Shown piece after piece: positions 1-64,000 of a stretch of 64,000 nucleotides of DNA; the first letter of the stretch is position 1, and every line of letters begins with the position of its first letter. The stretch lies in NCBI RefSeq assembly GCF_024752305.1, contig NZ_JANTHX010000008.1, forward strand, positions 10,825-74,824, read 5' to 3'. The translations under genes were made by a program, and so were the position numbers. The notes under the pieces were generated by a model. The model had not been told where the DNA came from and did no database searches. It saw only the letters and a list, made by a program, of their open reading frames with translations. This stretch comes from Protaetiibacter mangrovi. Lineage in GTDB: Bacteria > Actinomycetota > Actinomycetes > Actinomycetales > Microbacteriaceae.

Positions 1-1082
1 GTGGTCGCCGTATCATTAAAAAAGCGGATGGTCACGGTGTCGCCCGCCGCGCCGGTGACGCGGATGCGCACCCGCCCGACCAGGTTCTGTCCGAAGTCGA
101 GCACGGCCTTCCCCGACGGCGTGTGCAGCACCTCGACCGGGGCGACCTCCTGGGTGCAGCGCACGGGAGGGCCGGTGGGTGCGACGAGGGTGGCCGGATC
201 GCGTTCAGCGACGGCGACCGGGGTCCACCCGGCGGCATCGAACCCGGGGCGCGACCAGCCGGGCTGCTCGTCGCGGGCGTCGAAGTCCTCACCGTCGTAG
301 TTGCCGGTGCGCACGATGGGGCCGGGGGCCGCGACCCAGGTCGCGTCGGTGGCGAGCGTCTCCCGGGTGCCGTCGGCGTACTCCAGCTCCAGCTGGCCGA
401 GGAAGGAGAGATCGGTGCCGTAGAGGTTGCGGAAGCCGGCACGCCAGCCGAGCCGGCCGCGGTACCAGCCGTCGCCGAGCCAGCTGCCGATCGCGTTCTC
501 GCCCACGGTCAGGTGGTCGGTGACGTCGTAGCTGTAGTAGCGCAGCCGCTTCGGGTAGACCGTCCAGCCCGGCGAGAGGGCGTCGTCGCCGACGCGCTCC
601 CCGTTGATCTCGACCTCGTAGAGCCCGTGGGCGGTCGCGTAGAGGCGAGCGCGCACCAGTCCCTCGCGTACCGCGAACTCGCGCCGCACGCGTGCCGGTC
701 GTCGGTCGTCGGACTCCGCATCCTCGGGCCACGCGCCTCCGACGGGCACCGCGCTCCAGTCCGCCGGGTCGAGCAGGCCCGCTTCGAGGGCGGTCGGCTC
801 GCTCCAGGGGCCCACCGATCCGTCGGCGCCGCGCACACGCACGCGCACCTCGGCGCGCTCGCGCGAGCGCAGGGGTCCCCCCGGCCACGGCACGAGGATC
901 TGCTCGGGGGAGGAGACGGCGTGCTCGACGGTCGTGTCGTCGCGGGTGACGGCCAGCTCGTAGCCGGCCTGGCGCCACTCGTCGGGAGCTTCGACCGTCC
1001 ACGACAGGCGCGGCCTGGATTCGCCGATCCCCAGGGGGGCACGGTGGTGCTCGATGCGCGGGGCGGAGGCGATGGCCGTCAC
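1..1082 (-). CDS. alpha-L-rhamnosidase, N-terminal part (3' end beyond window)
   Basis: This is a GH78-type enzyme that releases L-rhamnose from plant or microbial rhamnosides. Reading leftward from a GTG at 1082, the frame stays open to the window edge. It starts VTAIASAPRIEHHRAPLGIG and then carries RPRLSW, a hallmark of the rhamnosidase N-terminal domain. Further on it has GWTVYPKRLRYYSYDVT, LGDGWYRGRLGW and LDFGQNLVGRVRI, all typical of this family's beta domains. The (alpha/alpha)6 catalytic domain lies outside the window. A GAGGA ribosome site sits 5 nt before the GTG. A LacI-type operator (1105-1118) lies 23 nt upstream. The family call is secure; substrate range cannot be judged from this part. 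Confidence 0.93.
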   Translation of the reverse strand, partial: MTAIASAPRIEHHRAPLGIGESRPRLSWTVEAPDEWRQAGYELAVTRDDTTVEHAVSSPEQILVPWPGGPLRSRERAEVRVRVRGADGSVGPWSEPTALEAGLLDPADWSAVPVGGAWPEDAESDDRRPARVRREFAVREGLVRARLYATAHGLYEVEINGERVGDDALSPGWTVYPKRLRYYSYDVTDHLTVGENAIGSWLGDGWYRGRLGWRAGFRNLYGTDLSFLGQLELEYADGTRETLATDATWVAAPGPIVRTGNYDGEDFDARDEQPGWSRPGFDAAGWTPVAVAERDPATLVAPTGPPVRCTQEVAPVEVLHTPSGKAVLDFGQNLVGRVRIRVTGAAGDTVTIRFFNDTAT

Positions 1083-1104
1083 GGTGTTCCTCGGAAGATC
1101 GACA

Positions 1105-1118
1105 TTGACACGTTTCAA
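1105..1118. promoter_or_regulatory. LacI-type operator 1 of the rhamnose locus
   Basis: TTGACACGTTTCAA differs at one base from the perfect palindrome TTGAAACGTTTCAA. On the minus strand a TACTGT -10 box (1125-1130), identical to the -10 of rhaI, lies 6 nt before it, so the site would sit at the transcription start of the rhamnosidase gene. No good -35 is visible for this promoter. The regulator is inferred to be one of the three LacI proteins encoded nearby. Confidence 0.7.
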
Positions 1119-1159
1119 AGAGAGACAGTACCGCACTCGGAGGCCGAACGGTGCGCCAC

Positions 1160-1173
1160 TTGACACGTTTCAA
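1160..1173. promoter_or_regulatory. LacI-type operator 2 of the rhamnose locus
   Basis: An exact second copy of TTGACACGTTTCAA, 55 bp from operator 1 in the same divergent region. A TAGAAT at 1192-1197 is a plausible -10 for the rightward cupin gene, with TTTCAA inside the operator as a weak -35 (18 nt spacing). Two copies 55 bp apart would allow repression of both directions, possibly with looping; that is inference. Confidence 0.65.
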
Positions 1174-1243
1174 TCTGAGTGTCGATCGCCCTAGAATCGA
1201 GGCACGCGGAACCGCACGACGCGGCGCGGACGAGGAGGTCGGA

Positions 1244-1603
1244 ATGCCGGTGCACGAGCCAGGGAGCTGGGTGGATCCCGCATCCGGATCCCCCTACGCC
1301 GCGGGCCGCTTCGCCCTCGCCGCCGGGTCCCGCTTCGACCGTCACCTGCACACCGACGACGAGCTGTGGCTCATCCGCAGCGGCGCCGCGACGATCCTGC
1401 TCGACGGCGAGCAGCAGCTCGTCCGGGCGGGCGACATCGTGCGCATCCCTGCGGGGACCGTGCACGACATCCTCGCCGTGCACCCCGAGGTCTCCGGATT
1501 CTTCGTCGAGACCGGACACCAGGACGGGCTCTCCGGCCATCTCCACGCGGACCCCGCCGACGCCGACGGTCACGAGGTCGCCGTCCGGGACCTGGACGGC
1601 TGA
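1244..1603 (+). CDS. small single-domain cupin protein
   Basis: A 119-residue protein that is almost entirely one cupin barrel. Motif 1 (RHLHTDDELW, with the HxH...E metal ligands) and motif 2 (GDIVRIPAGTVHD) are both intact, so it probably binds a divalent metal. The ATG at 1244 is chosen because GGAGG lies 5 nt upstream; in-frame codons further up run into the operator. It is followed after 3 nt by an epimerase gene, so the two are co-transcribed. Cupins next to sugar-catabolic genes are often sugar isomerases, epimerases or sensors. The exact reaction is unknown. Confidence 0.85.
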   Translation: MPVHEPGSWVDPASGSPYAAGRFALAAGSRFDRHLHTDDELWLIRSGAATILLDGEQQLVRAGDIVRIPAGTVHDILAVHPEVSGFFVETGHQDGLSGHLHADPADADGHEVAVRDLDG

Positions 1604-1606
1604 GCC

Positions 1607-2452
1607 GTGCGCATCCTCCTCACCGGCAGTTCGGGCAAGCTCGGTCGCGCGACCGGCGATCGGCTGCAGGACCTCGGGCACGAGGTGCTCGGCGTCGACC
1701 TGCACGGCACGGCGGGCGCCGGCTTCACCCGGGTCGACCTGCAGGACTACGGGCAGGTGCTCGACACGATGCTCGGGGTGACGGCGCGGCACAGCGGGCT
1801 CGACGCCGTCGTGCATCTCGCCGCCATCCCGGTGAACGGCATCGTGCCGGATGTCACCACCTTCCACAACAACGTCACGGCGACGTTCAACGTCGCCTTC
1901 GCGGCGCACCGCGCCGGCATCCGCACCCTGGTCGTCGCGTCGAGCATCACGGCGATGGGCTTCCCCTTCGAGGTCGCACCGCCGGCGCTGCCGGTCGACG
2001 AGGACTACACCGCCGCCTTCACCACCTACGGGCTCGGCAAGGTGGTGGAGGAGGCCATGTTCGGGCAGCTGGTCGGCTGGGATCCGGAGCTCTCCATCAC
2101 CGCGCTGCGCTACACGAACGTGGTGGGCGAGGGCGAGTGGGGCACGTTCGCGCGCGCCGGAGACCCCGACTACCGTCGCGACCTGCTCGGCAGCTACGTC
2201 GACGTGCGCGACGGGGCGGAGGCCGTGGTGGCCGCGCTGACCCATGCCCGCCCTGGCTTCGAGGCCTACGTCATCGCCGCACCCGACAGCGGCGTGGACA
2301 TCCCGTCGCCCGAACTCGCGGCGCGATGGTTCCCCGGCGTTCCGGTCGCCTCCGGGCTCGGCGACCGCGACCCGCTCGTCTCCTCGGCGAAGGCCGCGCG
2401 CGAGCTGGGGTGGACGGCGACGCGCCTCTGGCGCGACCACTACTCCGTCTGA
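1607..2452 (+). CDS. NAD(P)-dependent epimerase/dehydratase (extended SDR)
   Basis: A 281-residue protein with the extended SDR fold. The N-terminus RILLTGSSGKLG is the TGxxGxxG dinucleotide site, VVHLAAIP is the usual core strand, and the catalytic tyrosine-lysine pair is YGLGK. It starts at a GTG 3 nt after the cupin stop, which implies translational coupling. The family includes UDP-sugar epimerases and sugar acid dehydrogenases. The genomic setting suggests work on rhamnose or a sugar co-released with it, but the substrate cannot be read from sequence. Its stop codon forms a 12-bp palindrome with the stop of the converging permease gene. Confidence 0.85.
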   Translation: MRILLTGSSGKLGRATGDRLQDLGHEVLGVDLHGTAGAGFTRVDLQDYGQVLDTMLGVTARHSGLDAVVHLAAIPVNGIVPDVTTFHNNVTATFNVAFAAHRAGIRTLVVASSITAMGFPFEVAPPALPVDEDYTAAFTTYGLGKVVEEAMFGQLVGWDPELSITALRYTNVVGEGEWGTFARAGDPDYRRDLLGSYVDVRDGAEAVVAALTHARPGFEAYVIAAPDSGVDIPSPELAARWFPGVPVASGLGDRDPLVSSAKAARELGWTATRLWRDHYSV

Positions 2453-2460
2453 GGCCTCAG
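2449..2460. other. palindrome containing both stops of a convergent gene pair
   Basis: CTGAGGCCTCAG is a perfect 12-bp palindrome. It contains the TGA of the rightward epimerase gene and the TGA of the leftward permease gene. There is no room for a separate terminator between the two genes. Confidence 0.6.
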
Positions 2461-3344
2461 CCCTTCACCGCGCCCGCGGCCAGACCGCTCATGATGCGCT
2501 GGTTCAGGAACAGGTAGAGCACGAGGATGCCGGCCGTCGTGATGCAGATCGCGGCGAACAGCGGGCCGTAGTCGATCGCGCCGTACTCTCCCGAGAAGTT
2601 CAGCAGACCGATCTGGATGGTGTTGAGCTTGCGCTGGCCGGCGAACACCAGGGCGAACAGCAGGTCGTTCCAGAGCAGGAAGAACTGCACGATCGCGACG
2701 GTGAAGATCGCGTTCCGCATCATCGGCAGGCCGACCGAGAAGAACGAGCGCAGCATCGAGGCGCCGTCGATCGTGGACGCCTCGAAGACCTCGCGCGGGA
2801 TCGCACGGAAGTAGGTGGCCATCATGAACACCGTCAGCGGCATGCCGATGGCGACGTAGATGATGATGAGCGGGAGGAGCGAGCCGCTGATCTTCAGGTT
2901 GAAGAACGCGGTGAACAGCGGCAGCAGGATCATCTGGCCGGGGATCATGATGCCCGCGAGGAACACGAGCAGCACGGGGCTGCGGCCCTTCCACACCATG
3001 ACCTCGAGCGCGAAGCCGGCCGCCGTGCCGAGCAGCGCGATGATGATCACCGACGGCACGACCGCGAGCAGCGAGTTGGTGATGGTGACGGCGAGGTTGC
3101 CCGTCTCCCACGCCTTGGCGTAGTTCTCCCACGCCCACGACTCGGGGAGCGCGTACGAGGGGTTGTTGAGGAAGTCGGCGTTGGTCTTCAGGGAGTTGAT
3201 GAACATCCACACCAGCGGGTAGCCCATGACCAGCACGAGCGCGGCGATCGCGATCAGGGCGGGGATGCGGCGGACGGCCCTCGCGAGGGGGCGGCGGCGC
3301 CGGGGCACCGCGCGGACGGTCGAGATGGCGACGGTTTCGGTCAC
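2457..3344 (-). CDS. carbohydrate ABC transporter permease, MalG type
   Basis: Inner-membrane subunit of a CUT1 sugar importer, 295 residues with about six membrane helices. The EAA loop that docks the ATPase is readable as EVFEASTIDGASMLRSFFSV followed by GLPMM. Translation begins at GTG 3344 with GGAG 6 nt upstream. It is the last gene of the leftward operon SBP - MalF type - MalG type, 9 nt after the MalF-type gene. No ATPase subunit is encoded here, so the pair presumably uses a shared MsiK-like ATPase, as is common for CUT1 systems in actinobacteria. Substrate is inferred to be an oligosaccharide, perhaps rhamnose-containing. Confidence 0.93.
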   Translation of the reverse strand: MTETVAISTVRAVPRRRRPLARAVRRIPALIAIAALVLVMGYPLVWMFINSLKTNADFLNNPSYALPESWAWENYAKAWETGNLAVTITNSLLAVVPSVIIIALLGTAAGFALEVMVWKGRSPVLLVFLAGIMIPGQMILLPLFTAFFNLKISGSLLPLIIIYVAIGMPLTVFMMATYFRAIPREVFEASTIDGASMLRSFFSVGLPMMRNAIFTVAIVQFFLLWNDLLFALVFAGQRKLNTIQIGLLNFSGEYGAIDYGPLFAAICITTAGILVLYLFLNQRIMSGLAAGAVKG

Positions 3345-3353
3345 GGTCGGCTC

Positions 3354-4235
3354 CTATCGCGTGTTGTCGCTGCGCGACGAGCGGAAGATGAAGAGGGTGA
3401 TGATGAGGCAGATGATCGTGAGCAGCAGGGCGATCGTCGAGCCGTAGCCGTAGTCGCCGAACTGGAACGCCGTCCGGTACATGTAGAGCGTCAGGGGCGT
3501 CGTCGACGATCCCGGCCCTCCGGAGGTCAGCGCGAACACCGAGTCGAAGACCTTGACGGTGCCGTTGATGCTGAAGATGAACGACGCGAACAGGATGGGC
3601 AGCGTCTGCGGCAGCACGATGTGGCGGAACAGGGAGAACCCGCGCGCGCCGTCGATGCGGGCCGATTCGATGATGTCCTCCGGGATGTCGAGCAGGCCCG
3701 AGAAGACGAGCACGCCGTAGAAGCCGATGCTGCGCCACACGTCCATCACCACGATGACGACGAACGCCGTGTCGCCCGCCCCGAGCCAGTCGACCCCGCC
3801 GAGGCCGACGTTGACGAGGAGCTCGTTGGCGAGTCCGTCGACGGGCGCGCTCTGGAAGAGCTTCGAGTAGAGGATGCCGACGGCGACGGTCGGGAGGATG
3901 ACGGGGAAGAAGACGAGCGTGCGGATGAACACGCTCGAGCGCTTGAGCAGGAAGAGGTAGATGAGCGCGAGCCCGTAGCCGAGCACGACCTGGAGGACCG
4001 TGGTCAGCAGCGCGTACTTGAGGGTGAAGAGCAGGGCCGCCCACACCTGGTCGTCGGTGAACAGCTGCAGGTAGTTCGCGAATCCGACGAAGTCGAAGCC
4101 GAAGAGCGCGGTGCCGTCGAAGAAGGTGAGGCCGAAGGAGACCAGCACCGGCACCAGCATGATCAGCGTGTAGACCAGGAGCGCGGGTCCCAGCAGGATC
4201 AGGATCGTCTTGCGATCGGCGAGGACTGAGCGCAT
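3354..4235 (-). CDS. carbohydrate ABC transporter permease, MalF type
   Basis: Partner permease of the CUT1 importer, 293 residues, six predicted helices. An EAA-like loop reads IPEDIIESARIDGARG with a following LFRHIVLP. The ATG at 4235 is the only sensible start for the first membrane helix (ILLGPALLVYTLIMLVPVLV). It follows the substrate-binding protein gene after 105 nt that contain a strong hairpin and precedes the second permease by 9 nt. It would form the membrane channel together with the downstream MalG-type protein. Confidence 0.93.
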   Translation of the reverse strand: MRSVLADRKTILILLGPALLVYTLIMLVPVLVSFGLTFFDGTALFGFDFVGFANYLQLFTDDQVWAALLFTLKYALLTTVLQVVLGYGLALIYLFLLKRSSVFIRTLVFFPVILPTVAVGILYSKLFQSAPVDGLANELLVNVGLGGVDWLGAGDTAFVVIVVMDVWRSIGFYGVLVFSGLLDIPEDIIESARIDGARGFSLFRHIVLPQTLPILFASFIFSINGTVKVFDSVFALTSGGPGSSTTPLTLYMYRTAFQFGDYGYGSTIALLLTIICLIITLFIFRSSRSDNTR

Positions 4236-4292
4236 GGGGTGATGCCTTCCGAAGTGATGCGTCCCGCGGCGTCGGGGGATGGTCGAGGGTAA

Positions 4293-4326
4293 CCCCGGCG
4301 CGGCCCCGCGGTGGGCCGCGCCGGGG
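4293..4326 (-). terminator. intercistronic hairpin after the binding-protein gene
   Basis: CCCCGGCGCGGCC and GGCCGCGCCGGGG form a perfect 13-bp stem with an 8-nt loop. It lies 14 nt downstream of the substrate-binding protein stop on the minus strand and has no T-run. Such hairpins often stabilise the upstream message or attenuate transcription, so that much more binding protein than permease is made. That role is inferred here. Confidence 0.7.
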
Positions 4327-4340
4327 TCGGGGAGGACCGC

Positions 4341-5642
4341 TTACTTGTCCAGGGCGTCCTGGACCATGGTCATGAACTCCTCGGGCGAGAGCTGGCCGGT
4401 GACCAGCAGCGCCGCGTTCGTCGACGAGATCTGGCTCGCCTCGGCGTTGAAGAGCGCCTCGAACCACAGGACGGACGAGGTGCTCGATCCGATCGTGTCG
4501 GCGATCGTCTGCGAGATCTCCGGCAGGTCGACGTCGGCGTCGGCGACGAAGCCGGTGATCTGGCCCTGCTCGAGCGCCGCGTTGCCGTAGCCGTTCGCGA
4601 TGCAGGTCAGCCACGCCTCGACGTTCGGGTCGTCGGCGGTCTTCGCGGCGAAGGTCGCCGGGAGTCCGACGTTCGCCGGGTAGTCGTCGATGCTTCCGGC
4701 CCCGCCCTCGACGGCCGGGAACGGGAAGAACCCGACGTTGTCGGCGCCGATCTGGTTGCCGTCTCCGTTGATGTTGCCGAGCAGCCACGAGCCCATGTAG
4801 ATCATCGCGGCGTTGCCGGTGAGGAACTCGTTGGTCGCGGCGTCGTAGTCGAGGCTCGTGACGTTGGCGCCGAAGTATCCGGCCGTGCCGAGGTCGGCGA
4901 TGGCCTGCGCGGCCGCCACGTACTCGGGGTCGGTCAGCTTCGCCGAGCCGTCAGCCACCTTCTCGAGCGCGTCGGCGCCGAGCGAGCGGAACAGGTAGCC
5001 CGAGACCAGGCGGGTGAGCGGCCAGCCCTGCTCGCCGGAGGCGGCGAAGGGGGTCTTGCCCGCGGCCTGCACCTCGGCGGCGAGGTCGGTGAGCTCGGTC
5101 CAGGTCGTCGGGACCTCCCAGCCGTTCTCGGCGAAGAGGGCCTTGTTGTAGAAGACGCCCTCGATGTTGTACTGGAAGGGCAGGAAGTCGAAGCCGCCGC
5201 CGTAGAGCTTCTCGATGGTCGAGACGGCACCCTCGGAGATCTTGTCGCGCACACCGAGCTCGGTGAGCTTCGCATCGAAGTCGACGAGCGCGCCCGCCTC
5301 CGCGAGCTTGGCGCCCTCGGCCGGGTTGCCACCCGCGGAGAACATGACGGGCAGCCCGTCCTGGCTCGCGAGCAGCTGCATCTGGGCGTCGATCTCGGCC
5401 TGCGGGATCGAGTTGACCTCGAGCGGGGCGGCGTCGTTCGCCGCCTTGCACTCGCCGTCGATGAGAGCGTCGAGGACGGGCTCGGTGGTGGTGTTCTCGG
5501 CGTTCTTGGTGAAGGTGAACGAGGTCACCCCTGCCTCGTCACCGCCGGCCGAACACGCGGACAGGGCGAGCACGCTGACGCCGGCGATGGCGAGCGCGCT
5601 CAGGATCGGCCGCCGAAGGCGCCGAGTCGTAGCTGTGGACAC
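4341..5642 (-). CDS. ABC transporter sugar-binding lipoprotein (CUT1)
   Basis: Extracellular solute-binding protein of 433 residues, first gene of the leftward CUT1 operon. It has a basic N-terminus, a hydrophobic stretch and the lipobox LSAC, so Cys30 should be lipid-anchored. The mature part resembles family 1 binding proteins (for example WTELTDLAAEVQAAGKTPFA and MIYMGSWLLGNI). The GTG at 5642 is chosen because GGAGGAAAT stands directly upstream and it gives a proper signal peptide; the open frame extends 105 codons further but has no signal. A promoter and operator precede it (5671-5720). The ligand is not evident from sequence, probably an oligosaccharide. Confidence 0.93.
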   Translation of the reverse strand: MSTATTRRLRRPILSALAIAGVSVLALSACSAGGDEAGVTSFTFTKNAENTTTEPVLDALIDGECKAANDAAPLEVNSIPQAEIDAQMQLLASQDGLPVMFSAGGNPAEGAKLAEAGALVDFDAKLTELGVRDKISEGAVSTIEKLYGGGFDFLPFQYNIEGVFYNKALFAENGWEVPTTWTELTDLAAEVQAAGKTPFAASGEQGWPLTRLVSGYLFRSLGADALEKVADGSAKLTDPEYVAAAQAIADLGTAGYFGANVTSLDYDAATNEFLTGNAAMIYMGSWLLGNINGDGNQIGADNVGFFPFPAVEGGAGSIDDYPANVGLPATFAAKTADDPNVEAWLTCIANGYGNAALEQGQITGFVADADVDLPEISQTIADTIGSSTSSVLWFEALFNAEASQISSTNAALLVTGQLSPEEFMTMVQDALDK

Positions 5643-5670
5643 ATTTCCTCCTTGAAAGGTGGCGCCCCAA

Positions 5671-5684
5671 TTGAGACGTTTCAA
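5671..5684. promoter_or_regulatory. LacI-type operator 3 of the rhamnose locus
   Basis: TTGAGACGTTTCAA, one base from the TTGAAACGTTTCAA palindrome. It lies directly downstream of the -10 box of the leftward CUT1 promoter (5692-5697), covering its start point. The same site overlaps a possible -35 (TTGAGA, 5671-5676) of the rightward GH3 gene, with GGTAAT at 5694-5699 after 17 nt. One operator could therefore control both divergent units. Confidence 0.72.
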
Positions 5685-5691
5685 TCCTGGG

Positions 5692-5720
5692 ATGGTAATG
5701 ATGGACTTCTGCACTGTCAA
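5692..5720 (-). promoter_or_regulatory. promoter of the CUT1 transporter operon
   Basis: On the minus strand TTGACA (5715-5720), a 17-nt spacer and TACCAT (5692-5697) make a near-consensus housekeeping promoter. The predicted start, near 5685, falls at the edge of operator 3, the layout of a repressed promoter. Confidence 0.75.
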
Positions 5721-5745
5721 GACAGACGAGGGGGTCGATATCGAC

Positions 5746-8040
5746 ATGAGTGAAACGTCACAAACACCGGACGCGGACCGCGGGGACCGCGTGGAGTCCC
5801 TCCTCGCCACGCTTTCACTCGACGCGCGGCTCGCGCAACTCACCGGGCTGTGGGCGGGGGCGAAGCGCAGCGACGATGCGGCGCCCCTCCAGGAGCGGCT
5901 GGTCTCCGACGGCGTCCACTTCGAGGAGTTCGCGGTCGACGGACTCGGCCAGCTCACCCGGCACTACGGCACCACCCCGCTCGATCCGGACGCCGCCCGG
6001 GAGCTCCTCGTCCGGCGGCAGGAGTGGCTCATCGCGCACACCCCCGGAGGGATCCCCGCGATCGTGCACGAGGAGTGCCTGACGGGCGTGCTCGCGTGGA
6101 AGGCGATCGCATATCCGACGCCGTTGGCCTGGGGGGCCACCTTCGCGCCCGGACTCGTCGAGCGGATGGCGGCGCGCATCGGCGCCGACCTGCGCGCGCT
6201 CGGCATCCACCAGGGCCTCGCCCCCGTGCTCGACGTCGTGCGCGACGCGCGGTGGGGTCGTGTCGAGGAGTGCATCGCCGAGGACCCGCACCTCGTGGGC
6301 GCCCTCGGCACCGCCTACGTCCGCGGGCTGGAGTCCGCCGGACGCGTCGCGACGCTCAAGCACTTCGCCGGCTACGCCTCCTCGCGCGCCGGGCGCAACC
6401 ACGGCTCGGTCGCGATGGGACGACGCGAGCTCGAGGACACCGTGCTGCCGCCGTTCGAGCGCGCGATCCGCGAGGGCGGGGCGCGCTCGGTCATGAACGC
6501 CTACACCGAGCTGGACGGCGTGCCCGCCGCCGCCGACGCCGAGCTGCTGACGGGCGTGCTGCGCGATCGCTGGGGGTTCGCGGGCACCGTGGTGGCCGAC
6601 TACTTCGCCATCGCGTTCCTCGAGTCGATGCACGGGGTGGCGGACGACCTCGCGGGCGCCGCCGCGCTCGCCCTGGCGGCCGGGATCGACGTCGAGCTGC
6701 CCACGGGGTCCGCCTACCGCGAGCCGCTCCGCGACCTCGTCGCCTCCGGCGAGGTCGCTCCCGAGCTCGTCGACCGCGCCCTGCGCCGGGTGCTCGTCCA
6801 GAAGGCTGAGCTCGGCCTGCTCGACGGTGGAGGGCTCCCCGAGCCGGGCCCGCTCGAACTCGACGGCCCGGAGCACCGGGCGATCGCCCGCGAGGTCGCC
6901 GAGGCGTCGATCGTGCTCCTCGAGAACCGGGGGATCCTTCCCCTCGCGGCGTCCCCCACGATCGCGGTGATCGGACCGAACGCCGATCACGCCCCCGCGC
7001 TCTTCGGCTGCTACTCGTTCGTCAACCACGTGCTGCCACGACATCCCGAGGTGCCGATCGGGTTCGACGTCGAGACCGTGCTGGATGCCGTGCGCGCCGA
7101 GTACCCCGCGGCGGCGGTGGCGTACGCGCCCGGATGCGACGCGACGGACCCGTCGCTCGACGGCGTCGCCGACGCCGTGCGTCTCGCGGCCGAGTCCGAG
7201 GTCGCGGTCGTCGTGCTCGGGGACCGAGCCGGGATGTTCGGCAAGGGCACCTCGGGCGAGGGCTGCGACGTGGTCGACCTCACCCTGCCGGGGGTGCAGC
7301 ACGAGCTCGCGCGGGCGGTGATCGCCACCGGCACCCCGACGGTGCTCGTGCTCGTCACCGGTCGACCCTACGAACTGCGCGACCTCGCCGAGCCCGGCGG
7401 GGCGGCGGCGATCCTGCAGGCGTTCTTCCCCGCGACCGAGGGTGCCGCAGCGATCGCGGGCGTGCTCTCGGGCCGCGTGAATCCCGCGGGTCGTCTGCCG
7501 GTCGGCATGCCCGGCGATCACGCGCCTCAGCCGTCGAGCTACCGCCACGTGCGGCTCGACGCGGCGACCGGCGTCTCGAGCGCCGACCCCACGCCGCGCT
7601 ACCCCTTCGGCTTCGGGCTCTCGTACACGAGCTTCGAGCTCGGGGCGCCGACGCTCGAGGCGGCCGAGGTGCCGACGGGCGGCGAGGTCGTGCTGCGCGT
7701 CGCGGTGCGCAACGCGGGGGCCCGCGACGGGGTGGAGGTCGTGCAGCTGTACGCCCACGATCCGGTCGCATCCGTCACGCGGCCCCTGCGCGAGCTCGTC
7801 GCGTTCGCGCGGGTGCCTCTCGCCGCGGGGGAGGAGACGACGGTCGAGTTCCGCCTTCCGGCGCGCGTGTTCTCGTTCACCGACGCCCGCTACGAGCGCG
7901 TGGTGGAACCCGGCCGCGTCGACCTCACGATCGCTCGGGATGCGGCGGACGCGGGGTCGATCGCGTCGGTGCTCTTCACGGGTGAGCGGCACCTGGTGGG
8001 CGCGGCGGATGTCGCGCAGGCGTCATGGTCGCGCGTCTGA
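5746..8040 (+). CDS. glycoside hydrolase family 3 protein
   Basis: A 764-residue GH3 enzyme (beta-glucosidase / beta-xylosidase group), probably cytoplasmic since no signal peptide is seen. The N-terminal barrel carries KHF at 205-207 and the nucleophile Asp285 in VVADY. A second alpha/beta domain follows (VIGPNADHAPALFGCY onward), and a fibronectin-III-like C-terminal domain (about 650-760) completes the usual order. The ATG at 5746 follows a GAGGGGG about 12 nt upstream. Earlier in-frame ATGs would lie inside the divergent promoter. It likely trims oligosaccharides taken up by the neighbouring CUT1 system. Linkage and sugar specificity are not deducible. Confidence 0.92.
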   Translation: MSETSQTPDADRGDRVESLLATLSLDARLAQLTGLWAGAKRSDDAAPLQERLVSDGVHFEEFAVDGLGQLTRHYGTTPLDPDAARELLVRRQEWLIAHTPGGIPAIVHEECLTGVLAWKAIAYPTPLAWGATFAPGLVERMAARIGADLRALGIHQGLAPVLDVVRDARWGRVEECIAEDPHLVGALGTAYVRGLESAGRVATLKHFAGYASSRAGRNHGSVAMGRRELEDTVLPPFERAIREGGARSVMNAYTELDGVPAAADAELLTGVLRDRWGFAGTVVADYFAIAFLESMHGVADDLAGAAALALAAGIDVELPTGSAYREPLRDLVASGEVAPELVDRALRRVLVQKAELGLLDGGGLPEPGPLELDGPEHRAIAREVAEASIVLLENRGILPLAASPTIAVIGPNADHAPALFGCYSFVNHVLPRHPEVPIGFDVETVLDAVRAEYPAAAVAYAPGCDATDPSLDGVADAVRLAAESEVAVVVLGDRAGMFGKGTSGEGCDVVDLTLPGVQHELARAVIATGTPTVLVLVTGRPYELRDLAEPGGAAAILQAFFPATEGAAAIAGVLSGRVNPAGRLPVGMPGDHAPQPSSYRHVRLDAATGVSSADPTPRYPFGFGLSYTSFELGAPTLEAAEVPTGGEVVLRVAVRNAGARDGVEVVQLYAHDPVASVTRPLRELVAFARVPLAAGEETTVEFRLPARVFSFTDARYERVVEPGRVDLTIARDAADAGSIASVLFTGERHLVGAADVAQASWSRV

Positions 8041-8045
8041 TCCGC

Positions 8046-8070
8046 TACAGTCCTGTTTGAAACGTTTCGA
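8046..8070 (+). promoter_or_regulatory. operator 4 and -10 box of the SDR operon
   Basis: TTGAAACGTTTCGA at 8057-8070 is one base from the palindromic consensus. A TACAGT -10 (8046-8051) precedes it by 5 nt, so the operator covers the expected start point. The arrangement matches operators 1, 3 and 6. The -35 would fall in the end of the GH3 gene and is weak. Confidence 0.68.
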
Positions 8071-8091
8071 AATCGACACGGAGGTCGATCG

Positions 8092-8850
8092 ATGAACCCC
8101 CAGGTCCTCGCCGGCGCGCGGCTTCTGCTCACCGGCGGCGCGGGCGCCCTCGGCACCGTGATCGCGCGCACCTTCGCCGCGGCGGGCGCCGACGTCGCCA
8201 TCCTCGACCTCGACGCGCAGGGCGCGGCCACCCTCGCGAGCGAACTCGGCGACACCGGTCGCCTCGCCGTCGCCGTGGGCGTCGACCTCACCGACCACGA
8301 CGCCGTCCGAGCCGCGGTGGCCGAGGCGGAGGCCGCGCTCGGGGGGATCGACATCCTCATCAACGCGGCCGGAGGCGGCATCGTCGCGCCGTTCGCCGAG
8401 ATGACCGACGAGCAGTGGCGCACCCAGATGGCGCGCAACCTCGACTCCGTGTTCCACGTCACGCGGGCCGTCCTCCCCGGCATGATCGACCGGCGGCACG
8501 GTCGCATCCTCAACATCGCGTCCATCGCCGCGGTGTCGGGCGGGCGTCTCGTCCGCAACGCCGTCGCCTACGCCACCGCGAAGGCCGGCGTCGTCGGGCT
8601 CACCAAGGCGCTCGCGATCGAGGTCGCCGAGCAGGGGATCACCGTCAACGCGATCGCCCCGGGCGCCCAGGCGACCCCGGGTCGCGACCGCGACACCCCG
8701 GAACGCCGGGAGGCCCTGCTCGCGCAGATCCCGACCCGGCTGCTCGGCGAGCCGCAGCACCTCGCCGACACGCTGCTCTTCCTGGCCTCCCCGTCCGCGG
8801 TCAACATCACGGGCGTGATCCTGCCGCTCGACGGCGGGCACTCGATCTGA
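8092..8850 (+). CDS. SDR-family dehydrogenase (FabG-like)
   Basis: A classical short-chain dehydrogenase of 252 residues. It has the glycine-rich site LLLTGGAGALGTVIA, the strand motif INAAGGG, a catalytic serine in IASIAAVSGG and the YATAKAG (YxxxK) pair. The acidic residue after strand 2 (LDLDAQ) suggests NAD rather than NADP. GGAGG lies 7 nt before the ATG. It is the first gene of an operon controlled by operator 4 and leading into a CMD-family gene and a LacI gene. In this setting an L-rhamnose 1-dehydrogenase or a sugar-acid dehydrogenase is possible, but general family membership is all the sequence proves. Confidence 0.88.
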   Translation: MNPQVLAGARLLLTGGAGALGTVIARTFAAAGADVAILDLDAQGAATLASELGDTGRLAVAVGVDLTDHDAVRAAVAEAEAALGGIDILINAAGGGIVAPFAEMTDEQWRTQMARNLDSVFHVTRAVLPGMIDRRHGRILNIASIAAVSGGRLVRNAVAYATAKAGVVGLTKALAIEVAEQGITVNAIAPGAQATPGRDRDTPERREALLAQIPTRLLGEPQHLADTLLFLASPSAVNITGVILPLDGGHSI

Positions 8851-8860
8851 GGAGATGGCG

Positions 8861-9268
8861 ATGAGCGACAGGTTCGACCGCGGCGCCGAATGGTTCGACG
8901 CGGTGTACGGCGAGGGCAGGGGGCGGGGCCTCGTCGAGCAGCAGACGGGTCGTGCCCAGGATCTCGCCCGCTTCGGTGTGGAGTTCAACTTCGGCGACCT
9001 CTACTCGCGTCCGGGGCTCACCCTCGCGCAGCGCGAGCTGCTCTCGCTCGCCTCGCTCGTGACGATCGGCGGCCTCGAGCCGCAGCTGCGCGGCCACACG
9101 CGAGGCGCGCTGCACGTCGGCTGCACGCCGGAGGAGATCCTCGAGACGGTCATCCACGTCGTGCAGTACTGCGGATTCCCGAAGGCGCTCAACGCCATCC
9201 GGGTGGTCACCGACGAGCTGGTGCTGCAGGGGCGCGACATCCCGCCCGCCCTCGGTCCGCAGCCCTGA
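8861..9268 (+). CDS. carboxymuconolactone decarboxylase family (AhpD-fold) protein
   Basis: A 135-residue helical protein of the CMD/AhpD fold. The segment LSLASLVTIGGLEPQLRGHT and the following VGCTPEEILETVIHVVQYCG match the family core, in the form closest to PcaC-like decarboxylases; no CxxC redox pair of true AhpD is present. Two in-frame ATGs exist. The second (8861) is preferred because GGAG at 8851-8854 lies 6 nt before it but touches the first (8855). It follows the SDR gene after 10 nt. CMD proteins are often found in sugar-acid operons without a defined role. Confidence 0.82.
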   Translation: MSDRFDRGAEWFDAVYGEGRGRGLVEQQTGRAQDLARFGVEFNFGDLYSRPGLTLAQRELLSLASLVTIGGLEPQLRGHTRGALHVGCTPEEILETVIHVVQYCGFPKALNAIRVVTDELVLQGRDIPPALGPQP

Positions 9269-9295
9269 CGGCCGCTCCGCTATGGTTTTCGCACT

Positions 9296-10309
9296 ATGAC
9301 GAGAGTGGGCATCCGTGAGGTCGCGGCGCTCGCGGGCGTCGCGGTGGGCACCGTCTCGCACTACCTGAACCATCCCGACAAGGTCTCCGCCGAGCGCGCC
9401 GAGCGCATCCGGGGGGCGATCGACTCGCTCGGCTTCGTCCCGAACAACGCCGGACGCCAGCTGCGCCTCGGGCGGTCGTCGGCGATCGCCTACGTCGCCC
9501 CCGACGTCAGCAACCCCTACTTCGCCGAGATCGCGGAGGCCGTGGAGCTGCGCGCCGCCGAGCGCGGGGTGTCGGCGTTCATCGCCAACTCGCACCGCAG
9601 CCGCGAGCGCGAGGACGCTCACCTGGCGTTCTTCGAACAGCACCAGGTGCTCGGGCTGCTGGTCTCCTCGCACCTGCCGATCGAGGACCGGCTCGCCCAC
9701 GTGCGCCGCCGGGGCACGCCGTCGGTGCTGGTCGGGCAGGCGGCGTCGAGCCCCGAGCAGGCCTCGATCTCGCTCGACGACGTCGAGGGCGGACGACTCG
9801 CCACCCAGCACCTCGTCGACATCGGATGCCGACGCATCCTGTTCGTCGGCGGCCCGGTCGGCATCAAGCAGGTCGCCGACCGCCTGAGCGGGGCGAGCAT
9901 CGTGACGCGGGCGATGGCCGGGGTGGCGCTCGAGGTGATCGACCAGAGCGACCGCACCATCCGCGGCGGACGCGAGGTCGGTCGGGCGATCGCCGAGCGC
10001 CCGGCCGAGGACCGGCCCGACGCGATCTTCGCCGCGAACGACCTGCTCGCGCTCGGCATCCTGCAGGAGGTCGTGAGGGCGGGCATCGAGGTGCCGAGGG
10101 ATCTCGCCCTCATCGGCTACGACGACATCGAGTACGGCGAGGCGTCGCTGATCCCGCTCAGCACCATCCGCGGGCGCCACGGGACCTTCGGCGAGGCGAC
10201 CGTCGACCTCCTGTTCGGCGAGATCGAGGGGCGCACCGACGGGGTGCGGCAGCTCGCCTTCACGCCCGACCTCGTGGTGCGCGAGAGCACGAGCGGCTTC
10301 GGCCGCTGA
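9296..10309 (+). CDS. LacI-family regulator (first of three)
   Basis: A 337-residue repressor: helix-turn-helix at residues 5-25 (IREVAALAGVAVGTVSHYLN), hinge with RQLRLGRSS, and a periplasmic-binding-protein-like effector domain. The recognition helix differs from the other two LacI proteins here (AVGTVSH instead of SVGTVSN). No Shine-Dalgarno site is seen; TATGGT (9281-9286) stands 9 nt before the ATG, so the transcript may be almost leaderless, alongside read-through from the SDR-CMD genes. Likely target: operators of the locus. Likely inducer: a rhamnose derivative (inference). Confidence 0.92.
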   Translation: MTRVGIREVAALAGVAVGTVSHYLNHPDKVSAERAERIRGAIDSLGFVPNNAGRQLRLGRSSAIAYVAPDVSNPYFAEIAEAVELRAAERGVSAFIANSHRSREREDAHLAFFEQHQVLGLLVSSHLPIEDRLAHVRRRGTPSVLVGQAASSPEQASISLDDVEGGRLATQHLVDIGCRRILFVGGPVGIKQVADRLSGASIVTRAMAGVALEVIDQSDRTIRGGREVGRAIAERPAEDRPDAIFAANDLLALGILQEVVRAGIEVPRDLALIGYDDIEYGEASLIPLSTIRGRHGTFGEATVDLLFGEIEGRTDGVRQLAFTPDLVVRESTSGFGR

Positions 10310-10355
10310 CCCATCGCCCGGTGGCGCGGCGTCGACCGCCCGCGCGGGATGCCGC

Positions 10356-10384
10356 TTGACGGATCGGGGTGGCGGGCCTATCGT
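10356..10384 (+). promoter_or_regulatory. promoter of the RhaTPQS transporter operon
   Basis: TTGACG (10356-10361), a 17-nt spacer and TATCGT (10379-10384) give a good sigma-70-type promoter. Its predicted start near 10391 lies 8 nt before operator 5. Confidence 0.75.
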
Positions 10385-10397
10385 GGCTGAACACAGC

Positions 10398-10439
10398 CTG
10401 AAACGATTCACCACTTGTTCAGATGGACGTCTGTTCAGA
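10398..10439 (+). promoter_or_regulatory. operator 5 plus a direct repeat in the transporter leader
   Basis: CTGAAACGATTCAC (10398-10411) contains TGAAACGATTCA, the palindromic core shared with the rhaI promoter. It lies just downstream of the predicted start. Next to it TGTTCAGA occurs twice, 16 bp apart (10416-10423, 10432-10439), which may be a second protein-binding site. Confidence 0.62.
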
Positions 10440-10467
10440 CGAACGGTGCACCCCGGAAGAGACGACG

Positions 10468-12000
10468 ATGTCCGACACCCCCGAGCAGACCGACGCCCCC
10501 GCGCCCGCGGTGCTCGAGCTCAGCAGGATCGCGAAGGCGTTCGGCGCCGTGGTGGCCCTCACCAACGGCACCCTGCGCCTCGAGCGCGGCTCCATCCACG
10601 CCCTCGTCGGCGAGAACGGCGCCGGCAAGTCCACCCTCGTGAAGATCGTGGCGGGGCTCTACCAGCGCGACGCGGGGGAGTTCACCCTCGACGGTGCGAG
10701 CGTCGACTTCACGAGCACCGCGCAGGCGAAGGACGCGGGCATCGCCGTGATCTACCAGGAGCCGACGCTGTTCCCCGACCTCTCGGTCACCGAGAACATC
10801 TTCATGGGGCGCCAGCCCCGTGGCGCGCTCGGCGTCATCGATCGGCGCGCGATGAAGGCCGAGGCGCTCGCCCTCTTCGAGCGGCTCGGCGTGCGCATCG
10901 ACCCCGACCGCCCCACGCTCGGACTCTCGATCGCCGACCAGCAGATCCTCGAGATCGCCAAGGCGATCTCCCTCGACGCCAAGGTGCTCATCATGGACGA
11001 GCCCACCGCGGCGCTCTCGGGCGTCGAGGTGGAGCGGCTGTTCGCGGTCGCGCGCGGGCTGCGCGACGAGGGTCGCGCCATCCTCTTCATCTCCCACCGC
11101 TTCGACGAGGTGTTCGCCCTGTGCGACACCGTCACGGTCATGCGCGACGGCGCATACATCTCCACGAGCCCGATCAGCGACACGACCGTGCCCGAGATCG
11201 TGCGGCAGATGGTCGGTCGCGACGTCACGACGCTGTTCCCCAAGACCGAGGTGCCGATCGGCGACGTCGTGCTCGAGGTGCGGGGGCTCACCCAGCCCGG
11301 CGTGTTCTCGGACGTGAGCTTCGTCGCCCGCTCGGGTGAGATCGTCGCGCTCGCCGGGCTCGTGGGCGCGGGCCGCAGCGAGATCGCGCGCGCCGTGTTC
11401 GGCGTCGACCCCTACGCATCCGGCACCGTGACCGTCGACGGTCGGCCGATCGCGAAGCGCAGCCCGTCCGCGGCGATGGTCGCGGGCATCGCGCTCGTCC
11501 CCGAAGACCGTCGCCAGCAGGGCCTCGTGCTCGACTCGAGCGTCGCACGCAACGCGACCCTCGCGATCCGGCGCACGCTCGCGAGGCTCGGGCTCATCAC
11601 GAACGCGGCCGAGAACGGCAGCGCCCGCATCTGGGCGAGCCGGCTCGAGGTGAAGACCGCCGCGCTCGACACCGAGGTCGGCACGCTCTCGGGCGGCAAC
11701 CAGCAGAAGGTCGTGCTGGCCAAGTGGCTCGCGACCGACCCCAAGGTGCTCTTCGTCGACGAGCCGACCCGCGGCATCGACGTCGGCACCAAGGCCGAGG
11801 TGCACCGCCTGCTCTCCGAGCTCGCCGGCCAGGGGCTCGCGATCGTCATGATCTCCTCGGAGCTGCCCGAGGTGCTCGGCATGGCCGACCGGGTGCTCGT
11901 CGTGCACGAGGGTCGGATCACCGCCGACATCCCGCGGGCCGAGGCGACCGCCGAGTCGGTCATGTTCGCCGCCACCCACGCGGAAGGAGAGGCGGCATGA
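10468..12000 (+). CDS. rhaT: sugar ABC transporter ATP-binding protein, rhamnose type (RhaT)
   Basis: Double-domain CUT2 ATPase of 510 residues (RbsA/AraG class). The first half has Walker [10 protein letters not shown] and Walker [12 protein letters not shown]. The second has a degenerate Walker A (GLVGAGRSE), the signature [15 protein letters not shown] and [12 protein letters not shown]. The asymmetric pair of domains is normal for this class. The ATG at 10468 follows GGAAGAG. The gene order ATPase, two permeases, binding protein, next to rhaI and rhaM, supports L-rhamnose as substrate. The stop overlaps the next start (ATGA). Confidence 0.88.
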
Positions 12001-12983
12001 CCCGCGTCGGCCACCTGCTCAAGGCGCGCGAGACCGGCATCCTGCTCGCCCTCGTCATCGTCGTCGCGGCGACCACGATCAAGAACCCCGCGTTCCTGTT
12101 CTCCACCGACGGCTGGCGCGACCTGCTGCTGACGCCGGCGATCCTCATGCTCGTCGCCGTCGGGCAGGCGATCGTCATCATCACCCGCAGCGTCGACCTG
12201 TCGGTCGGCTCGGTCGTCGGGCTGTCCGCCTACCTCACGGGCCGCACCTTCATCGACCTGCCGGGGCTGCCGTGGCCCACCGTGTTCCTCATCGGCCTCG
12301 TCTTCGGCGGGCTGCTCGGGCTCGTCAACGGCGCGCTCGTCGCCTTCGCGAAGGTGCCCGCGCTCGTCATCACGCTCGGCACGCTCTACATCTACCGGGG
12401 CATCAACGTCATGTGGACGGGCTCCGACCGCATCAACGCCTCCGACATGCCGAAGGAGTTCCTCGCGCTCGGCACGAGCTCCCTCCTCGGCATCCCGTAC
12501 CTCACGATCATCGCGGTCGTGGTGCTCGTGGCCGCCGGATGGTACATGTACACCCAGCGCGCCGGACGCGAGCTCTACGCCATCGGTTCGGACCCGGCGG
12601 CCGCCCACCTCTACGGGCTCAAGGTCACGCAGCGCGTGCTCGCGGCCTTCGTCGTCTGCGGTGCGCTCGCGGGCCTCGCGGGCGTGCTCTACGCCGCCCG
12701 CTACGGCACCGTCAACTCGCAGGCCGGGTCGGGGTGGGAGCTGGATGCCGTGGGCGCGGCCGTCATCGGCGGCGTCGCGATCTTCGGCGGCTCGGGCACC
12801 GTGTGGGGCGCCGCCATCGGCGCCTACCTGCTGCTCACCATCAACCGCGCGCTCCCGGTCATCGGGGTGCAGGACTTCTGGCAGCGCGCCGTCGTCGGCG
12901 TGCTGATCCTCGGGGCGATCGTGCTCGACCGCGTGCTCGCGGTCAGACAGAGCCGCCGGCTCACGGAGGCGAGGAACTCATGA
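11997..12983 (+). CDS. rhaP: sugar ABC transporter permease, rhamnose type (RhaP)
   Basis: CUT2 permease of 328 residues with eight to ten membrane helices. It shows the family motif [21 protein letters not shown] and the glycine-rich loop [19 protein letters not shown]. The start overlaps the ATPase stop as ATGA, with a GGAGA site 6 nt upstream. It pairs with the next gene to form the channel. Substrate assignment rests on the neighbouring rhamnose genes. Confidence 0.88.
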
Positions 12984-14035
12984 CCGCCGACATCCAGCAC
13001 GCACCGGCGACGCGCAGCTACCGCGACTACGCCCAGCCCGCCTGGCGGCGATTGCTGTTCACGCGCGAGGCGGCCATCATCGCCCTGCTCGCGATCGTCT
13101 ACGTCGTCGCCGCGGTGTCGGTGCGCAACTTCGCGGCGCCCATCACCATCACCTACCTGCTGCTCGACGTCGCGACGATCCTGCTCATCGCGCTGCCGAT
13201 GACGCTCATCATCATCACGGGCGAGATCGACCTCTCGGTCGCGAGCGTCGTCGGGCTCTCGAGCGTCACGCTCGGCACGCTGCACCAGGCGGGGATGCCG
13301 ATCGAGGCGGCCGGCGCCGTCGCGATCCTCGTGGGGGCCGTGGCGGGCGCCGTCAACGGCTTCTTCATCACCGTGGTCGGGCTGCCCTCGCTCGCGGTCA
13401 CCATCGGAACGCTCGCGCTCTTCCGCGGTCTCGCCGTCGGGCTGCTCGGCACCACCGCCGTCACCGACTTCACCGAGTTCTGGACCGACCTGGCGAAGTC
13501 CAAGATCCCGGGCACCCCGATCCCCAGCGTCATGGTGCTGTTCGTGGTGCTCGCGATCGTCTTCGCCGTGCTGCTGCACCTCACCCCGTTCGGTCGCGGC
13601 GTCTACGCCATCGGCCTCGCGAGCGAGGCGGCCCGGTTCTCGGGCGTGCGCGTCGAGCGCACCAAGTTCATCCTGTTCGTGCTGAGCGGCGCGGTCTCGG
13701 CGCTCGCCGGCATCTACTACACGCTGCGCTTCGGCAGCGCGCGCGGCGACAACGCGACCGGCCTCGAGCTGAGCGTCATCGCGGCGGTGCTGCTCGGCGG
13801 GGTGTCGATCTTCGGCGGGCGCGGCAACATCCTGGGCGTCATCGCGGGGGTGCTGCTCATCGGCATCCTCGGCAGCGCCCTGCGCCTCGCCAACGTCACG
13901 AGCGACGTCATCAACATCATCACGGGCGCCCTGCTGGTCGCCTCCGTGGTGTCCACGAGCGTCCTGGCCTGGATCCACCGCAAGCGGATCGGGGCGGGCA
14001 TCAAGAAGGGGCCCCCGGCGCCTGCGCAGGACTGA
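12980..14035 (+). CDS. rhaQ: sugar ABC transporter permease, rhamnose type (RhaQ)
   Basis: Second CUT2 permease, 351 residues. The same signature is seen as LIIITGEIDLSVASVVGLSS, plus AAVLLGGVSIFGGRGN near the C-terminus. It has a roughly 30-residue cytoplasmic N-terminal extension before helix 1. The start overlaps the previous stop (ATGA) with GAGG upstream, so the operon is tightly coupled translationally. The binding-protein gene follows after 55 nt with its own strong ribosome site. Confidence 0.88.
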   Translation: MTADIQHAPATRSYRDYAQPAWRRLLFTREAAIIALLAIVYVVAAVSVRNFAAPITITYLLLDVATILLIALPMTLIIITGEIDLSVASVVGLSSVTLGTLHQAGMPIEAAGAVAILVGAVAGAVNGFFITVVGLPSLAVTIGTLALFRGLAVGLLGTTAVTDFTEFWTDLAKSKIPGTPIPSVMVLFVVLAIVFAVLLHLTPFGRGVYAIGLASEAARFSGVRVERTKFILFVLSGAVSALAGIYYTLRFGSARGDNATGLELSVIAAVLLGGVSIFGGRGNILGVIAGVLLIGILGSALRLANVTSDVINIITGALLVASVVSTSVLAWIHRKRIGAGIKKGPPAPAQD

Positions 14036-14090
14036 GGACCCCCACACCGTCGATGCAACCACATCGGCACCCATCAAGAGGAGAGAAACA

Positions 14091-15125
14091 ATGACGTTCA
14101 GCACCAAGCGCGTCGGCGCCCTCGCGGCACTCGCCGTGTCGGTCGCCCTCGTCGCCACCGGTTGCGCCGCATCGGACGGCGGCGACGGCGGCTCGGGCGG
14201 CGGCGACGGCGGCAACCTCGCCATCACCTTCCTGCCGAAGAACCTCGGCAACCCGTACTTCGACACCTCGGATGCGGGCGGCAAGGCGGCCATCGAGGAG
14301 TTCGGCGGCACCTACGCCGAGGTCGGCCCCACCGAGGCCGCCCCGGACGCCCAGGTCAGCTTCATCAACACGCTCACCCAGCAGGGCGTCGGCGGCATCG
14401 TCGTCTCGGCGAACGACCCGGAGGCCATCTGCGACGCCCTCAACGAGGCGCGTGACAACGGCATCAAGGTCGTCACCTTCGACTCCGACACCAACGCCGA
14501 CTGCCGCGACCTGTTCATCAACCAGGCCACCGCCGACGGCATCGCCAAGGTCGAGGTCGACGAGATCGCCAAGCAGATCGGCAACGCCGGTCAGATCGCC
14601 ATCCTCTCCGCCTCGGCGAACGCGACCAACCAGAACGCGTGGATCGAGACCATGAAGACCTACCTCGCGTCGGACTACCCCGACATCGAGCTGGTCGACG
14701 TGGTGTACGGCGACGACGACGACCAGACCTCGTTCGACAAGACCGCGGCGCTGCTGCAGACCTACCCCGAGCTGAAGGGCATCATCTCGCCCACCACGGT
14801 CGGCATCGCGGCCGCCGCGCGCTACCTGTCGACGTCGGCGTTCAAGGGCAAGGTCGCGCTGACCGGGCTCGGCACCCCCAACCAGATGCGCGACTACGTC
14901 GAGGACGGCACCGTCACCTCGTTCGCGCTGTGGAACCCGGGCGACCTCGGCTACCTCGCCGCCTACGCGGCGAAGGCGCTCATCGAGGGCGACATCACGG
15001 GCGCCGAGGGCGACACCTTCGACGCGGGCAAGCTCGGCTCGTACACGGTCGGCGCCGACGGCGCGGTGCTGCTCGGCGACCCGTACGTGTTCGACAAGGA
15101 CAACATCGGCGACTTCGACTTCTGA
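14091..15125 (+). CDS. rhaS: rhamnose-type ABC transporter substrate-binding lipoprotein (RhaS)
   Basis: A 344-residue periplasmic-binding-protein-like lipoprotein. The signal peptide ends in ATGC, making Cys25 the lipid attachment site; a Gly/Asp/Ser-rich linker follows. The core (ITFLPKNLGNPYFDTSDAGG, GGIVVSANDPEAICDAL) is of the RbsB/RhaS type. A strong AGGAGAG site precedes the ATG. A 12-bp GC hairpin follows 14 nt after the stop, before the next LacI gene. Place in the operon and neighbours rhaI and rhaM argue for L-rhamnose as ligand. Confidence 0.9.
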   Translation: MTFSTKRVGALAALAVSVALVATGCAASDGGDGGSGGGDGGNLAITFLPKNLGNPYFDTSDAGGKAAIEEFGGTYAEVGPTEAAPDAQVSFINTLTQQGVGGIVVSANDPEAICDALNEARDNGIKVVTFDSDTNADCRDLFINQATADGIAKVEVDEIAKQIGNAGQIAILSASANATNQNAWIETMKTYLASDYPDIELVDVVYGDDDDQTSFDKTAALLQTYPELKGIISPTTVGIAAAARYLSTSAFKGKVALTGLGTPNQMRDYVEDGTVTSFALWNPGDLGYLAAYAAKALIEGDITGAEGDTFDAGKLGSYTVGADGAVLLGDPYVFDKDNIGDFDF

Positions 15126-15139
15126 TCGGAGTCGTCACG

Positions 15140-15169
15140 GGGCCCGGCCGGTTCGCGCCGGCCGGGCCC
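15140..15169 (+). terminator. strong hairpin between rhaS and the LacI gene
   Basis: GGGCCCGGCCGG and CCGGCCGGGCCC pair perfectly over 12 bp around a 6-nt loop. No U-tract follows. It probably protects or partly terminates the transporter message before the regulator gene 24 nt downstream. Confidence 0.72.
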
Positions 15170-15192
15170 TCCTGTCCCACCCGGAGGTAGAG

Positions 15193-16197
15193 ATGGTCGT
15201 CAGCATCCGCGACGTCGCCCGCGAGGCCGGCGTGTCGGTGGGGACCGTCTCGAACGTCCTCAACAAGCCCGACGAGGTGTCGGCCGATTCGATCGCGCGC
15301 GTGCAGTCGGCGATCGACAAGCTCGGCTACATCCGCAACGACGCCGCCCGGCGCCTGCGCGCCGGCATCAGCTCGACGGTCGGCTTCGTCGTGCTCGACG
15401 GGCGCAACCCCTTCATCAACGAGGTGGTGCGCGGCGCCGAGGACGAGGCGTCGCGCCACGGCATCGCGATCCTGGTCGGCAACACCGACGAGGACCCGGC
15501 CCGCGAGGAGATGTACCTCGACCTGTTCGCCGAGCAGCAGGTGCGCGGGGTGCTCATCTCTCCCTACGGCGACATCACCCGGCGTCTCCAGCAGCTGCGC
15601 GAGCGGCAGGTGCCCGTCGTGCTCGTCGACCGGATGAGCGTCGAGGGGCGGTTCAGCGCCGTCGCCACCGACTCGGTGTCGGGCGGGCGGATGGCGGCCG
15701 AGCACCTGCTCGAGCAGGGGCGCCGCCGTCTCGCGTTCGTCGGCGGACCGCTCGACATGCGCCAGGTGCGCGACCGCATCGACGGCGCGCGCTGGGCGGT
15801 CGAGGCCTCGGACGCCGAGGCGAGCCTCGAGATCATCGCCACCTCGGCGCTCTCCGTCGAGGAGGGGGTGGCGGCCGGCCGCCGCATCATGGAGCGGCAT
15901 CCGGCGCAGCGTCCGGACGCCGTGTTCGCGGGCAACGACCTGGTCGCGCTGGGGCTGCTGCAGTCGCTCGCGGCGGGCGGCTCGCTGCTGGTGCCCGACC
16001 AGATCGCCCTCATCGGCTTCGACGACATCTCCTTCGCCTCGGCGGCGGCCGTGCCCATCTCGTCGATGCGGCAGCCCGCGCGCGCGATCGGCGCGACCGC
16101 GCTGCGCATCCTGCTCGAGGAGGCGGCCGATCCGACCCTCATCCCGCGGCAGACCGTCTTCCGCCCGGAGCTCGTGCCGCGCGCCTCGACCCGCTGA
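15193..16197 (+). CDS. LacI-family regulator (second of three)
   Basis: A 334-residue repressor with HTH VSIRDVAREAGVSVGTVSNV at the N-terminus and the usual effector-binding domain (VVLVDRMSVEGRFSAVATDS, FAGNDLVALGLLQ). GGAGG lies 6 nt before the ATG. It is closely related to the LacI gene at 18636: the HTH differs at few positions and the C-termini match (ILLEEAADPTLIPRQTVFRP versus ILLEEAEDPELAPRQVVFQP). It stands downstream of the transporter operon behind a hairpin, suggesting low-level read-through expression. It probably binds the TTGAAACGWTTCAA sites. Confidence 0.92.
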   Translation: MVVSIRDVAREAGVSVGTVSNVLNKPDEVSADSIARVQSAIDKLGYIRNDAARRLRAGISSTVGFVVLDGRNPFINEVVRGAEDEASRHGIAILVGNTDEDPAREEMYLDLFAEQQVRGVLISPYGDITRRLQQLRERQVPVVLVDRMSVEGRFSAVATDSVSGGRMAAEHLLEQGRRRLAFVGGPLDMRQVRDRIDGARWAVEASDAEASLEIIATSALSVEEGVAAGRRIMERHPAQRPDAVFAGNDLVALGLLQSLAAGGSLLVPDQIALIGFDDISFASAAAVPISSMRQPARAIGATALRILLEEAADPTLIPRQTVFRPELVPRASTR

Positions 16198-16200
16198 TCG

Positions 16201-16842
16201 TCAGCGCGCGAACGTCACGTGGATCGTGCCGCTCTCGGCGACCTCGCTCGTTACCGTGTAGCCGTCCTCGAGGCCGCGCAGCTCGTCCCACAGGCGGATG
16301 CCGCCGCCCAGCAGGATGGGCGCGATCGCGACGTGGATGCGGTCGACGAGCCCGGCGCGCAGGAACGGGCGGATGGTGCTCGGCCCGCCGCCGATCCGGA
16401 CGTCGCCGCCGGCGGCGGCGTCCGTCGCCCGCGCGAGCGCCGCATCCGGGGTCTCGGCGAGGAAGTGGAAGACGGTGCCGTTCGCGAACTCGATGTTGTC
16501 GCGCGGCGTGTGGGTCAGCACGTAGACGGGCACCCGGAAGGGCGGCTCCTCGCCCCACCACCCGCGCCAGTCGGGGTCGTCGGGGTGCTCGTGCAGGCCG
16601 AACATGCCGGCGCCCATGATCTCGGCGGCGACGCCCTCGAAGTACGCGGCGGCGTAGCGGTCGTCGACGCCCGTGCTCCCCGCGCCGCTCGCGTCGTGCA
16701 GCACGCGCTCGCGGAAGGTGCGCGTGCCGACGTACGCCGCGGTGAGCCGTCCCCAGTCCTCGCCGAACGGGTTCTCGGGCGTCTGATCGGTCGTCGTCGC
16801 GAAGCCGTCGAGGGAGATGTTGAGGTCGACCCGAACTGCCAT
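16201..16842 (-). CDS. dihydrofolate reductase family (RibD C-terminal-like) protein
   Basis: A 213-residue protein with the RibD/DHFR-like fold. It begins MAVRVDLNISLDGFATTTDQ, typical of the group, and carries GGDVRIGGGPSTIRPFLRAG, the NADPH-site loop with a glycine triplet, and LVDRIHVAIAPILLGGGIRL. The ATG at 16842 is chosen because TACTCT (16850-16855) lies 7 nt upstream and no Shine-Dalgarno site exists, fitting a leaderless transcript; the frame extends six codons further. Members are reductases of uncertain substrate. No link with rhamnose use is evident. Confidence 0.85.
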   Translation of the reverse strand: MAVRVDLNISLDGFATTTDQTPENPFGEDWGRLTAAYVGTRTFRERVLHDASGAGSTGVDDRYAAAYFEGVAAEIMGAGMFGLHEHPDDPDWRGWWGEEPPFRVPVYVLTHTPRDNIEFANGTVFHFLAETPDAALARATDAAAGGDVRIGGGPSTIRPFLRAGLVDRIHVAIAPILLGGGIRLWDELRGLEDGYTVTSEVAESGTIHVTFAR

Positions 16843-16846
16843 ATCC

Positions 16847-16900
16847 GCGAGAGTACGCACTTCTGCGGTCTCTCACACGCGAGAGTACGCAGAAGTGCGG
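16847..16900. repeat. inverted and direct repeat element between rhaM and the DHFR-like gene
   Basis: GCACTTCTGCG (16857-16867) and CGCAGAAGTGC (16888-16898) form an 11-bp inverted repeat with a 20-nt loop. GCGAGAGTACGCA also occurs twice in direct orientation (16847, 16879). Each arm is flanked by GAGAG and CTCTC, so each copy is itself a rough palindrome. It overlaps the -10 of the DHFR-like gene and follows rhaM, so it may serve as terminator, operator, or be a REP-like dispersed element. Confidence 0.6.
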
Positions 16901-16918
16901 GCTCTCGGGGAGAGGGTG

Positions 16919-17239
16919 TCAGGCGAGGTGGAATACCTCGGTGAGCTGCGGGGCGCCCTGGTCGGGGCGGGTGCCGGGCAGCGACTCGAAGAAGCCGGCG
17001 GCCTCGGCCTCCCAGGCGGCGGTGCGCGGATCGGCGGCGAGCGCCGCAGCGGACGCCGCATCGTCGTCGGTCTCGTAGTAGCCGATCAGCAGCCCGTCCT
17101 CGCGCAGGAACAGCGAGTAGTTGCGCCGCCCGGCATCCGAGATCGCCTGCAGCATCTCGGGCCACACCGCGCGGTGCCGCTCCACGTACTCCGCCATCCG
17201 CGCAGGCTTGACCTGCAGCTGGAAGCAGACGCGGGCCAT
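16919..17239 (-). CDS. rhaM: L-rhamnose mutarotase
   Basis: A 106-residue RhaM-family protein that interconverts the alpha and beta anomers of L-rhamnose. The sequence begins MARVCFQLQVKPARMAEYVE and contains RHRAVWPEMLQAISDAGRRN, YSLFLREDGLLIGYYE and the closing tryptophan region TAAWEAEAAGFFESLPG. These include the conserved active-site His, Tyr and Trp positions of the family. Length is as expected. It lies 4 nt downstream of rhaI and is thus in the same operon under operator 6. Confidence 0.93.
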   Translation of the reverse strand: MARVCFQLQVKPARMAEYVERHRAVWPEMLQAISDAGRRNYSLFLREDGLLIGYYETDDDAASAAALAADPRTAAWEAEAAGFFESLPGTRPDQGAPQLTEVFHLA

Positions 17240-17243
17240 GGGC

Positions 17244-18410
17244 TCAGGCCCCCCAGCCCGCCTGCGCCCCGCCGACGCGCGACGCGGCGATCGAGGCGCC
17301 GTAGCCGGATGCGGCGTACGCGGCCATGGGGTCGGCCGGCAGCCCCTTCGCCTCGCGGTAGGCCGCGAGGCCGGGGCGCACGTCGGTGTAGAACGCGTCC
17401 ATGAGGATGCCGTTGGCGGCGAGCACGTCGCCGGCCGCCTGGGCGGCGGAGAGCGCCTCGCGGTCGACGAGCAGCGCCCGCGCGGTCATCTCCTGCACGT
17501 TGAGCACGCTGCGGATCTGGCCGGGGATCTTGTCCTCGATGTTGTGGCACTGGTCGAGCATGAACGCCACCTCGGAGCCGTCGCCGTAGCCGCCGCCGCG
17601 CACCACCTCGACGAGGATGCGGAACAGCTGGAACGGATCCGCCGCGCCCACGATGAGGTCGTCGTCGGCGTAGAAGCGCGAGTTGAAGTCGAAGGAGCCG
17701 AGCTTGCCGAGGCGCAGCAGCTGCATGACGATGAACTCGATGTTGGTGCTCGGCGCGTGGTGCCCGGTGTCGAGGCACACGACCGCGCGCTCGCCGAGCG
17801 CCGCGCACTGGGCGTAGCTGGTGCCCCAGTCCGGCACGTCCATGTGGTAGAACGCCGGCTCGAAGATCTTGTACTCGAGTACGAGGCGCTGCTCCGGGCC
17901 GATCCGGTCGTAGATCTTCTGCAGGGAGTCGGCGAGGCGGTCCTGGCGGGCGCGCATGTCGTCCTGGCCGGGGTAGTTGGTGCCGTCGGCGAGCCAGATC
18001 TTGAGGTCGCGGCTGCCGGTCTCGCCCATGATGTCGATGCACTCGTAGTGGTGGTCGATCGCCTTCTGACGGATGCGGTCGTCGGAATGCGTCACCGAGC
18101 CGAGCTTGTAGTCGTCGTCCTGGAAGGTGTTCGAGTTGATGGTGCCGAGCGCGACGCCGTGGTCCTCGGCGTGCTTTGCGAGGTCCCCGTACGAGTCGAC
18201 CTTGTCCCACGGGATGTGCAGCGCGACCGTCGGCGCGAGGCCCGTGTGGGCGTGCACCTGGGCGGCGTCGGCGACCTTCTCGTAGGGGTCGCGCGGCACG
18301 CCGGGCTGCGCGAACACCTTGAAGCGGGTGCCGGAGTTGCCGAAGGCCCAGGAGGGGAGTTCGATCGCCTGCTGGTCGAGGAGGGGGGCGATCGCGGTGA
18401 GGTCGGTCAT
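17244..18410 (-). CDS. rhaI: L-rhamnose isomerase
   Basis: A 388-residue cytoplasmic TIM-barrel isomerase converting L-rhamnose to L-rhamnulose, of the RhaI (Pseudomonas-type) group rather than E. coli RhaA. Metal-ligand regions are visible: VLEYKIFEPAFYHMDVPDWG, CLDTGHHAPSTNIEF and FDFNSRFYADDDLIVGA. The ATG at 18410 has AGGA 5 nt upstream and gives the family N-terminus; the open frame runs 50 codons further into repeats and is not used. Promoter and operator are at 18433-18485. Rhamnulokinase and aldolase, the next steps, are not encoded in this window. Confidence 0.95.
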   Translation of the reverse strand: MTDLTAIAPLLDQQAIELPSWAFGNSGTRFKVFAQPGVPRDPYEKVADAAQVHAHTGLAPTVALHIPWDKVDSYGDLAKHAEDHGVALGTINSNTFQDDDYKLGSVTHSDDRIRQKAIDHHYECIDIMGETGSRDLKIWLADGTNYPGQDDMRARQDRLADSLQKIYDRIGPEQRLVLEYKIFEPAFYHMDVPDWGTSYAQCAALGERAVVCLDTGHHAPSTNIEFIVMQLLRLGKLGSFDFNSRFYADDDLIVGAADPFQLFRILVEVVRGGGYGDGSEVAFMLDQCHNIEDKIPGQIRSVLNVQEMTARALLVDREALSAAQAAGDVLAANGILMDAFYTDVRPGLAAYREAKGLPADPMAAYAASGYGASIAASRVGGAQAGWGA

Positions 18411-18431
18411 GGTGTTCCTGCTGTCTCGTCT

Positions 18432-18445
18432 TTGAAACGATTCAT
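18432..18445. promoter_or_regulatory. LacI-type operator 6, upstream of rhaI
   Basis: TTGAAACGATTCAT contains the 12-bp palindromic core TGAAACGATTCA, identical to operator 5. It lies 12 nt downstream of the -10 box of the rhaI promoter, inside the 5' leader near the start point. Confidence 0.72.
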
Positions 18446-18456
18446 GGTCTCTCGGT

Positions 18457-18485
18457 ACAGTAGGGCGCGCCGGGGACGTCGTCAA
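18457..18485 (-). promoter_or_regulatory. promoter of rhaI-rhaM
   Basis: On the minus strand TTGACG (18480-18485), a 17-nt spacer and TACTGT (18457-18462) form a good promoter. TTGACG is shared with the transporter promoter and TACTGT with the rhamnosidase promoter. Confidence 0.76.
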
Positions 18486-18497
18486 GTCGTCCACTAG

Positions 18498-18607
18498 GGT
18501 TTCGACACGCGCGCACGCGCGCTGCTCAACCCACCTACGGTGGTTTCGACACGCGCGCACGCGCGCTGCTCAACCCACCTACGGTGGTTTCGACACGCGC
18601 GTATGCG
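18498..18607. repeat. 44-bp tandem repeat, two and a half copies
   Basis: Copies start at 18498, 18542 and 18586 with an exact 44-bp period; the third is cut short and diverges after about 16 bases. Each begins GGTTTCGACACGCGCG and contains GCTGCTCAACCCACC. GGTT...AACC and GCGCG...CGCGC in each unit can pair, so every copy may fold into a hairpin. The block fills the space between the rhaI promoter and the divergent LacI gene. It is too short and too uniform for a CRISPR, as there are no spacers. Confidence 0.85.
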
Positions 18608-18635
18608 CCCGGGCGCATCGCGGAAGGAGGGCCGG

Positions 18636-19646
18636 ATGGCGATCTCGATCCGCGACGTCGCCGAGCGGGCGGGGGTCTCCGTCGGCACGGTGTCCAACGT
18701 GCTCAACCGACCGGACCGCGTCTCGGAGGCCGTCGTCTCCCGCGTGCACGACGCCATCCGGGAGCTGGGCTACGTGCGCAACGACGCCGCGCGTCAGCTG
18801 CGCGCCGGCCGCTCGAGCTCCGTGGGGCTCGTCGTGCTCGACGCCCGCAACCCGTTCTTCACCGACATCGCCCGCGGCGCCGAGGACGAGGCCGCCGAGC
18901 ACGGCGTGGCCGTGCTGCTCGGCGACAGCGACGAGAAGCCCGAGCGCGAGGGCGCGTACCTCGACCTCTTCGAGGAGCAGCGGGTGCGCGGCGTCCTCGT
19001 GTCGCCGCTCGGCGACATCCGGGAGCGCCTCGAGCGCCTCCGCGCGCACGGCACCCCTGTCGTGCTCGTCGACCGGATCGCCGAGGACGCCACCCTCAGC
19101 TCGGTCTCCGTCGACGACGTCGCCGGGGGGCGCACCGCGGTCGCCCACCTGCTGGCGGGGGGTCGTCGGCGGGTCGCCTTCGTGTCCGGGCCGCAGACGA
19201 TCCGGCAGGTCGCCGACCGCCTCGTCGGCGCGCGGGAGGCCGTGGCGGCGACGCCGGGCGCCTCGATCGAGGTGCTCGAGGGCGCCGCGCTCTCGGTGCT
19301 CGAAGGCCGACGCCTGGGCGAGGAGCTCGTCGCCCGCCCCGCCGCCGAGCGGCCGGATGCGGTGTTCGCCGCCAACGACCTGCTCGCGGTCGGGCTGCTG
19401 CAGGCCCTCGTGATGCGCGGGGAGGTGCGGGTGCCCGACGACGTGGCGATCGTCGGCTTCGACGACATCGACTTCGCCTCCGCGACGGTGGTGCCGCTCA
19501 GCTCGATCCGTCAGCCGAGCCGCCTCATCGGGCAGACGGCGCTGCGCATCCTGCTCGAGGAGGCCGAGGACCCGGAGCTCGCCCCCCGGCAGGTCGTTTT
19601 CCAGCCCGAGCTCGTGGTGCGCGAGTCGAGCGGCCCCCTAGGGTGA
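18636..19646 (+). CDS. LacI-family regulator (third of three)
   Basis: A 336-residue repressor with HTH ISIRDVAERAGVSVGTVSNV and a full effector domain (VVLVDRIAEDATLSSVSVDD, FAANDLLAVGLLQ). AAGGAGG lies 5 nt before the ATG at 18636; the frame is open through the upstream tandem repeat but translation there is unlikely. It is divergent from rhaI-rhaM, the classical position for a local repressor. It resembles the second LacI protein closely, so the two may share operators or form mixed dimers (inference). Confidence 0.92.
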   Translation: MAISIRDVAERAGVSVGTVSNVLNRPDRVSEAVVSRVHDAIRELGYVRNDAARQLRAGRSSSVGLVVLDARNPFFTDIARGAEDEAAEHGVAVLLGDSDEKPEREGAYLDLFEEQRVRGVLVSPLGDIRERLERLRAHGTPVVLVDRIAEDATLSSVSVDDVAGGRTAVAHLLAGGRRRVAFVSGPQTIRQVADRLVGAREAVAATPGASIEVLEGAALSVLEGRRLGEELVARPAAERPDAVFAANDLLAVGLLQALVMRGEVRVPDDVAIVGFDDIDFASATVVPLSSIRQPSRLIGQTALRILLEEAEDPELAPRQVVFQPELVVRESSGPLG

Positions 19647-19650
19647 ACGC

Positions 19651-20313
19651 GTGAGCGACCCCACCGCCGTCGAGCCCGTCGAGCCCGCCCCCGCCCCCGC
19701 GGAGGCGCCGCCCGAGACCGCCGCGGCCGAGCCGGATCCCGGGGTCGCCGCCAAACGCGCCCGCCGCGGATCGGTGGTCGCGGGCGCGCTCGCGCTGCCG
19801 CTCATGGGGCTCGGGCTGCTCGCCCTCGCGGTGCCGCTCGCCGTCTGGTACCTCGGGACGGTCGTGCGCACCCTCATCGTGGTGCTCGCGAACGCGGTGC
19901 GCGGCCTCGCCGCCGCCCGCACCGCCAACGACACCCTCGCGACGGTCGACGCGGGCTCCGTGAGCGGCGTCACGATCGCGGCCGCCATCGTGGGGGCCGT
20001 GCTGCTGCTCGCCGGCGCCCTGCTCAGCGTGCTCGTGCTGCGGGCGCACGGCGTCGCGCGTCCGGCGCTCGTCACCCTGCTCGCGACCCCGATGGGGGTC
20101 GTGGTGGCGGCGATCCTGTCGGCCAGCATCGGCGCGCTCGGCGGGCTGCTGTTCGGCACGAGCACCTCGGTGGGCGAGGTGCTCGGCAAGGCGGCGCTCG
20201 GCATCTCGCTGACCGTGATCGGCTCGGCCGTGGTGACCGTCGTCGCCGGCGCCCTCGTGTGGCCCTGGGTCGCGCGCCTCGTGCGCCCGGAGCCGGTCGC
20301 GCGACGCGACTAG
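19651..20313 (+). CDS. four-helix membrane protein of unknown function
   Basis: A 220-residue protein not recognised as a named family. A disordered N-terminus rich in Pro, Ala and Glu (about 45 residues) is followed by KRARRGS and four strongly hydrophobic segments, for example LPLMGLGLLALAVPLAVWYL and AAAIVGAVLLLAGALLSVLV. The start is a GTG with TAGGGT (19639-19644) 6 nt upstream and no ribosome site, so it is probably leaderless. Its TAG stop shares a CTAG with the stop of the converging regulator gene. Confidence 0.75.
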   Translation: MSDPTAVEPVEPAPAPAEAPPETAAAEPDPGVAAKRARRGSVVAGALALPLMGLGLLALAVPLAVWYLGTVVRTLIVVLANAVRGLAAARTANDTLATVDAGSVSGVTIAAAIVGAVLLLAGALLSVLVLRAHGVARPALVTLLATPMGVVVAAILSASIGALGGLLFGTSTSVGEVLGKAALGISLTVIGSAVVTVVAGALVWPWVARLVRPEPVARRD

Positions 20314-21743
20314 TCCGAGGCGCGGTGCGACTCGAGGAACTCGTACACCTCGCGGTCGTCGACGCCCGGGTAGGTGCCGGAGGGCAGTGGCGAGAAGATG
20401 TGGGCGTGCACCTTGGCGCTGGTCCAGGCCTTGCCCGCCCAGCGCGACTCGAGCTCGGACGGCGGGCGCTTGCAGCAGTTCGCATCCGGACATCGTGAGA
20501 CCTCGCGGCGGGTCTCCTCGCGCCCCCGGAACCACTTCGACTCGGCGAACGGCACCCCGATCGTGATCGAGAACTCCTCGGTCGCGCTCGTGCCGGTCTG
20601 GCTCGACTCGAAGAAGGTGCCCTCCGGGGTGTCGGTGTACTGGTAGAACTCGGTCGTGCGGTTGGTGCGTGCGAACGCGGTGCGCGCCGACCAGTAGCGG
20701 CACACGATCTGGCCTTCGACGCCGCCCGTGACGTCCTTCGGCAGGCGCAGGCCGTCGTTCTCGTAGGCCTTCGCGACCGAGCCGTCGTCGGCGACCCGCA
20801 GGAAGTGCACGCGCATGTCGAGGTGGGCGGTCGCGAGGTTGGTGAAGCGCAGCGCCGCGGCCTCGTGCGTGACCCCGAAGGCGTCGCGGAAGTCCTCGAT
20901 GGCGATGTCGCGGTCGGTCTTGGCCTGGCTGAGGAAGCGCACCGCGTGCCCGCGGGGCATGAGGCAGGATGCGGCGAAGTAGTTGATCTCGAGGCGCTGC
21001 TGCAGGAACTCGGCGTAGTCGCGCGGTGCGTGGTGCCCGAGCAGCCGGTGCGCGATCGCCTGCAGCGCCATCGATCGCAGGCCGTGGCCGCCGGGGATGG
21101 AGGCGGGCGGCAGGTAGATGCGCCCGTTCTCGAGGTCGGTGACCGAGCGGGCCGAGTGCGGCAGGTCGCCGACGTGCACGAGCTCGAAGCCCAGCCGGTG
21201 GGCGATGACCGCCACCTGGCGGTGGGTCATCGCGCCGCCCTCGTAGCCGGCGTCGCGCATGACGCCCTCGGCGAGCTCCTCGATCTCGGGGATGTGGTTG
21301 TCGCGGTCGCGCATCCGCGCGCGCAGCTCGGTGTTGGCGCGCCGCGCCTCCTCGGGGGTGGCGATCTTCTCGCGGGAGCGGCGGTCGAGCTCGCGGTGCA
21401 GGCCGACGAGGGTCTCGAGCACCTCGTCGGGCATGGAGCGCCCCGCCCGGAGCTGGGGGAGTCCGAGCTCGGCGTAGACCGCGCCCGACTGGGCCCGCTC
21501 GAGCTCGATCTCGAGCGCGGCGCGCTCCGACGGCGGCGCCTCGTCGAGCAGCTCGCCCACCGGGATGCCGAGCCGGTCGGCGATCGACGACAGCAGCGAC
21601 AGCCGCGGTTCGCGTTTGCCGTTCTCCATGAGCGAGAGCTGGCTGGCGGAGACGCCGACCGCGTCGCCCAGCTCGCCCAGGGTGAGGCCGGCGGTGGAAC
21701 GGAAGTGGCGCATCCGCTGCCCCAGGGTCGTCAGATCGGCCAT
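20310..21743 (-). CDS. RamB-like XRE regulator (ScfR / DUF2083 family)
   Basis: A 477-residue regulator. An XRE helix-turn-helix lies near residues 10-60 (LGELGDAVGVSASQLSLMEN). An IrrE-like middle domain follows, with AIAHRLLGHH in place of a metal-binding HExxH. The C-terminal domain is the DUF2083/short-chain acyl regulator type with several Cys (CPDANCC). This is the family of RamB, which controls acetate and gluconeogenic genes in corynebacteria. TATCGT (21750-21755) lies 6 nt before the ATG, so it is probably leaderless. It is divergent from pckG with a perfect 16-bp palindrome between them, so control of pckG-glpX and itself is likely. Confidence 0.88.
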   Translation of the reverse strand: MADLTTLGQRMRHFRSTAGLTLGELGDAVGVSASQLSLMENGKREPRLSLLSSIADRLGIPVGELLDEAPPSERAALEIELERAQSGAVYAELGLPQLRAGRSMPDEVLETLVGLHRELDRRSREKIATPEEARRANTELRARMRDRDNHIPEIEELAEGVMRDAGYEGGAMTHRQVAVIAHRLGFELVHVGDLPHSARSVTDLENGRIYLPPASIPGGHGLRSMALQAIAHRLLGHHAPRDYAEFLQQRLEINYFAASCLMPRGHAVRFLSQAKTDRDIAIEDFRDAFGVTHEAAALRFTNLATAHLDMRVHFLRVADDGSVAKAYENDGLRLPKDVTGGVEGQIVCRYWSARTAFARTNRTTEFYQYTDTPEGTFFESSQTGTSATEEFSITIGVPFAESKWFRGREETRREVSRCPDANCCKRPPSELESRWAGKAWTSAKVHAHIFSPLPSGTYPGVDDREVYEFLESHRASD

Positions 21744-21759
21744 GAATGCACGATAGGGC

Positions 21760-21775
21760 AATTTCTGCAGAAATT
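21760..21775. promoter_or_regulatory. 16-bp perfect palindrome between the RamB-like gene and pckG
   Basis: AATTTCTGCAGAAATT is a perfect, unusually AT-rich palindrome. It overlaps the -10 to -35 region of the leaderless RamB-like gene and lies about 75 nt before pckG. It is the obvious candidate operator for the RamB-like protein; binding is inferred. Confidence 0.7.
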
Positions 21776-21849
21776 TCCTCCTCGAATGCGGAATCGGGGT
21801 CGGAATGTACGCGCAGAGTGGAATCACGCCGATTCTTCAGGAGGTTCCC

Positions 21850-23679
21850 ATGGCCGCGTCGCCCGCCCCCGTCGCCCCGGTCCGTTCGCTCGACGACTGG
21901 ATCGACGAGAACGTCGAACTGCTGCAGCCCGATCGCGTCGTCTGGATCGACGGCAGCCGAGCCCAACTCGACGCGCTGCTGCACGAGATGGTCGAGGAGG
22001 GGCGCATCATCCGCCTCAACCCCGAGCACCGGCCCTACAGCTTCCTGGCGCGCAGCGATCCGGATGACGTGGCGCGCGTCGAGGCCCGCACCTTCATCTG
22101 CTCGGAGCAGGAGCACGACGCCGGACCCACCAACAACTGGCGCGAGCCCGAGGCGATGCGCGCAGAGCTGCGCGGGCTGTTCGCGGGCGCGATGCGCGGG
22201 CGCACCATGTACGTGCTGCCGTTCTCGATGGGGCCGGTCGGCGGTGCCCTGTCGCGCTACGGGGTGCAGCTGACCGATTCGGCCTACGTCGTCGCCTCGA
22301 TGTCGATCATGACCCGCGTGGGCGACGCCGTCCTCGACCGCATCCGCGCCGGCGCCCGCTGGGTGCCCGCCCTGCACTCCGTCGGTGCGCCGCTCGAGCC
22401 GGGGCAGGAGGACGTCGCCTGGCCCTCGAACCCGGTCAAGTACATCTGCCACTTCCCCGAGACGCGCGAGATCATCTCCTTCGGGTCGGCCTACGGCGGC
22501 AACGCGATCCTCGCGAAGAAGTCGTTCGCGCTGCGCATCGCGTCGGTGATGGCACGCGACGAGGGCTGGCTCGCCGAGCACATGCTGCTGCTGCGGGTGA
22601 CCGACCCGCGCGGGCGCCGCTTCCACATCGCGGCGGCCTTCCCCTCGGCGTGCGGCAAGACCAACTTCGCGATGCTGCGCTCCGCCCTGCCCGGCTGGGA
22701 GGTCGAGACGCTCGGCGACGACATCACCTGGCTCGCGCCCGGATCCGACGGGCGCCTGCGCGCCATCAACCCCGAGGCCGGATTCTTCGGAGTCGCGCCC
22801 GGGACCGGACGCGACACCAACCCGACCGCCGTCGACACCCTCTGGGGCAACACGATCTTCACGAACGTCGCGTTGCGCCCGGACGGCGACGTCTGGTGGG
22901 AGGGGCTCACCGCGACAGCACCCGAGGGCCTGATCGACTGGCGCGGTGAGCCGTGGGATGCGGCGTCCGGGAGGCCTGCCGCGCACCCCAACTCGCGGTT
23001 CACGGTGGCGGCCTCGCAGTGCCCCTCGATCGCGGCCGACTGGGACGACCCGAACGGGGTTCCGATCGACGCGATCATCTTCGGCGGTCGCCGCGCCGGC
23101 AACGTGCCGCTCGTCGTCGAGGCGCGCGACTGGGAGCACGGGGTGTTCCTCGGCGCGACCATCGCCTCGGAGCGCACCGCGGCGGCCGAGGGCACGCTCG
23201 GCGAGCTGCGCCGCGATCCGTTCGCCATGCTGCCGTTCTGCGGCTACAACATGGCCGACTACTTCGGCCACTGGCTCGAGGTCGGCACGCGCCTGCGGCG
23301 CACCGGCGGCGTGCCCGCGGTCTACCAGGTGAACTGGTTCCGGAAGGGCGCCGACGGCAGGTGGCTGTGGCCCGGTTTCGGCGAGAACGGCCGCGTGCTC
23401 GCCTGGATCGTGGAGCGGATCGCGGGGGAGGCCCCCGCATCCGACACCCCGGTCGGCAAGGTGCCCGCCGTCGGCACGATCGACTACCGCGCGGCCGGTG
23501 TGAGCGACGCCGACTGGGAGGAGCTCTTCCGCATCGACGAGGCGGCGCTGCTCGCCGAGGCCGACGACACGGATGCGTTCCTCGACCGCTTCGGCGACCG
23601 GCTGCCGGAGGCGATCCGTCGCCAGCTGGCGGGGCTGCGGGAGCGGCTCGGCGAGCGTCGCTCGAAGGCGGTCGCGTGA
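21850..23679 (+). CDS. pckG: phosphoenolpyruvate carboxykinase (GTP)
   Basis: A 609-residue enzyme of the GTP-dependent class that converts oxaloacetate to phosphoenolpyruvate, the first committed step of gluconeogenesis. The kinase-1a loop FPSACGKTNFAML carries the reactive Cys268 and Lys270. FGSAYGGNAIL, GDDITWLAPG and INPEAGFFGVAPGTG are also characteristic. AGGAGG lies 5 nt before the ATG at 21850. The gene is followed by glpX with a GTGA overlap, making a two-gene gluconeogenic operon. The divergent RamB-like regulator and the palindrome at 21760 suggest carbon-source control. Confidence 0.96.
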   Translation: MAASPAPVAPVRSLDDWIDENVELLQPDRVVWIDGSRAQLDALLHEMVEEGRIIRLNPEHRPYSFLARSDPDDVARVEARTFICSEQEHDAGPTNNWREPEAMRAELRGLFAGAMRGRTMYVLPFSMGPVGGALSRYGVQLTDSAYVVASMSIMTRVGDAVLDRIRAGARWVPALHSVGAPLEPGQEDVAWPSNPVKYICHFPETREIISFGSAYGGNAILAKKSFALRIASVMARDEGWLAEHMLLLRVTDPRGRRFHIAAAFPSACGKTNFAMLRSALPGWEVETLGDDITWLAPGSDGRLRAINPEAGFFGVAPGTGRDTNPTAVDTLWGNTIFTNVALRPDGDVWWEGLTATAPEGLIDWRGEPWDAASGRPAAHPNSRFTVAASQCPSIAADWDDPNGVPIDAIIFGGRRAGNVPLVVEARDWEHGVFLGATIASERTAAAEGTLGELRRDPFAMLPFCGYNMADYFGHWLEVGTRLRRTGGVPAVYQVNWFRKGADGRWLWPGFGENGRVLAWIVERIAGEAPASDTPVGKVPAVGTIDYRAAGVSDADWEELFRIDEAALLAEADDTDAFLDRFGDRLPEAIRRQLAGLRERLGERRSKAVA

Positions 23680-24653
23680 GCTTCGTCCTCGGCACAGCCG
23701 TCCCCGACCGGAACCTCGCGCTCGAGCTGGTGCGCGCCACGGAGGCCGCGGCGATCCGCGCGTCGGCCTTCGTGGGCCTCGGCGACAAGATCGCGGCCGA
23801 CGGCGCGGCGGTCGACGCGATGCGCGCGTTCCTCGGAACCGTCGCCTTCCGCGGCACCGTCGTGATCGGCGAGGGCGAGAAGGACCGCGCGCCGATGCTG
23901 TTCAACGGCGAGGTCGTCGGCACCGGCGACGGGCCGGAGTGCGACATCGCGGTCGATCCGATCGACGGCACCTCGCTCACCGCCGCCGGTCGGCCGAACG
24001 CGATCTCGATGATCGCCGCCTCCGACCGCGGCACGATGCTCGACGCGTCGAGCGTGTTCTACATGGACAAGATCGTCACCGGTCCGCCGGGTGTCGACAT
24101 CGTCGACATCCGCCGCCCGATCGGCGACAACCTGCGTGCGCTCGCGAAGGCCTCGGGCAAGCGGGTCGGCGACCTCGCGGTGGGCGTGCTCGACCGGCCG
24201 CGGCACGAGGGGCTGGTGGCCGACATCCGCGCCGCCGGTGCCGGGGTGCGGCTGCTGCTCGACGGCGACGTGGGCGGCGGCATCGCGGCGGCCTCCCTCG
24301 ACGGCGAGCTCGACATGTGCGTCGGCATCGGCGGCAGTCCGGAGGGCGTCGCGACCGCGTGTGCCGTGAAGGCGCTCGGCGGTCTCATCCAGGGGCGGCT
24401 CGTGCCGGGCGACGACGCCGAGCGCGAGCGCGGCGAGGCGGCGGGGTTGCTCTTCGACCACGTCTACGAGGCCGACGACCTGGTGCGCGGCGACAACACC
24501 TTCTTCGTCGCCACGGGGGTGACCGACGGCGCCCTGCTCGACGGGGTGCGCAAGCTCGGCCCGGTGATCCGCACCGAGTCGATCGTGGTGCGCGGCCGTT
24601 CCGGCACCGTCCGCCGCATCACCGCCGACTACCGCGCCGGCCGCTGGGAGTAG
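23676..24653 (+). CDS. glpX: class II fructose-1,6-bisphosphatase
   Basis: A 325-residue GlpX-type phosphatase giving fructose 6-phosphate, the other irreversible step of gluconeogenesis. The metal-site motif DPIDGTSLTAAG and the preceding GEGEKDRAPML are clear, as is GIGGSPEGVATA. The GTG start overlaps the pckG stop (GTGA), so translation is coupled. A long hairpin (24664-24720) follows and may end the operon. Confidence 0.95.
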   Translation: MSFVLGTAVPDRNLALELVRATEAAAIRASAFVGLGDKIAADGAAVDAMRAFLGTVAFRGTVVIGEGEKDRAPMLFNGEVVGTGDGPECDIAVDPIDGTSLTAAGRPNAISMIAASDRGTMLDASSVFYMDKIVTGPPGVDIVDIRRPIGDNLRALAKASGKRVGDLAVGVLDRPRHEGLVADIRAAGAGVRLLLDGDVGGGIAAASLDGELDMCVGIGGSPEGVATACAVKALGGLIQGRLVPGDDAERERGEAAGLLFDHVYEADDLVRGDNTFFVATGVTDGALLDGVRKLGPVIRTESIVVRGRSGTVRRITADYRAGRWE

Positions 24654-24663
24654 CGCCGGGCGG

Positions 24664-24720
24664 TGAGGGGTCGCAAAGTGCACCCAACACGCGGGTGTGA
24701 GTGCAGTTTGCGACCCCTCA
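24664..24720. repeat. long near-perfect inverted repeat (20-bp arms) after glpX
   Basis: Left arm TGAGGGGTCGCAAAGTGCAC (24664-24683) and right arm GTGCAGTTTGCGACCCCTCA (24701-24720) match at 19 of 20 positions around a 17-nt loop. No T-run follows. It can terminate or protect the pckG-glpX message. The inner sequence resembles the element at 16847-16900 (CGCA-AAGTGC), which hints at a REP-like family. Confidence 0.75.
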
Positions 24721-24734
24721 GGGCGGGGCTTTCG

Positions 24735-24765
24735 ATTGTCAGACAAGATGGTATTGTCTGACAAT
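24735..24765. promoter_or_regulatory. double operator of the GntR regulator
   Basis: ATTGTCAGACAA and TTGTCTGACAAT are exact inverted 12-mers 7 nt apart. Each contains TTGTCWGACAA, itself a palindrome of the type bound by FCD-subfamily GntR proteins. A TATTGT -10 (24752-24757) lies inside the element and the ATG follows at 24767, so autorepression is very likely. Confidence 0.8.
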
Positions 24766-24766
24766 C

Positions 24767-25429
24767 ATGACGACGACGGATGCGGGCAGCGGCGCGACGG
24801 TGCGCCCGGATGCCGTGGTCGCCTCGCTGCGCAGCGCGATCCTCGCCGGCACCGTGGCTCCGGGCACGACGGTCACCGAGGCGCTCGTCTCGGACACCTA
24901 CCGGGTCGCGCGCCCCACCGCGCGCATCGCGATCGACCGGCTCGTCGCGGACGGGCTGCTCGCGCGCGAGCCGCACCACGCCGCGCGCGTGCGGGCGTTC
25001 GACCGCGACGACCTCGCCGACCTGTTCGCGGCGCGCGCCGCCGTCGAGTCGGCCGCCGTCGAGCTGCTGGCGGGCACCGGCGTCGTGCCCGACGCGGCGG
25101 CGGCGGCCCACGAGCGGCTGCTCGCCCTCGACGCCGACGCCTCCTACTGGGCGATCGACCTCGCCTTCCACCGCGCCCTCGTGCAGGGTGCCCCGTCGAG
25201 CCGCCTGCCGCGTCTGCACGACCAGCTCATGGGCGAGATCGAGTTCGCCCTCGCCCAGGTCGACGCGCACCGCCTGCGCTCCACGCGCGAGGTGGCCGCC
25301 GAGCACGGCCGCATCCTGGCTGCCGTCGCCGAACGCGACACGGCTCTCGCCGAGCACCTCACCCGATCCCACATCCTCGCGTCGCGCGACCGCCTGCTCG
25401 CGCACCACGACTCGCTGCACGGAAGGTGA
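24767..25429 (+). CDS. GntR-family (FCD) regulator, probably of lactate use
   Basis: A 220-residue regulator with an N-terminal winged HTH ([37 protein letters not shown]) and an all-helical FCD effector domain with the metal-site histidines ([20 protein letters not shown]). The ATG at 24767 directly follows the operator; no Shine-Dalgarno site is seen, so it is probably leaderless. The FMN-dependent dehydrogenase gene begins 5 nt after its stop, so regulator and enzyme share a message, resembling LldR-LldD arrangements. The effector is inferred to be L-lactate or another 2-hydroxy acid. Confidence 0.87.
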
Positions 25430-25434
25430 CCACG

Positions 25435-26673
25435 ATGGTCAAGCGCCAGTTCCCCCGCCCGGCCGAACTCCTCGAGCTCATGAGGTTCAAGAAGCCCGAG
25501 CTCGACGCCCGCAAGCGCCGTCTCTCGGCGGCGCTCACCATCGCCGACCTGCGCGCCATCGCGAAGCGCCGCACCCCGAAGGCCGCCTTCGACTACACCG
25601 ACGGCGCCGCCGAGGGCGAGCTCTCGCTCGCGCGCGCCCGGCAGGCCTTCGAGGACGTCGAGTTCAGCCCCCGCATCCTGCGCCCGGCGACCGACGTCGA
25701 CACGAGCTCCACGATCCTCGGCGGCCCGTCGACGTTCCCGCTCGCGATCGCCCCGACCGGCTTCACCCGGCTCATGCAGACCGAGGGCGAGATCGCGGGT
25801 GCCGGCGCGGCGGGCGCCTTCGGCATCCCGTTCACGCTCTCGACGCTCGGCACGACCTCGATCGAGGGCGTGAAGGAGGCCAACCCCGACGGACGCAACT
25901 GGTTCCAGCTCTACGTCATGCGCGATCGCGAGATCTCCTACGGGCTCGTCGAGCGTGCCGCGAAGGCCGGATTCGACACGCTGCACTTCACGGTCGACAC
26001 CCCCGTCGCCGGCGCGCGCCTGCGCGACAAGCGCAACGGCTTCTCGATCCCGCCGCAGCTGACGCTCGGCACGATCGTCAACGCCATCCCGCGGCCGTGG
26101 TGGTGGTGGGACTTCCTCACCACCCCGAAGCTCGAGTTCGCCTCGCTGCAGTCCACGGGCGGCACCGTCGGCGAACTGCTCGACGCCGCGATGGACCCGA
26201 CGATCTCCTTCGACGACCTCGACGTCATCCGCGGGATGTGGCCGGGCAGGATCGTGATCAAGGGCGTGCAGAGCGTCGACGACGCGCGCGCCCTCGCCGA
26301 CCGCGGCGTCGACGGCATCGTGCTGTCGAACCACGGCGGCCGCCAGCTCGACCGCGCCCCCATCCCGTTCCACCTCCTGCCGGACGTCGTGCGCGAGGTC
26401 GGAGCGGATGTCGAGGTGGGCGTCGACACCGGCATCATGAACGGCGCCGACATCGTGGCCTCGGTCGCGCTCGGCGCGAAGTTCACGATGATCGGTCGCG
26501 CTTACCTCTACGGCCTCATGGCCGGCGGGCGCCCGGGCGTCGAGCGCGCGCTCGAGATCCTGACGGGCGAGCTGGTGCGCACCATGAAGCTGCTCGGCAC
26601 CTCGTCGCTCGCCGAGCTCGAGCCCGCCCACGTGACCCAGCTCGAGCGCCTGGTGCCGCGCGCCCGCAGCTGA
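25435..26673 (+). CDS. lldD: FMN-dependent alpha-hydroxy-acid dehydrogenase (L-lactate dehydrogenase type)
   Basis: A 412-residue TIM-barrel flavoprotein oxidising L-lactate or a related 2-hydroxy acid to the keto acid, normally passing electrons to the quinone pool. The active-site signature SNHGGRQLD is intact with the base His300. [27 protein letters not shown] and the FMN-binding [13 protein letters not shown] are also present. GGAAGG lies 8 nt before the ATG. It is 5 nt downstream of the GntR gene. The C-terminal part resembles the actinobacterial LldD group, but mandelate or glycolate specificity cannot be excluded. Confidence 0.9.
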
Positions 26674-26685
26674 ACCGGGAGCGGG

Positions 26686-27255
26686 TCAGGCCACCGGCAC
26701 AGCGGCGTTCGCGGCGATGCGGCTCTGCACGAGCGGCAGCGCGCGCTCGATCGACGTGTCGATGCGCTCGCCGAGCTCGTCGCCGGTCACCCGGTAGTCG
26801 GTGAAGTCGCGCTCGTTCGCGAAGATGCCGAGGGGCAGCGTGAGCGCCTGGAAGAAGCCGAACAGCGGCCGCATCTGGTGCTCGACGAGCAGTGCGTGGC
26901 GGTCGGAGCCTCCCGTCGCCGTCAGCACGATCGGGGTGTCGACGAGCGCGTACTGCCCGACGTAGTCGAAGAACAGCTTGAACAGCCCCGAGTAGGTGGC
27001 CCGGTAGGCGGGTGAGCCGACCACGAGCAGGTCCGCCGCCTCGACCGCCTCGAGCGCGTCGAGGGCGGCCCGCCCGAGCCCCCCGCGGTAGCCGCCGGTC
27101 GCGAGCGCCGGCAGCACCGTCGCGAGCTCGATCACCTGGGCCTCGCCCCCGAGCCGTTCCGCGAAGGCCTCCGACACCCGGCGCACGAGCGCCGTCGTGC
27201 GCGAGGGGTCGGTGGGGCTCCCGCTCACCCCGACCACCCGGATCGTGTCGACCAT
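26686..27255 (-). CDS. NADPH-dependent FMN reductase family protein
   Basis: A 189-residue flavodoxin-fold reductase. The N-terminal VVGVSGSPTDPSRTTALVRR is the FMN phosphate loop and LLVVGSPAYRATYSGLFKLF is the second flavin loop. It resembles the CE1759-type FMN reductases that supply reduced flavin to luciferase-like monooxygenases, but no such monooxygenase is near. The ATG at 27255 is preceded by AGGAGG; the open frame reaches 59 codons further without a plausible signal. It converges with lldD, 12 nt apart. Confidence 0.87.
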   Translation of the reverse strand: MVDTIRVVGVSGSPTDPSRTTALVRRVSEAFAERLGGEAQVIELATVLPALATGGYRGGLGRAALDALEAVEAADLLVVGSPAYRATYSGLFKLFFDYVGQYALVDTPIVLTATGGSDRHALLVEHQMRPLFGFFQALTLPLGIFANERDFTDYRVTGDELGERIDTSIERALPLVQSRIAANAAVPVA

Positions 27256-27307
27256 GTCGTGCCTCCTCCCGCCGCTCCTCGCCGCAGCGCCGTGCCGATC
27301 CTGACAC

Positions 27308-27321
27308 CGCATCCGGATGCG
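27308..27321. other. 14-bp palindrome in a divergent intergenic region
   Basis: CGCATCCGGATGCG is a perfect palindrome made of the heptamer GCATCCG and its complement, a word that is unusually frequent in the whole window. It lies between the FMN reductase gene and the DUF4956 gene; it may be regulatory or simply this common word in back-to-back form. Confidence 0.5.
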
Positions 27322-27470
27322 CGGACCGTTTGCGTCCCGAGGTTGCCTTCCGTGACCCCGTGTTGCGTCCGAGCGATTCCCAGGCGCCGCATAGACGCCG
27401 CCAGGGCTCGGATGAGGACGGCCTGGCTTCATGGGGGAGTCAGAAGCCCCACCGTCATCCGGGAGACCCC

Positions 27471-28055
27471 ATGGACCCGCTCCTCCTCGCCGCCGACCTC
27501 GTCGGAATCGCCCTGCTCGTGTTCGCGCTGTACTTCCCGCGCCACCGTCGGCGCGACCTCGTCGTCGCGTTCCTCACGGTCAACGTCGGTGTGCTCGCCG
27601 TGTCGATCGTGCTCGGCACCTCCGCGGTGGGGCTCGGGATCGGCCTCGGGCTGTTCGGGGTGCTGTCGATCATCCGCCTGCGCTCCTCGGAGATCGAGCA
27701 GCACGAGGTGGCCTACTACTTCGCCGCGCTCGCGCTCGGCCTCGTCGGCGGCCTCGGCTCCGCCACGCCGTGGGTGTCGCTCGGGCTCATGGCGCTCGTC
27801 GTGCTCGTGCTCGCCGTGGGCGACAGCCGGCTCGTGCTGCGCCGCTACCGGCAGCAGCTCGTCCGCCTCGACAAGGCCTACCCCGACGAGACGGCGCTGC
27901 GGGCCGCCCTCGAGCGCACGCTCGGCGCCCGCGTGCACCGGGTGACGGTACGCGAGCTCGACCTCGTCGACGACTCGACGCTCGTCGAGGTGCGCTACGA
28001 GGTGGTCGCCCCCGCGGTCGAGGCGCGGCGCCCGGCGCGGACGGAGAGCCGCTGA
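27471..28055 (+). CDS. DUF4956 membrane protein
   Basis: A 194-residue protein. Four hydrophobic segments fill residues 3-120 (VGIALLVFALYFP, AFLTVNVGVLAVSIVLG, GLGIGLGLFGVLSIIRLRSS, LGLMALVVLVLAVG). A soluble C-terminal domain of about 70 residues follows, with a ferredoxin-like pattern (VHRVTVRELDLVDDSTLVEV). IIRLRSSEIEQHEVAYYFAA is the conserved loop. The ATG has GGGAG 5 nt upstream. Its stop overlaps the start of the VTC-domain gene (TGATG), so the two products are made together and probably act together. DUF4956 has no established function. Confidence 0.85.
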   Translation: MDPLLLAADLVGIALLVFALYFPRHRRRDLVVAFLTVNVGVLAVSIVLGTSAVGLGIGLGLFGVLSIIRLRSSEIEQHEVAYYFAALALGLVGGLGSATPWVSLGLMALVVLVLAVGDSRLVLRRYRQQLVRLDKAYPDETALRAALERTLGARVHRVTVRELDLVDDSTLVEVRYEVVAPAVEARRPARTESR

Positions 28056-28816
28056 TGTCCGGCCTGCTGGCGCCGGGAGCGCTCCCCCCGATCACCCTCG
28101 ACGAGCTGCTCGAGCGTGCGGCGCTCCAGACCCGCGTCGACCGCAAGTACGTGCTGCCCCGCGCCGACGCCGCCCGGATGCTCGCGACCCTGGCGCCCGA
28201 GACCCGCGTGCTCGAGATCGACGGCGCACGCGGCGCGGTCTACGAGTCGGTGTACTTCGACACCGACGACCTGCTGAGCTACCGGATGGCGGCTCTCGGC
28301 CGCCGCCGGCGCTTCAAGCTGCGCACCCGCAGCTACCTCGACAGTGGTGACGCCTTCCTCGAGCTGAAGACCAAGGGTGCCCGCAGCGTCACCGTGAAGG
28401 AGCGTCTGGCCTACGAGATCGAGCACCGCGACGAGCTGACACCCGCGGGCATCGCCTACGCCGCACCGCCTCTCGTCGAGCTCGGGCTCGACGACCCCCA
28501 GCTGCTGCAGCCCACCCTCGTCACCCGGTATGTGCGCGAGACCCTCTACCTGCCGGGCTCCGGCAGCCGGGCGACCGTCGACACCGAGCTCGGCTGGGAG
28601 GCGGCGGCGGGCGAGCAGCTCGCCCTGCCCGACCTCGCGATCGTCGAGACGAAGTCGGCCGGCGCCGCATCCGAGCTCGACCGGCTGCTGTGGCGCAGCG
28701 GGCATCGACCGGCCCGGGTGTCGAAGTTCGGCACCGGGCTCGCGGCCCTTCGTCCCGATCTGCCCTCGCACAAGTGGAACCGCGTGCTGCGCCGGCATTT
28801 CGCGCACGCCGCCTGA
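28055..28816 (+). CDS. VTC-domain protein (polyphosphate polymerase-like)
   Basis: A 253-residue protein that is a single VTC domain, the tunnel-shaped catalytic fold of the eukaryotic vacuolar polyphosphate polymerase. Conserved basic and acidic positions are present: TRVDRKYVLP, ESVYFDTDDLLSYR, RRRRFKLRTRSYL, FLELKTKG, VKERLAYE, TRYVRETLYL, IVETKSAGA and VSKFGTGLAA. There is no SPX domain or membrane anchor; the DUF4956 partner may provide the latter. Start overlaps the DUF4956 stop. Synthesis of polyphosphate or another phosphate polymer is inferred; activity of bacterial stand-alone VTC proteins is poorly documented. Confidence 0.87.
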   Translation: MSGLLAPGALPPITLDELLERAALQTRVDRKYVLPRADAARMLATLAPETRVLEIDGARGAVYESVYFDTDDLLSYRMAALGRRRRFKLRTRSYLDSGDAFLELKTKGARSVTVKERLAYEIEHRDELTPAGIAYAAPPLVELGLDDPQLLQPTLVTRYVRETLYLPGSGSRATVDTELGWEAAAGEQLALPDLAIVETKSAGAASELDRLLWRSGHRPARVSKFGTGLAALRPDLPSHKWNRVLRRHFAHAA

Positions 28817-28841
28817 CGACCCCTCCCGGAAGGAGACCCCC

Positions 28842-30377
28842 ATGAAGATCCGCCGACCCGCCGTGCTCCTGTCGACCGCCGCCCTGGCGGCCGCGCTCGG
28901 CCTCACCGGATGCGCCGTCGCCGCGACGACGTCGCAGAACGGGCAGACCTCGACCGCGTCGACCGTGACCGTGCCCGACGACCTGAGCGCCGAGGCGATC
29001 CTCGCCGCGAATTCGGATGCGACGACCGTGAACGACGACGAGTGGGACGCGGCGGCAGCGGTCGACGTCGCGGCGTCCGCGGACACCGTCACGATCACCG
29101 AGGCCGGCGTCTACCGGCTCTCCGGGGAGTACCCGGGCGGCGTGGTCGTCGACGCGGGCGAGGACGCACTCGTCGTGCTGATCCTCGACGACGCCGACGT
29201 CTCGAGGTCCGACGGCCCCGCGATCCAGGTGACGAGCGCGGATGACGTGGGCATCTTCCTCGCGGACGGCAGTGCGAACACCGTGTCGGATGCCGGCACG
29301 AGCTACGCCGACGACGCGGAGTTCCACGCGGCCATCGCCTCGGACGCCGACCTCACCATCTCCGGTTCCGGTGCGCTCGCGGTCACCGCCGTCGACGACG
29401 GCATCTCCACGAGCGACGACCTCGTCATCCTGTCCGGCACGGTCGACGTCCACGCCGCCGACGACGGTGTGCGCGGTCATGACGCGCTCGTCGTGTCGGG
29501 CGGCGAGCTGACCGTGGACGCCGGAGGCGACGGCCTGAAGTCGAGTCAGGACGAGGACGAGACGCAGGGCTGGATCGAGATCGCCGGCGGCGCGATCGAC
29601 GTCACCGCGGCCGACGACGGGCTCGACGCGCAGACCGACATCGTCGTCACGGGCGGTTCGCTCACCGTCGACGCGGCCGACGACGGGCTGCACTCGGAGG
29701 TGGTGCTCGCGATCGACGGCGGCGACGTGACGGTCGCGGACTCGAACGAGGGCATCGAGAGCTTCACCATCTCGATCGCCGGCGGCACGGTCGACGTGAC
29801 CTCGAGCGACGACGGGCTCAACGCCTCGGGCGGCGACGCGACGGGCATGGGCGGCATGGGCGACGGCGGCCAGCTCATCTCGATCTCGGGCGGAACGCTG
29901 ACCGTCGACGCGCAGGGCGACGGGCTCGACTCGAACGGGTCGCTGGAGATGTCGGGCGGCACGGTCACCGTCTACGGCCCGACGGCGGACGGCAACGGCG
30001 CGCTCGACACCAACGGAACCCTCACGGTCTCGGGCGGCACGCTCCTCGCCATCGGCAGCTCGGGCATGGCCGAGACCCCCGACGCCGACTCGGAGCAGGG
30101 CTTCGTCTCGGTGAACGCGAGCGGTTCGGCCGGCCACACGGTGCAGCTGGTCGCATCCGACGGCACCGTGATCGCCGAGCTGACGGCGCTCAAGGAGTTC
30201 GGCAACGTCGTGGTCAGCACCGCGGACGTGGTCGACGGCCAGAGCTACACCGTGCTCGTCGACGGCGCATCCGCCGGCTCCGGCACGGCGGGTGAGGCGT
30301 CGACCGGCATGGGCGGCGGCATGGGCGGCGGTCAGATGCCCGGCGGCGGCCAGGGCGGCCCGGGTCAGCGCGGCTGA
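28842..30377 (+). CDS. Cthe_2159-like carbohydrate-binding beta-helix lipoprotein
   Basis: A 511-residue secreted lipoprotein: signal peptide with lipobox LTGC (Cys24), then a right-handed beta-helix with around ten repeats of the pattern DDGL...VxGGxxTVxA (for example ADDGLDAQTDIVVTGGSLTV). The helix resembles Cthe_2159-type proteins, reported to bind acidic polysaccharide and calcium. It is very rich in Asp and poor in Lys/Arg, fitting many Ca sites. The C-terminus is a Gly/Met/Gln-rich tail. GGAAGGAG precedes the ATG. It forms a set with DUF4956 and VTC genes 26 nt upstream. Confidence 0.85.
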   Translation: MKIRRPAVLLSTAALAAALGLTGCAVAATTSQNGQTSTASTVTVPDDLSAEAILAANSDATTVNDDEWDAAAAVDVAASADTVTITEAGVYRLSGEYPGGVVVDAGEDALVVLILDDADVSRSDGPAIQVTSADDVGIFLADGSANTVSDAGTSYADDAEFHAAIASDADLTISGSGALAVTAVDDGISTSDDLVILSGTVDVHAADDGVRGHDALVVSGGELTVDAGGDGLKSSQDEDETQGWIEIAGGAIDVTAADDGLDAQTDIVVTGGSLTVDAADDGLHSEVVLAIDGGDVTVADSNEGIESFTISIAGGTVDVTSSDDGLNASGGDATGMGGMGDGGQLISISGGTLTVDAQGDGLDSNGSLEMSGGTVTVYGPTADGNGALDTNGTLTVSGGTLLAIGSSGMAETPDADSEQGFVSVNASGSAGHTVQLVASDGTVIAELTALKEFGNVVVSTADVVDGQSYTVLVDGASAGSGTAGEASTGMGGGMGGGQMPGGGQGGPGQRG

Positions 30378-30408
30378 CGACGATTCGGGAGGGAGGCAGA
30401 CTGGGGGG

Positions 30409-30825
30409 ATGATCTCGACGCGACTGGCCCGCGAGCTGCGGGATGCGGGGCTCTCCTGGACACCCGCATCCGGCGACGCCTTCCAGATCGGCGGCGGCGA
30501 GTTCGAGGGCGACGTCTTCACCGTGAGCGACATGACGATCGAGGCGCATCACTACCCGACCGGTTCGGTGCTCGGCTTCAACGGCACGACCGAGTGGGCC
30601 CTCGACTCGGTCGCCCTCGACGACGCGCTGTGGCTTCCCCGCGAGGAGCAGCTGCGGGAGCTGCTGCGGGGGTCCTTCCGCTCGCTCGAGCGGGTGCCGC
30701 AGGGCGCGGGAGCCCGCTACCGGGTCACCACCGAGCGCGCCGGGGTCGTCGTCGCGTTCGAGGCCGACGACGCCACCGAGGCCTACGGGGAGGCGCTGCT
30801 CGCCCTCATCCGCGCCGCGAGCTGA
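30409..30825 (+). CDS. small conserved-type protein of unknown function
   Basis: A 138-residue soluble protein without recognised domain. It begins MISTRLARELRDAGLSWTPA and contains a beta-rich middle (FTVSDMTIEAHHYPTGSVLG, FNGTTEWALDSVALDDALWL) and a helical end. The pattern suggests a compact alpha/beta fold. Similar proteins are sometimes labelled pilus assembly CpaE, but I see no P-loop and do not support that name. The start has CAGACT and a G-run upstream, but no clear ribosome site. Confidence 0.7.
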   Translation: MISTRLARELRDAGLSWTPASGDAFQIGGGEFEGDVFTVSDMTIEAHHYPTGSVLGFNGTTEWALDSVALDDALWLPREEQLRELLRGSFRSLERVPQGAGARYRVTTERAGVVVAFEADDATEAYGEALLALIRAAS

Positions 30826-30871
30826 GCGCGCCCCCGCCGCGGAGTCCGGCGCGCGGTGCACAATGGGCGCC

Positions 30872-31243
30872 ATGGACATCCCCGCGCTCGCCCCGTCGGT
30901 CGTCGTGCCGTTCCGCGTGACGGTCGGTGTGACCCTCGTCACCGCGTTCGCGGGCCTCGGCTTCGCGATCTACGAGCTCGTGGCCTCCGGATGGGGTGAG
31001 AGCTTCCTCTACGCCACCGGCCGCAGCCTCGTCTTCCTGTTCGTCGCGATCGCCGTGTCGATCGCGAGGTCCGCCTGGGGCGCCGTGCTCGCCGCGGCCG
31101 CCCTCGCGACGGTGAACGTGATCGACACCGTCATCGGGGTGATCCGCGCCGACGCCCTGTTCATCGTGGCGCCCCTCGTGCTCGCACTCGCGAGCGCGGC
31201 TTCCGCACTGTGGCTCAGCCGGGAGATCCGTCGGAGCCGTTGA
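30872..31243 (+). CDS. small four-helix membrane protein
   Basis: A 123-residue protein with four hydrophobic helices and short loops (VGVTLVTAFAGLGFAIYELV, SLVFLFVAIAVSIARSAWGA, ATVNVIDTVIGV, IVAPLVLALASAASALWL). No function is recognised. The ATG at 30872 is preferred over one 9 nt earlier because a CACAAT box ends 7 nt before it, fitting a leaderless start. Its last 29 nt overlap the end of the converging DUF4349 gene. Confidence 0.72.
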   Translation: MDIPALAPSVVVPFRVTVGVTLVTAFAGLGFAIYELVASGWGESFLYATGRSLVFLFVAIAVSIARSAWGAVLAAAALATVNVIDTVIGVIRADALFIVAPLVLALASAASALWLSREIRRSR

Positions 31244-32117
31244 CGGTTCCGGTCGCGGGCACGGTGGTCCGCGCGGTGCGCCCGGCCCGACGCGCGAGCA
31301 GCACGACCACGGTGAGCACGATCCCCAGCATCACGAGCCACGGCAGCCCGACGCCGACCCCGACGGCGATCGCCGCCCAGAAGCCCGCGAACGCGGCCCA
31401 TCCGGCCACGAGCCCCTCCCCGAAGGTCGTCGGGCCGTCGGGCGGCGGCGCGAGCGACGGCGAGATGAGCGAGAGCGTGATCGTCGACATGGCGACCTGG
31501 TCGGCGAGCTCGCGCTGCTCCGCCTCGAGCGACTCGAGCTGGGTCTGACGATCCGAGATGGCGGACTCGAGCGAGATGAGGTCGGCTGTGGTGTCGGCGT
31601 CGGCCAGCCACGTCGTGTAGCGGGCGATCGAGGCGCGCAGGGTCGAGATGCGGGTGTCGAGGTCGCGCTGACGGGTGCCGACGTCGACCGCGTCGAAGCT
31701 CGTCTGCTCGACGGTCCCGAGCTCGGCGAGCTGGGTGCGCACCTCCTCCACGGATGCCGCGGGGATGCGCAGGGTGAGGGTCGCGCTGCCGGCGTCGCCG
31801 TCGCGCGGCGCCGACTCCCGACGCGCGTCGACGCGTCCGCCGGCCCCGACGGCGATCGCGGTGGCACGCGCGGATGCGGCGATCGGGTCGTCGGCCGTGA
31901 TGGTGACGGTGCCGGTGATGACGAGCGCCTGGTCGGCGGCGGAGCTGCTCGAACCCTTGTCGTCCGCCGAGGCGCCGTCGGCGGCCTGGGGGGCGTACTC
32001 GGACGTCGTCCCGCCCGAGTCCGAGGCGCCGGAGTACCCGGCGGAGCATCCGGTGAGGGCGATGCCCGCCGCGAGGAGCGCGGCGAGGGCTGCTGTGCTG
32101 CGGGAGATGTGCCTCAT
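31215..32117 (-). CDS. DUF4349 lipoprotein
   Basis: A 300-residue envelope protein: signal peptide with lipobox LTGC (Cys24), a Ser/Gly/Asp linker, a DUF4349 domain (VITGTVTITADDPIAASARA onward), a coiled coil near residues 155-215 (LDTRISTLRASIARYTTWLA, AISDRQTQLESLEAEQRELA), and a C-terminal membrane region of two hydrophobic stretches (about 238-280). This layout is typical of DUF4349 proteins, whose role is unknown. TAGCGT (32124-32129) lies 6 nt before the ATG, indicating a leaderless message. Its 3' end overlaps the preceding gene by 29 nt on the opposite strand. Confidence 0.87.
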   Translation of the reverse strand: MRHISRSTAALAALLAAGIALTGCSAGYSGASDSGGTTSEYAPQAADGASADDKGSSSSAADQALVITGTVTITADDPIAASARATAIAVGAGGRVDARRESAPRDGDAGSATLTLRIPAASVEEVRTQLAELGTVEQTSFDAVDVGTRQRDLDTRISTLRASIARYTTWLADADTTADLISLESAISDRQTQLESLEAEQRELADQVAMSTITLSLISPSLAPPPDGPTTFGEGLVAGWAAFAGFWAAIAVGVGVGLPWLVMLGIVLTVVVLLARRAGRTARTTVPATGTVNGSDGSPG

Positions 32118-32319
32118 GGCGCCACGCTAGAAGCGGGGGGATGCGAGCACCACCCAACTTTCATCACGATTCGGACGTCGCGCGGTCACGATTCCGTCAC
32201 GGCGTAGGCGGCCCGCGGCGCCGTGTCAAGCCCGTGTCGCGTCCCGGCGGGACGCGATCTGATGGGGGAGTGGTCGGTCGACCGGCCGGCCACGAGGTTC
32301 CTGCCACGAGGAGGACGAG

Positions 32320-32517
32320 ATGGGTTTCCTGGACGACGCGAAGGACGCGGCCGACGCCACCGGCAAGAAGGTCGGCGAGTGGGTGGACGACACCAAGGAG
32401 CGCGCGGAGGACAAGGTCGACGAGGTCAAGGCCGACGCCGACGTGAAGCGCGCCGAGGCCGAGCGCGACCGCGTGCACGCCAAGAACGACTACAAGGAGC
32501 AGCTCCGCGAGAGCTGA
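32320..32517 (+). CDS. small highly charged helical protein
   Basis: A 65-residue protein of about half Lys, Asp, Glu and Arg, predicted as one long amphipathic helix (MGFLDDAKDAADATGKKVGE, then EDKVDEVKADADVKRAEAER). It resembles CsbD/LEA-like stress proteins in composition but not clearly in sequence. GAGGAGG lies 5 nt before the ATG. It stands alone between the divergent DUF4349 gene and the hydrolase gene. No promoter could be assigned confidently. Confidence 0.78.
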   Translation: MGFLDDAKDAADATGKKVGEWVDDTKERAEDKVDEVKADADVKRAEAERDRVHAKNDYKEQLRES

Positions 32518-32560
32518 CCACCCCTCCTCTCCACCCCGTGCCCCGCTATAGCCTCGGGGC

Positions 32561-33355
32561 ATGGGGTGGAATCCGTTCCGGCGTGCGCCGCTGCTGCACG
32601 TCGCGGACGACCGGGGCGCGGGGCCCGTCGTGGTGCTGATCCACGGGATCGCCTCGTCGTCGGTCACCTTCGAGAACCTGGTGCCGCTGCTCGAGCAGGG
32701 GTTCCGCTGCATCAGCATCGACCTGCTGGGCTTCGGCGGGTCGCCGGTTCCGCCGGACTGCGAGTACCGGTTGGAGGATCACGAGGCCGCCCTCGCCCGC
32801 ACGATCCGGCGACTGCGGCTGCGCGGCTCGTTCACGCTCGTCGGGCATTCGATGGGCGGGCTCATCGCGGCGCGCTACGCGGCGCGCAACCCCGGCCGGG
32901 TGAGCCGGTTGATGCTGGTGAGCCCCCCGATCTACCTCGATCCGCGGGAGCTCTCGGACGATCGCGACCGCACCGTGCAGGACCTCTACCTGCGGGCCTA
33001 CCGCTTCCTCCGCGAGAACGAGGCGTTCACGCTGCGCAACGCGGGGGTGCTGCGGCGGGTGCTGCCGATCCCGGGCATGGTGCACCTCGACGCGGCGAGC
33101 TGGGATCCGTTCGTGAAGTCGCTCGAGCACACGATCGAGTCGCAGACCACGATCTCCGACATCGCGGCCCTGCGGGTGCCGGTCGACATCGTCTACGGCA
33201 CCCTCGACCAGTTCTCGTCTCCCGGCGGCATCCGGATCGCGGAGCGGATGCGCGGGGTGACGGTCACCCGTGTGCGCAGCGCCGACCACCTGATCGGCAA
33301 GCGCCTGGCCCGAGCCGTCGCCACCCTCCTCACCCCCACAACGGACTCGAACTGA
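32561..33355 (+). CDS. alpha/beta hydrolase
   Basis: A 264-residue alpha/beta-hydrolase fold protein. LIHGIASSS gives the oxyanion loop, VGHSMGG the nucleophile elbow with catalytic Ser, YGTLDQFSS the acid strand and SADHLIG the catalytic His. The start has TATAGC 8 nt upstream and no ribosome site. Substrate unknown; the group includes esterases and lactonases. The short region after it contains a dispersed repeat. Confidence 0.88.
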   Translation: MGWNPFRRAPLLHVADDRGAGPVVVLIHGIASSSVTFENLVPLLEQGFRCISIDLLGFGGSPVPPDCEYRLEDHEAALARTIRRLRLRGSFTLVGHSMGGLIAARYAARNPGRVSRLMLVSPPIYLDPRELSDDRDRTVQDLYLRAYRFLRENEAFTLRNAGVLRRVLPIPGMVHLDAASWDPFVKSLEHTIESQTTISDIAALRVPVDIVYGTLDQFSSPGGIRIAERMRGVTVTRVRSADHLIGKRLARAVATLLTPTTDSN

Positions 33356-33377
33356 GAGAGGACGCAGTCGGTGGCGG

Positions 33378-33470
33378 TCGGATTCGGTTCCGGGACGCTG
33401 GCATCGGGTCTGGCGGGAGCGCGCCGCGGCACGCGGCACGCGGGGGCATGCGTCGCGGAACCGAATCCGA
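33378..33470 (+). repeat. dispersed hairpin element, copy 1
   Basis: A 14-bp perfect terminal inverted repeat (TCGGATTCGGTTCC / GGAACCGAATCCGA) encloses a 65-nt core beginning GGGACGCTGGCATCGGGTCT and ending GGGGGCATGCGTCGC. The same core occurs in reverse orientation at 50790-50898, where the flanking stem has an entirely different sequence. Small open frames inside it are by-products of the repeat. Confidence 0.8.
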
Positions 33471-33507
33471 TCGACGCCGACGTCGAGTCGAACCGTAGGC
33501 TCGAGTC

Positions 33508-34494
33508 ATGCAGCATCGCACCCTCGGCCGCACCGGCCGCGACGTCTCGGTCATCGGTCTCGGCACCTGGCAGCTCGGAGCGGACTGGGGGCAGGTGAGC
33601 GAGGCGGACGCGCGCGCCGTGTTGGATGCGAGTCTGGCCGCGGGCGTCACCTTCTTCGACACCGCCGACGTGTACGGCGACGGTCGCAGCGAGTCGCTGA
33701 TCGGCTCGTGGCGTCGCGACAACCCGGGCGCCGATGTCACCGTCGCCACGAAGATGGGCCGTCGCCTGGAGCAGCTGCCCGAGAACTATGTGATGGCGAA
33801 CTTCCGCGCCTGGACCGACCGCAGCAGGCGCAATCTGGGCGTCGAGACCCTGGACCTCGTGCAGCTGCACTGCCCGCCGTCGGCGGTCTACGCGAGCGAC
33901 GCCGTGTTCGACGCGCTCGACACCCTCGTCGAGGAGGGCGTCACGTCGGCGTACGGCGTGAGCGTCGAGACGGTGGAGGAGGCGCTCGCGGCGATCGCGC
34001 GCCCGCACGTCGCGACGGTGCAGATCATCCTCAACGCGTTCCGGTTGAAGCCGCTCGACGCGGTGCTGCCGGCGGCGGAGGCGGCGGGGGTGGGCATCAT
34101 CGCGCGGGTGCCGCTCGCGAGCGGTCTGCTCTCGGGTCGGTACACCCTGGAGACGAGTTTCGCGGCCGACGACCACCGCAGCTTCAACCGGCACGGGGAG
34201 GCGTTCGACCAGGGGGAGACCTTCTCGGGCGTCGACTACGCGGTGGGCGTGGAGGCGGCGCGCGAGTTCGCGGCGCTCGCGGCGGAGGCCGGGCTGCCGC
34301 CCGCGCGCGCGGCTCTCGCCTGGGTCGCGCAGCTGCCCGGTGTGTCGACGGTGATCCCGGGGGCGCGCAATGTCGCCCAGGCGGAGGCGAACGCGTCGGC
34401 GGGGGAGGTGCCGCCGCTGGGCGAGGCGTTCACGGCGTCGGTGCGCGAGCTCTACGACCGTCGCTTCCGGGCGGCCGTGCATCCGCGCTGGTAG
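33508..34494 (+). CDS. aldo/keto reductase
   Basis: A 328-residue NADPH-dependent oxidoreductase of the AKR superfamily. The catalytic tetrad is visible: Asp and Tyr in FFDTADVYG, Lys in VATKMGR and His in VQLHCPP. The cofactor end shows [23 protein letters not shown] (33496-33501) stands 6 nt before the ATG without a ribosome site, so it is probably leaderless. It converges with the TetR gene. Closest in style to AKRs acting on small aldehydes or methylglyoxal; the substrate is unknown. Confidence 0.9.
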
Positions 34495-34501
34495 GCCCGC
34501 C

Positions 34502-35092
34502 TCACACGAAGAGGTTGTGCACGGCCCGCCGGTAGGCGGCGGGGTCGAAGTCGTGCAGCAGGGCGGACTGCAGGATGTGCCCCTGCAGCAGCCCGAGCAG
34601 CGCGGGGGCGGTCTCCTCACCCCAGGCGGTGGCGGCGGCGGGTGCGAGGGCTCGATGCTCGGCCGCCCACCGCGACAGGTAGTCGGCCACGGTCGCCCGC
34701 ATGAGCCCGAACACCTGGTCGACGATCCTCGTCATGTCGTCGGCGAAGAACGATTCCGACCACAGCTGCACGAGCATCCGCGAGTCCCGTACCTCGCTCG
34801 CGAGTCCGTCCATCGTGATCTGGATGAACTCGTCGGGCTGGGGCAGCGGGGGCGCGGCGAGGCGGTCGCGGATGTCGCTCACCCGGTGCCCGATGATGCG
34901 TTGCGCCGCGGCGGCGACGATGTCCTGCTTGCTCTCGAACTGCAGGTAGATGGCCCCGGCGGACAGCCCTGAGGCGTCGATGATGTCGGCCATCGAGGTG
35001 CGGTGGAAGCCTTTCTCGGAGAAGCACCGCACCGCGGCGTCGACGATCTGGTCTCGCCGCGATGCCCGGTGGGCGTCGGAGACCTTGGGCAT
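34502..35092 (-). CDS. TetR-family regulator
   Basis: A 196-residue repressor. The N-terminal HTH (IVDAAVRCFSEKGFHRTSMA, DIIDASGLSAGAIYLQFESK) is typical TetR; the rest is a helical ligand domain with Trp-rich centre (LVQLWSESFF). TAGAGT (35099-35104) lies 6 nt before the ATG, suggesting a leaderless message. It is divergent from a membrane protein gene with a palindromic AACGAGCATTCGTT between them, so it likely represses itself and that gene. Confidence 0.9.
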   Translation of the reverse strand: MPKVSDAHRASRRDQIVDAAVRCFSEKGFHRTSMADIIDASGLSAGAIYLQFESKQDIVAAAAQRIIGHRVSDIRDRLAAPPLPQPDEFIQITMDGLASEVRDSRMLVQLWSESFFADDMTRIVDQVFGLMRATVADYLSRWAAEHRALAPAAATAWGEETAPALLGLLQGHILQSALLHDFDPAAYRRAVHNLFV

Positions 35093-35115
35093 GGTGCGAC
35101 TCTACAAGGATCTGC

Positions 35116-35136
35116 TATAAAGAACGAGCATTCGTT
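35116..35136 (+). promoter_or_regulatory. extended -10 promoter and TetR operator
   Basis: TGCTATAAA (extended -10, TATAAA at 35116-35121) is followed by AACGAGCATTCGTT (35123-35136), an inverted repeat with 5-bp arms AACGA/TCGTT, extended by AAAGAA upstream and TTCTTT downstream. It lies between the TetR gene and the divergent membrane protein gene and covers the likely start site of the latter. Confidence 0.65.
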
Positions 35137-35158
35137 TTTCTTTACAGAGGAGCCTCCG

Positions 35159-36247
35159 ATGTCCCGCACCACCCCCCACACGCCCTGGGCCCGCGTCGCC
35201 GCCATCGGCGTGGGGCTCGCCGTCCTCGTCGGCGTGCTCGTGACCGCCTTCTCGTGGCCCTCCCTCACCTCCGAGGTGCAGGACATCCCCGTCGCGATCG
35301 TCGGACCGGATGCGGCGGTCACCGCCCTCGAGACGGCCCTCGACGAGAAGGTCCCCGGCGCGTTCGACTTCTCCACGGTCGACGACCGCGACGCCGCCGT
35401 CTCGGCCATCGAGACCCGGGAGGTCTACGGGGCGATCGTCGTCGGGCAGACTCCCGAGGTGCTCGTCGCGTCCGCCGCGAGTCCCGCCGTCTCCCAGGTG
35501 CTCACCGGCCTCGCGACGCCGCTGCAGACGCAGCTGCAGACCGTCGCCGACGTCCAGGCGGCCGCCGCGGGCGGAACCGCCCCCACCGTCACCGTCGAGG
35601 TCACCGACGTCGTGCCGCTCGTCGACGCCGACCCCCGCGGCACCGGCCTCGTCGCCGCCGCCTTCCCGCTCGTGCTCGGCGGCATGATCGGCGGCATCAT
35701 CATCACCGTCGCGATCGTGGGCGTCTGGCGCCGCGTGGTCGCCCTCGCCGTCTACGTCGTGGCCGCCGGCTTCGCCGCCACGGCGATCCTGCAGGGCTGG
35801 TTCGGTGTGCTTCCGGGGGACTACCTCGTCAACTCGCTCGCCTACGTGCTCGCCTTCGCCGCGATCGGGGCGCCCATCGTCGGCTTCGCGAGCGTCGTCG
35901 GACGTGCCGGCGTGGCGCTCGGGCCCGTGGCCTTCCTGCTGTTCGCCAACCCGATCTCCTCGGCCGCCGCACCCGTGCAGTTCCTGCCCGAGCCGTGGGG
36001 CGCGATCGGCCAGTGGTTCCCGCCGGGAGCGGCCGCGACCCTCGTGCGCGACGTCGCCTACTTCCCGCAGGCGGACGCCACCTTCCCGTGGCTCGTGCTG
36101 GCCGGCTGGACCCTCGGCGGTCTGCTGCTCGCGCTGCTCGGCCACTTCCGCCAGGCCGGCGGTGCCACCCGTGGCGCCATCGAGGAGGCGGTGGAGGCCG
36201 AGCACGCCGCCCACCCGGACGCGGAGATCGCGCCCGTCGCGTCCTGA
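35159..36247 (+). CDS. membrane protein of the YhgE/Pip or ABC-2 permease type
   Basis: A 362-residue protein. Helix 1 (VAAIGVGLAVLVGVLVTAFS) is followed by an extracellular domain of about 150 residues (VQDIPVAIVGPDAAVTALET, then a Thr/Ala/Gln-rich stretch) and a cluster of five to six helices (LVLGGMIGGIIITVAIVGVW, VVAAGFAATAILQGWFGV, LALLGHF). This one-plus-loop-plus-many layout matches YhgE/Pip-like or ABC-2 permease-like proteins, often transporter-linked and TetR controlled. The ATG has AGAGGAG upstream. No ATPase partner is adjacent. Function is inferred only broadly. Confidence 0.8.
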   Translation: MSRTTPHTPWARVAAIGVGLAVLVGVLVTAFSWPSLTSEVQDIPVAIVGPDAAVTALETALDEKVPGAFDFSTVDDRDAAVSAIETREVYGAIVVGQTPEVLVASAASPAVSQVLTGLATPLQTQLQTVADVQAAAAGGTAPTVTVEVTDVVPLVDADPRGTGLVAAAFPLVLGGMIGGIIITVAIVGVWRRVVALAVYVVAAGFAATAILQGWFGVLPGDYLVNSLAYVLAFAAIGAPIVGFASVVGRAGVALGPVAFLLFANPISSAAAPVQFLPEPWGAIGQWFPPGAAATLVRDVAYFPQADATFPWLVLAGWTLGGLLLALLGHFRQAGGATRGAIEEAVEAEHAAHPDAEIAPVAS

Positions 36248-36263
36248 CGGGGCGCGCCGTCAG
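36244..36263. terminator. short bidirectional hairpin over two stop codons
   Basis: CTGACGG and CCGTCAG (7 bp, 6-nt loop GGCGCG) contain the stop codons of both converging genes. It is one of the few junctions here where a hairpin could act as a terminator for both directions. Confidence 0.5.
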
Positions 36264-37141
36264 CGCACTCCGCTCGTGGTGATGATGCGCGTCCAGGGCC
36301 CTGCGGGCACCTCGGAGGCCTCGACGAAGCGCCAGTCGACCCGCGCGCTGTCGCCGTCGAGCTCGGGGTAGCCGAGGCACCCGGTGAGAGCGGGCGAGAC
36401 GTCGAGTCCGGCACCCCCGTAGCGGGTGTTGGCGGGGCGCGCGTCGTCGCCGCCGAACGCGTAGGCGGCGTCGTGATACTGCCCGGGGCCCGCGTCCTGG
36501 ATCTGCCCGTAACAGGTGCGCCCCTCGCGCACGAGCTGCACCCACCGGTTCTTCAGATAGCTGAAGCCCTGGTCGCCGCGGTGCGCGGCGTACGGCTGCT
36601 GCGACGCCCAGGGGATCACGGCATCCCGCTGCGCGAAGCCGGTCGCGTCGTTGACGTCGTCGTAGGGCAGGTCGAGGTAGAACGGGTTCTCCCGCGGGGT
36701 CATGCTGGAGGGGAAGTAGTCGTTGGCGGCCGTGCGCGCCTCGGTGCGGCAGCCGCCTCCGGCCACCACACCGTCGCAGCCGCCGTAGCTCGAGAGCCAG
36801 TCCGAGTCGTAGGTCGAGATCTCCTGGCTGCCGTCGGATGCGCCCGGGTCGAAGATCTCACCCACCCAGAAGGTGGTCGACGGGATGTCGTGGTGCCACG
36901 GGTAGGACGAGCCCCCGCCGCCGCCCGTGCCCCCTCCCGCGCCGGGTCCCGCGCCCGCATCGCCGCCGGGATCCGTCGTCGGTGTCGGCGTCGCTTCCGG
37001 CGTGGGGCTCGGGGTGGCCGAGCGGCTCGGGCGGGGGGTGCTCGCCGACGGGGTCGGCTGGGGCGGGGGCGCGGTGCACGCGCCGAGGATCGCGACCATG
37101 GCGCCCAGGGCGCACACGGCCGCGATCCTCGTCGGGCGCAC
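36260..37141 (-). CDS. secreted lipoprotein with an expansin/RlpA-like C-terminal domain
   Basis: A 293-residue lipoprotein: signal peptide with lipobox LGAC (Cys22), then about 60 residues of Pro/Ser/Thr and Gly-rich linker, then a Cys-containing domain of roughly 200 residues. It includes GEIFDPGASDGSQEISTYDS, CYGQIQDAGPGQYHDAAYAF and AGLDVSPALTGCLGYPELDG, then DWRFVEASEVPAGPWTRIIT. The GQIQDAGP...AGLDVSPA pattern resembles double-psi barrel (expansin/RlpA) proteins, which bind or loosen polysaccharides. This assignment is moderate. It lies 2 nt downstream of the polysaccharide deacetylase gene, probably in one operon. Confidence 0.72.
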   Translation of the reverse strand: MRPTRIAAVCALGAMVAILGACTAPPPQPTPSASTPRPSRSATPSPTPEATPTPTTDPGGDAGAGPGAGGGTGGGGGSSYPWHHDIPSTTFWVGEIFDPGASDGSQEISTYDSDWLSSYGGCDGVVAGGGCRTEARTAANDYFPSSMTPRENPFYLDLPYDDVNDATGFAQRDAVIPWASQQPYAAHRGDQGFSYLKNRWVQLVREGRTCYGQIQDAGPGQYHDAAYAFGGDDARPANTRYGGAGLDVSPALTGCLGYPELDGDSARVDWRFVEASEVPAGPWTRIITTSGVR

Positions 37142-37143
37142 GG

Positions 37144-39063
37144 TCAGGACTCGGCCGGCGGTGCCTCGGTCGAGGCGTCCGCGGGGGGATCGGCCGGAGG
37201 ATCGGCCGGCGGTGCCGGTGCCTCGGCGGGCGGGTCGCTCGCCTGGTCGGCGGGCGGGTTCTCGGCCGGCGGCTCGTCGGCCGGCGGGTCGGCCGGGGCG
37301 AGCTCGGTCACCGGCTCCTCGGCGGGCGGATCCGCGGGGGGCTCGGACACCAGGCTCTGCACCACCGGCGGTGCCGCGTCGACCATGGAGTAATCATCCG
37401 TCACGAGCGTCCCGGGGCTGAAGATGTTCAGTCCGAAGCTGATGCCCGTGTAGCCCGCGGGGATCGGATCCGTCTGCCAGACCGCCTGGGTCCAGTCGGT
37501 CGCCGAGGCGAACCACGGACTCGAGGTCCAGTAGATCCAGGCGCCGGTCGTCGTGCGCAGGTACACCGCGAACTGGGTCACCCCGGTCGACTTGTACCAC
37601 CCGGACAGCACGTAGCTGTGGCCGGTCGTCACGCTCGGCGCGCAGGCGCCGAGGTCGAGGGTCGGGATGATCTTGCCCTCGCCGGAGCCGTACTGCGTGA
37701 TCGTCACCTGGCTGGCGACCGATCCCGAGTGGCCGGGGCTCACGAGCGAGAAGCTCGCGTCGTTGTCGCCCCACGGAGCCTGGTACCAGCAGGCGGGGAA
37801 GCCGTTCTGCATGGTCTCGAGGCTGGGGTTGATCACCGTGTTCTCGTCGGTGGGCGGCGGCACGGCCGGACCCGCGACGAGCGGCTTGACCGGCCCTCCG
37901 ATGACGTCGCCGACCGTGCGCACGACCGTGTTGTGGGTCGTGCCGCGGTCCTGCAACCAGCTCGCGAAGGCGTCGAGCATCCCGGAGTCGATCGCGAGCT
38001 CCCCGCAGGTTCCTGTGCAGACGTCGTGGAAGGTGAACTGCAGCCAGCCGCCGCCGTGCGCCTCCGCCGCCAGCACGATGCCCTCGAGGTCGTCGAGCGT
38101 CCAGCCGAGGTCGAACTGGTCGAGCGCCTGGGTGATCGCGGGACGCGCGGGGGGCACGCTCTCGGCCCAGTCGCATCCGGCGCAGCCGAAGCGCGAGCGG
38201 ATGTCGCCGAGCAGGCGGCCGCTGTTGTAGCCGCAGTCCATGACGTCCTGGGCGACCGCGTTCGAGACCTCCGCGAACGGGTACGCGAAGCTGCGTACCT
38301 GGAAGCCCCAGCTCGACAGCTGCACGCGGTCGTCGCAGACCTGCCGCAGCACCTCGTCGTTCGGCACGGTCGTCAGGTCGACGTGCGTCACGGTGTGCCC
38401 GCCGATCTCGTTGCCGGCGGCGGCGAAGGCCTGCAGCTGGGCGAGGGTGAGCTTGCCCGGCGTGCCGATGGTGCCCGAGTTGATGTAGAACGTTCCGACC
38501 AGGCCGTGCGCGCCGAGGATCGAGGCGCCGAGCGCCTGGCTCGCGTTGCCGTCGTCGAAGGTGAGGCTCACGGTCGTCAGCGGTCCGGTCTTGACGACGG
38601 GATCCGTCGGCGGGGTCGGGTCGGCCGAGGGATCCGCGGGCGGGTCGGCAGGCGGGGTCGGGTCGGCGGGCGGGTCGGCCGGCGGGTCGGCCGGCGGGGT
38701 CGGATCCGCGGGCGGGTCGGCAGGCGGGGTCGGGTCCGCCGGCGGGTCCGCGGGCGTCGTCGGATCGGTCGGCGTCGTCGGGTCGGTCGGCGTCGTCGGG
38801 TCGCTCGGCGTGCTCGGATCGGTCGGGGCCGGATCCGCCGGCGGGTCGGCCGGCGGCAGCACCGGGTCGGGTGCCGGGTCGACGATCGGATCGGGATCCG
38901 GATCGGTCGGTGCCGGATCCGGTGCCGCCTGCGGCGCGCTCGTGCTGGGCGACGGCGTCGGGCTCGGCGTCGTGGGGAGGATGTGATGGCCCGTGGCGAA
39001 GGAGAGGAGCAGTGCCGCGGCGGCGGCGAGCCCTCCGAAGCCGAAAAGGCGTCGTCTGTTCAT
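37144..39063 (-). CDS. secreted polysaccharide deacetylase with Pro-rich linkers
   Basis: A 639-residue extracellular enzyme. After a signal-anchor (residues 1-25) comes a 130-residue linker of Pro-Ala-Asp and Thr-Pro repeats, then a NodB (CE4) domain at about 163-380. TFDDG (Asp170, Asp171) and HTVTH (His223, His227) give the metal-binding triad; RSFAYPF is motif 3. A carbohydrate-binding-like beta domain follows (about 405-560, starting ENTVINPSLETMQNGFPACW), then a second Pro/Asp/Glu-rich tail. It should remove N- or O-acetyl groups from a polysaccharide at the cell surface. GAGGTGA precedes the ATG at 39063. Confidence 0.9.
   Translation of the reverse strand: MNRRRLFGFGGLAAAAALLLSFATGHHILPTTPSPTPSPSTSAPQAAPDPAPTDPDPDPIVDPAPDPVLPPADPPADPAPTDPSTPSDPTTPTDPTTPTDPTTPADPPADPTPPADPPADPTPPADPPADPPADPTPPADPPADPSADPTPPTDPVVKTGPLTTVSLTFDDGNASQALGASILGAHGLVGTFYINSGTIGTPGKLTLAQLQAFAAAGNEIGGHTVTHVDLTTVPNDEVLRQVCDDRVQLSSWGFQVRSFAYPFAEVSNAVAQDVMDCGYNSGRLLGDIRSRFGCAGCDWAESVPPARPAITQALDQFDLGWTLDDLEGIVLAAEAHGGGWLQFTFHDVCTGTCGELAIDSGMLDAFASWLQDRGTTHNTVVRTVGDVIGGPVKPLVAGPAVPPPTDENTVINPSLETMQNGFPACWYQAPWGDNDASFSLVSPGHSGSVASQVTITQYGSGEGKIIPTLDLGACAPSVTTGHSYVLSGWYKSTGVTQFAVYLRTTTGAWIYWTSSPWFASATDWTQAVWQTDPIPAGYTGISFGLNIFSPGTLVTDDYSMVDAAPPVVQSLVSEPPADPPAEEPVTELAPADPPADEPPAENPPADQASDPPAEAPAPPADPPADPPADASTEAPPAES
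38590..39000 (-). repeat. degenerate coding repeats of the Pro-Ala-Asp linker
   Basis: In this part of the deacetylase gene short units encoding PADP, TPPADPP and TTPTDP are repeated in tandem, giving GGCGGGTCGG-like words over and over. The tract is a candidate for length variation by slippage. Confidence 0.75.
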
Positions 39064-39068
39064 GATGG

Positions 39069-40118
39069 TCACCTCGAGGAGATCGATGCGGGGGTGAGGG
39101 TGCGCGAGGCGCGCGTCTGCGCGCGGAAGGCGCTCCACTCGGCGGAGCGGGCGACGCCGGGGTCGCCCAGGGTGGTGGCGACGCTCCACACGATGTCGTC
39201 GATCCCCGTGCGGGGCACGAAGTCGATGAGCTCGCGCGCGAGCGAGTTGTCGGGCACGCGGCGGCGCATGTCCTCGAAGCCGTCGGGGTAGGCCTCGCCG
39301 TAGGGCACCAGCCGGATGGGGCTGCGGCTCCCGGTGAGCTGCACGATGCGTTCCGCGAGCTCGAGGATCGAGATCTCGGTGCCGCCGCCGAGGTTCACCG
39401 CGCGGCCGAGAGCCCGCGGTTCCTCGACGAGCCGCGCGAACGCCGGCACCACGTCGTACACCGACGAGAAGCACCGTGACTGGCGTCCGTCGCCGAAGAC
39501 CGTCAACGGCTCCTCGCGGAGCGCCTGCCCCACGAGGTTCGGCACGACCATGCCGTAGCGACCCGTCTGCCGGGGGCCGACGGTGTTGAACGGGCGCGCG
39601 ATCGCGACCTCGAGGCCGTACTCCTGCGCATACGCGTGGGCGAACGACTCGTCGAGCCCCTTCGCCGCGGCGTAGGTCCAGCGTGCGACGAGTGCGGAGC
39701 CGAGGATGCGGTCGGCGTCCTCCGACAGGGCGTCGGAGGTGTTCTTGCCGTACACCTCGCTCGTCGAGACCAGCAGCAGCCGGGCGCCCGAGTCGACGCA
39801 CGCGTCGAGCACGTTCTCGGTGCCGTGCAGGTTGATCCGCAGGCCCTCGAGCGGGTGCTCGACGATCCGGCGCACCCCCACTGCGGCGGCCAGGTGGAAC
39901 ACCCGATCGCTTCCCCTGACCGCCGCGCGGACCACGTCGGGATCGAGGATCGAGCCGACGCGGTAGTCGAGCCGCGGATCGTCGAGGACGTCGCGGAGGT
40001 TGTCGGGTCGCCCCGTGCTCTCGTCGTCGAGCACGACGACGTCGTCCCCGCGATCGAGGAGCAGTTCGACCAGGTGGCTGCCGAGGAATCCGGCTCCGCC
40101 CGTGACCGTGCAGCGCAT
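39069..40118 (-). CDS. NAD-dependent nucleotide-sugar epimerase/dehydratase
   Basis: A 349-residue extended SDR acting on a nucleotide sugar. The N-terminal TVTGGAGFLGSHL is the NAD site; VFHLAAAVGV, the catalytic LLLVSTSEVYG serine and YAAAKGLDE (YxxxK) are intact, and RPFNTVGPRQTG is the usual substrate loop. ATG 40118 is preferred over GTG 40121 because AGG lies 7 nt upstream of it. Closest in pattern to UDP-glucose 4-epimerase or UDP-glucuronate decarboxylase-like proteins. It lies 9 nt after the nucleotide-sugar dehydrogenase gene, implying a joint pathway to a modified UDP-sugar. Confidence 0.88.
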   Translation of the reverse strand: MRCTVTGGAGFLGSHLVELLLDRGDDVVVLDDESTGRPDNLRDVLDDPRLDYRVGSILDPDVVRAAVRGSDRVFHLAAAVGVRRIVEHPLEGLRINLHGTENVLDACVDSGARLLLVSTSEVYGKNTSDALSEDADRILGSALVARWTYAAAKGLDESFAHAYAQEYGLEVAIARPFNTVGPRQTGRYGMVVPNLVGQALREEPLTVFGDGRQSRCFSSVYDVVPAFARLVEEPRALGRAVNLGGGTEISILELAERIVQLTGSRSPIRLVPYGEAYPDGFEDMRRRVPDNSLARELIDFVPRTGIDDIVWSVATTLGDPGVARSAEWSAFRAQTRASRTLTPASISSR

Positions 40119-40127
40119 CACGTCACC

Positions 40128-41474
40128 TCACAGGGTCACGCGCCGCGGCACGGCGAGTTCACGGTAGCTGGCGTCGAGCACGAGGTGCTCCTCGCCGATC
40201 CACGACAGGTCGAGGCCGTGGTGCCGGGTGTGCAGGATGACGAGCTGCGGGTCGAAGGCGAGCGGATCGAGCACCGCCTCGACGATGCGTCCGTCGGCCA
40301 TCCGCGCCTGCGGGCAGAGCGGATCCAGGAAGCCGACGGTGGCGCCGCGGCGCTCGAGGCCCTGGATGATCTCGAGGGCGGGCGACTCACGCAGGTCGGC
40401 GACGTCGGGCTTGTAGGCGACGCCGACGACGAGCACGCGTGCGCCGCGCACCCCGAGGCCCGCATCCGACAGCACCTGGGATACGCGGTCGACCACACGG
40501 GCCGGCCGTGCCGCGATCTCGGTCATCGCCTGCGTGATCATCGGGGCGGCCACGCGGCGCTCCTTGAGCTGCCAGAGCAGGTAGTGCGGGTCGCACGGGA
40601 TGCAGTGCCCGCCCACCCCGGGACCGGGGAGGAACGGCATGAACCCGTAGGGCTTCGTCGCGGCCGCGTCGATCACCTCGGTGACGGGCACCCCGAGCTC
40701 GCGGCAGATGTCGGCGACCTCGTTGGCGAGCGCGATGTTGACCGCGCGGAAGGTGTTCTCCAGCAGCTTCGTCATCTCCGCCGCGGCGAGGGATTCCACG
40801 CGGTGCACGCGCGCGGTGTAGCGCGAGAGCACCGCCGAGGCCCGCAGTTCGCAGCTGGGGGTGGCGCCGCCGACGACCCGCGGCACGAACTCGTGCTCGA
40901 AGCTGTCGTTGCCCGGGTCGATCCGCTCGGGGCTGAAGGCCACCGAGATCGACTCGCCGGGGATGAGCCCGCGTTCGCGGAGCGGGGTGACCAGCAGGTC
41001 CTCGGTGCAGCCGACGTAGCTCGTCGAGGTCAGCATGAGGATCTGCCCCGGCACCGCGTTGGCCACGACGTCCGCGCAGGCGGCGCTGAGCATCGCCAGG
41101 TCGGGCACGAGGTGGTGGTCGACGGGCGTCGGCACGCAGACGATCACCGCGGCGGCCCGCCGCAGCATCGTCGGGTCGTCGACGATCGCGAAGTCGGGGT
41201 CGCGCAGGGCCTCGGTGAGGCGGGCGTGGTCGGAGGGCAGCAGGTCGACCGCCTCGGAGCGGATGCCCGCGATGCGCTGCGGCGAGATCTCGAGGCCCAG
41301 CACCCGGGCGCCGGCGTGGTGGTACGCGAGAGCCGTGGGCAGGCCGACGTAGCCGAGCCCGACGATCGCGATGTCGAACTCGTCGTGCCGGAACGGGGGA
41401 CTCGAGGGGAGCGCGGCGGAACTGCGTCCTCGCCGGGCCGGGGTCACGAGCGGACGTGTCTCGAGAGAGGTCAT
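40128..41474 (-). CDS. nucleotide-sugar (UDP-GlcNAc/UDP-glucose) 6-dehydrogenase
   Basis: A 448-residue enzyme oxidising C6 of a UDP-sugar to the uronic acid with two NAD. Rossmann start IAIVGLGYVGLPTALAYHHA; substrate-binding KLLENTFRAVNIALANE; catalytic GPGVGGHCIPCDPHYL with the active-site Cys; C-terminal domain VVGVAYKPDVADLRESPALE. The LENTFRAVNIA and HCIP pattern is closer to UDP-N-acetyl-hexosamine dehydrogenases than to UDP-glucose ones. GGAGG precedes the ATG at 41474. First gene of the leftward polysaccharide operon. Confidence 0.9.
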   Translation of the reverse strand: MTSLETRPLVTPARRGRSSAALPSSPPFRHDEFDIAIVGLGYVGLPTALAYHHAGARVLGLEISPQRIAGIRSEAVDLLPSDHARLTEALRDPDFAIVDDPTMLRRAAAVIVCVPTPVDHHLVPDLAMLSAACADVVANAVPGQILMLTSTSYVGCTEDLLVTPLRERGLIPGESISVAFSPERIDPGNDSFEHEFVPRVVGGATPSCELRASAVLSRYTARVHRVESLAAAEMTKLLENTFRAVNIALANEVADICRELGVPVTEVIDAAATKPYGFMPFLPGPGVGGHCIPCDPHYLLWQLKERRVAAPMITQAMTEIAARPARVVDRVSQVLSDAGLGVRGARVLVVGVAYKPDVADLRESPALEIIQGLERRGATVGFLDPLCPQARMADGRIVEAVLDPLAFDPQLVILHTRHHGLDLSWIGEEHLVLDASYRELAVPRRVTL

Positions 41475-41637
41475 GGTGCAGCCTCCAAGCGCGTCGATGG
41501 GGGTCGACGCCGTAGGGATCGGGATGGGCGGCACCCGGGGATCGGGAACCGGTGCGCCCCACTGTCGACCCGGCCCACGGCCCGGTCAACGGCTGCGCGG
41601 CAGGACTGCGGGAGCCCCGGCGCCGGACTGCGGGATA

Positions 41638-41694
41638 CCGCACGGCGGTGCGGATCCCCCCATCCGCCGTGCGGACGGGCGGCCCCGCGGGGCC
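41638..41694. promoter_or_regulatory. inverted repeats in the divergent polysaccharide promoter region
   Basis: CCGCACGGCGG (41638-41648) and CCGCCGTGCGG (41664-41674) form a perfect 11-bp inverted repeat. A 14-bp palindrome, GGCCCCGCGGGGCC (41681-41694), follows. They lie about 40-95 nt before the glycosyltransferase start in the 259-nt gap to the dehydrogenase gene. They are candidate operators, perhaps for the large LuxR-type regulator encoded next door; clear promoter boxes were not found. Confidence 0.55.
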
Positions 41695-41733
41695 GTTAGC
41701 GTCGAGGCACCACCGACCCGATCAGGAGGCATC

Positions 41734-42999
41734 ATGGCGGCGTTCGTCGTGACCGTCCTGGTCGTCGTCGGCCTCAACACCCTGCTGTGGCTGAGCGCCG
41801 GGATCGTCCGCGTCGTCGCCGCGCGGCTGCGGCGCCCGGCGGGCACCGACGTCGCCGGGGTCCCCGACGCCTCCCAGGTGGCGATCGTCATCGCGGCGCA
41901 CGACGAGGAGCTCGTGATCGAGGCGACGATCCGCTCCGCCGCGCGTCAGGTGCCGGTCGAGAACGTGTTCGTCGCCTGCGACGGCTGCACCGACGGCACC
42001 GTCGCGCTCGTGCGCGCGTGCGGGGCCACGGCGCTCGACATCCAGCCCAACCGCGGCAAGGCGGGTGCCATCCGGACGATCGTCGACGAGCTGGACCTCG
42101 CCGGCCGTTTCGAGGTGATGGTGCTGCTCGACGCCGACAGCCAGCTGAGCGACGACTACCTCGCCACGGGGCTCCCCGCGTTCGCCGACCCCGAGGTGGT
42201 CGCGGTCGCCGGCCGCGCCACCACGATCCTGCACCCGGCCCCGCCCACCCTGATGGGGCGCATCCTGGTGGCCTATCGCGAGCGCCTCTACCTGAGCGTG
42301 CAGTACCTGCAGAAGTTCGGGCAGGCCGGGCGGCTGCTGAACGCCGTCTCGATCGTGCCGGGCTTCGCGAGCATGTACCGCACGCGGGTGCTCGCCGACA
42401 TCGACATCGATGCGCCCGGCCTCGCGATCGAGGACTACAACATGACCTTCGAGGTGCACGCCAAGCGGCTGGGGCGGATCGCGTTCCGCCCGGATGCGGC
42501 GATCGCGCTCACCCAGGACCCCGACAACCTGCGCGACTACCGCAAGCAGATGCGACGGTGGAGCCTCGGCTTCTGGCAGACCGTGCGGCGCCACGGGCTG
42601 CACGCCGGCCGGTTCTGGACCCTGCTCGCGATCTCGATCGCCGAGCTCGTCACGAGCAGCGTCTTCATGATCCTGGCGTTCCCGATCGTGCTGTTCAGCG
42701 TCGGCGCCACGGTGATCGCCGCGTCCGGACTCGACCCGAGCGGCGTGAGCGCCGGGATCGCGGGGATCCTCCCGCCCCTCGCGGTGGTGCTCGGGGTGCT
42801 CGTGCCCGACTACCTGCTGTCGGTGATGGCGGCCGTGCTCGCACGACGTCCCGCCTACCTCGTGATGGGCCCGGTGTTCCCGGTGCTGCGGATGCTCGAC
42901 GCCTGGCTCTGCCTGCGGGCGATGGCCGACGCGTTCCTGCGTCGCCGGGTGGACGGGCGGTGGGCGTCGCCCGCCCGCCGTTCCGTCGCCCGCGCCTAG
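41734..42999 (+). CDS. membrane glycosyltransferase, family 2
   Basis: A 421-residue processive-type GT2. One N-terminal helix (VVTVLVVVGLNTLLWLSAGI), then the catalytic domain with VAIVIAAHDEE, the UDP/metal DADSQ motif, IEDYNMTFE as the acceptor-site ED, and RRWSLGFWQT, a QxxRW-like motif. At least three C-terminal helices follow. This matches hyaluronan/poly-GlcNAc synthase-like enzymes (PgaC, NodC group). AGGAGG lies 4 nt before the ATG. Together with the divergent deacetylase, dehydrogenase and epimerase genes it suggests a deacetylated surface polysaccharide. Confidence 0.9.
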   Translation: MAAFVVTVLVVVGLNTLLWLSAGIVRVVAARLRRPAGTDVAGVPDASQVAIVIAAHDEELVIEATIRSAARQVPVENVFVACDGCTDGTVALVRACGATALDIQPNRGKAGAIRTIVDELDLAGRFEVMVLLDADSQLSDDYLATGLPAFADPEVVAVAGRATTILHPAPPTLMGRILVAYRERLYLSVQYLQKFGQAGRLLNAVSIVPGFASMYRTRVLADIDIDAPGLAIEDYNMTFEVHAKRLGRIAFRPDAAIALTQDPDNLRDYRKQMRRWSLGFWQTVRRHGLHAGRFWTLLAISIAELVTSSVFMILAFPIVLFSVGATVIAASGLDPSGVSAGIAGILPPLAVVLGVLVPDYLLSVMAAVLARRPAYLVMGPVFPVLRMLDAWLCLRAMADAFLRRRVDGRWASPARRSVARA

Positions 43000-45545
43000 G
43001 ACATGATCGCCACGAGGTGCGCGCGGGAGCGCGCCCCCACCTTGCGGTAGATGCGGGTGAGCCGCAGCTCGACCGTGCGCACGGAGAGGTAGAGGGTGGC
43101 CGCGATCTCCTTGTTGTGCAGTCCGCGCACCACCAGCTCGGCGACCGCGCGCTCCTCCGCGCTCAGCTCGCCGAGGCGCGCCGGCGCGGCCGCGCGCGCA
43201 CCGTCCTCGGGGACGGGGGTGCCCACGGCCCGCACCCACGGCGCCGCCCCGACCCCGGCGAAGGCGATGCGGGCGTCCGCGGCGGCGCGCTCCGCATCCC
43301 GCGCGGCACCGGCCGCGGCGAGGCGGCGGGCCGCGGTGCGGTGCAGCCTGCCGAGCTCGAATCCCGAGTCGTCGGGCCGATGCAGGCGCAGCGCCTGCTC
43401 GTAGCGCGCGCCCACCTCGTCGTCGCGGGCGGTGGAGACCGCGGTCCGGGCGACGGCGAGCGTCGCCCAGCGGCTCGGGTGCGCGGCCGCGGCGGACTCC
43501 AGGCGACGGGCGGCCGACTGCGCGGCTCCCGACCTGCCGGCCATCGCGAGCGACTCCACGAGCGCCGGGAGGTGCCGGCTGTGCGCGGGATCCTCGATCC
43601 CCGCGGCGACCGTGTCGGCGAGCAGCAGCAGCTCGCCGGCGACATCCGGCTGCTCGCGCAGCCGGGCCAACTCCGCCCGCAGCACGAGACCCTCGGCGGC
43701 CGGCAGCGGACCCACCCGCGACACCGCGTTCTCGTTCCATCCGCCGAGCAGCACGTCGGCGGCGTCCAGGTCCCCCGCGGCGAGCCGCGCCCACACCCCG
43801 ATCGGCACCATCCCGGGCGGCCCGGGGTCGTGCGGATGCCCTGCCTCGTGCGCGCGGGCGAGCTCGAGGGCCTCGCCGATCCGCCCGGACCGGGCAGCGC
43901 CGTCGATCGCGAGGGCGGTGCGCCAGCCGGGCCAGATGCCGCGATCGCGTGCGGCCTCGCCGGCGATGCTCGTGGCGATGCTCCGGCCGAGGGCGTAGTC
44001 CTGGGCGAGGTCGGCCGCACGCGCGTGCAGCGCGAGGAGCAGCGGATCGTGGACGCCCTCCGGGGCGACGCCGACCTCGTGCCGCAGCAGGGCGCGCGCC
44101 GCCCGGGCCGCGCCGGCGGTGGCCGCGGAGCTTCCGGCCGGAGGCTCGTCGGGCGGATCCGCCCGTTCGCCGCGAGCGGCGGCCACGGCGGCGTGCAGGG
44201 CCGTCCACCGCCGTCCGAGGTCCGGCACGGTGCCGTCGAGCTCGGCCTCGACGTCGCCGCCGCGACCCGCGAGGAACTCGACGCGCAGGCGCGCGATCGC
44301 GAGCCGCAGCCGCTCGTCGGCGCCGGCGGTGGCATCCGTCGCGGCGAGGCGGAGCGACCGATCCGCCAGCGCCGGTCGGCCGAGGGCGAGCAGCTCCTCC
44401 GCCAGCTCGACGAGCGCGGGCGCGAGACCCTCACGGCCCGACCGCACGGCCCGGTCGGCGAACTCGACGGCGGCCCACGGCTGCTCGAGGCGCGCGGCCT
44501 CCACGGCCGAGGCCATGAGCGCCATGCGCACGTCGGCGGCCGGGTCGGCCCAGCTCCGGTGCCACGGGAACAGCAGCGGTCCGCACGACGCGAGCATCCG
44601 CTCGTGCAGCTCTCGCCGCGCACGCGAGGGGAGGGCGTCCGACAGCGCCGCGCGCACCAGGGGGTCGGCGAGGGCGACGAACGCCCCCGCCTCGCGGGCG
44701 AGGCCGAGGTCGAGCAGCTCCTGCAGGGCGTCCTCGGCGTCCTCACCCCACGCCCCGACGGCGAACCGCGGGTGCAGCGGCGCGGTCGCCAGACGGTCGA
44801 GCGCGTCGGTGTGCGAGGTGCCCAGGCGCCGGGTGACGCGCTCGAGGGCGGCCCAGGCCGCCGGCCCGGGACGTGCGGGGATCCGCAGTGCGTCGCGCCC
44901 GTGCAGCTGCTCGGGCGTCAACGCGGCGAGCATCGCGGCGAGGGTGCCCGCGTTGCCGCCCGCGCCCGCCACGAGGATCTCGAGGGTGCCGGGGTCGATC
45001 CCCGGGGGCGCCAGGCGTGCGGCGTCCTCGGCGGTGAGCGGATCGATGGCCACCGCAGGCAACCCGGCGAGCGGCATCTCGAGCGGGGGCTCGCTCGCGG
45101 TCGCGACCAGACGGATGCCGGAGCCGGTGAGGTGCCCGGCCATGTAGCCGACGATCGCCCGGCTGTCGGGATCCATGCGGTCGATGTCGTCGACGAGCAG
45201 CAGGGTGCGCGGAAGGTCGAGACCGCGCAGCACTCCCAGCAGCTCGCCCGCGGCGCCGGCGAGTGTCGCCGCGCCGTCGTCGCGCAGGGCGAATCGTCCG
45301 GTGAACTCGGCGGCCCGCGGATCACCGACGGCGGCCACGATCGTCGACAGCCCGGACAGCGGCCAGCCGCCCTCCCCGGGGTTGATCGGGACGACCACCG
45401 AGATGTCGGGGTGGCGTTCCGCGGCGGCCGCCAGCACCGAGCTCTTGCCCGCCCCGGGGTCGCCGATGACCAGGAGCGCCCCGTCTCGGGGGTTCCTGGC
45501 GACCTCGTCGATGCGCGCGAACGCATCCTCGTGGCAGCGCAGCAT
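42996..45545 (-). CDS. large LuxR-type ATPase regulator (LAL/MalT-like)
   Basis: An 849-residue STAND-type regulator. The N-terminal AAA module has Walker A VIGDPGAGKSS and Walker B LLLVDDIDRM. A long helical, TPR-like middle is rich in Ala and Arg. A C-terminal LuxR HTH reads ERAVAELVVRGLHNKEIAAT and VRTVELRLTRIYRKVGARSR. Such proteins are activated by ATP and an inducer. It converges with the glycosyltransferase gene, sharing a CTAG. By position it may control the polysaccharide genes. No promoter could be assigned in the 160 nt upstream (45546-45705), where I see nothing else. Confidence 0.9.
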   Translation of the reverse strand: MLRCHEDAFARIDEVARNPRDGALLVIGDPGAGKSSVLAAAAERHPDISVVVPINPGEGGWPLSGLSTIVAAVGDPRAAEFTGRFALRDDGAATLAGAAGELLGVLRGLDLPRTLLLVDDIDRMDPDSRAIVGYMAGHLTGSGIRLVATASEPPLEMPLAGLPAVAIDPLTAEDAARLAPPGIDPGTLEILVAGAGGNAGTLAAMLAALTPEQLHGRDALRIPARPGPAAWAALERVTRRLGTSHTDALDRLATAPLHPRFAVGAWGEDAEDALQELLDLGLAREAGAFVALADPLVRAALSDALPSRARRELHERMLASCGPLLFPWHRSWADPAADVRMALMASAVEAARLEQPWAAVEFADRAVRSGREGLAPALVELAEELLALGRPALADRSLRLAATDATAGADERLRLAIARLRVEFLAGRGGDVEAELDGTVPDLGRRWTALHAAVAAARGERADPPDEPPAGSSAATAGAARAARALLRHEVGVAPEGVHDPLLLALHARAADLAQDYALGRSIATSIAGEAARDRGIWPGWRTALAIDGAARSGRIGEALELARAHEAGHPHDPGPPGMVPIGVWARLAAGDLDAADVLLGGWNENAVSRVGPLPAAEGLVLRAELARLREQPDVAGELLLLADTVAAGIEDPAHSRHLPALVESLAMAGRSGAAQSAARRLESAAAAHPSRWATLAVARTAVSTARDDEVGARYEQALRLHRPDDSGFELGRLHRTAARRLAAAGAARDAERAAADARIAFAGVGAAPWVRAVGTPVPEDGARAAAPARLGELSAEERAVAELVVRGLHNKEIAATLYLSVRTVELRLTRIYRKVGARSRAHLVAIMS

Positions 45546-45705
45546 GGTGCCGGAGCGTCAGCGACGAGGCGGGTGCGAGCGCGGGGTCGGTGAAGATGTC
45601 ATCGGGTCATCTCCGTGGTGGGGGGATCGAGCAGTGGGTCTGCCGAAGGAGACAGTTCGGTCTACCGCAACTGGCGGATTCCCGCAAGGGTGTGACGACG
45701 ATGTC

Positions 45706-46914
45706 TCAACTCGGAGTGATCGGCACCGGCTCGGTGTCGGGCAGCGGACTGGCGTCCCGGCCGCGCAGATCGGGGTGCGCGCGGCGGAAGATCGTGGGCA
45801 CCAGGAGGCCGACGAACGCGAACACCGCGGCCGCGACGAATCCGCCGTCGGGACCGTAGCCGTCGATGAGGAATCCGGCCACCGCGGAGCCGAGCGCGGC
45901 GCCGATGAGCTGGCCGGTGCCGACCCAGCCGTAGGCCTCGGCCGTGTCGGAGAACTTCACCGAGGCCGACACGATCGAGAACATCACCGCGAGGGCCGGG
46001 GCGATGCCGAGGCCGGCGATCACGAGCGTCGCCGAGATCGTCCAGAACTCGAACGCGAACACGGCCAGCAGCGAACCGACGAACACGATCAGCATGCGCC
46101 GGGCGAGCGCCCACGGACCGATCGGGATGTGCCCGAAGGCGAGTCCGCCGACGAGCGACGCGACCGCCCAGATGCCGAGCACGACCCCCGCCTCGGAGCC
46201 GCCCTCGCCGAAGGTCGCCACGACGCCCGCCTCGATCGCCGCGCAGGATCCGACGAGAAGGAAGCCCACGACGGTCGACAGCAGCACGGCGGGCCGCTTG
46301 AGCACGACGCCGAACCGGCGCTTGCTGCGCGGGATGCGCACCCGGCCGAGCTCGGGCGAGGAGATGAACCAGGCGCCGCCGCCGACGAGGAACACGACCG
46401 AGAGGAAGATGCCGGCGACGGTGGAGACCTGCGTCGCGACGAGCGTCACGACGACGGGCCCCGCGATCCAGATGATCTCCTGCGCGGAGGCGTCGAGCGA
46501 GAACAGCGGGGTCAGCTGCCGGGAGTTCACCATCTTCGGGTAGATGGTGCGCACCGCGGGCTGCACGGGCGGGTAGCTGAGCCCGGCCACGAGACCGGCG
46601 ACCATGAACCCCCACAGGGGCAGCGGGGCCAGGGCGATCGTCGTGAGCGCCAACGCACAGACCGCGGTCGTGAGGATCAGCACGGGACGCATGCCCCAGC
46701 GCCCCATCCAGCGGCTCGTGATCGGACCGGAGATCGCCTGGCCGACCGAGGTCGCGCCGAGCACCAGACCGGCTGCGCCGTAGCTGTCGAAGATGCGCTC
46801 GATGTGGATGAGGAAGCCGAGCGAGATCATGCCGCTCGGGAAGCGCGCCACCAATTGCGCGGCGATGATCCGGGCGACACCCCGGGTGCGCAGCAGGTCG
46901 AGGTACGCGTTCAC
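45706..46914 (-). CDS. major facilitator superfamily transporter
   Basis: A 402-residue protein with twelve predicted helices, of the MFS drug/metabolite exporter type. The loop between helices 2 and 3 reads GPITSRWMGRWGMRP, a modified motif A. The GTG start has GGGAGGG 4 nt upstream. It is the only gene between the LuxR-type regulator and nrdA. No substrate can be inferred. Confidence 0.88.
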   Translation of the reverse strand: MNAYLDLLRTRGVARIIAAQLVARFPSGMISLGFLIHIERIFDSYGAAGLVLGATSVGQAISGPITSRWMGRWGMRPVLILTTAVCALALTTIALAPLPLWGFMVAGLVAGLSYPPVQPAVRTIYPKMVNSRQLTPLFSLDASAQEIIWIAGPVVVTLVATQVSTVAGIFLSVVFLVGGGAWFISSPELGRVRIPRSKRRFGVVLKRPAVLLSTVVGFLLVGSCAAIEAGVVATFGEGGSEAGVVLGIWAVASLVGGLAFGHIPIGPWALARRMLIVFVGSLLAVFAFEFWTISATLVIAGLGIAPALAVMFSIVSASVKFSDTAEAYGWVGTGQLIGAALGSAVAGFLIDGYGPDGGFVAAAVFAFVGLLVPTIFRRAHPDLRGRDASPLPDTEPVPITPS

Positions 46915-46977
46915 GGCCCTCCCACTGTAGTGCCGCGGGGCAGGCGGCGGAGGGGGTGTCGGCCGCCCCTCCTAGGG

Positions 46978-47026
46978 TGTGGAAAGTGTGAATAACACGG
47001 GTGAAGTTATGCACATCTGTGGATGA
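46978..47026. promoter_or_regulatory. cluster of four DnaA-box-like sequences upstream of nrdA
   Basis: TGTGGAAAG (46978-46986), TGTGAATAA (46987-46995), TTATGCACA (47007-47015) and TGTGGATGA (47018-47026). Two of them (TGTGAATAA read as TTATTCACA, and TTATGCACA) and TGTGGATGA (TCATCCACA) are one base from TTATCCACA; the first is two away. The region is markedly AT-richer than its surroundings. DnaA control of nrd is known in E. coli; here it is inferred. Confidence 0.6.
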
Positions 47027-47034
47027 CACGCCCA

Positions 47035-47077
47035 CAACATCTGGGGTTGGCCTGCCGTCGGGGGCCCGATATATAGT
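47035..47077 (+). promoter_or_regulatory. NrdR-box pair and promoter of nrdA
   Basis: CAACATCTGG (47035-47044) and CGATATATAG (47067-47076) both fit the NrdR core CwAtATaTwG, the second with only one mismatch. They are 32 bp apart, three helical turns, as usual for NrdR box pairs. TTGGCC (47047-47052) and TATATA (47070-47075), 17 nt apart, form a promoter whose -10 lies inside the second box, fitting repression. Confidence 0.72.
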
Positions 47078-47201
47078 GGTGGAACCTCCGGGCCGGGGGA
47101 GTGCGACGAAGGACGAGAACGGCCTGTCGAGGTCGTTTCTCACCAGGGATTTTCATCGGAATGCGGGGCGCGCAGGACTGCGCGGGGAGGAAAGGGATCA
47201 C

Positions 47202-49670
47202 GTGACCATCACCGTCGTGAAGCGCAACGGAGAGCGCGAGCCGTACGACGCCAACAAGATCAACCTGGCGATCGAGCACGCGAGCGCCGGACTCGACGAG
47301 AACATCACCTGGGTGACCCAGATCGCGTCGGAGCTCGAGCTGACGCTCTTCGACGGCATCACCACCCAGCAGCTCGACGAGGCCGTCATCCAGGTCGCGC
47401 TCCAGAACGTGAAGGACGACCCGCAGTTCGACACGGTCGCCGCGCGGCTGCTGCTCAAGACCATCTACAAGCGCGTGCTCGGCGACTACGAGACCGACGA
47501 CGAGCTGAAGGCGCTGCACGCCGCCCACTTCCGCGGCGCCATCGAGCGCGGCGTCGACGAGGCGCTGCTCGATTCGCGCTTCCCCGCGCTCTTCGACCTC
47601 GACCGCCTCGCCGCCGCCCTCGAGCCCGCCCGCGACGGGCTGCTCAAGTACATCGGCGTCGTCACCCTCAACAACCGCTACGGCATCAAGGCCCGCAACG
47701 GCGAGCCGCTCGAGGTGCCCCAGTTCTTCTGGATGCGCATCGCGATGGGCCTCTCGCTCAACGAGGCCGACCCGACCAGCCACGCGATCGAGTTCTACGA
47801 CAAGATGTCGAAGCTCGAGTACCTGGCGGCCGGCTCCACCCTCGTCAACGCGGGCACCGCCTTCCCGCAGCTCTCCAACTGCTTCGTCATGGAGATGCAC
47901 GACGACATCGAGCACATCGCGAAGTCCGTGCGCGACGTCATGTGGCTCACCAAGGGCACCGGCGGAATCGGCCTCTCGGTCACCAAGCTCCGCTCGCAGG
48001 GCTCGCCCATCCGCTCCAACAACACCACCTCGACGGGTCCGATCCCGTTCATGCACACGATCGACTCGGTGCTGCGCGCGGTCAGCCGCGGCGGCAAGAA
48101 GTTCGGCGCCCTGTGCTTCTACATGGAGAACTGGCACCTCGACTTCCCCGAGTTCCTCGAGCTGCGCAACAACTCCGGCGACCCGTACCGCCGCACCCGC
48201 ACCGCCAACACGGCCGTCTGGATCTCCGACGAGTTCATGAAGCGCGTGCAGAACGACGGCGACTGGTACCTCTTCGACCCGCTCGAGGTGGGCGACCTCA
48301 ACGAGCTCTACGGGCAGGCGTTCTCCGACCGCTACGCGGAGTACGTCGCGAAGGCCGAGGCCGGCGAGCTGCGGATGTTCAAGAAGATCTCGGCGCGCGC
48401 CCAGTTCAAGGACATCCTGATGTCGCTCCAGACCACGAGCCACCCGTGGCTCACCTGGAAGGACACCATCAACAACCGCGCCCTCAACAACAACACGGGC
48501 ACCATCCACCTCTCGAACCTCTGCACCGAGATCTGCCTCCCGCAGGACCTCGAGAACATCTCCGTCTGCAACCTGGCCTCCATCAACCTCTCGACCCACC
48601 TCAAGGTCGACGAGAACGGCGGCCTCGGATTCGACTGGGCGCTCATCGAGGGCTCGGCCCGCAGCGCGGTGCGCCAGCTCGACAACCTCATCGACATCAC
48701 CGAGTCGTCGGTGGCGGAGGCCGACCACGCCAACCAGACCAACCGTGCCATCGGCCTCGGCGTCATGGGCTTCACGGACGTCGTGGAGCGCCTCGGCTTC
48801 TCCTACGAGTCCGAAGAGGCGTACGCCCTCATGGACGAGATCATGGAGCACGTCTCCTACGCGGCCATCGACGAGTCGGCCGACCTCGCCCGCGAGCGCG
48901 GCTCCTACGACAACTTCGCGGGCAGCCGCTGGTCGCAGGGCCTCGTGCCGTTCGACTCGATCGCGCTCACCGAGAAGGACCGCGGCATCGCCATCACCGT
49001 CGACCGCACCACGCGGCTCGACTGGGACCGCCTGCGCGAGAAGGTCAAGGGCGGCATGCGCAACGCGACGCTCATGGCGATCGCGCCCACCGCGTCCATC
49101 GGTCTCGTCGCCGGCACCACCCCCGGCCTCGACCCGCAGTTCGCGCAGATCTTCAGCCGCGCCACCTCGAACGGCAAGTTCCTCGAGGTCAACCGCAACC
49201 TCGTGAACGACCTGCAGAAGCTCGGCATCTGGGAGCAGACCCGCGAGCAGGTGCTGCGCAGCCAGGGCGACATCCAGAACATCGCCGACATCCCCGACGA
49301 CCTCAAGAAGGTCTACAAGACGAGCTTCCAGCTCTCGCCGTACTCGTTCATCGAGGTGGCGGCGCGCGCCCAGAAGTGGATCGACCAGGCCATCAGCCGC
49401 AACATGTACCTCGAGACGCGCGACCTCGGCGACATGATGGACATCTACTACGCCGCGTGGGAGAAGGGCGTCAAGACGACCTACTACCTGCACATGAAGC
49501 CGCGGCACACCGCCGAGCAGTCCACGGTCAAGGTCAACAAGACCGAGGAGCTGAACACCGGCGCCGGCGCGCAGCGCGGGTTCGGCGCGGCCGCCGCCGC
49601 GCCGGCATCCGAGGCTCCGGCGGCCCCCGCCGCCGCCTCCCCGCGTCGCGGATTCGGGGGCCTCGCGTGA
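47202..49670 (+). CDS. nrdA: ribonucleoside-diphosphate reductase alpha subunit (class I), tail in another frame
   Basis: An 822-residue catalytic subunit making deoxyribonucleotides. An ATP-cone (VTITVVKRNGEREPYDANKI onward) gives dATP control. Active-site residues are intact: Cys227 (LSNCFV), Cys441 and Glu443 (NLCTEICLP) and Cys456 (SVCNLAS). GTG 47202 follows GGGAGGAAAGGG; the frame is open further up but crosses the promoter. The protein stops after RRGFGGLA without the C-terminal Cys pair needed to re-reduce the active site. That pair is encoded immediately after in the -1 frame (49667-49750), so this gene is either split, frameshifted or misread by one base. Confidence 0.93.
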   Translation: MTITVVKRNGEREPYDANKINLAIEHASAGLDENITWVTQIASELELTLFDGITTQQLDEAVIQVALQNVKDDPQFDTVAARLLLKTIYKRVLGDYETDDELKALHAAHFRGAIERGVDEALLDSRFPALFDLDRLAAALEPARDGLLKYIGVVTLNNRYGIKARNGEPLEVPQFFWMRIAMGLSLNEADPTSHAIEFYDKMSKLEYLAAGSTLVNAGTAFPQLSNCFVMEMHDDIEHIAKSVRDVMWLTKGTGGIGLSVTKLRSQGSPIRSNNTTSTGPIPFMHTIDSVLRAVSRGGKKFGALCFYMENWHLDFPEFLELRNNSGDPYRRTRTANTAVWISDEFMKRVQNDGDWYLFDPLEVGDLNELYGQAFSDRYAEYVAKAEAGELRMFKKISARAQFKDILMSLQTTSHPWLTWKDTINNRALNNNTGTIHLSNLCTEICLPQDLENISVCNLASINLSTHLKVDENGGLGFDWALIEGSARSAVRQLDNLIDITESSVAEADHANQTNRAIGLGVMGFTDVVERLGFSYESEEAYALMDEIMEHVSYAAIDESADLARERGSYDNFAGSRWSQGLVPFDSIALTEKDRGIAITVDRTTRLDWDRLREKVKGGMRNATLMAIAPTASIGLVAGTTPGLDPQFAQIFSRATSNGKFLEVNRNLVNDLQKLGIWEQTREQVLRSQGDIQNIADIPDDLKKVYKTSFQLSPYSFIEVAARAQKWIDQAISRNMYLETRDLGDMMDIYYAAWEKGVKTTYYLHMKPRHTAEQSTVKVNKTEELNTGAGAQRGFGAAAAAPASEAPAAPAAASPRRGFGGLA

Positions 49671-49750
49671 ACGGCGCCGGCACCCAGGTCGACGAGTACC
49701 ACGTGCCCGTCGACCCCATGGACGACCTGCAGTGCGAGAGCTGCCAGTAG
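49667..49750 (+). CDS. 27-residue CxxC tail of NrdA in the -1 frame (mini-gene or frameshift remnant)
   Basis: From GTG 49667, overlapping the nrdA stop as GTGA, a 27-codon frame encodes a peptide ending PVDPMDDLQCESCQ. This is exactly what the swinging C-terminus of a class I alpha subunit looks like, with a CxxC pair. The -1 frame is open well upstream, and a run of five G (49656-49660) lies just before. One more G there would fuse the tail in frame. Either the assembly lacks one G, or a programmed shift occurs, or the tail is a coupled mini-protein. nrdB begins 30 nt later. Confidence 0.6.
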   Translation: MNGAGTQVDEYHVPVDPMDDLQCESCQ

Positions 49751-49780
49751 AGCTCGCACGGAAGAAGGACTGACACACTC

Positions 49781-50776
49781 ATGGCCATTCTCGGCACCGG
49801 GGTCCAGGAAGGACTCCTCCTCAAGCCCATCACCTACCAGTGGGCGATGGACCTCTACGACCAGGCGGTCGCCAACACCTGGTTCCCCAACGAGATCCAG
49901 CTCGGCGAAGACCTCGCCGACTTCAAGAAGATGACCGACGAGGAGCGACACGCGGTCACCTTCCTGATCTCGTACTTCAACCCCAACGAGCTGCTCGTCA
50001 ACAAGGCGCTCGCGTTCGGCGTCTACCCCTACGTCAACGCCCCCGAGGCGCACCTCTACCTCGCGAAGCAGATGTGGGAGGAGGCCAACCACTGCATGTC
50101 GTTCGAGTACGTGCTCGAGACGTTCCCGATCGACCGCAACGAGGCCTACAACTCGCACGTCGACATCCCGTCGATGGCGCGCAAAGAGGAGTTCGAGGTC
50201 CGCTTCATCAAGCGGATGACCGAGGAGACCCTCGACATCACGACGACGGCGGGCAAGCAGGACTTCATCCGCAACCTGATCGCCTACAACATCATCCTCG
50301 AAGGCATCTGGTTCTACTCGGGCTTCATGGTGGCGCTCTCGTTCCGTCAGCGGAACCTGCTGCGCAACTTCGGCTCGCTCGTCGACTGGATCGTGCGCGA
50401 CGAGTCGCTGCACCTCAAGTTCGGCATCAACCTCATCCTCACGGTGCTCGACGAGAACCCCGACCTGCAGACGCCGGAGTTCGCGGCCGAGATCAAGCAG
50501 ATGATCCTCGACGCCGTCGAGATGGAGGAGCAGTACAACAACGACCTGCTCCCCGGCGGCATCCTCGGACTCAACGCGAGCTACATCAACCAGTACGTGA
50601 AGTACCTCGCCGACCGCCGCCTCGAGGAGCTCGGCTTCGGGTCGCACTACAACGTGGTGAACCCGGCCAAGTGGATGGCGACGGCGAACGACACCCTGCA
50701 GCTCGTCAACTTCTTCGAGTCGACGAACACCTCCTACGAGTCGAACGCCTCGGCCTCGTCCAAGCGCTCCGAGTAG
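49781..50776 (+). CDS. nrdB: ribonucleoside-diphosphate reductase beta subunit, class Ic-like
   Basis: A 331-residue ferritin-like subunit that generates the radical for NrdA. Metal ligands line up as Glu70 (FNPNELLVN), Glu101 and His104 (EEANHCMSF), Glu174 (LEGIWF), Glu208 and His211 (DESLH). The position four after His104, where class Ia enzymes have the radical Tyr, is Phe108. The first ligand is Glu rather than Asp. Both changes are hallmarks of class Ic (Chlamydia-type, Mn/Fe cofactor). GAAGGA lies about 11 nt before the ATG. No nrdI gene is adjacent, consistent with not being class Ib. Confidence 0.92.
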   Translation: MAILGTGVQEGLLLKPITYQWAMDLYDQAVANTWFPNEIQLGEDLADFKKMTDEERHAVTFLISYFNPNELLVNKALAFGVYPYVNAPEAHLYLAKQMWEEANHCMSFEYVLETFPIDRNEAYNSHVDIPSMARKEEFEVRFIKRMTEETLDITTTAGKQDFIRNLIAYNIILEGIWFYSGFMVALSFRQRNLLRNFGSLVDWIVRDESLHLKFGINLILTVLDENPDLQTPEFAAEIKQMILDAVEMEEQYNNDLLPGGILGLNASYINQYVKYLADRRLEELGFGSHYNVVNPAKWMATANDTLQLVNFFESTNTSYESNASASSKRSE

Positions 50777-50789
50777 CACTCGACGCTTC

Positions 50790-50898
50790 GGGCGGGCGGG
50801 GATCGCGTCGTGCGACGCATGCCCCCGCGTGCCGCCTTCGGCAGCGCGCTCCCGCCAGTCCCGATGCCAGCGTCGCCCAACGCGATCCCCGCCCGCCC
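50790..50898 (-). repeat. dispersed hairpin element, copy 2
   Basis: A 19-bp perfect terminal inverted repeat (GGGCGGGCGGGGATCGCGT / ACGCGATCCCCGCCCGCCC) encloses a 71-nt core. Read on the minus strand, the core has GCGACGCTGGCATCGGGACT at one end and GGGGGCATGCGTCGC at the other, nearly the same as the core at 33392-33456. It begins 14 nt after nrdB and may act as terminator. Confidence 0.8.
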
Positions 50899-50960
50899 TT
50901 CGCTCGCGGCCCACTGTCGAGACCACCGTCGCCGCGGGTTGACGCGCGCGGCGCCGGGTG

Positions 50961-50985
50961 CGAATGTGGACGATGTTCACATTCG
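50961..50985. promoter_or_regulatory. inverted repeat before the VOC gene
   Basis: CGAATGTG (50961-50968) and CACATTCG (50978-50985) are exact inverted 8-mers separated by 9 nt, immediately upstream of the ribosome site AGGAGG of the VOC protein gene. The shape (17-bp centre spacing) suits a dimeric regulator such as ArsR or GntR. No regulator gene is adjacent. Confidence 0.6.
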
Positions 50986-50998
50986 AGGAGGTCGTGAC

Positions 50999-51463
50999 GT
51001 GGCGCAGAAGGTGACGCCGTACCTGTGGTTCCAGGGCGATCTGCAGGACGCGCTGGACCTCTACACCTCCGTGTTCGACGACGCGGAGGTGCTCTCGACC
51101 ACGGAGCGCGACGGCGGGCTGTTCGCCGCCACGTTCCGGATGGGCGGCATCCAGCTCACCGGCTTCAACGCGCCCGGCGGGCCGCGGTTCACCGACGCGA
51201 TGTCGCTGTTCGTCGACTGCGCCGACCAGGCGGAGGTCGACCACTACTGGGATGCCCTGCTCGCCGGCGGCGGCACGCCCACCCAGTGCGGGTGGCTCGT
51301 CGACCGCTTCGGCGTGAGCTGGCAGGTGGTGCCGCGGCGCCTCATGGAGCTGCTGGAGGATCCCGACCCCGAGCGCGCACAGCGCGCGACGGCCGAGATG
51401 CTCACCCAGGTGAAGCTGGACGTCGCGCGCCTGGAGGCCGCCGCAGACGGCACCCTCGGCTGA
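50999..51463 (+). CDS. VOC-family (PhnB-like) protein
   Basis: A 154-residue protein of the glyoxalase/VOC fold, in the PhnB-like group formerly annotated as 3-demethylubiquinone methyltransferase. It has VTPYLWFQGDLQDALDLYTS, GIQLTGFNAPGGPRFTDAMS and the C-terminal GWLVDRFGVSWQVVPRRLME, typical of this subgroup. The GTG at 50999 has AGGAGG 7 nt upstream. Enzymatic function is unknown. It abuts the next gene tail to tail with no gap. Confidence 0.85.
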   Translation: MAQKVTPYLWFQGDLQDALDLYTSVFDDAEVLSTTERDGGLFAATFRMGGIQLTGFNAPGGPRFTDAMSLFVDCADQAEVDHYWDALLAGGGTPTQCGWLVDRFGVSWQVVPRRLMELLEDPDPERAQRATAEMLTQVKLDVARLEAAADGTLG

Positions 51464-51868
51464 TCAGTCGACGTCGGCGCGGCGGAAGCGGCGCCCGCTC
51501 ATGCGGTCGGGCGTGATCCGCACGTAGTTGAACTTCTCGTCGGGGCTCCACGACACGAGACCGAGGATCCCCGAGTGCTCGATCTCGTCGTCGAACGCGA
51601 GCCGCTCGGCGACACCCCACAGGATCACGCTCCACGCCATCTCGTCGTCGTGGCGGTCCACCTCGAAGGCGACCTGCGGATGCTCCGCCACGAGCTCCAG
51701 CTTCGAGCCGGGGGCGCTGCGGAACAGCACGCTCCGACCGCCGACCGCGAAGTTCACCGGGAAGACCTCGATGTCGTCGCCCTCGACGAACACCACCCGG
51801 CCGACCTCGGCCTCCGCGAGCAGCCTCCAGCAGGCCGCCTCGTCCAGCACCTCTGCGCCGTGCTCCAT
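51464..51868 (-). CDS. PNPOx-fold flavin-binding family protein
   Basis: A 134-residue split-barrel protein of the pyridoxamine 5'-phosphate oxidase-like group (EAACWRLLAEAEVGRVVFVE, DIEVFPVNFAVGGRSVLFRS). Small members bind FMN, F420 or haem and often act in stress responses. TAGGGT (51875-51880) is 6 nt before the ATG and there is no ribosome site, so it is leaderless. The neighbouring divergent gene has the same fold. Confidence 0.85.
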   Translation of the reverse strand: MEHGAEVLDEAACWRLLAEAEVGRVVFVEGDDIEVFPVNFAVGGRSVLFRSAPGSKLELVAEHPQVAFEVDRHDDEMAWSVILWGVAERLAFDDEIEHSGILGLVSWSPDEKFNYVRITPDRMSGRRFRRADVD

Positions 51869-51937
51869 ACGGGCACCCTACGTCGTGGCATCCGGCGCGT
51901 GAAGGGCCGGAGGTCACCGCGGGTGCACAATGGCGGC

Positions 51938-52603
51938 ATGGGCGATCCGTCACGTGCCGGGCTCCGGGCGCGGCTCCGCTCCCTGCCGTCGTTCCCCGCC
52001 GAGCTGCCCGCGTTCGACCCGGCCGATGCGCCCGGCGAACCCGAGGAGCTGTTCCTCGGCTGGCTCGACGACGCGGTGGGCGCGGGCGTGCTCGCCGCGC
52101 ACGCGGCCGTGCTCGCGACCGTGGACGACGCCGGCCCGAGCGCGCGGGTGCTCATCCTGAAGGACGTCGGGCCGGAGGGCTGGGCGATCGCGACCCCGTC
52201 GGACAGCCGACCGGGCGCGGCCATGACCGCATCCGGGCGGGCCGCCCTGACCTTCTTCTGGCCGGCGCGGGCCCGCCAGGTGCGGGTCGAGGGCGCCGTC
52301 GAGCGCGCGGACGCCGCCGAGGCGGCCCTCGACTTCCTCGCCCGCCCGGACGACGCCCGTGCGACGGCCCTCGTCGGTCGCCCGACCCCGGTGCTGCGGG
52401 GCGACGCGGACTACACCGCGGTCCGGGAGGCGGCGCTCGCCCGGGTGACCGACGATCCGGCGCTCGTGCCCGGGAGCTGGGCGCTGTGGCGCATCGTCCC
52501 GCAGGCCGTCGAGTTCTGGCAGGGCGCCCACGACCGTGCCCACCTGCGGCTGCGCTACCGGCGCCACGGCGACTCGTGGCTGCGTGAGAGGCTGTGGCCG
52601 TGA
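51938..52603 (+). CDS. pyridoxamine 5'-phosphate oxidase family protein (PdxH-like)
   Basis: A 221-residue PNPOx homologue. FMN-site features are ARVLILKDVGPEGWAIATPS and SGRAALTFFWPARARQVRVE, and the C-terminal dimer region VEFWQGAHDRAHLRLRYRR ends in RLWP, matching the RLxP end of true PdxH. It may make pyridoxal phosphate, although a specialised oxidase is possible. A CACAAT box ends 6 nt before the ATG, fitting a leaderless start. Its stop overlaps the exporter gene (GTGA). Confidence 0.86.
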   Translation: MGDPSRAGLRARLRSLPSFPAELPAFDPADAPGEPEELFLGWLDDAVGAGVLAAHAAVLATVDDAGPSARVLILKDVGPEGWAIATPSDSRPGAAMTASGRAALTFFWPARARQVRVEGAVERADAAEAALDFLARPDDARATALVGRPTPVLRGDADYTAVREAALARVTDDPALVPGSWALWRIVPQAVEFWQGAHDRAHLRLRYRRHGDSWLRERLWP

Positions 52604-54366
52604 CGAATCCGCCCACCACCTCGATCGCCGTCGTCGACGCCGACCGGCCGGTGCGCAGCCTCGCCCGGATGCTGCGCCCGTTCCGCGGACGCCTCGGCGT
52701 GGCGGTGCTCGCGTTCGGCATCAAGGACAGCCCGCTGTGGCTGCTGCCCGTCATCACGGCGACCGTGATCGACGTCGTCGTGGCGGGCGGCCCCGCCATC
52801 CGGCTCGCCTGGGTGGCAGCCGGGGCCGTGGCGCTGCTGTCGCTCAACTACCCCATGCACGTGCTCTTCGTGCGCTTGTTCTTCGGCACCAGCCGCGCGC
52901 TCGGGGCGCAGCTGCGCAACCGCCTCGCGGCACGGCTGCAGAGCCTCTCGATCGGCTTCCACTCCCGGTCGTCGGCGGCCGTCATCCAGACCAAGGTGGT
53001 GCGCGACGTCGAGAACGTCGAGCTGCTGTTCCAGCAGGCGGGTCCGCCCGCCCTCTCGGCGGTGTTCTCGCTCGCGGGCGCCATCACGATGACCGCCATC
53101 GCGGTGCCGCAGTTCCTCGTCGTCTACCTGCTGACGGTGCCGATCGCGGCCGCCCTCACGCTCGCGATGCGGCGCCGCTCGGCGCGTCGCAACGAGGACT
53201 TCCGGCGCGAGGTCGAGCGCTTCTCGAGCCGGGTCGGCGAGATGGCCACCCTCATCCCGATCACCCGCGCGCACGGGCTCGAGCACGTCGCCCACGAGCG
53301 GGTGGCGCGCAGCGCGGAGGGGGTGCGCGACGCCGGCATCACGCTCGACATGCTCAACGGCCGCTTCGGCGCCGCCACCTGGATCTCGTTCCAGCTGCTC
53401 GGCATCGCCTGCCTCGTGCTCGCCGCGCTCGCCGCGATCTCGGGGTGGCTGCCGATCACCGCGGGCGAGGTCGTGCTGCTCGGCTCGTACTTCTCGATCC
53501 TCACCGGGGCCATCACCCAGCTGGTGTCGATGGTGCCGCTGCTGGCCAAGGGTCTGGAGTCGGTGCGCTCGATCGCCGAGGTCATGGAGGAGCCCGACGT
53601 CGAGCGGAACGAGGGCAAGGACGAGGTCGCCGCGGTCGAGGGCCGCATCCGTCTCGAGGGGGTGGGCTTCCGCTACCCGGGGGGCGACGCCGGCGCGCTC
53701 GACGGCATCGACCTCGACGTCGCCGAGGGCGAGACGATCGCCTTCGTCGGACCGTCGGGCTCCGGCAAGTCGACCATGCTCAACCTCGTGCTCGGGTTCC
53801 TCCGGCCGAGCGAGGGCCGCATCCTGCTCGACGACCGCGACATGGAGCGGCTCGACCTGCGCTCGGTGCGCCGCTTCGTCTCGGTCGTGCCGCAGGAGTC
53901 GGTGCTGTTCGAGGGCAGCATCCGCGAGAACGTCGCCTACGGGCTCGACGACGTCGACGACGAGCGCGTGCGGGCCGCGCTCCGCGACGCCCACGCCCTC
54001 GAGATCGTCGAGGCGCTCCCCGACGGATGGGACACCGTGGTCGGCGAGCGCGGGGCGCGCCTGTCGGGCGGTCAGCGGCAGCGCATCGCGATCGCGCGCG
54101 CCCTCGTGCGCGACCCCCGCATCCTGCTGCTCGACGAGGCCACGAGCGCGCTCGACTCCGAGAGCGAGCAGAAGGTGAAGCAGGCGCTCGACACCCTCAT
54201 GCGCGATCGCACGACGCTCGTCGTCGCGCATCGGCTCTCCACGATCCGCTCCGCGTCGCGCATCGTCGTGCTCGACCACGGGCGGATCGCCGAGATCGGC
54301 ACGCACGACGAGCTGGTCGCCGCGGGCGGGCGCTACGCGCAGCTGAACCGCATCCAGTCGGCCTGA
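52600..54366 (+). CDS. ABC exporter, fused membrane and ATPase domains
   Basis: A 588-residue half-transporter. Six membrane helices fill residues 25-320 and the nucleotide-binding domain 345-585, with Walker A VGPSGSGKST, signature LSGGQRQRIAIARAL, Walker B ILLLDEATSALD and the H-loop VVAHRLS. It works as a homodimer or with an unlinked partner and exports a lipid, drug or peptide. The GTG at 52600 overlaps the PdxH-like stop; an alternative GTG two codons earlier exists. Specificity is not deducible. Confidence 0.9.
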   Translation: MTNPPTTSIAVVDADRPVRSLARMLRPFRGRLGVAVLAFGIKDSPLWLLPVITATVIDVVVAGGPAIRLAWVAAGAVALLSLNYPMHVLFVRLFFGTSRALGAQLRNRLAARLQSLSIGFHSRSSAAVIQTKVVRDVENVELLFQQAGPPALSAVFSLAGAITMTAIAVPQFLVVYLLTVPIAAALTLAMRRRSARRNEDFRREVERFSSRVGEMATLIPITRAHGLEHVAHERVARSAEGVRDAGITLDMLNGRFGAATWISFQLLGIACLVLAALAAISGWLPITAGEVVLLGSYFSILTGAITQLVSMVPLLAKGLESVRSIAEVMEEPDVERNEGKDEVAAVEGRIRLEGVGFRYPGGDAGALDGIDLDVAEGETIAFVGPSGSGKSTMLNLVLGFLRPSEGRILLDDRDMERLDLRSVRRFVSVVPQESVLFEGSIRENVAYGLDDVDDERVRAALRDAHALEIVEALPDGWDTVVGERGARLSGGQRQRIAIARALVRDPRILLLDEATSALDSESEQKVKQALDTLMRDRTTLVVAHRLSTIRSASRIVVLDHGRIAEIGTHDELVAAGGRYAQLNRIQSA

Positions 54367-54395
54367 GCGGACCCGCCGTCGGGCAGGATGGGCGC

Positions 54396-61306
<6,911 letters not shown>

Positions 61307-61310
<4 letters not shown>

Positions 61311-61837
61311 GCGCCGAGTGTAGGGCCGGTGCCGCGCGTCGGCGACCGCGGTGGCGCCGCCGCCCGCCAGGCGCGGCGGTCGGCGGTCGGCAGGACGAGC
61401 CCCAGCGCGTGCGCCACGGCCACGGCGATCGCGGCGAGGAACTCCGCCGGCGCCACGGCGCAGGCTGGCGCGGCGGCGACGACGAGCAGGAGCGGCGCGA
61501 GGGGACCGGCGAGGGTCACCTGACGGTCCCGACGCCGGGGCAGGGGTTCGCGGCGCAGCGCCGCGTGGACCACGCCGCTCGCGAGGTGCGCCGGCGCACG
61601 GGGCGCGATCATCCGGTACGCCGTGAGGTGACCGAGCTCGTGCAGGGGCACCGCGAGCAGCACGATGAGCAGCACGGCGACGCCGTGGGCGGCGACCGGC
61701 ATGCCCAGCCCAGCCGCGACCGCACCGACCGCCACGAGCGCCGCGAGCGGCGGCCCGCAGCTGCGCAGCAGCGCGCGCGTGGCGACGCGGATCGCGGGCC
61801 GCACCCCCGGTGGCAGCTCGACGAACTCCACGGTCAC
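61307..61837 (-). CDS. membrane protein with HELGH motif (M50-like metallopeptidase candidate)
   Basis: A 176-residue membrane protein. Helices around residues 30-75 lead into PLHELGHLTAYRM, an HExxH zinc motif placed at the end of a hydrophobic helix as in site-2 (M50) proteases. A second hydrophobic region (VTLAGPLAPLLLVVAAAPAC, then AAIAVAVAHALGLVLPTADR) contains a C-terminal Asp in an LPTADRR context, a possible third ligand. It is short for an M50 enzyme. GTG start overlaps the permease stop (GTGA). Tightly coupled to an ABC transporter, so it may process the exported molecule (inference). Confidence 0.75.
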
Positions 61838-63342
61838 CCGATCGCGAGGTCGTCGACCCGGGGCCGCGCCGCGGCGGCCGTCCAGATCGCGAGCAGCACG
61901 GCACCGGAGACCGCGGCGGCGGCCGCCTCGGCCCCGGGCGCCCAGGTCCCGGCCGCCAGCTGGAGCGGCAGCACGGCGACGGCGAACAGGAGCAGGGCCA
62001 CCGCGCTCGTGATCGTCGTCGCGAGGGGGCTCGCCGCGGACCAGGGCGCGAGGACGCCGCCCGTCGCGGCCGCGAGCCCCAGCACCACGCCGAGGCCGAG
62101 CCGACCGGCCGCCGTGTCGAGGGCGATCGTGCCCGACCCCGCGAGGATCGCCGCCGACAGCAGACTCGTCGGGGCGGCCGCGAGGAGGCCGGCGACGAGC
62201 CCCTCACCCGCGATCGTCCGGCCGTCGCGGCCCGTCGACCGCACCCACCAGGAGCTGCCGTGGGTGAGGCCGAAGGCGAACATCGCGATCGAGAACGGCG
62301 CGACGAGCGGGATCCCCGTGAGGGGTTCGGTGATGATCGCCGCGTCGTGGGCCCCGGGCGTGACGAGCGCGAGCGCCAGCAGCACGGGCGCGATGCCGAG
62401 CAGCAGGAACTGCGGCAGTCGCACGAGCTGCAGGGCGTGGACGGCGATCGCGCCCGCGCGTGCGCCGCGCGGCAGCGGGAGGCCGACGAGCACGCGGGTC
62501 ACCTCGGTCGGGACGGCGCGCGGCGGATGCCGCAGCACGAGCGCGACCAGGGCGCCGACGACCGCGGCGGTGACGAGCAGCACCGCGGCGGCGACGAGGA
62601 GCGCGGCGGGGTCGTCGCCGGCCGAGAGCACCGCGGCCGCCTCCATCGGCGACAGCGCTCCGACGCCCGAGGGCGGGCGGGGATCGGGCAGGAGCGCGGG
62701 GAGCGCGAGGGCGACCGTCGCGCCGAGGAGCAGCACCGCCGCGGCGCCGACCGCGTAGGCGTGCGGCAGCTGCACCCGGCACGCCGCGCCGTACAGCAGC
62801 TCGAAGAGGGCCGGGATCGCGAGCGCGGTCAGCAGCAGCAGCACCAGGTGCACGGCGATCGCCGCGACGGCGCGCCCGGGGCGATCGCGCAGGAGCAGCG
62901 CCAGGAACACCCCCAGGGGCGAGGCGAGCACCACCGCGAACGCCGTGCCGAGGAGCAGGGCGGGCAGCCGCTCGCCGACTCCGCGTGCGGCGGGCCCGAC
63001 CGGCAGCACGGCGACGAGATCGCCGAGGGCGCTGCCGCGCGGACGGGTGGCGGCCAGCAGCAGCTGGGGGATCGCCCCGCCGAGGAGCGCGCCCGCCGCC
63101 GTGACGCGCGTGAGAGGGCGCAGATCGGCGTCCGGACCGAGCGTCGGGGCGCCCGCGAGCGCGCCCACGACGACGACCGAGACGAGCGCGGCGAGCCCGG
63201 CGCACAGCACCACGGCCACCGCCACGCCGAGGTCGACGCCGCGCGTGCTCGTTCCGAGCGAGCCGGCCGTGTGCCGTCGCCAGCCGATCCAGGAGGCGCC
63301 GGCGATGGCCCGCGCGGGCGACGGCGCCTCAACCGTCGGCAC
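61834..63342 (-). CDS. large ABC-type membrane protein (about 12 helices)
   Basis: A 502-residue polytopic protein, presumably the membrane part of the ABC system whose ATPase lies at the right edge. It has about twelve hydrophobic helices in two halves (VAVAVVLCAGLAALVSVVVV, AVAAIAVHLVLLLLTALAIP, FLLLGIAPVLLALALVTPG, AVALLLFAVAVLPLQLAAG). No named family is recognised beyond ABC permease-like. The GTG at 63342 is chosen as the most upstream start before the first conserved-looking stretch; it overlaps the preceding gene by 14 nt. A later start cannot be excluded. Confidence 0.75.
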   Translation of the reverse strand: MPTVEAPSPARAIAGASWIGWRRHTAGSLGTSTRGVDLGVAVAVVLCAGLAALVSVVVVGALAGAPTLGPDADLRPLTRVTAAGALLGGAIPQLLLAATRPRGSALGDLVAVLPVGPAARGVGERLPALLLGTAFAVVLASPLGVFLALLLRDRPGRAVAAIAVHLVLLLLTALAIPALFELLYGAACRVQLPHAYAVGAAAVLLLGATVALALPALLPDPRPPSGVGALSPMEAAAVLSAGDDPAALLVAAAVLLVTAAVVGALVALVLRHPPRAVPTEVTRVLVGLPLPRGARAGAIAVHALQLVRLPQFLLLGIAPVLLALALVTPGAHDAAIITEPLTGIPLVAPFSIAMFAFGLTHGSSWWVRSTGRDGRTIAGEGLVAGLLAAAPTSLLSAAILAGSGTIALDTAAGRLGLGVVLGLAAATGGVLAPWSAASPLATTITSAVALLLFAVAVLPLQLAAGTWAPGAEAAAAAVSGAVLLAIWTAAAARPRVDDLAIG

Positions 63343-63619
63343 GGCGGCCCCGCGATCGCGTGCGTGCGACGAAACAGCCGAGGAGCGCGCCGAGCGCCGT
63401 CCAGATGGCGAGGGTGATCGTGATCCCGGCGGCATCCGGCAGGAAGCCCAGCTGGGGGGCGCCGTCGACGACGGCGAACTCCGCGTGGAACACCCCGGGC
63501 AGATCGGCGCGGCCGCGGGTCGCGAAGGCGATCCCGAGACAGGCGATGCACGCGACGATGAGCCCGAACACCCCGGTCGCGAGTGCGGCGAGCGCCGATG
63601 CGACGACGGTGCGGATCAC
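63329..63619 (-). CDS. small two-helix membrane protein of the ABC operon
   Basis: A 96-residue protein. Helix 1 is VVASALAALATGVFGLIVAC and helix 2 ITITLAIWTALGALLGCFVA, with a 30-residue extracytoplasmic loop between them and a basic tail (RTRSRGRR). GGGAGGT precedes the GTG at 63619, which overlaps the ATPase stop (GTGA). No family is recognised; it is probably an accessory subunit of the transporter. Confidence 0.75.
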   Translation of the reverse strand: MIRTVVASALAALATGVFGLIVACIACLGIAFATRGRADLPGVFHAEFAVVDGAPQLGFLPDAAGITITLAIWTALGALLGCFVARTRSRGRRADG

Positions 63620-64000
63620 GGGCGCACCTCCCGCGCGGCCGTGGTGGCGGGCAGGGTGGCGAGCAGCCGCTGCTCGGCCTCGTGGTCGATGGCGCCGCCG
63701 GTGAGGTGCGCGAAGGCCGCCTCGAGATCGTCGGCGCCCGCCTGGCGCCGCACCGCATCCGGGGTGCCCTGCGCGACGACGGCTCCCGCGTCGATCAGCC
63801 AGACCCACGCGCTGTCGCGTTCCGCCCGGGACAGGTCGTGGGTGGCGACGACCACGGCGCGGCCCGAGGCGGTGAAGCCGTCGAGGTAGCGCCGCACGAA
63901 CGCGGCGGCCCGCGGATCGAGTCCCCGGTACGGCTCGTCGAGGATCAGCACGAGCGGATCGTGCACGACCGCGGCCACGAACTGCAGCTTGCGGCGCATG
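63616..64000 (-). CDS. ABC transporter ATP-binding protein, C-terminal part (5' end beyond window)
   Basis: The last 128 or so residues of an ABC ATPase. MRRKLQFVAAVVHDP is the end of the SGGMRRK signature region, LVLILDEPYRGLDP is Walker B and D-loop, and VVATHDLSRAE holds the switch His. A C-terminal tail of about 50 residues follows. The Walker A part is outside the window. It leads a leftward operon of ATPase, small membrane protein, large permease, HELGH protein and MBL hydrolase, all overlapping or nearly so. Confidence 0.9.
   Translation of the reverse strand, partial: MRRKLQFVAAVVHDPLVLILDEPYRGLDPRAAAFVRRYLDGFTASGRAVVVATHDLSRAERDSAWVWLIDAGAVVAQGTPDAVRRQAGADDLEAAFAHLTGGAIDHEAEQRLLATLPATTAAREVRP

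Follow-up and report, generated by a model that had tools for sequence, protein, structure and literature searches.

Three genes lie close together on one strand of the window, the 64,000-nt stretch of Protaetiibacter mangrovi DNA analysed here. They encode a DUF4956 membrane protein, a protein with a VTC domain and a secreted β-helix lipoprotein of the Cthe_2159 family (Table 1). The stop codon of the DUF4956 gene and the start codon of the VTC gene overlap by 1 nt (TGATG), and a gap of 25 nt separates the VTC gene from the β-helix gene. The preliminary description had correctly placed and framed these three close or overlapping genes. Its suggestion that the first two are translationally coupled agrees with what is typical of the pair, since 29 of 34 loci, and 60 of 66 named loci from actinobacteria at large, have the two genes overlapping by 4 nt. 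An NCBIfam search returned no family for any of the three proteins. An FMN reductase gene lies upstream of the cassette on the opposite strand, and no family link to the cassette was seen for the flanking genes on either side in the window. Downstream are two small genes with no Pfam or NCBIfam match (30409-30825 and 30863-31243, both on the + strand), and a DUF4349 lipoprotein gene (31215-32117, - strand) that shows no tie to the cassette.

Table 1. Features of the cassette and of related loci in the source genome. Positions are those of the window unless a contig is named.
Feature	Position	Strand	Remarks
Degenerate triple 11-bp direct repeat, CCCAGGCGCCG / CATAGACGCCG / CCAGGGCTCGG	27379..27411	+	Candidate PhoP-type response-regulator box
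DUF4956 membrane protein, 194 aa	27471..28055	+	PF16316, E=3.3e-61, 206 bits (cut-off 30.6)
VTC domain protein, 253 aa, Vtc4-like, polyphosphate polymerase-type	28055..28816	+	PF09359, E=1.4e-22, 80.9 bits (cut-off 23)
Cthe_2159-family secreted β-helix lipoprotein, 511 aa	28842..30377	+	PF14262, E=1.2e-70
PhoP-like response regulator and histidine kinase	L192:5353-7475, source contig C3	-	Unlinked to the cassette
GT2-GtrA glycosyltransferase followed by a fused CotH kinase domain	L052:7099-9447, source contig C16	-	Adjoins NAGPA

The co-occurrence of the three families to which the preliminary description had looked was found in a survey of 248 genomes from the order. Of these, 83 carry VTC, 93 DUF4956, 78 Cthe_2159 and 40 CotH. 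VTC and DUF4956 occur jointly in 81 genomes, DUF4956 and Cthe_2159 in 75, and VTC and Cthe_2159 in 65. Fisher tests gave p=2e-49 for VTC with DUF4956 and 7e-42 for DUF4956 with Cthe_2159, both values being inflated by the kinship of the genomes. At the genus level, DUF4956 is found in all 40 genera that carry VTC; in a further three genera DUF4956 occurs by itself, and 43 genera lack both. A VTC gene lies near 86 of 98 DUF4956 matches, on the same strand in every case, and the named cassette loci span Agromyces and Cryobacterium to Streptomyces and Micromonospora. These data confirm that the three genes form a real conserved module, far beyond chance. Some loci depart from the simple layout: L044 carries divergent DUF4956-VTC pairs and L045 two tandem pairs. 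The DUF4956 and VTC genes of L045 are in frame, such that a read-through fusion is translatable; fused DUF4956-VTC proteins make up only four distinct alignment rows.

The AlphaFold2 (AF2) model of the VTC protein is of high confidence (pLDDT 94.3, pTM 0.91). When it was compared with the PDB using Foldseek, the best match was Vtc4 with a bound nucleotide analogue (E=4.7e-12, TM 0.64), and the 13 top-ranked solved structures were all VTC subunits. The ygiF and CYTH enzymes, other proteins of the TTM fold, also match the model, more weakly. Fourteen residues are invariant in 33 homologues (K31, R86, K88, R90, R92, E103, K105, K115, R117, R161, R172, E198, K200 and K224). The tunnel Lys and Arg residues and the metal-binding Glu of the window protein align with those of Vtc4, and invariant positions correspond to R264, R266 and E426, whose mutation inactivates the yeast enzyme (PMC9911596). 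Neither an SPX domain nor transmembrane (TM) helices are present in the protein, VTC being the sole Pfam domain found. It thus has a Vtc4-like tunnel fold, as modelled, with the corresponding residues, and is a candidate polyphosphate polymerase of predicted activity. The preliminary description had placed weight on nucleotide and phosphate binding; the predicted binding residues and the Vtc4 fold are both kept. PPK1 was found in the source genome and in 217 of the 248 genomes, which rules out VTC as a replacement for PPK1. Because the source genome already has PPK1, VTC would not be its general or bulk-storage polyphosphate enzyme.

The DUF4956 protein was modelled as five helices with a C-terminal α-β domain (AF2, pLDDT 79.8, pTM 0.57), and this domain gave weak Foldseek matches to ACT domains. 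Comparison of DUF4956 with MgtC by hhalign gave 77% for one DUF4956 alignment and 32% for another, with an MgtC alignment of just nine sequences and E-values of the pairwise kind, against 1.2% or less for controls consisting of VTC and six multi-TM families. This profile-level likeness spans the TM motif and the C-terminal domain. However, the window's DUF4956 protein is missed by the Pfam MgtC model (PF02308), which matches nothing anywhere in the source genome, and the relationship is distant at best. Neither the sequence nor the fold of DUF4956 retrieved a trustworthy PDB match for the TM domain, and no likeness to solved VTC subunits or polyphosphate channels was detectable by either route. 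We describe DUF4956 as having five predicted TM helices and an ACT-like domain, with a probable distant likeness to MgtC. A combined MgtC and ACT reading was published independently for the DUF4956 homologue of Streptococcus intermedius, SIR_1592 (PMC12345266, 2025). Among the conserved basic positions, H25, R69 and R71 are invariant and R24 and R27 nearly so; the loops that carry such positions would face the cytosol if the C-terminus does. The closest named relative, from Micrococcales bacterium 72-143, is 89% identical. A divergent DUF4956 subfamily, with 18-21% identity to that of the window, adjoins VTC and CotH in L046 and L047, with no PelG.

The pair resembles the yeast VTC complex (Vtc4/Vtc3/Vtc1; PMC9911596) in its Vtc4-like tunnel polymerase domain with catalytic residues and in a membrane partner whose basic loops are predicted to be cytosolic. 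Unlike in yeast, the VTC protein has neither SPX domain nor TM helices of its own, and the putative membrane partner is DUF4956, with five TM helices and an ACT-like domain, rather than Vtc1.

The closest solved structures to the third protein are those of Cthe_2159 from Clostridium thermocellum (4peu and 4phb, E=1e-32). It has a secretion signal with a lipobox (LTGC), the Cys24 of which is invariant in 15 homologues; many Asp residues of the protein are invariant too. The protein is strongly acidic, with 61 Asp and 19 Glu for only 3 Lys, and contains five DDG motifs. Ligand recognition by Cthe_2159 has been reported to need Ca2+ (PMC8746771). By analogy, the window protein, which shares with Cthe_2159 the PF14262 family, the β-helix and the acidic conserved positions, would bind polysaccharide in a Ca2+-dependent manner. 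It differs in being an anchored lipoprotein of an actinobacterium, encoded with DUF4956 and VTC. Two successive Cthe_2159 genes were seen in L043 and L115. Among 67 VTC genes of the named loci, the next gene encodes a Cthe_2159 protein in 40 cases and a secreted CotH kinase in 23, the hosts of the latter including Streptomyces, Micromonospora, Saccharothrix and others. All four third-slot CotH proteins that were scanned contain CHB_HEX_C together with a cellulose-binding CBM_2 domain. The slot after VTC is thus interchangeable, being filled by either a Cthe_2159 β-helix or a secreted CotH kinase.

The association with CotH extends beyond the cassette. All 40 genomes with CotH among the 248 also have DUF4956, even when the two are unlinked, and the same is true of 33 of 33 genomes with a stand-alone NAGPA, a set picked post hoc by score and frame length. 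In some relatives, NAGPA (phosphodiester glycosidase) and GT2-GtrA genes lie beside the cassette. In the source genome, CotH and NAGPA are on contig C16, unlinked to the DUF4956-VTC cassette; the GT2-GtrA-CotH fusion on this contig ties CotH to lipid-phosphate-sugar synthesis.

The preliminary description called the system possibly undescribed, which is only half right. The genes cotH, polyphosphate polymerase (PPP), DUF4956 and DUF4832 have been described as accessory genes of Gram-positive pel clusters, and in streptococci, clostridia and bifidobacteria the cotH/PPP/DUF4956 set adjoins pelDEADAFG (PMC7112168). A C. perfringens locus that combines VTC-type genes with CotH has been noted as well (PMC2879425). 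The set has been partly tested genetically: in S. intermedius, deletion of SIR_1592 (DUF4956) or SIR_1594 (CotH) lowered aggregation in artificial sputum by more than half and altered the amounts of Pel; the deletion of SIR_1593 (polymerase/VTC) does not figure among those for which either change is reported (PMC12345266). According to the same study, this three-gene arrangement was not encountered anywhere but at the Pel locus.

One lineage, family f20, has the cassette in a VTC-less form. DUF4956 and Cthe_2159 are both present in eleven of its genomes, and the two genes overlap by 4 nt in five cleanly called loci (L053, L054, L057, L060 and L061), with no room for a VTC gene between them. 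A sensitive VTC profile, for which two positive controls scored below 1e-101, found no match in twelve f20 genomes, several of them incomplete assemblies. Because f20 keeps DUF4956 and Cthe_2159 without VTC, polyphosphate cannot be the whole story and the core function would be independent of VTC. Together with the Streptococcus genetics, this lineage points to a separate function of DUF4956 and its secreted partner.

The region upstream of the cassette was compared with that of relatives. The pattern CAYAG-N6-CAYAG, an 11-bp direct repeat, precedes the DUF4956 gene at 36 of 116 loci, compared with 8 of 1132 other genes, an enrichment whose significance is optimistic as the pattern was picked after viewing the alignment of upstream regions. 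In M. tuberculosis, the PhoP box consists of TCACAGC direct repeats with a 4-bp spacer (PMC4832192), and the relatives share with it the 11-bp spacing and a CACAG/CATAG core. The window box, in contrast, is degenerate: its middle unit only is canonical. The strict pattern CAYAGN6CAYAG has no site anywhere in the source genome, and the sequence preceding the unlinked NAGPA-CotH locus has no clean box. Members of the OmpR/PhoP family, of varying closeness, were found around the cassette at a number of loci, and PhoP-like ones adjoin it at several. In Arthrobacter agilis (L152), the cassette-adjacent regulator is closest to PhoP among solved chains. The source genome has a PhoP-like regulator too, at 246794-247501 of contig C3, 62% identical to the one near the A. 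agilis cassette. Judging from these repeats and regulators, the cassette is probably under PhoP-type two-component control in relatives; such control may, as a working hypothesis, extend to the window cassette.

Our tentative preference, held at somewhat less than even confidence, is that the cassette is an envelope or matrix module in which a membrane-coupled phosphate-chain polymerase serves a secreted surface effector. The cytosolic, Vtc4-like VTC protein would make phosphate chains from nucleoside triphosphate, and DUF4956, with its five TM helices and MgtC-like character, would hold it at the membrane. A physical complex of the two is favoured because of the overlapping genes, the near-exclusive co-occurrence and the Vtc4-like active site. 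The product of VTC, or a regulatory signal derived from it, would then serve the effector, which in the window would be the Ca2+-dependent, polysaccharide-binding β-helix lipoprotein and elsewhere the secreted CotH kinase with its cellulose-binding domain. The phosphate polymer may be exported, its direction across the membrane being presumed outward, and a role of the module in the matrix or in adhesion is plausible. The wider system would comprise CotH, the phosphodiester glycosidase and the GT2-GtrA glycosyltransferase for lipid-phosphate-sugars, and would be switched on in relatives, probably, by a PhoP-type two-component regulator. The surface role proposed in the preliminary description gains support from the lipoprotein, from secreted CotH in the same slot and from the aggregation phenotypes of the DUF4956 and CotH homologues (PMC12345266). 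However, TTM folds include triphosphatases and cyclases, the polymerase activity of VTC is a prediction, and DUF4956 could not be linked to any solved polyphosphate channel. Moreover, since f20 dispenses with VTC and the S. intermedius VTC deletion is not listed with changed aggregation or Pel, polyphosphate as the core function is weakened.

A second reading is one that we judge rather unlikely, although it comes closest to the first. Here the cassette would be a regulatory or homeostasis module: DUF4956 would control ATP, phosphate or divalent cations in the manner of MgtC, VTC would be an auxiliary subunit handling phosphate or triphosphate, and the acidic β-helix would, on the same signal, bind divalent cations or polysaccharide at the surface, with no polymer exported. 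The distant MgtC likeness and ACT-like domain, the corresponding published reading of SIR_1592, the dispensability of VTC in f20 and the PhoP-type repeats in relatives all point this way. However, outside f20 the co-occurrence of DUF4956 with VTC is near-perfect and their genes overlap, and PF02308 finds nothing in the source genome. The function of MgtC is itself debated.

The fold of VTC also leaves room for another activity of TTM proteins: VTC could hydrolyse inorganic triphosphate or, as a nucleotide cyclase, produce a second messenger, and in this way regulate matrix export through DUF4956. This would accommodate the weaker matches to ygiF and CYTH enzymes and the tolerated loss of VTC in one lineage. 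We nevertheless consider it improbable, as VTC subunits take all of the first 13 places among the structural matches, headed by Vtc4 with its nucleotide analogue, and the counterparts of the positions that inactivate Vtc4 when mutated (PMC9911596) are invariant.

Membership of the Pel exopolysaccharide system, as an accessory part, would account for the cotH/PPP/DUF4956 set beside pelDEADAFG (PMC7112168), and one genome of the 248, G152, does show the pel-linked cotH/polymerase/DUF4956 layout. This genome is, however, the only one of the 248 with full-length PelG; no PelG was found in the source genome or near the cassette at any other fetched cassette locus. Pel membership was rejected on these grounds and is very unlikely. 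The Pel-only statement of PMC12345266 does not hold for these families, the cassette being almost always Pel-free. The cassette resembles the Pel accessory set SIR_1592-1594 in having DUF4956 beside a VTC-type polymerase, a secreted third gene and the same predicted MgtC-like TM and ACT-domain architecture. It differs from that set in several ways: the source genome has no pel operon, the third gene of the cassette encodes a lipoprotein of the Cthe_2159 family, CotH lies elsewhere in the genome as a GT2-GtrA fusion, f20 has a form that lacks VTC, and relatives carry PhoP-type repeats. Finally, that three unrelated genes merely lie side by side can be dismissed given the order-wide synteny and co-occurrence, and nothing was found in its favour.

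The envelope-module reading has a bolder form, to which we give little credence at present: non-Pel bacteria would have a machine equivalent to the yeast VTC complex but built of two proteins, DUF4956 and VTC, which would synthesise a phosphate chain and pass it to the outside, as phosphate donor for secreted CotH kinases or as a Ca2+-bridged glue held by the β-helix lipoprotein. If this were true, the outward-threaded chain would constitute an extracellular phosphate-polymer system that builds the cell surface. The cassette offers a clean test for membrane-coupled, exported bacterial polyphosphate, and bears on the question of which phosphate donor secreted CotH kinases may use outside the cell. 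Whatever its mechanism, a gene set supposed to be an extra of Pel biofilm operons is a surface module in its own right, found in many actinobacteria; its secreted effector can be either a β-helix or a CotH kinase, and a natural variant lacks VTC.

Follow-up and report, generated by a model that had tools for sequence, protein, structure and literature searches.

In the 64,000-nucleotide stretch of Protaetiibacter mangrovi DNA analysed here (the window), the nrdA gene (47202..49670, plus strand, GTG start; NF005101, 1603 bits) encodes the alpha subunit of ribonucleoside-diphosphate reductase, and nrdB (49781..50776, plus strand; NF007186, 399 bits) encodes the beta subunit. A divergently transcribed MFS transporter gene (45706..46914, minus strand; PF07690) shares its intergenic region with nrdA. 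A PF02867 profile search of the 2.98-Mb host assembly found nrdA as its only RNR large subunit, and no nrdH was found in the same assembly. Among named genomes, the best match to the window's nrdA is in Homoserinibacter, with 94% to Homoserinibacter sp. GY 40078, and the MFS gene was matched at 95 of 100 nrdA loci. Between the two genes lie an upstream promoter-like motif (P1), a cluster of DnaA-box-like sites, the element GACACGCC and a pair of NrdR-like boxes around the main promoter (P2); no riboswitch or other Rfam RNA was found in 46900-47300 at E-values up to 1.

The upstream regions of nrdA were compared across 154 loci. One of them (L062) was dropped as it had only 222 bp of upstream sequence, and the remaining 153 yielded 130 distinct regions, from which the 127 containing TATAGTG make up the scored set, referred to below as the relatives. 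Outside of it are L207 and L212, which have TGTAGTG in place of TATAGTG and, read by eye, contain DnaA boxes and ACACGCC, and L214, from a reduced genome (G020, about 0.9 Mb), where the NrdR pair is kept and, by eye, the DnaA boxes, the PafBC motif and GACACGCC are absent.

The original prediction described two NrdR-like boxes 32 bp apart, with the -10 inside the second, downstream of four DnaA-box-like 9-mers within 49 bp (46978-47026); direct reading of the sequence agreed on both counts. In particular, NrdR box 1 (47032..47047, plus strand) is CCACAACATCTGGGGT, where the consensus of the 127 relatives is CCACtAcAT.T.GgGt, and NrdR box 2 (47064..47079, plus strand) is GCCCGATATATAGTGG, which covers the -10 and contains TATATA/TATAGT (47070-47077). 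A -35-like hexamer of P2, TTGGCC (47047..47052, plus strand), was recognised by eye 17 bp 5′ of TATATA, and its first two positions are T in 72% and 65% of relatives. The centre-to-centre distance of 32 bp corresponds to a 16-bp spacer, as expected of an NrdR-regulated RNR promoter; NrdR proteins prefer box spacers of about 15-17 bp, according to the available text of two studies (PMC12051234, PMC9110341). Further, the genome encodes an NrdR protein with a zinc ribbon and an ATP cone (PF22811, PF03477, and TIGR00244 at 146 bits). All 127 relatives have the NrdR pair, with centre distances of 32 bp in 112, 33 bp in 11 and 31 bp in 4; because the first box was taken as the best match 20-47 bp away from the second, the evidence here is the concentration of distances at 32 bp. 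A third NrdR box over TTATGCACATCTGTGG was considered by eye and rejected, as its distance of 24 bp to box 1 puts it out of phase. When dNTPs are ample, NrdR loaded with dATP/ATP would bind both boxes, flanking the -35 and covering the -10, and P2 would be turned off.

The DnaA-box-like sites consist of box A (46978..46986, minus strand; CTTTCCACA), which has 2 mismatches to TTRTCCACA and overlaps the end of the P1 -10, and three sites with 1 mismatch: box B (46987..46995, minus strand; TTATTCACA), box C (47007..47015, plus strand; TTATGCACA) and box D (47018..47026, minus strand; TCATCCACA). Box D is 2 bp from box C and overlaps GACACGCC by 2 bp, and each of boxes B, C and D is one base off the strongest DnaA box. 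The unusual feature of DnaA boxes in the window is their clustering and not their number, which is ordinary (TTRTSCACA occurs 10 times when up to 1 mismatch is allowed, versus 7.4 expected). With up to 1 mismatch, three of the six sites in the 64-kb window fall within one 48-bp stretch, where the largest cluster in 60 dinucleotide shuffles is 2; with up to 2 mismatches, the cluster grows to 4, and shuffles of the window (60, dinucleotide) never exceed 3.

The cluster is conserved. Across the 127 relatives, the 9144 bases of a 72-bp segment contain 334 DnaA boxes (36.5 per kb; shuffle mean of 6), compared to 23 in 22826 bases upstream (1.0 per kb) and a single one in 15784 bases downstream (0.06 per kb). 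At least two DnaA boxes occur in this segment in 120/127 relatives, where shuffling leaves almost no boxes. The inverted C/D pair has a spacing of 2 bp in 93 relatives and 3 bp in 21, and is absent in 13; where it is present, an additional minus-strand box lies upstream of the pair in 108/114. Conservation of the boxes in relatives was one of the checks that the original prediction had set for itself, and it came out in favour of the prediction for the NrdR pair (127/127) and the DnaA boxes (at least two in 120/127) alike.

The C at position 2 of box D, found in almost all relatives, would suit a different protein, with a specificity for TGTGGA-type sequences, binding these TTATNCACA-like sites in place of DnaA. 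This alternative is highly improbable, however, as the variants resemble those of the genome's own dnaA promoter and origin region: the box B 9-mer TTATTCACA and close variants recur in the dnaA promoter, and TTATCCACA is found in the dnaA-dnaN interval. Moreover, the 2-3 bp pair spacing is what E. coli DnaA requires, as stated in the available part of PMC11317965, and, among the 114 relatives that have the pair, 39 show the consensus TTATCCACA or TTGTCCACA as box C. The genome encodes intact DnaA and NrdR genes, and the assignment of the sites to these two proteins is, as a prediction from sequence, well supported. Between P1 and P2, DnaA would bind the inverted pair together with one or two more boxes and link transcription to the initiation of replication; since box A overlaps the P1 -10, DnaA could block P1 while acting on P2 from upstream. 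The DnaA input would not be essential everywhere, because two relatives (L054 and L075) have no DnaA boxes upstream of nrdA and the reduced-genome locus L214 has NrdR boxes alone.

While conservation and intact genes spoke for the original prediction of joint DnaA and NrdR control, the prediction was incomplete, as it missed two PafBC-type promoter motifs and GACACGCC. The P1 motif, TGTCGG-N10-TAGGGT (46957..46978, plus strand), is a perfect example of the PafBC/RecA-NDp type and starts just upstream of, and outside, the interval that the prediction covered. The 64-kb window has no other match to TGTC(GG/AG/AC)-N10-TAnnnT; the P2 motif, CGTCGG-N10-TATAGT (47056..47077, plus strand), has one mismatch in the window species and does not match this pattern by itself. 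As far as the available portions of the papers go, the motif is given as TGTCGG-10xN-TA-3xN-T (PMC8151990), with the RecA-NDp consensus published in PMC5656591, and later work assigns it to PafBC with the housekeeping holoenzyme (PMC11804915, PMC8223512); single-stranded DNA activates PafBC, which works with the housekeeping polymerase via a -26 element (PMC11804915).

Both motifs recur at fixed spacing in the relatives. At P2, TGTCRG lies exactly 10 bp before TATAGT in 60/127, and none of the other spacings between 0 and 39 is seen more than once; upstream, TGTCRG-N10-YAnnnT is present in 64/127 (48 with TA), again with at most one at any other spacing. Overall, 102/127 relatives have a PafBC-type motif at P1, P2 or both, and 25/127 have neither. 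In the 2.98-Mb genome, a stricter form of this motif matches at 9 sites (L118-L126), versus 1 for the control. Five of these matches precede recA, uvrB, polA, dnaB and an HU-type gene (named by eye), and the other four precede two transporters, an exonuclease-like gene and a toxin-antitoxin-like gene, with no evident link to damage; together, these sites may provide a first sketch of the PafBC regulon in the genus. PafBC is encoded in the same genome whose known damage genes carry the motif: PafC (PF19187, HTH domain) stands beside a WYL/WCX partner. A search for a LexA/SOS box in 46900-47200 was also made, and the candidate was rejected, its best match having 4 mismatches to the consensus.

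P1 could also be a true promoter that is driven by ClgR or by housekeeping sigma-A, which we consider distinctly unlikely; the same mycobacterial motif was once proposed to be read by ClgR (available text of PMC5656591), but its later attribution to PafBC with the housekeeping holoenzyme (available text of PMC11804915 and PMC8223512) and the presence of PafC and its WYL partner in this genome both point away from it. By its motif, nrdA would instead receive a PafBC input: upon DNA damage, single-stranded DNA would activate PafBC, which would then bring sigma-A RNA polymerase to P1 (in many relatives, to P2 as well).

The element GACACGCC (47025..47032, plus strand) is an oriented, putative WhiA site (GACAC) that is fused to DnaA box D. 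GACACGC is present in 126/127 nrdA promoters, including both that lack any DnaA box (L054 and L075), and in most relatives GACACGCC abuts a DnaA box; at five loci, GACACGC is 15 bp from NrdR box 1, rather than 5-6 bp. The genome encodes WhiA (TIGR00647, 310 bits) and two WhiB-like proteins, so that motif and WhiA gene are both present, with GACAC being a short 5-mer that is common in GC-rich genomes. In Streptomyces, according to the available text of PMC3781837, the WhiA consensus is GACAC, a WhiA footprint lies upstream of nrdR, infA is a target, the GACAC sites show no consistent orientation, and WhiA acts on nrdR and not directly on nrdAB. Of the four assignments, WhiA is the weakest, made by motif and here called putative. 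A WhiA-type regulator would bind GACACGCC in competition with DnaA at box D or jointly with it; as the element has two bases in common with box D, the two proteins would either compete or form a composite. GACACGCC was also considered as the -35 of a divergent MFS promoter and was dropped, since no -10 was seen by eye at a fixed distance.

The composite TGTGGANGACACGCC occurs in 67/159 family genomes and, by coordinate comparison, mostly at nrdA. Away from nrdA, with the genes named by eye, it lies upstream of nrdH (L161, L162 and L165), by a dnaN-side origin region (L142 and L143), in a dnaA promoter (L172) and at infA (L163 and L164); there is no evident link at L148, L166-L171 and L173. The two infA loci have TGTGGATGACACGCC upstream, and infA is a WhiA target in Streptomyces (available text of PMC3781837). 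Two of the loci with no evident link, L171 and L173, show a DnaA-box, GACACGCC and NrdR-box-1-like arrangement before genes that, judged by eye, are unlike RNR subunits. In the window species, a search of 7 kb around dnaA-dnaN gave no match to GACACGCC.

A simpler arrangement would have DnaA and NrdR as the only inputs, with TGTCRG as an ordinary feature of sigma-A promoters in the family and GACACGCC as an extension of the DnaA box. That GACACGCC adjoins a DnaA box in most relatives, and also stands beside DnaA boxes at a dnaN-side origin region (L142 and L143) and in a dnaA promoter (L172), fits such an extension. However, GACACGC is retained in L054 and L075 despite their lost DnaA boxes, it keeps a distance of 15 bp, not 5-6 bp, from NrdR box 1 at the five loci mentioned above, and a copy of GACACGCC is separate from the DnaA boxes in nrdH regions. 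With no more than 9 copies in the 2.98-Mb genome, the strict TGTCRG form is also not the general promoter. On balance, control by only two proteins appears unlikely, and the four-input reading is preferred.

A related control strip lies upstream of nrdHIEF in relatives without this NrdA. Across 159 Microbacteriaceae genomes, NrdA is found in 68 and NrdH in 91, and the two are almost mutually exclusive: 66 genomes have NrdA only, 89 have NrdH only, 2 have both (G044 and G159) and 2 have neither. The nrdH set comprises the best match per genome in 90 of the 91 genomes with a match; the remaining genome, G059, was examined separately as L165. Within 500 bp, GACACGCC is present in 80/90 nrdH upstream regions, while its reverse complement is found in 5 and a reversed control in 1. 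TGTCRG-N10-TAnnnT is present in 45/90 regions, with at most 3 at other spacings, and a match resembling NrdR box 2 occurs in 65/90 by a rough pattern. The density of DnaA boxes is 5.5 per kb over the final 400 bp, versus about 0.1 per kb further out. In six nrdH regions (L230, L232, L245, L246, L249 and L285), 2-3 copies of GACACGCC form a direct repeat, 8-11 bp apart. At 33/90 nrdH loci, a divergent MFS gene lies 298-525 bp away, whose product is 48-70% identical to the MFS protein of the window.

The sharing of the strip could have arisen either by exchange of the operon in place or from an ancestor that had both operons and then lost one. A bolder and tentative proposal, which we hold to be somewhat improbable, is that of a portable replication-supply module: the Microbacteriaceae strip may have stayed beside the MFS gene while nrdAB and nrdHIEF were swapped below it, reading nucleotide level (NrdR), initiation (DnaA), damage (PafBC) and division or growth state (WhiA), with TGTGGAYGACACGCC acting as a dedicated DnaA-WhiA switch that, in some genomes, is also placed near origins and dnaA.

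Outside of the family, the strip is found in part. Within the same order (L308-L322), at least one DnaA box is present in 14/15 regions, L318 (another genus) having none, and GACAC occurs somewhere in the 500 bp in 15/15. Members of other Micrococcales families (L324-L328) have a cobalamin riboswitch (RF00174) before nrdA instead of the DnaA, NrdR and PafBC strip, and the more distant L329-L336 have none of the strip bar stray GACAC matches. A set of 32 non-family nrdH regions was composed of 12 of the best-ranked loci and 20 hand-chosen ones, from 181 genomes with a match (family members included). At least two DnaA boxes are present in 24 of these regions, and GACAC is present in 30, anywhere in 500 bp and hence a weak test. 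The PafBC-type motif is present in only 7 of the 32, which suggests that the PafBC part belongs mainly to Microbacteriaceae.

Taken together, the genome's only RNR large subunit found is probably under a compact multi-input control region that reads NrdR, DnaA, PafBC and WhiA. The motifs, their spacing and their conservation are established, as is the presence of genes for all four regulators. We infer from these which protein binds each motif, the sign of each effect, the response to damage and the link to cell division. Most of what is known about how bacteria keep their dNTP supply in step with replication and damage comes from E. coli, and the host group, Microbacteriaceae, includes many soil species and also plant pathogens. 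If the reading is correct, the PafBC damage response would extend to dNTP supply, and WhiA would be linked directly to DNA synthesis, outside of Streptomyces. Moreover, a conserved four-input promoter, many of whose inputs were kept across a change of enzyme class, would offer a natural comparison through which the most important signals could be identified.

In the open-access literature, no report was found on the four-input arrangement in Microbacteriaceae, on Microbacteriaceae RNR promoters, or on NrdR boxes with RNR or DnaA boxes with nrd in Actinobacteria; among the matches listed there, no paper contains PafBC together with NrdR, while PMC9739823 and PMC8044303 contain WhiA, NrdR and DnaA jointly. 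The main texts of the PafBC papers covered (including PMC11804915, PMC8223512 and PMC8151990) do not mention nrd, and the literature covered yielded no data on WhiA in Microbacteriaceae.

The original prediction was right in citing an E. coli precedent for DnaA with NrdR at nrd (available text of PMC12176259 and PMC11317965). The combined control of E. coli nrdAB by both proteins is already known (PMC12176259, available text), and E. coli DnaA binds box pairs 2 or 3 bp apart, including at nrdA, in tandem (PMC11317965, available text). As in E. coli, a DnaA pair with 2-3 bp spacing lies upstream of a promoter with an NrdR pair about three helical turns apart; in contrast, the E. coli DnaA pair is tandem, whereas here it is inverted, though its spacing is 2-3 bp in 114/127 relatives. 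E. coli nrdAB further differs in its H-NS input, where here two PafBC-type motifs and GACACGCC are interleaved. E. coli nrdAB also has a Fis input, and to our knowledge E. coli has no PafBC or WhiA.

Streptomyces nrdAB and nrdRJ similarly have an NrdR pair about three helix turns apart that overlaps the polymerase site. Streptomycete nrdAB carries a cobalamin riboswitch, which is absent from this window and found in other Micrococcales. WhiA binds upstream of nrdR in Streptomyces, and here a putative WhiA site lies upstream of nrdA; the control by WhiA in Streptomyces is, in contrast, reported to be indirect, via nrdR. The RecA-NDp promoters that mycobacteria have at recA and further repair genes, which depend on PafBC, contain the same TGTCGG-N10-TAnnnT motif, but here it stands before an RNR operon and is combined with NrdR and DnaA sites. 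Finally, the Streptomyces WhiA/WhiB targets share GACAC, and infA is a common target (L163 and L164), whereas the element described here has a fixed orientation and is fused to a DnaA box.
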